A program made the translations under genes and the position numbers. Below, piece after piece: positions 1-5,469 of a stretch of 5,469 bases of DNA. The notes beneath the pieces are model-generated. The model saw nothing but the letters and a program-made list of their open reading frames with translations. It was not told where the DNA came from and did not search any database. The stretch comes from Bacteroidaceae bacterium (GTDB taxonomy: Bacteria; Bacteroidota; Bacteroidia; Bacteroidales; Bacteroidaceae). Position 1 is the stretch's first letter; each line of letters opens with the position of its first letter. The stretch spans positions 1 through 5,469 of the forward strand of contig CABIXF010000090.1 of assembly GCA_902362595.1 (NCBI GenBank). Direction: 5' to 3'.

Positions 1-82
1 GATGCACTGTGCCCCCTTTTTACTAACGATGCAGATTATTTTCGCTTCTGTATCATATAGGCGCGTAGTTGCGGATTTGAGG
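1..82 (+). mobile_element. End fragment of a second IS1380-family copy, inverted
   Basis: These 82 bases are the exact reverse complement of 3877-3958, the transposase-downstream end of the complete IS in this window. The match stops at base 82, where the terminal sequence (GAGG outward, CCTC read inward) ends; base 83 differs. The rest of this copy would lie left of the window, with its transposase on the plus strand. No coding sequence of the transposase is included. Perfect identity suggests recent duplication of the IS. That this is a separate IS copy rather than a lone end is inferred. Confidence 0.88.
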
Positions 83-350
83 TATTCAAAAGTTTCAAGC
101 AGTTTTATAGCTTTCTTTTCGCCCTTTATTTGCTTACCCTTGACATCAAAACTACGCACTCCACGTGGCTCGAGTTGATGGAATTGATGTCTTTGGCTAA
201 TTTTAGAGCCCGACGTATGCGGAAACATATCTATCAATTTTTTACTGTTTTTTGAGAAAACGAGGTATGAGGGAACATATCGAAGTAATAATCACCAATA
301 ATACGCATTAAAAACTAATCACTGTTGTATTTAAACTATTCGAAAAGGAT
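83..350. other. Gene-poor stretch between IS end and ant(9) fragment
   Basis: I recognise no gene here. On the minus strand one frame is open from the stop at 294-292 down to base 1, with an ATG at 228-226. It would encode MFPHTSGSKISQRHQ... and then a lysine-rich stretch, continuing in frame into the IS end. I know no family for it, so it may be the tail of an older gene cut by the IS, or chance. The stretch from 83 to about 290 looks less AT-rich than the ant(9)-like DNA that follows, suggesting a junction near 290-340. No terminator or tRNA is evident. Confidence 0.4.
215..281. repeat. Imperfect 17-bp direct repeat, 50 bp apart
   Basis: GTATGCGGAAACATATC at 215-231 and GTATGAGGGAACATATC at 265-281 agree at 15 of 17 positions. 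Read on the minus strand both give GATATGTT(T/C)CC(G/T)CATAC. Spaced repeats of this kind occur near the ends of some insertion sequences and at regulator sites, but nothing else here supports either role. Function unknown. Confidence 0.35.
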
Positions 351-902
351 TTAAATATTAAGGGAAGACTCTATAGATCTTTTCAAATAATTAACGAGTT
401 CAATTATCTCAGTCTCCATTCCTTCCCACTTGTCATCATAATCTTCCAAATAAGCCTTTTTTGCTTTTTCAAGTAAAGTAGCATGCTCTTTGGCTAATTT
501 AGGTATCGCCCATTCAGCAGCCTGATCTTTTGAGCAAATTCTACCGGAAGAGGATGTCAGCCACATTCTGGCTAAAGTTAAAATCACATTGCGTTCGTCA
601 CCTTCAATGCTAGCTATCAACCCGGGTAAGGATTCTTTAATCGCCCTTCGAATATCTGTCATTGGTACAGGCTCAATCACTTCTGTTGCCTCTGGTCCGA
701 AAAGGTTAATACTATTTTCTCTTAATTGAGATAAAAGAATTGCTAAATCGGGATCATAAGTTGGCTCAGGAATTGCTCCCTTATCAAACTGCTCCCTTAG
801 CCACTCACCATACATAAATTCATGTTTAGGAGGAAATTTCCAAGGGACAACATCCTTTTGATTTATGACCGTAACTTCAAGTGGTCTAATAGCATTTATG
901 TT
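351..902 (-). pseudogene. ant(9): ANT(9)-type spectinomycin nucleotidyltransferase, 5'-truncated
   Basis: The minus-strand frame reads N-A-I-R-P-L-E-V-T-V-I-N then VVPWKFPPK, YGEWLRE, YDPDLAILL, GDERNVILTLARMW and AAEWAIP, ending SLNI and a TAA stop. These blocks match the C-terminal two thirds of ANT(9)/AadA-type aminoglycoside nucleotidyltransferases, and the wording is closest to ANT(9)-Ia as I remember it (spectinomycin 9-O-adenylylation). Homology continues upstream of the ATG at 815 to about 902, so that ATG is internal. The missing part is roughly the first 90 residues, which hold the GS...DxD nucleotide and metal site, so the remnant should be inactive. Upstream it joins directly to the truncated murA-like gene. 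The frame itself is intact and unmutated, suggesting recent loss. Confidence 0.85.
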
Positions 903-1553
903 TCTATATAAGGCAAAGAGGATAATTTTTCTGTCACTGATTGAATAATATTATATCTCAGGTTTAAAGTTAGCGAAATTGTTTTCTTGTTTAAATCTAA
1001 AAATGTCAAATTTGTATTATTTATTAAAGCTAACGTGGAATATGTTATAATTTCACTTATGCATTGAGTTAGATTAAATTCAATATACTGATTGGAAGAA
1101 GCCATAACATTTCCACTGCAGACAATAGAATTATCAGAGATGTCAATTTTTTTACCTATTAAGCGCAAAAAATCAATCATATCATAGACATCCGTTTTTA
1201 AATATGGATTTTTTATGATAAATTTTTGTTTGTTAACAGATAAAAGTAATGCCGTTTTAGTGGCCCCTCCTACAAGCGGTCCACTCAAATCTTCGCTAGA
1301 GTATGAAAAATTTTTTATATCTAACTCGGTTATATCGCTATTGTCACCAAAATTACCTATTATTCTATTAGATTCTATACTTATTTTGTGATTAAAACAT
1401 TCAATCACTGAAGCAATATGAGAAAATGGTCTATTATGTGAATCTATCGAATCACCAATTTGACAACCTCCAGAACCATAATATTCAAATTTTCCTAATG
1501 CAATTAATAGCGCCGGGCACAAATACATAGAACCATGAATACACTTTCCTAAA
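896..1553 (-). pseudogene. MurA-like enolpyruvyltransferase, C-terminal piece of split gene
   Basis: This is the downstream part of the gene interrupted by the cassette at 1554-2819. It carries the MurA-type GGCQIG block, whose Cys aligns with the catalytic Cys115 of E. coli MurA, then SHNRPF, LSGPLVGGATKTALLL (compare SVGAT in MurA) and DVYDMIDFLRLIGKKI. Joined to 2820-3133 with one copy of the 9-bp duplication removed, it gives one open frame of 320 residues. Family members are about 420 residues, so roughly the last 100 are missing; the frame ends TAA at 898-896, where ant(9)-like sequence begins. The frame also extends upstream to an ATG at 1603, but its first 17 residues are encoded by the cassette end and are not native. 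Catalytic competence is unlikely. Confidence 0.8.
1545..1553. repeat. Target-site duplication, left copy (TTTCCTAAA)
   Basis: TTTCCTAAA is repeated at 2820-2828, directly outside the other end of the cassette. Both copies are read as L-G-(K/N) codons of the murA-like gene, and removing one copy plus the cassette restores the frame. The duplication is 8 or 9 bp: symmetric ends would favour 8 bp (TTCCTAAA) with a mismatch in the outermost repeat base, and an imperfect 10 bp is also possible. Confidence 0.85.
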
Positions 1554-1554
1554 G

Positions 1555-1578
1555 TCTCTGTCCGAGATAAGTGTTGGT
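1555..1578 (+). repeat. Cassette terminal inverted repeat, left
   Basis: It begins TCTCTGTCCGAGATAAG, and its 24 bases pair with 2796-2819 with one G/A difference at the 19th base. Similarity stops sharply after TTGGT. Base 1554 (G) is either the outermost cassette base or part of the duplicated target. Confidence 0.88.
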
Positions 1579-1628
1579 ATGCATAACTGACCTGTTTATT
1601 CATTTTCTATGAATGCCCTGGGTAAACG

Positions 1629-1660
1629 AAAAGGAACAAGGTATATTTCATCCTTGTTCC
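1629..1660 (-). terminator. Rho-independent terminator of the methyltransferase gene
   Basis: On the minus strand GGAACAAGG (1660-1652) pairs perfectly with CCTTGTTCC (1641-1633) across a 10-base loop, followed at once by TTTTCGTTT. It lies about 70 bp past the stop codon and inside the cassette, so the cassette closes its own transcript before it reaches the murA-like remnant. Confidence 0.8.
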
Positions 1661-1686
1661 TATCGGTCAGTATGTGCTATTCAGTT

Positions 1687-1706
1687 CAACAAATTGGAAT
1701 TTGTTG
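1687..1706. repeat. Perfect 9-bp stem palindrome after the methyltransferase stop
   Basis: CAACAAATT and AATTTGTTG are separated by two bases, and outer TCAGTT / AACTGA segments (1681-1686 and 1715-1720) can extend the structure. There is no T-tract, so it is not a classical terminator. It may stabilise the 3' end of the mRNA or be a subterminal site of the cassette; neither can be shown here. Confidence 0.5.
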
Positions 1707-1732
1707 CTCCGTCAAACTGAAAGTTTCAAGCG

Positions 1733-2563
1733 TTATAGACTTCCCACAAATATCTCTGCATCAATCGTCAAAGTTTTTAGCTTTTTGAAATCAATCTCAG
1801 TTTTATCTACATGGAAGAGCAGTGGGGTCATGTCTGCAAAAATTTTAATATCCTCTAACGGCATTTCATATGATTCTGAAACTCTTTTTTGGTAAATAAC
1901 AGAATACTGCTTCTTGAATAAGTTAATCACATTCTCATTGGAATACTCTTGATTTTTCAAATGTTCTTTTGCAATGTTTCTGAACTCCATCAGATGTTTA
2001 TTCCCAGGAATAACCTTTACAATATAGCCGCTATCCGTCAGAACTCTATTGAACTCCAAATAATTAGCTGGTGTAAATATGTCCAGTATACAGTCTACTG
2101 AGTGGTCTCTAATTGGCATATTTTCCAAATCACCCACAAACCACTTTATAGACTTACTACCGTCTCTTTTTGAAGCAAGGGAAATGGCATCTTTTGAAAT
2201 ATCAAAAGCAACTATATCTGCTTGAAATAGTTCTTTGATTTTTCTAGAATAATATCCTTCACCACATCCGACATCAAGAATAGTTGTTATGTTTTCAAGC
2301 TTGCTCAATATATGTGTTATCTCCGTAAGAATATGTGAATAGTATCCCTTTTCTAAAATATCCATTCTGCTTTCAAAAGAAGTTCTGCTATAATGCTTAG
2401 ATTGCTTTTGATTTAATGCAAAATTCACATATCCTAATTTAGAAATATCGAAACAATGCTTATTACTACACAGCAAACTATTGCCTACCATCTTTAACTT
2501 TCGTTTACATATTGGACAACGAAAAAGCTTTTCGCTGTCATTAAATCTAATAATTTTATTCAT
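1733..2563 (-). CDS. rlmA: RlmA-family 23S rRNA (guanine-N1)-methyltransferase
   Basis: The 276-residue protein has the full RlmA layout. An N-terminal zinc site has Cys16, Cys19, Cys32 and His36, with the same spacing as E. coli RlmA, followed by the FDISKLGYVNF block. The Rossmann-fold SAM domain has DVGCGEGYY at 97-105, acidic Asp121 and a PGNKHLMEF block from 186. Family members methylate N1 of G745 (RlmA-I) or G748 (RlmA-II/TlrB) in 23S rRNA helix 35, at the macrolide tunnel; TlrB contributes tylosin resistance. I start at 2563 because GGAGG (2573-2569) sits 5 bases before this ATG; a longer frame from 2629 would begin inside the attenuator. It is the cassette's only large gene. Target base and phenotype are inferred, with G748 likelier given the Gram-positive character. 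Confidence 0.92.
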   Translation of the reverse strand: MNKIIRFNDSEKLFRCPICKRKLKMVGNSLLCSNKHCFDISKLGYVNFALNQKQSKHYSRTSFESRMDILEKGYYSHILTEITHILSKLENITTILDVGCGEGYYSRKIKELFQADIVAFDISKDAISLASKRDGSKSIKWFVGDLENMPIRDHSVDCILDIFTPANYLEFNRVLTDSGYIVKVIPGNKHLMEFRNIAKEHLKNQEYSNENVINLFKKQYSVIYQKRVSESYEMPLEDIKIFADMTPLLFHVDKTEIDFKKLKTLTIDAEIFVGSL

Positions 2564-2564
2564 G

Positions 2565-2638
2565 ACATCCTCCATTATTACATTCTTGACCGAAAGCGAG
2601 TTATGTAATACGGATGTACCGCAACACAACTCGCGGTA
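2565..2638 (-). promoter_or_regulatory. Translational attenuator with two exclusive folds
   Basis: In the uninduced fold, UACCGC (2638-2633) pairs with GCGGUA (2622-2617). Downstream, UAUUACAU (2610-2603) pairs with AUGUAAUA (2583-2576) and ACAUCC (2617-2612) pairs with GGAUGU (2570-2565), tying up part of the GGAGG ribosome binding site. In the alternative fold, GAGUUGUGU (2632-2624, the loop of the first hairpin) pairs with ACAUAACUC (2606-2598) and breaks the second helix. The first arm starts right after the leader stop codon, so a ribosome stalled on the leader would cover it and favour the alternative fold, freeing the start site. Helices were found by eye and no energies were calculated. 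Confidence 0.8.
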
Positions 2639-2665
2639 TTATCTTAATCTCATATATGCTGTCAT
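2639..2665 (-). CDS. Leader peptide MTAYMRLR (macrolide-stalling type)
   Basis: This 8-codon frame, ATG to TAA, has a near-ideal binding site (GAGGAGGTGA, with AGGAGG 7 bases before the ATG), far stronger than expected by chance. The peptide ends Met-Arg-Leu-Arg. The Arg-Leu-Arg (+X+) motif is the known signal at which macrolide-bound ribosomes stall on ErmD-type leaders; the ErmD leader begins MTHSMRLR, so M1, T2, M5, R6, L7 and R8 coincide. Its stop codon abuts the first attenuator arm. The inferred role is drug sensing: translated freely without drug, stalled at Leu7/Arg8 with a macrolide, which would open the methyltransferase start. Confidence 0.87.
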   Translation of the reverse strand: MTAYMRLR

Positions 2666-2702
2666 CTTATCACCTCCTCAAATTCAAGTTTGTATAACTA
2701 TT

Positions 2703-2738
2703 TTATTGCATTATAGCATACTTTGGTCTGCTTTTCCC
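2703..2738 (-). promoter_or_regulatory. Promoter of leader and methyltransferase, extended -10
   Basis: TATAAT at 2715-2710 is a perfect sigma-70/SigA -10 box preceded by TG one base upstream, giving the extended -10 TGCTATAAT. The expected -35 position holds only TGGGAA/GGGAAA, a poor match, which the extended -10 could offset. A start near 2703 would give about 37 nucleotides before the leader ATG. This is not the Bacteroides TAnnTTTG type, pointing to a Gram-positive origin. Confidence 0.7.
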
Positions 2739-2795
2739 ACTCCAGAGAAAATTTCTTTGTCGATAATTATCCTACCTATAGGAATATTTTTATTC

Positions 2796-2819
2796 ACCAA
2801 TACTTATCTCGGACAGAGA
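2796..2819 (-). repeat. Cassette terminal inverted repeat, right
   Basis: Read on the minus strand it starts TCTCTGTCCGAGATAAG, matching 1555-1578 with a single A/G difference. It supplies the TAA stop that ends the N-terminal murA-like frame after four foreign residues (LCPR). Confidence 0.88.
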
Positions 2820-2828
2820 TTTCCTAAA
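2820..2828. repeat. Target-site duplication, right copy (TTTCCTAAA)
   Basis: Identical to 1545-1553 and directly outside the right inverted repeat. The T at 2820 could instead be the outermost cassette base; see the left copy. Confidence 0.85.
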
Positions 2829-3133
2829 AAGAAAGGAATGTTGGCATTACATATGGTACTTGCGTCAATAAACAAACGTTTGTTATATATTTTTGCAGTA
2901 CCACCTAGTTCATTTATTATTGCGATAAAAACATATGTATCACTTACTATAGGTGGATTAACAATAACAGTCTTCATTTTGAGTGCAATAGTTAATGCTA
3001 TTATTTGAACCATTGAATGTTTGTATCCATCCAAACTTAAGGAGGCATTAACTGGACTATTTTTGCTCACACTTATATTAATATTTTTATTTTCTCCTTT
3101 AAACAAAAAATCGGATAAACATTTATATTCCAT
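2820..3133 (-). pseudogene. MurA-like enolpyruvyltransferase, N-terminal piece of split gene
   Basis: This is the first 104 residues of the interrupted gene, with a plausible start: AAGGA seven bases before the ATG, 78 bp after the preceding gene. It contains GYKHSMVQIIALTIAL, aligning with the GAKNAALPIL block of MurA, then a repeat-fold block (SDTYVFIAIINELGGTAKI) and LFIDAS. His39 stands where MurA has the conserved Asn23, so this is a divergent paralogue rather than housekeeping MurA. MurA adds enolpyruvate from PEP to UDP-GlcNAc in peptidoglycan synthesis; the substrate here is unknown. The frame runs into the cassette end and stops after LCPR. Confidence 0.78.
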
Positions 3134-3211
3134 AATAGATTCCTTGTAACTCTAATTGTTGATAGACAAAAAAACAGATCGCCTATGCATCACAAACAAA
3201 ATACGGTTAAT

Positions 3212-3876
3212 TTAGTGTTTTGTTTTGTAATTAATTTTAGAAAATGTATTTTTGTGCTTGCTTTTAGGATTCTCTTTCTTGCTTTTTGAACGATTGTGAA
3301 AACCTAAATCCTTCCCCATTGAATTGTGTTGCTTATTCTTCTCGTTTGTGTTACTAACCAACTGACCGCAGGCAGCTTTGATGTTATTACCTCGTGATTC
3401 TCTCATTTTTACTTCTAAACCAGCCGCTTCAAGTCGCAATTTAAATGCAACTAATTGTTGTTTGTTTGGCCTGTTAATATTGCAATTTGCGGTATCATTA
3501 TATTGCAAAAGATTTATCAAAACATTTTTCTCACGAAACCATCTTCCTAATTGACGTACATCAGTTGCTTTATCATTTAGACCAGGAATCAATAAATAAG
3601 CAATTGTTACTTTTCTGTTATGTCTTTCCGAATATGATAAAACAGATTCAACAATCTTATTTATGTCATAACCTTTCATGTGAGGTATAATTATATCTCT
3701 TGTTCTTTGATTTGTTGCATGAAGAGAGAGGGTGAGTTGTATCTTCAGATGTTCTTCTCTTATTTTTTTTAATTGTTCTAAAGGACCTACTGTCGAAATA
3801 TTAATTCCATCTGTGGGGAAATTAAGCCCATTTCTATCTCTTAGTATATGAATTGACTTAATTACATTATCATAAT
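3212..3876 (-). pseudogene. Cfr/RlmN-type radical SAM rRNA methyltransferase, 5'-truncated
   Basis: The frame is open from the IS edge. It reads DYDNVIKSIHIL, INISTVG, LTLSLHATN, RKVTIAYLLIPGLND, INLLQYN and SRGNNIKAACGQL, in family order. The Cys of AACGQL (codon 3370-3368) is the methyl-carrying cysteine of RlmN and Cfr, which methylate A2503 of 23S rRNA. The N-terminal part with the CxxxCxxC iron-sulfur motif is missing, because IS1380 insertion cuts the gene at 3876; the remnant is inactive. RKVTIAYLLIPGLND resembles Cfr's RKVYIAYIMLPGVND more than typical RlmN, but I cannot place it firmly. After AACGQL comes an unusual basic, Asn/Lys/Ser-rich tail of about 48 residues. A frame from ATG 3679 is internal. 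The lost 5' part may lie beyond 5469. Confidence 0.82.
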
Positions 3877-3891
3877 CCTCAAATCCGCAAC
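3877..3891 (+). repeat. IS1380-family terminal inverted repeat, transposase-downstream end
   Basis: CCTCAAATCCGCAAC pairs with 5455-5469 except at positions 4 and 7. The same end recurs in inverted orientation at 68-82. Confidence 0.87.
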
Positions 3892-4046
3892 TACGCGCCT
3901 ATATGATACAGAAGCGAAAATAATCTGCATCGTTAGTAAAAAGGGGGCACAGTGCATCGAATGTCACCATAAAGACATATAAACGCCCCTTACCCCACCA
4001 TGCGACTTGAGGCAATACGCAAAGTCACGACCATAAGTTGTCGGTG

Positions 4047-5333
4047 TTATCCAAAGTCATTCTGGAACACATCAGCATAAGCGTTGTTGCATGAATAGAT
4101 ATTCAGCACATACTGCCTTGATGTCCTGCCCCATTTGGCTGGCACAGAGATGAACTTGAAGACAAACGCCTTGATGCGGCTTGTTGCTTTGAGTCCGAAC
4201 CTCTTCACGTCAAGCCTCGCCATGATGAATTTATAGAAGTTGCGTATGAGTGCCGTAAGCAGAAGAAACACCGTGTTTTCTCCCATGAAGGATTTTGGAA
4301 GCCTGTTCCAGCCGAATCCGTTATTCATTTCATCGAAGATGCGTTCCTTCCCTCCACGGAGGTTATAGAATTTGACAATCTCTTTCTCGGAAGACTCGTA
4401 GTCATTTGTAAGGATGCAGCGGTAGGTGTATTCGCCTTCCCACAGGTCAATCTCACCGTCAATTCGCTTCTGCCTTTGGATTACAAGACGGTATGCCCTC
4501 CCTTTCCATTTCTCAACAAGAATGGAGTTCAGTTCAAACTCAATGCCGCCCAGTTCCTCTCTCTTCCACCCTCTGAGTGCAAAGATGTCATCGTAGAGCG
4601 AACCGCAGCGGTTGGCGCGGATATAGAAAGTCATGCAATGCTTTCCGACCTCTTCCACAATTTCCTCTGAGCAGGATCCGCAATCTGCCCTGAAACGATT
4701 GACTGTCAATCCTTTCTGTTCAATCCTCTCAAAGAATCTCCTCAACGTGTCCTTCTGGTGGAAACGAACGTTAGTGTTGCCGTCGCTGTTCTCTATGCCG
4801 ACAATCATGTCGCCAATGACAGCCACACCTGGACGGTACCCGAGAAACTTCTTGTATGTGGGTTTCGCATCAAACTTCTCAGCCTCTATGAACTGGTGGT
4901 CGAAGTCAACGTCATACCCCTCGCCCTCTTTCAGCTGCCCTGTGGACAATAGGCAATTGAGGAGCAGTGTATTCAGCATGTCTGCCGTGTTGAAGTCGTA
5001 GGTCTTGCCAGTGTCGGATGTGTAGGAAATGTTATCCTGGGTCAGTTCCTTTATGGCTCTGAGAATCGTGTCGGCACTGCATGTGCGAAATGTCGGATGA
5101 AGCGAGAGGTGGTACATCAGATGAGTGGTGACATCCTCTATGCATGAGCCGCCACAGAAATAAACGCTCATAAGCGAACGGATGATTTCGCTGTATTGAT
5201 AACCATACAGCCTGCATCTCATACCGAGAGTTGAGTCGATTACAGATGAGAGATTGGAGTCAAATAGCTCCATTATTGAAAAAATTCCTCCAAAAGGAGA
5301 GAGTTTCTCAGATTTTATTGCTACCTTTACCAT
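4047..5333 (-). CDS. IS1380-family DDE transposase
   Basis: The 428-residue protein is full length for the family. It has the expected DDE features of an RNase H-fold transposase: an acidic first strand (YDVDFDH, Asp141/143/145), FRADCGS with Asp217, and the C-terminal signature YNLRGGKERIFDEMNNGFGWNRLP with Tyr323, Arg326 and Glu330 in Y(2)R(3)E spacing. It cuts and pastes the IS at its CCT(C/T)AA ends. The start at 5333 follows a Bacteroides-type promoter by about 35 bases. No frameshift or internal stop is present, so it is probably active. It points toward the passenger genes, so readthrough would reach the Cfr-like remnant. Confidence 0.95.
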   Translation of the reverse strand: MVKVAIKSEKLSPFGGIFSIMELFDSNLSSVIDSTLGMRCRLYGYQYSEIIRSLMSVYFCGGSCIEDVTTHLMYHLSLHPTFRTCSADTILRAIKELTQDNISYTSDTGKTYDFNTADMLNTLLLNCLLSTGQLKEGEGYDVDFDHQFIEAEKFDAKPTYKKFLGYRPGVAVIGDMIVGIENSDGNTNVRFHQKDTLRRFFERIEQKGLTVNRFRADCGSCSEEIVEEVGKHCMTFYIRANRCGSLYDDIFALRGWKREELGGIEFELNSILVEKWKGRAYRLVIQRQKRIDGEIDLWEGEYTYRCILTNDYESSEKEIVKFYNLRGGKERIFDEMNNGFGWNRLPKSFMGENTVFLLLTALIRNFYKFIMARLDVKRFGLKATSRIKAFVFKFISVPAKWGRTSRQYVLNIYSCNNAYADVFQNDFG

Positions 5334-5369
5334 GTCTGTCGGGTTTGATACATATTTTGATTTGCAACA

Positions 5370-5401
5370 CTAAGATAGGTGAAAAATCTGACATGGCAAA
5401 A
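5370..5401 (-). promoter_or_regulatory. Bacteroides-type promoter of the transposase
   Basis: On the minus strand TTTTG (5401-5397) is followed after 19 bases by TATCTTAG (5377-5370). This matches the Bacteroides -33 TTTG / -7 TAnnTTTG consensus with one mismatch in the -7 box. Transcription would begin about 30 bases before the transposase ATG. Confidence 0.55.
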
Positions 5402-5402
5402 T

Positions 5403-5427
5403 CCTGAGCAACTTTTTGTTGCTCAGG
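5403..5427. terminator. Perfect 10-bp hairpin at the transposase-proximal IS end
   Basis: CCTGAGCAAC and GTTGCTCAGG are separated by TTTTT. Read on the minus strand the stem is followed by ATTTTG, so it could stop transcripts entering the IS from outside and keep transposase expression low. It lies just upstream of the transposase promoter. The T-tract is short, so termination is only probable. Confidence 0.6.
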
Positions 5428-5447
5428 TACTTAAAAAGTTATATTTG
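5415..5447 (+). promoter_or_regulatory. Outward-facing Bacteroides-type promoter at the IS end
   Basis: TTTG (5415-5418) and TATATTTG (5440-5447), an exact TAnnTTTG match, are separated by 21 bases, with the start expected close to the IS border. Bacteroides IS1380-group elements are known to switch on neighbouring resistance genes (cfiA, nim) from such outward promoters. It points away from the passenger genes in this window. The -33 box overlaps the hairpin at 5403-5427. Confidence 0.55.
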
Positions 5448-5454
5448 TAATAGT

Positions 5455-5469
5455 GTTGCGGAATTAAGG
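5455..5469 (-). repeat. IS1380-family terminal inverted repeat, transposase-upstream end
   Basis: Read inward it gives CCTTAATTCCGCAAC, pairing with 3877-3891 at 13 of 15 positions. The window ends exactly at its last base, so the target duplication on this side cannot be seen. Confidence 0.87.

What the first reader, a model, noticed from the sequence alone, without database searches (positions are those of the whole stretch)
2565..2665. Arg-Leu-Arg leader peptide and exclusive hairpins predict macrolide-induced translation of an RlmA homologue
The leader MTAYMRLR shares six of its eight residues with the start of the ErmD leader, including the stalling motif MRLR, and has an excellent ribosome binding site. 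The RNA after it forms a 1:2 + 3:4 versus 2:3 switch whose repressed form covers the methyltransferase start. Such control is classical for erm genes. I know of no RlmA-family gene described with it, which suggests that this enzyme serves resistance rather than housekeeping.
Basis: partly seen in the sequence, partly recalled or inferred. Interest (0 to 1): 0.88.

Follow-up and report, generated by a model that had tools for sequence, protein, structure and literature searches.

The report
Drug-sensing switch on mobile methyltransferase gene
A tiny leader gene and a conserved RNA element sit just ahead of a mobile gene for a predicted ribosome-methylating enzyme, and together they likely switch that enzyme on only when a macrolide antibiotic stalls the ribosome; the same RNA element also sits ahead of the gene for an unrelated enzyme that is likewise predicted to methylate ribosomes.

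Summary
On the minus strand, leader MTAYMRLR (2665-2639, strong Shine-Dalgarno) precedes an RlmA-family gene (2563-1733), with predicted mutually exclusive hairpins between. A covariance model found the element in 30 species-level genomes (six already known to carry this gene), each before an RlmA-family gene, 29 with an intact leader ending MRLR; it also precedes an RlmN/Cfr-like gene on a Paraclostridium plasmid. Both alternative folds show two-sided base-pair changes. In the window itself the ON fold is the predicted equilibrium, so the OFF state would have to be kinetic. The closest known leader is Mef(E)L (7 of 8 residues), then ErmD (6 of 8). New here: a four-arm switch with no terminator found; near-identical copies in distant hosts; a 1.27-kb unit with inverted repeats, 8-bp target duplications and no recognised transposase; sharing of the switch between unrelated methyltransferase families; natural forms with the leader fused, replaced or deleted. 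Drug-dependent stalling, induction and the methylated base are untested.

The parts
2670..2678 (-). Shine-Dalgarno AGGAGGTGA of the leader
   Evidence: sequence
2639..2665 (-). leader ORF MTAYMRLR plus stop; MRLR codons 2653-2642
   Evidence: sequence; the same leader in all 11 of the 16 loci that reach far enough upstream; intact, with changes only at residues 2-4, in 29 of 30 genomes
2617..2638 (-). hairpin A (1:2), arms 2638-2631 and 2624-2617; predicted OFF fold
   Evidence: outermost pair U-A, C-G and A-U across clades
2596..2634 (-). hairpin B (2:3), arms 2634-2619 and 2613-2596; predicted ON fold, excludes A and C
   Evidence: 99.0% of 208 cells paired, 2 pairs with two-sided changes
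2571..2614 (-). hairpin C (3:4), arms 2614-2603 and 2583-2571; hides part of the rlmA-like SD
   Evidence: some pairs broken in L064, L067, L044 and the MVTFMRLR clade
2569..2573 (-). Shine-Dalgarno GGAGG of the rlmA-like gene
   Evidence: sequence
1733..2563 (-). RlmA-family methyltransferase, 276 aa (Zn_ribbon_RlmA + methyltransferase domain)
2710..2715 (-). TATAAT, possible extended -10 (TGCTATAAT) of the unit's promoter; read by eye, not among the scanner's sites
   Evidence: sequence; (6 promoter-like sites found, 6.4 expected) did not list it
2796..2820 (-). terminal inverted repeat, upstream end of the 1267-bp unit (2820-1554)
   Evidence: two exact 18-mer matches in the window, none in 200 shuffles
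1554..1578 (-). terminal inverted repeat, downstream end of the unit
2821..2828 (-). 8-bp target duplication TTTAGGAA, upstream copy
   Evidence: sequence
1546..1553 (-). 8-bp target duplication TTTAGGAA, downstream copy
   Evidence: sequence

Best explanation
A leader gene MTAYMRLR and a covarying set of predicted, mutually exclusive hairpins precede a mobile RlmA-family gene, and they likely form a macrolide-sensing translation attenuator that would keep the enzyme's ribosome-binding site hidden until a drug-bound ribosome stalls on the leader. Steps: (1, inferred) without drug the ribosome finishes the leader and leaves; hairpin A forms first as the RNA emerges and blocks B, so C forms and covers the start of the rlmA-like Shine-Dalgarno. 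(2, inferred from ErmDL and the tlrB leader) with drug, a ribosome stalls at Arg-Leu-Arg with Leu7 in the P site, masking the 5' arm of A. (3, predicted by folding, clearest in two related clades) B then forms, C cannot, and the Shine-Dalgarno is exposed. (4, inferred from family) the enzyme methylates G748 or G745 of 23S rRNA and protects against tylosin-type macrolides. Shown here: the leader, the conserved alternative pairings, no terminator-like site, near-identical copies in many hosts, and the inverted-repeat, target-duplicated unit.
For: Leader and SD. Covariance-model hits: 4 of 391 (class of G004), 1 of 18 (family of G079, the centre itself), 18 of 397 (family of G004; 19 hits, one, L069 at 32 bits, has no leader and was dropped), 9 of 300 (family of G003), 6 of 225 (order of G305), 2 of 229 (phylum of G004) genomes. 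Sets overlap and centres were chosen because they carry it: 30 distinct genomes, six of them known beforehand. All 30 have an RlmA-family ORF behind the element (in L064 cut by the contig end after 32 residues), 29 an intact 8-residue leader ending MRLR. Of 19 genomes in 397 with a close rlmA (E up to 1e-60), 18 carry the element, one (G601) on another contig. Covariation. Masking 3-6 nt past the leader stop lowers the cost of opening the SD from about 5.5 to 0.2-1.2 kcal/mol in L065 and L042. Same element with leader MIINFMRIR before an RlmN/Cfr-like gene, behind hflX and a mef-like pump. lnu(C) and mef(A) above their cut-offs beside the gene in L001. No terminator-like site in 1540-2830. Precedents: PMC6851288, PMC8298421, PMC4335068.
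Against: No experiment. In window, L007 and L008 the B fold is the predicted minimum; A+C must be held kinetically (heuristic findpath barrier A to B 11.0 kcal/mol for the window). In the window RNA cut at the start codon, masking does not open the SD further: mean unpaired 0.68 unmasked, 0.32-0.53 at masks of 5-8 nt. In the longer RNAs an 8-nt mask leaves the SD open in window, L001 and L008 but closed in L065 and L042 and partly closed in the Paraclostridium RNA (3 of 6 clearly open); in L065 and L042 masks of 7 nt or more close it again. So the outcome depends on the exact footprint. For A+C, 387 of 500 shuffles reach the observed number of pair types, and a slide of -2 gives more types (5 vs 4) and nearly the same covariation score (0.088 vs 0.096). 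C is broken at some pairs in L064, L067, L044 and the MVTFMRLR clade; L086 has a frameshifted leader; L093 has lost the element. In ErmDL every change of Ser4 except Ala or Gly weakened erythromycin stalling (passage of PMC8298421); here residue 4 is Tyr. Transcription attenuation is not excluded.
Confidence: 0.72

Rival explanations
1. The leader senses the drug but control is mainly transcriptional (premature termination), as described for mef(E) and partly for B. subtilis tlrB.
For: Mef(E)L is the closest leader and works by transcription attenuation (PMC4335068 passages); tlrB combines both modes (PMC6851288).
Against: 0 terminator-like sites in 1540-2830 on either strand (a simple pattern scan); hairpin C ends in the SD, not in a U run, in the nine sequences folded.
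Confidence: 0.12
2. The window's copy is effectively unregulated: its ON fold is the equilibrium state, so the gene is expressed without drug and the leader is a relic.
For: B is 2.7 kcal/mol below A+C in the window, and masking does not open the SD further in the short window RNA. Natural forms without a separate leader, or with the element deleted, exist.
Against: The leader is intact in 29 of 30 genomes and the pairings covary; L001, one loop base away from the window within the element, has A+C level with B (-24.0 vs -23.6); A would form first during transcription (inference).
Confidence: 0.15
3. A housekeeping RlmA gene with a chance leader and chance hairpins.
For: RlmA-type enzymes are common chromosomal rRNA methyltransferases (recalled); folding z-score is only -1.46.
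Against: Protein 100% identical (rounded) over at least 274 residues in 11 of 16 loci from unrelated genera, inverted repeats with target duplications at three sites, resistance neighbours, covarying element in 18 of 19 close relatives of one family sample.
Confidence: 0.01

Closest known systems
Bacillus subtilis tlrB (yxjB) leader, PMC6851288
   Same: RlmA-family gene; 9-residue leader ending in RxR just before stop codons; SD-hiding structure; stalling on an arginine-x-arginine motif induces the gene
   Different: tlrB has a NusA-dependent terminator, a NusG pause and one long SD-hiding hairpin; here no terminator-like site was found and two mutually exclusive folds covary, the unit is mobile, and the leader is Mef/Erm-like (MTAYMRLR against MIIQFIRYR)
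Mef(E)L / mef attenuator, PMC4335068 (passages)
   Same: leader MTASMRLR, 7 of 8 residues; macrolide resistance; an identical MTASMRLR leader stands before mef(A) upstream of the same rlmA in L001
   Different: controls efflux genes by transcription attenuation; the RNA between leader and gene is hardly alike (the model's match at L001 1932-2072 has E 0.18)
ErmD leader / erm translation attenuators, PMC8298421 (passages)
   Same: Arg6-Leu7-Arg8 at the same positions of the peptide; two-state hairpin logic (the erm scheme is otherwise recalled)
   Different: the gene is RlmA-type, not Erm; the leader ends at Arg8; 75 nt between leader and gene rather than 276
Mobile insertion cassettes such as the qnr cassettes (search listing and starts of abstracts only; definition recalled)
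   Same: passenger resistance gene between inverted repeats with target duplications and no transposase
   Different: no autonomous partner element found; different repeats

Membership tests
RlmA family (23S rRNA G745/G748 N1-methyltransferases) | N-terminal Zn ribbon plus SAM methyltransferase domain | tested here: met
   PF21302 46.6 bits over cut-off 27; Methyltransf_25 54.2 over 27; E. coli RlmA structure 1p91 E 6.8e-29
RlmA family (23S rRNA G745/G748 N1-methyltransferases) | NCBIfam curated score of the RlmA (G745) or a G748 model | tested here: not met
   G745 model 157 bits against 303; G748 models Erm32 73.6 against 550, ChrB 70.9 against 620, MyrA 47.2 against 625: a divergent member by domain, of no named subtype
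RlmA family (23S rRNA G745/G748 N1-methyltransferases) | methylation of G745 or G748 | not testable with these tools
   needs primer extension on 23S rRNA
macrolide leader-peptide translation attenuator (erm type) | short leader with SD and a known stall motif | tested here: met
   sequence; translation itself untested
macrolide leader-peptide translation attenuator (erm type) | mutually exclusive hairpins, one hiding the gene's SD | tested here: met
   predicted folds and pair counts
macrolide leader-peptide translation attenuator (erm type) | OFF fold is the stable default | tested here: inconclusive
   nine sequences folded to the start codon: yes in L065, L068, L042, L044; within 0.4 kcal/mol in L001 and the Paraclostridium RNA; no in window, L007, L008
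macrolide leader-peptide translation attenuator (erm type) | drug-dependent stalling and induction | not testable with these tools
   needs toeprinting and reporters
B. subtilis tlrB-type control | intrinsic terminator between leader and gene | tested here: not met
   0 terminator-like sites in 1540-2830 (a simple scan)
B. subtilis tlrB-type control | 8-9-residue leader ending in R/K-x-R/K before an RlmA gene | tested here: met
mobile insertion cassette | inverted terminal repeats, target duplication, no transposase inside | tested here: met
   25-bp repeats (23 of 25 alike), 8-bp duplications at three sites; besides rlmA only antisense ORFs of 73 and 175 aa overlap 2820-1554 (ORFs of 60 aa or more); these two were not searched against families
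mobile insertion cassette | related transposase that moves it in trans | tested here: inconclusive
   repeat word found in 6 of 16 genomes (up to 2 mismatches) and exactly in 3 viral contigs, mostly at ends of this unit; no partner element identified

The most novel reading that the evidence does not exclude
A plug-in antibiotic-sensing RNA switch has been exchanged between two unrelated 23S rRNA methyltransferase families (RlmA-type and RlmN/Cfr-type), and in the RlmA-type form it is packaged with its gene as a transposase-less mobile insertion cassette that has spread across bacterial phyla as an unrecognised, acquired, drug-inducible tylosin-type resistance determinant.
Probability: 0.5. 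Interest if true: 0.78.

Novelty: new variant of a known kind. Interest (0 to 1): 0.66.

Why it matters
Methylation of helix 35 (G745/G748) is usually treated as housekeeping or as self-protection of antibiotic producers (recalled). Here an RlmA-type gene looks like an acquired resistance gene: near-identical in distant hosts, inside a mobile unit, beside efflux, lincosamide and aminoglycoside-type resistance genes, and behind a likely drug-sensing leader. If borne out it would add a family to resistance surveillance, and the covarying element gives a ready test of whether one RNA switch can serve unrelated rRNA methyltransferases.

Tried and rejected
Rfam scan of the window: 0 matches at gathering scores. 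DNA searches for the gene with its leader: 1 plasmid record, matching the element alone (distant mode), none in phages (distant) or E. coli (near mode only); the element alone hit two records of one E. coli phage at E 0.01 over 34 bases, judged chance. A pattern for the element core in viral contigs: 0. Leaders before more distant RlmA genes: none ending R/K-x-R/K was listed upstream of the 35%-identity gene of a 3-kb Staphylococcus plasmid (L017), E. faecalis (L018) and Lysinibacillus (L019), or of clostridial copies L029 and L073; these are script patterns, so weak negatives, and L028 and L074 were not recovered by the script. PADLOC: mad2 at 45.5 bits and BstA at 16.5, taken as general methyltransferase likeness. 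L069 (32 bits) rejected: no leader. Housekeeping gene with chance hairpins: see rivals. Paper searches listed no description of this unit in title or abstract start; only open-licence PMC papers are held, most listed papers were not opened, and the supplement of PMC6851288 with 180 leaders could not be read, so this leader may be in it. On this check the confidence of the best explanation was lowered from 0.75 to 0.72 and the unregulated rival raised from 0.12 to 0.15, because the masking result for the short window RNA, which goes against it, had been left out.

Full report
What is there. On the minus strand a strong Shine-Dalgarno (2678-2670) precedes an 8-codon leader, MTAYMRLR (2665-2639), followed after 75 nt by the start of a 276-residue RlmA-family methyltransferase (2563-1733) with its own GGAGG. 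The enzyme has the RlmA zinc ribbon and a SAM methyltransferase domain; its best NCBIfam match is RlmA (G745) at 157 bits, below the cut-off of 303, with G748 models next at 74 and 71, and its best solved relative is E. coli RlmA, 1p91. It is a divergent member; the methylated base is not known.

The leader. ErmDL begins MTHSMRLR and stalls with Leu7 and Arg8 in the P and A sites (PMC8298421, passages); Mef(E)L is MTASMRLR (PMC4335068, passages). The window's leader shares 6 and 7 of 8 residues. Leader-like ORFs of this kind are rare by chance: 10 with R/K-x-R/K endings, none ending MR[LI]R, in 2 Mb of Markov sequence read on both strands.

Prior art. B. subtilis yxjB, renamed tlrB, encodes RlmAII; tylosin (not erythromycin) stalls ribosomes at the RYR end of its 9-residue leader and relieves both termination and SD hiding (PMC6851288; abstract, passages, sections 8, 11, 13). 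Differences: no terminator-like site was found here, and the RNA has a four-arm switch.

The switch. Hairpin A (2638-2631/2624-2617) excludes B (2634-2619/2613-2596), and B excludes C (2614-2603/2583-2571), which pairs the first bases of the gene's SD. Energy alone does not distinguish the region from shuffles (z -1.46; 17 of 200 as good). For the window B is the minimum (-23.5 against -20.8 for A+C), so the OFF state must rest on A forming first (heuristic barrier to B 11.0 kcal/mol). In L065 and L042 A+C is the minimum by 8.0 and 4.8 kcal/mol; masking 3-6 nt past the leader stop drops the cost of opening the SD from about 5.5 to 0.2-1.2 kcal/mol, whereas masks of 7 nt or more close it again. 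A ribosome with Leu7 in the P site and an edge 12-15 nt on would mask 3-6 nt; this fits stalling at Leu7 but is sensitive to the footprint, and even there the mean unpaired fraction of the SD is only 0.36-0.46 at 5-6 nt. In the window RNA cut at the start codon, masking does not open the SD further (0.68 unmasked, 0.32-0.53 at 5-8 nt). In longer RNAs an 8-nt mask left the SD open in window, L001 and L008 (about 0.9 or more over its first bases), closed in L065 and L042, and partly closed in the Paraclostridium RNA; with A enforced the first three SD bases are 0.0-0.14 unpaired in all six, but the free window RNA is also open (0.95).

Homologues. A covariance model of B found the element in 4 of 391, 1 of 18, 18 of 397, 9 of 300, 6 of 225 and 2 of 229 genomes of groups around G004, G079, G004, G003, G305 and G004. 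The sets overlap, the centres carry the element by choice, and one further hit, L069, was dropped for lack of a leader. Together these are 30 distinct genomes, six of which (G001, G003-G007) were known. All 30 have an RlmA-family ORF behind the element, in one (L064) cut by the contig end; 29 have an intact leader: MTAYMRLR (enzyme 100 or 91% identical), MTAHMRLR (64%), MVTFMRLR (47%); L086 has a one-base insertion in the leader. In one family sample, 19 of 397 genomes have a close rlmA (E up to 1e-60) and 18 of them carry the element. The exception, L093 (56%), has the leader's last 14 bases directly before the gene, with the hairpins gone.

Covariation. Across 13 distinct elements (alignment A4) B keeps 99.0% of 208 cells paired with two pairs changed on both sides (5 of 500 shuffles reach that); A+C keeps 94.9% of 178 cells with two such pairs (22 of 500 shuffles); slid controls pair at most 58.2%. 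Less favourable for A+C: 387 of 500 shuffles reach its number of pair types, and the slide of -2 has more types and nearly the same covariation score. After moving one gap in four rows, the outermost pair of A is U-A in 6, C-G in 3 and A-U in 4 sequences. Broken cells: L008 in A and B, L064 in B and C, L044, L067 and the MVTFMRLR clade in C. The rows are related, so shuffles overstate significance; the both-sided changes are the better evidence.

A second enzyme family. On Paraclostridium bifermentans plasmid pHD0315_2-5 the same element (78% over 87 aligned positions) with leader MIINFMRIR stands before an RlmN/Cfr-like radical SAM gene (RlmN model 261.6 bits, cut-off 290), behind hflX and a mef-like pump. 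The two enzymes belong to unrelated families, so the switch was most likely exchanged as a module (inference); the direction is unknown.

Mobility. The protein is 100% identical (rounded) over at least 274 residues in 11 of 16 loci, from Anaerosporobacter, Flavonifractor, Suipraeoptans, Faecalicatena (2), Oscillibacter, Phocaeicola and four MAGs named as Ruminococcaceae, Lachnospiraceae, Gastranaerophilales and Proteiniphilum (short and MAG contigs may be misassigned). The window's gene lies in a 1267-bp unit (2820-1554) with 25-bp inverted repeats and the duplication TTTAGGAA, as in L002; the unit has AAAATTAA on both sides in L007 (where it holds a further insert of about 1.5 kb) and L008, and AAAGAAAA in L005. 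In L007 and L008 the murA-like stretches lie side by side without the unit, a natural empty site at DNA level. No transposase was recognised inside. L001 and L012 carry only a core from just before the leader SD to about 20 bases past the gene; in L006 the unit is broken up by recombinase and IS91-type genes.

Natural forms without a separate leader. Of 21 proteins fetched out of 120 listed and 684 found, P0005-P0009 (14 contigs) read from the leader into the enzyme, with five different residues in place of the leader's stop; P0002-P0004, P0010-P0015 and P0018 (19 contigs, six distinct upstream sequences) have other sequence in place of the leader. These were seen as proteins only; assembly errors are possible for single contigs, less so for the form in nine. 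Their effect is untested and its test referred.

Verdict. Real, conserved, and most likely a macrolide-sensing translation attenuator on a mobile RlmA-type resistance gene: a new variant of a known kind. Likely inducers are tylosin-type drugs or ketolides rather than erythromycin (inference from residue 4 and from tlrB).

Noticed in passing
window 3212-3876 (-): 3' part of an RlmN/Cfr-like radical SAM gene, cut off near 3876; 367-aa ORFs of this type stand upstream of rlmA in L002 and L009.
   Followed up: partly
window 2804-3133 and 896-1603 (-): Two MurA-like stretches separated by the rlmA unit; side by side in L007 and L008.
   Followed up: partly
window 351-815 (-), 4047-5333 (-): C-terminal part of an ANT(9) gene, and an IS1380-family transposase region with up to 84% DNA identity to Phocaeicola, Segatella and Bacteroides plasmid copies.
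   Followed up: partly
window 6-82 and 3877-3953: Inverted copies of the same stretch bound the resistance segment.
   Followed up: no
L001 541-3296: lnu(C) and mef(A) (both above NCBIfam cut-offs), the latter with its own leader MTASMRLR at 1952, lie upstream of the rlmA core in Anaerosporobacter faecicola.
   Followed up: partly
L042 1901 (-): A second leader-like ORF, MLHSMRIR with a strong SD, about 450 nt upstream of an RlmN-like gene (1451-468) near the MVTFMRLR-type rlmA.
   Followed up: no
L114 1-244: A viral contig (IMG/VR) begins with the end of an rlmA copy and the unit's downstream repeat, about 90% identical.
   Followed up: no
L017 1734-2555: Staphylococcus plasmids of about 3 kb carry an RlmA-family gene at about 35% identity; no leader ending R/K-x-R/K was listed upstream.
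   Followed up: partly
L006 2569-8147: Two copies of a tyrosine recombinase plus IS91-family transposase pair lie on either side of the rlmA core in Faecalicatena contorta ET52 (families tested for the first pair).
   Followed up: no
L113 4259-4294: The unit's inverted repeat next to unrelated sequence in a viral contig, possibly another unit with the same ends.
   Followed up: no
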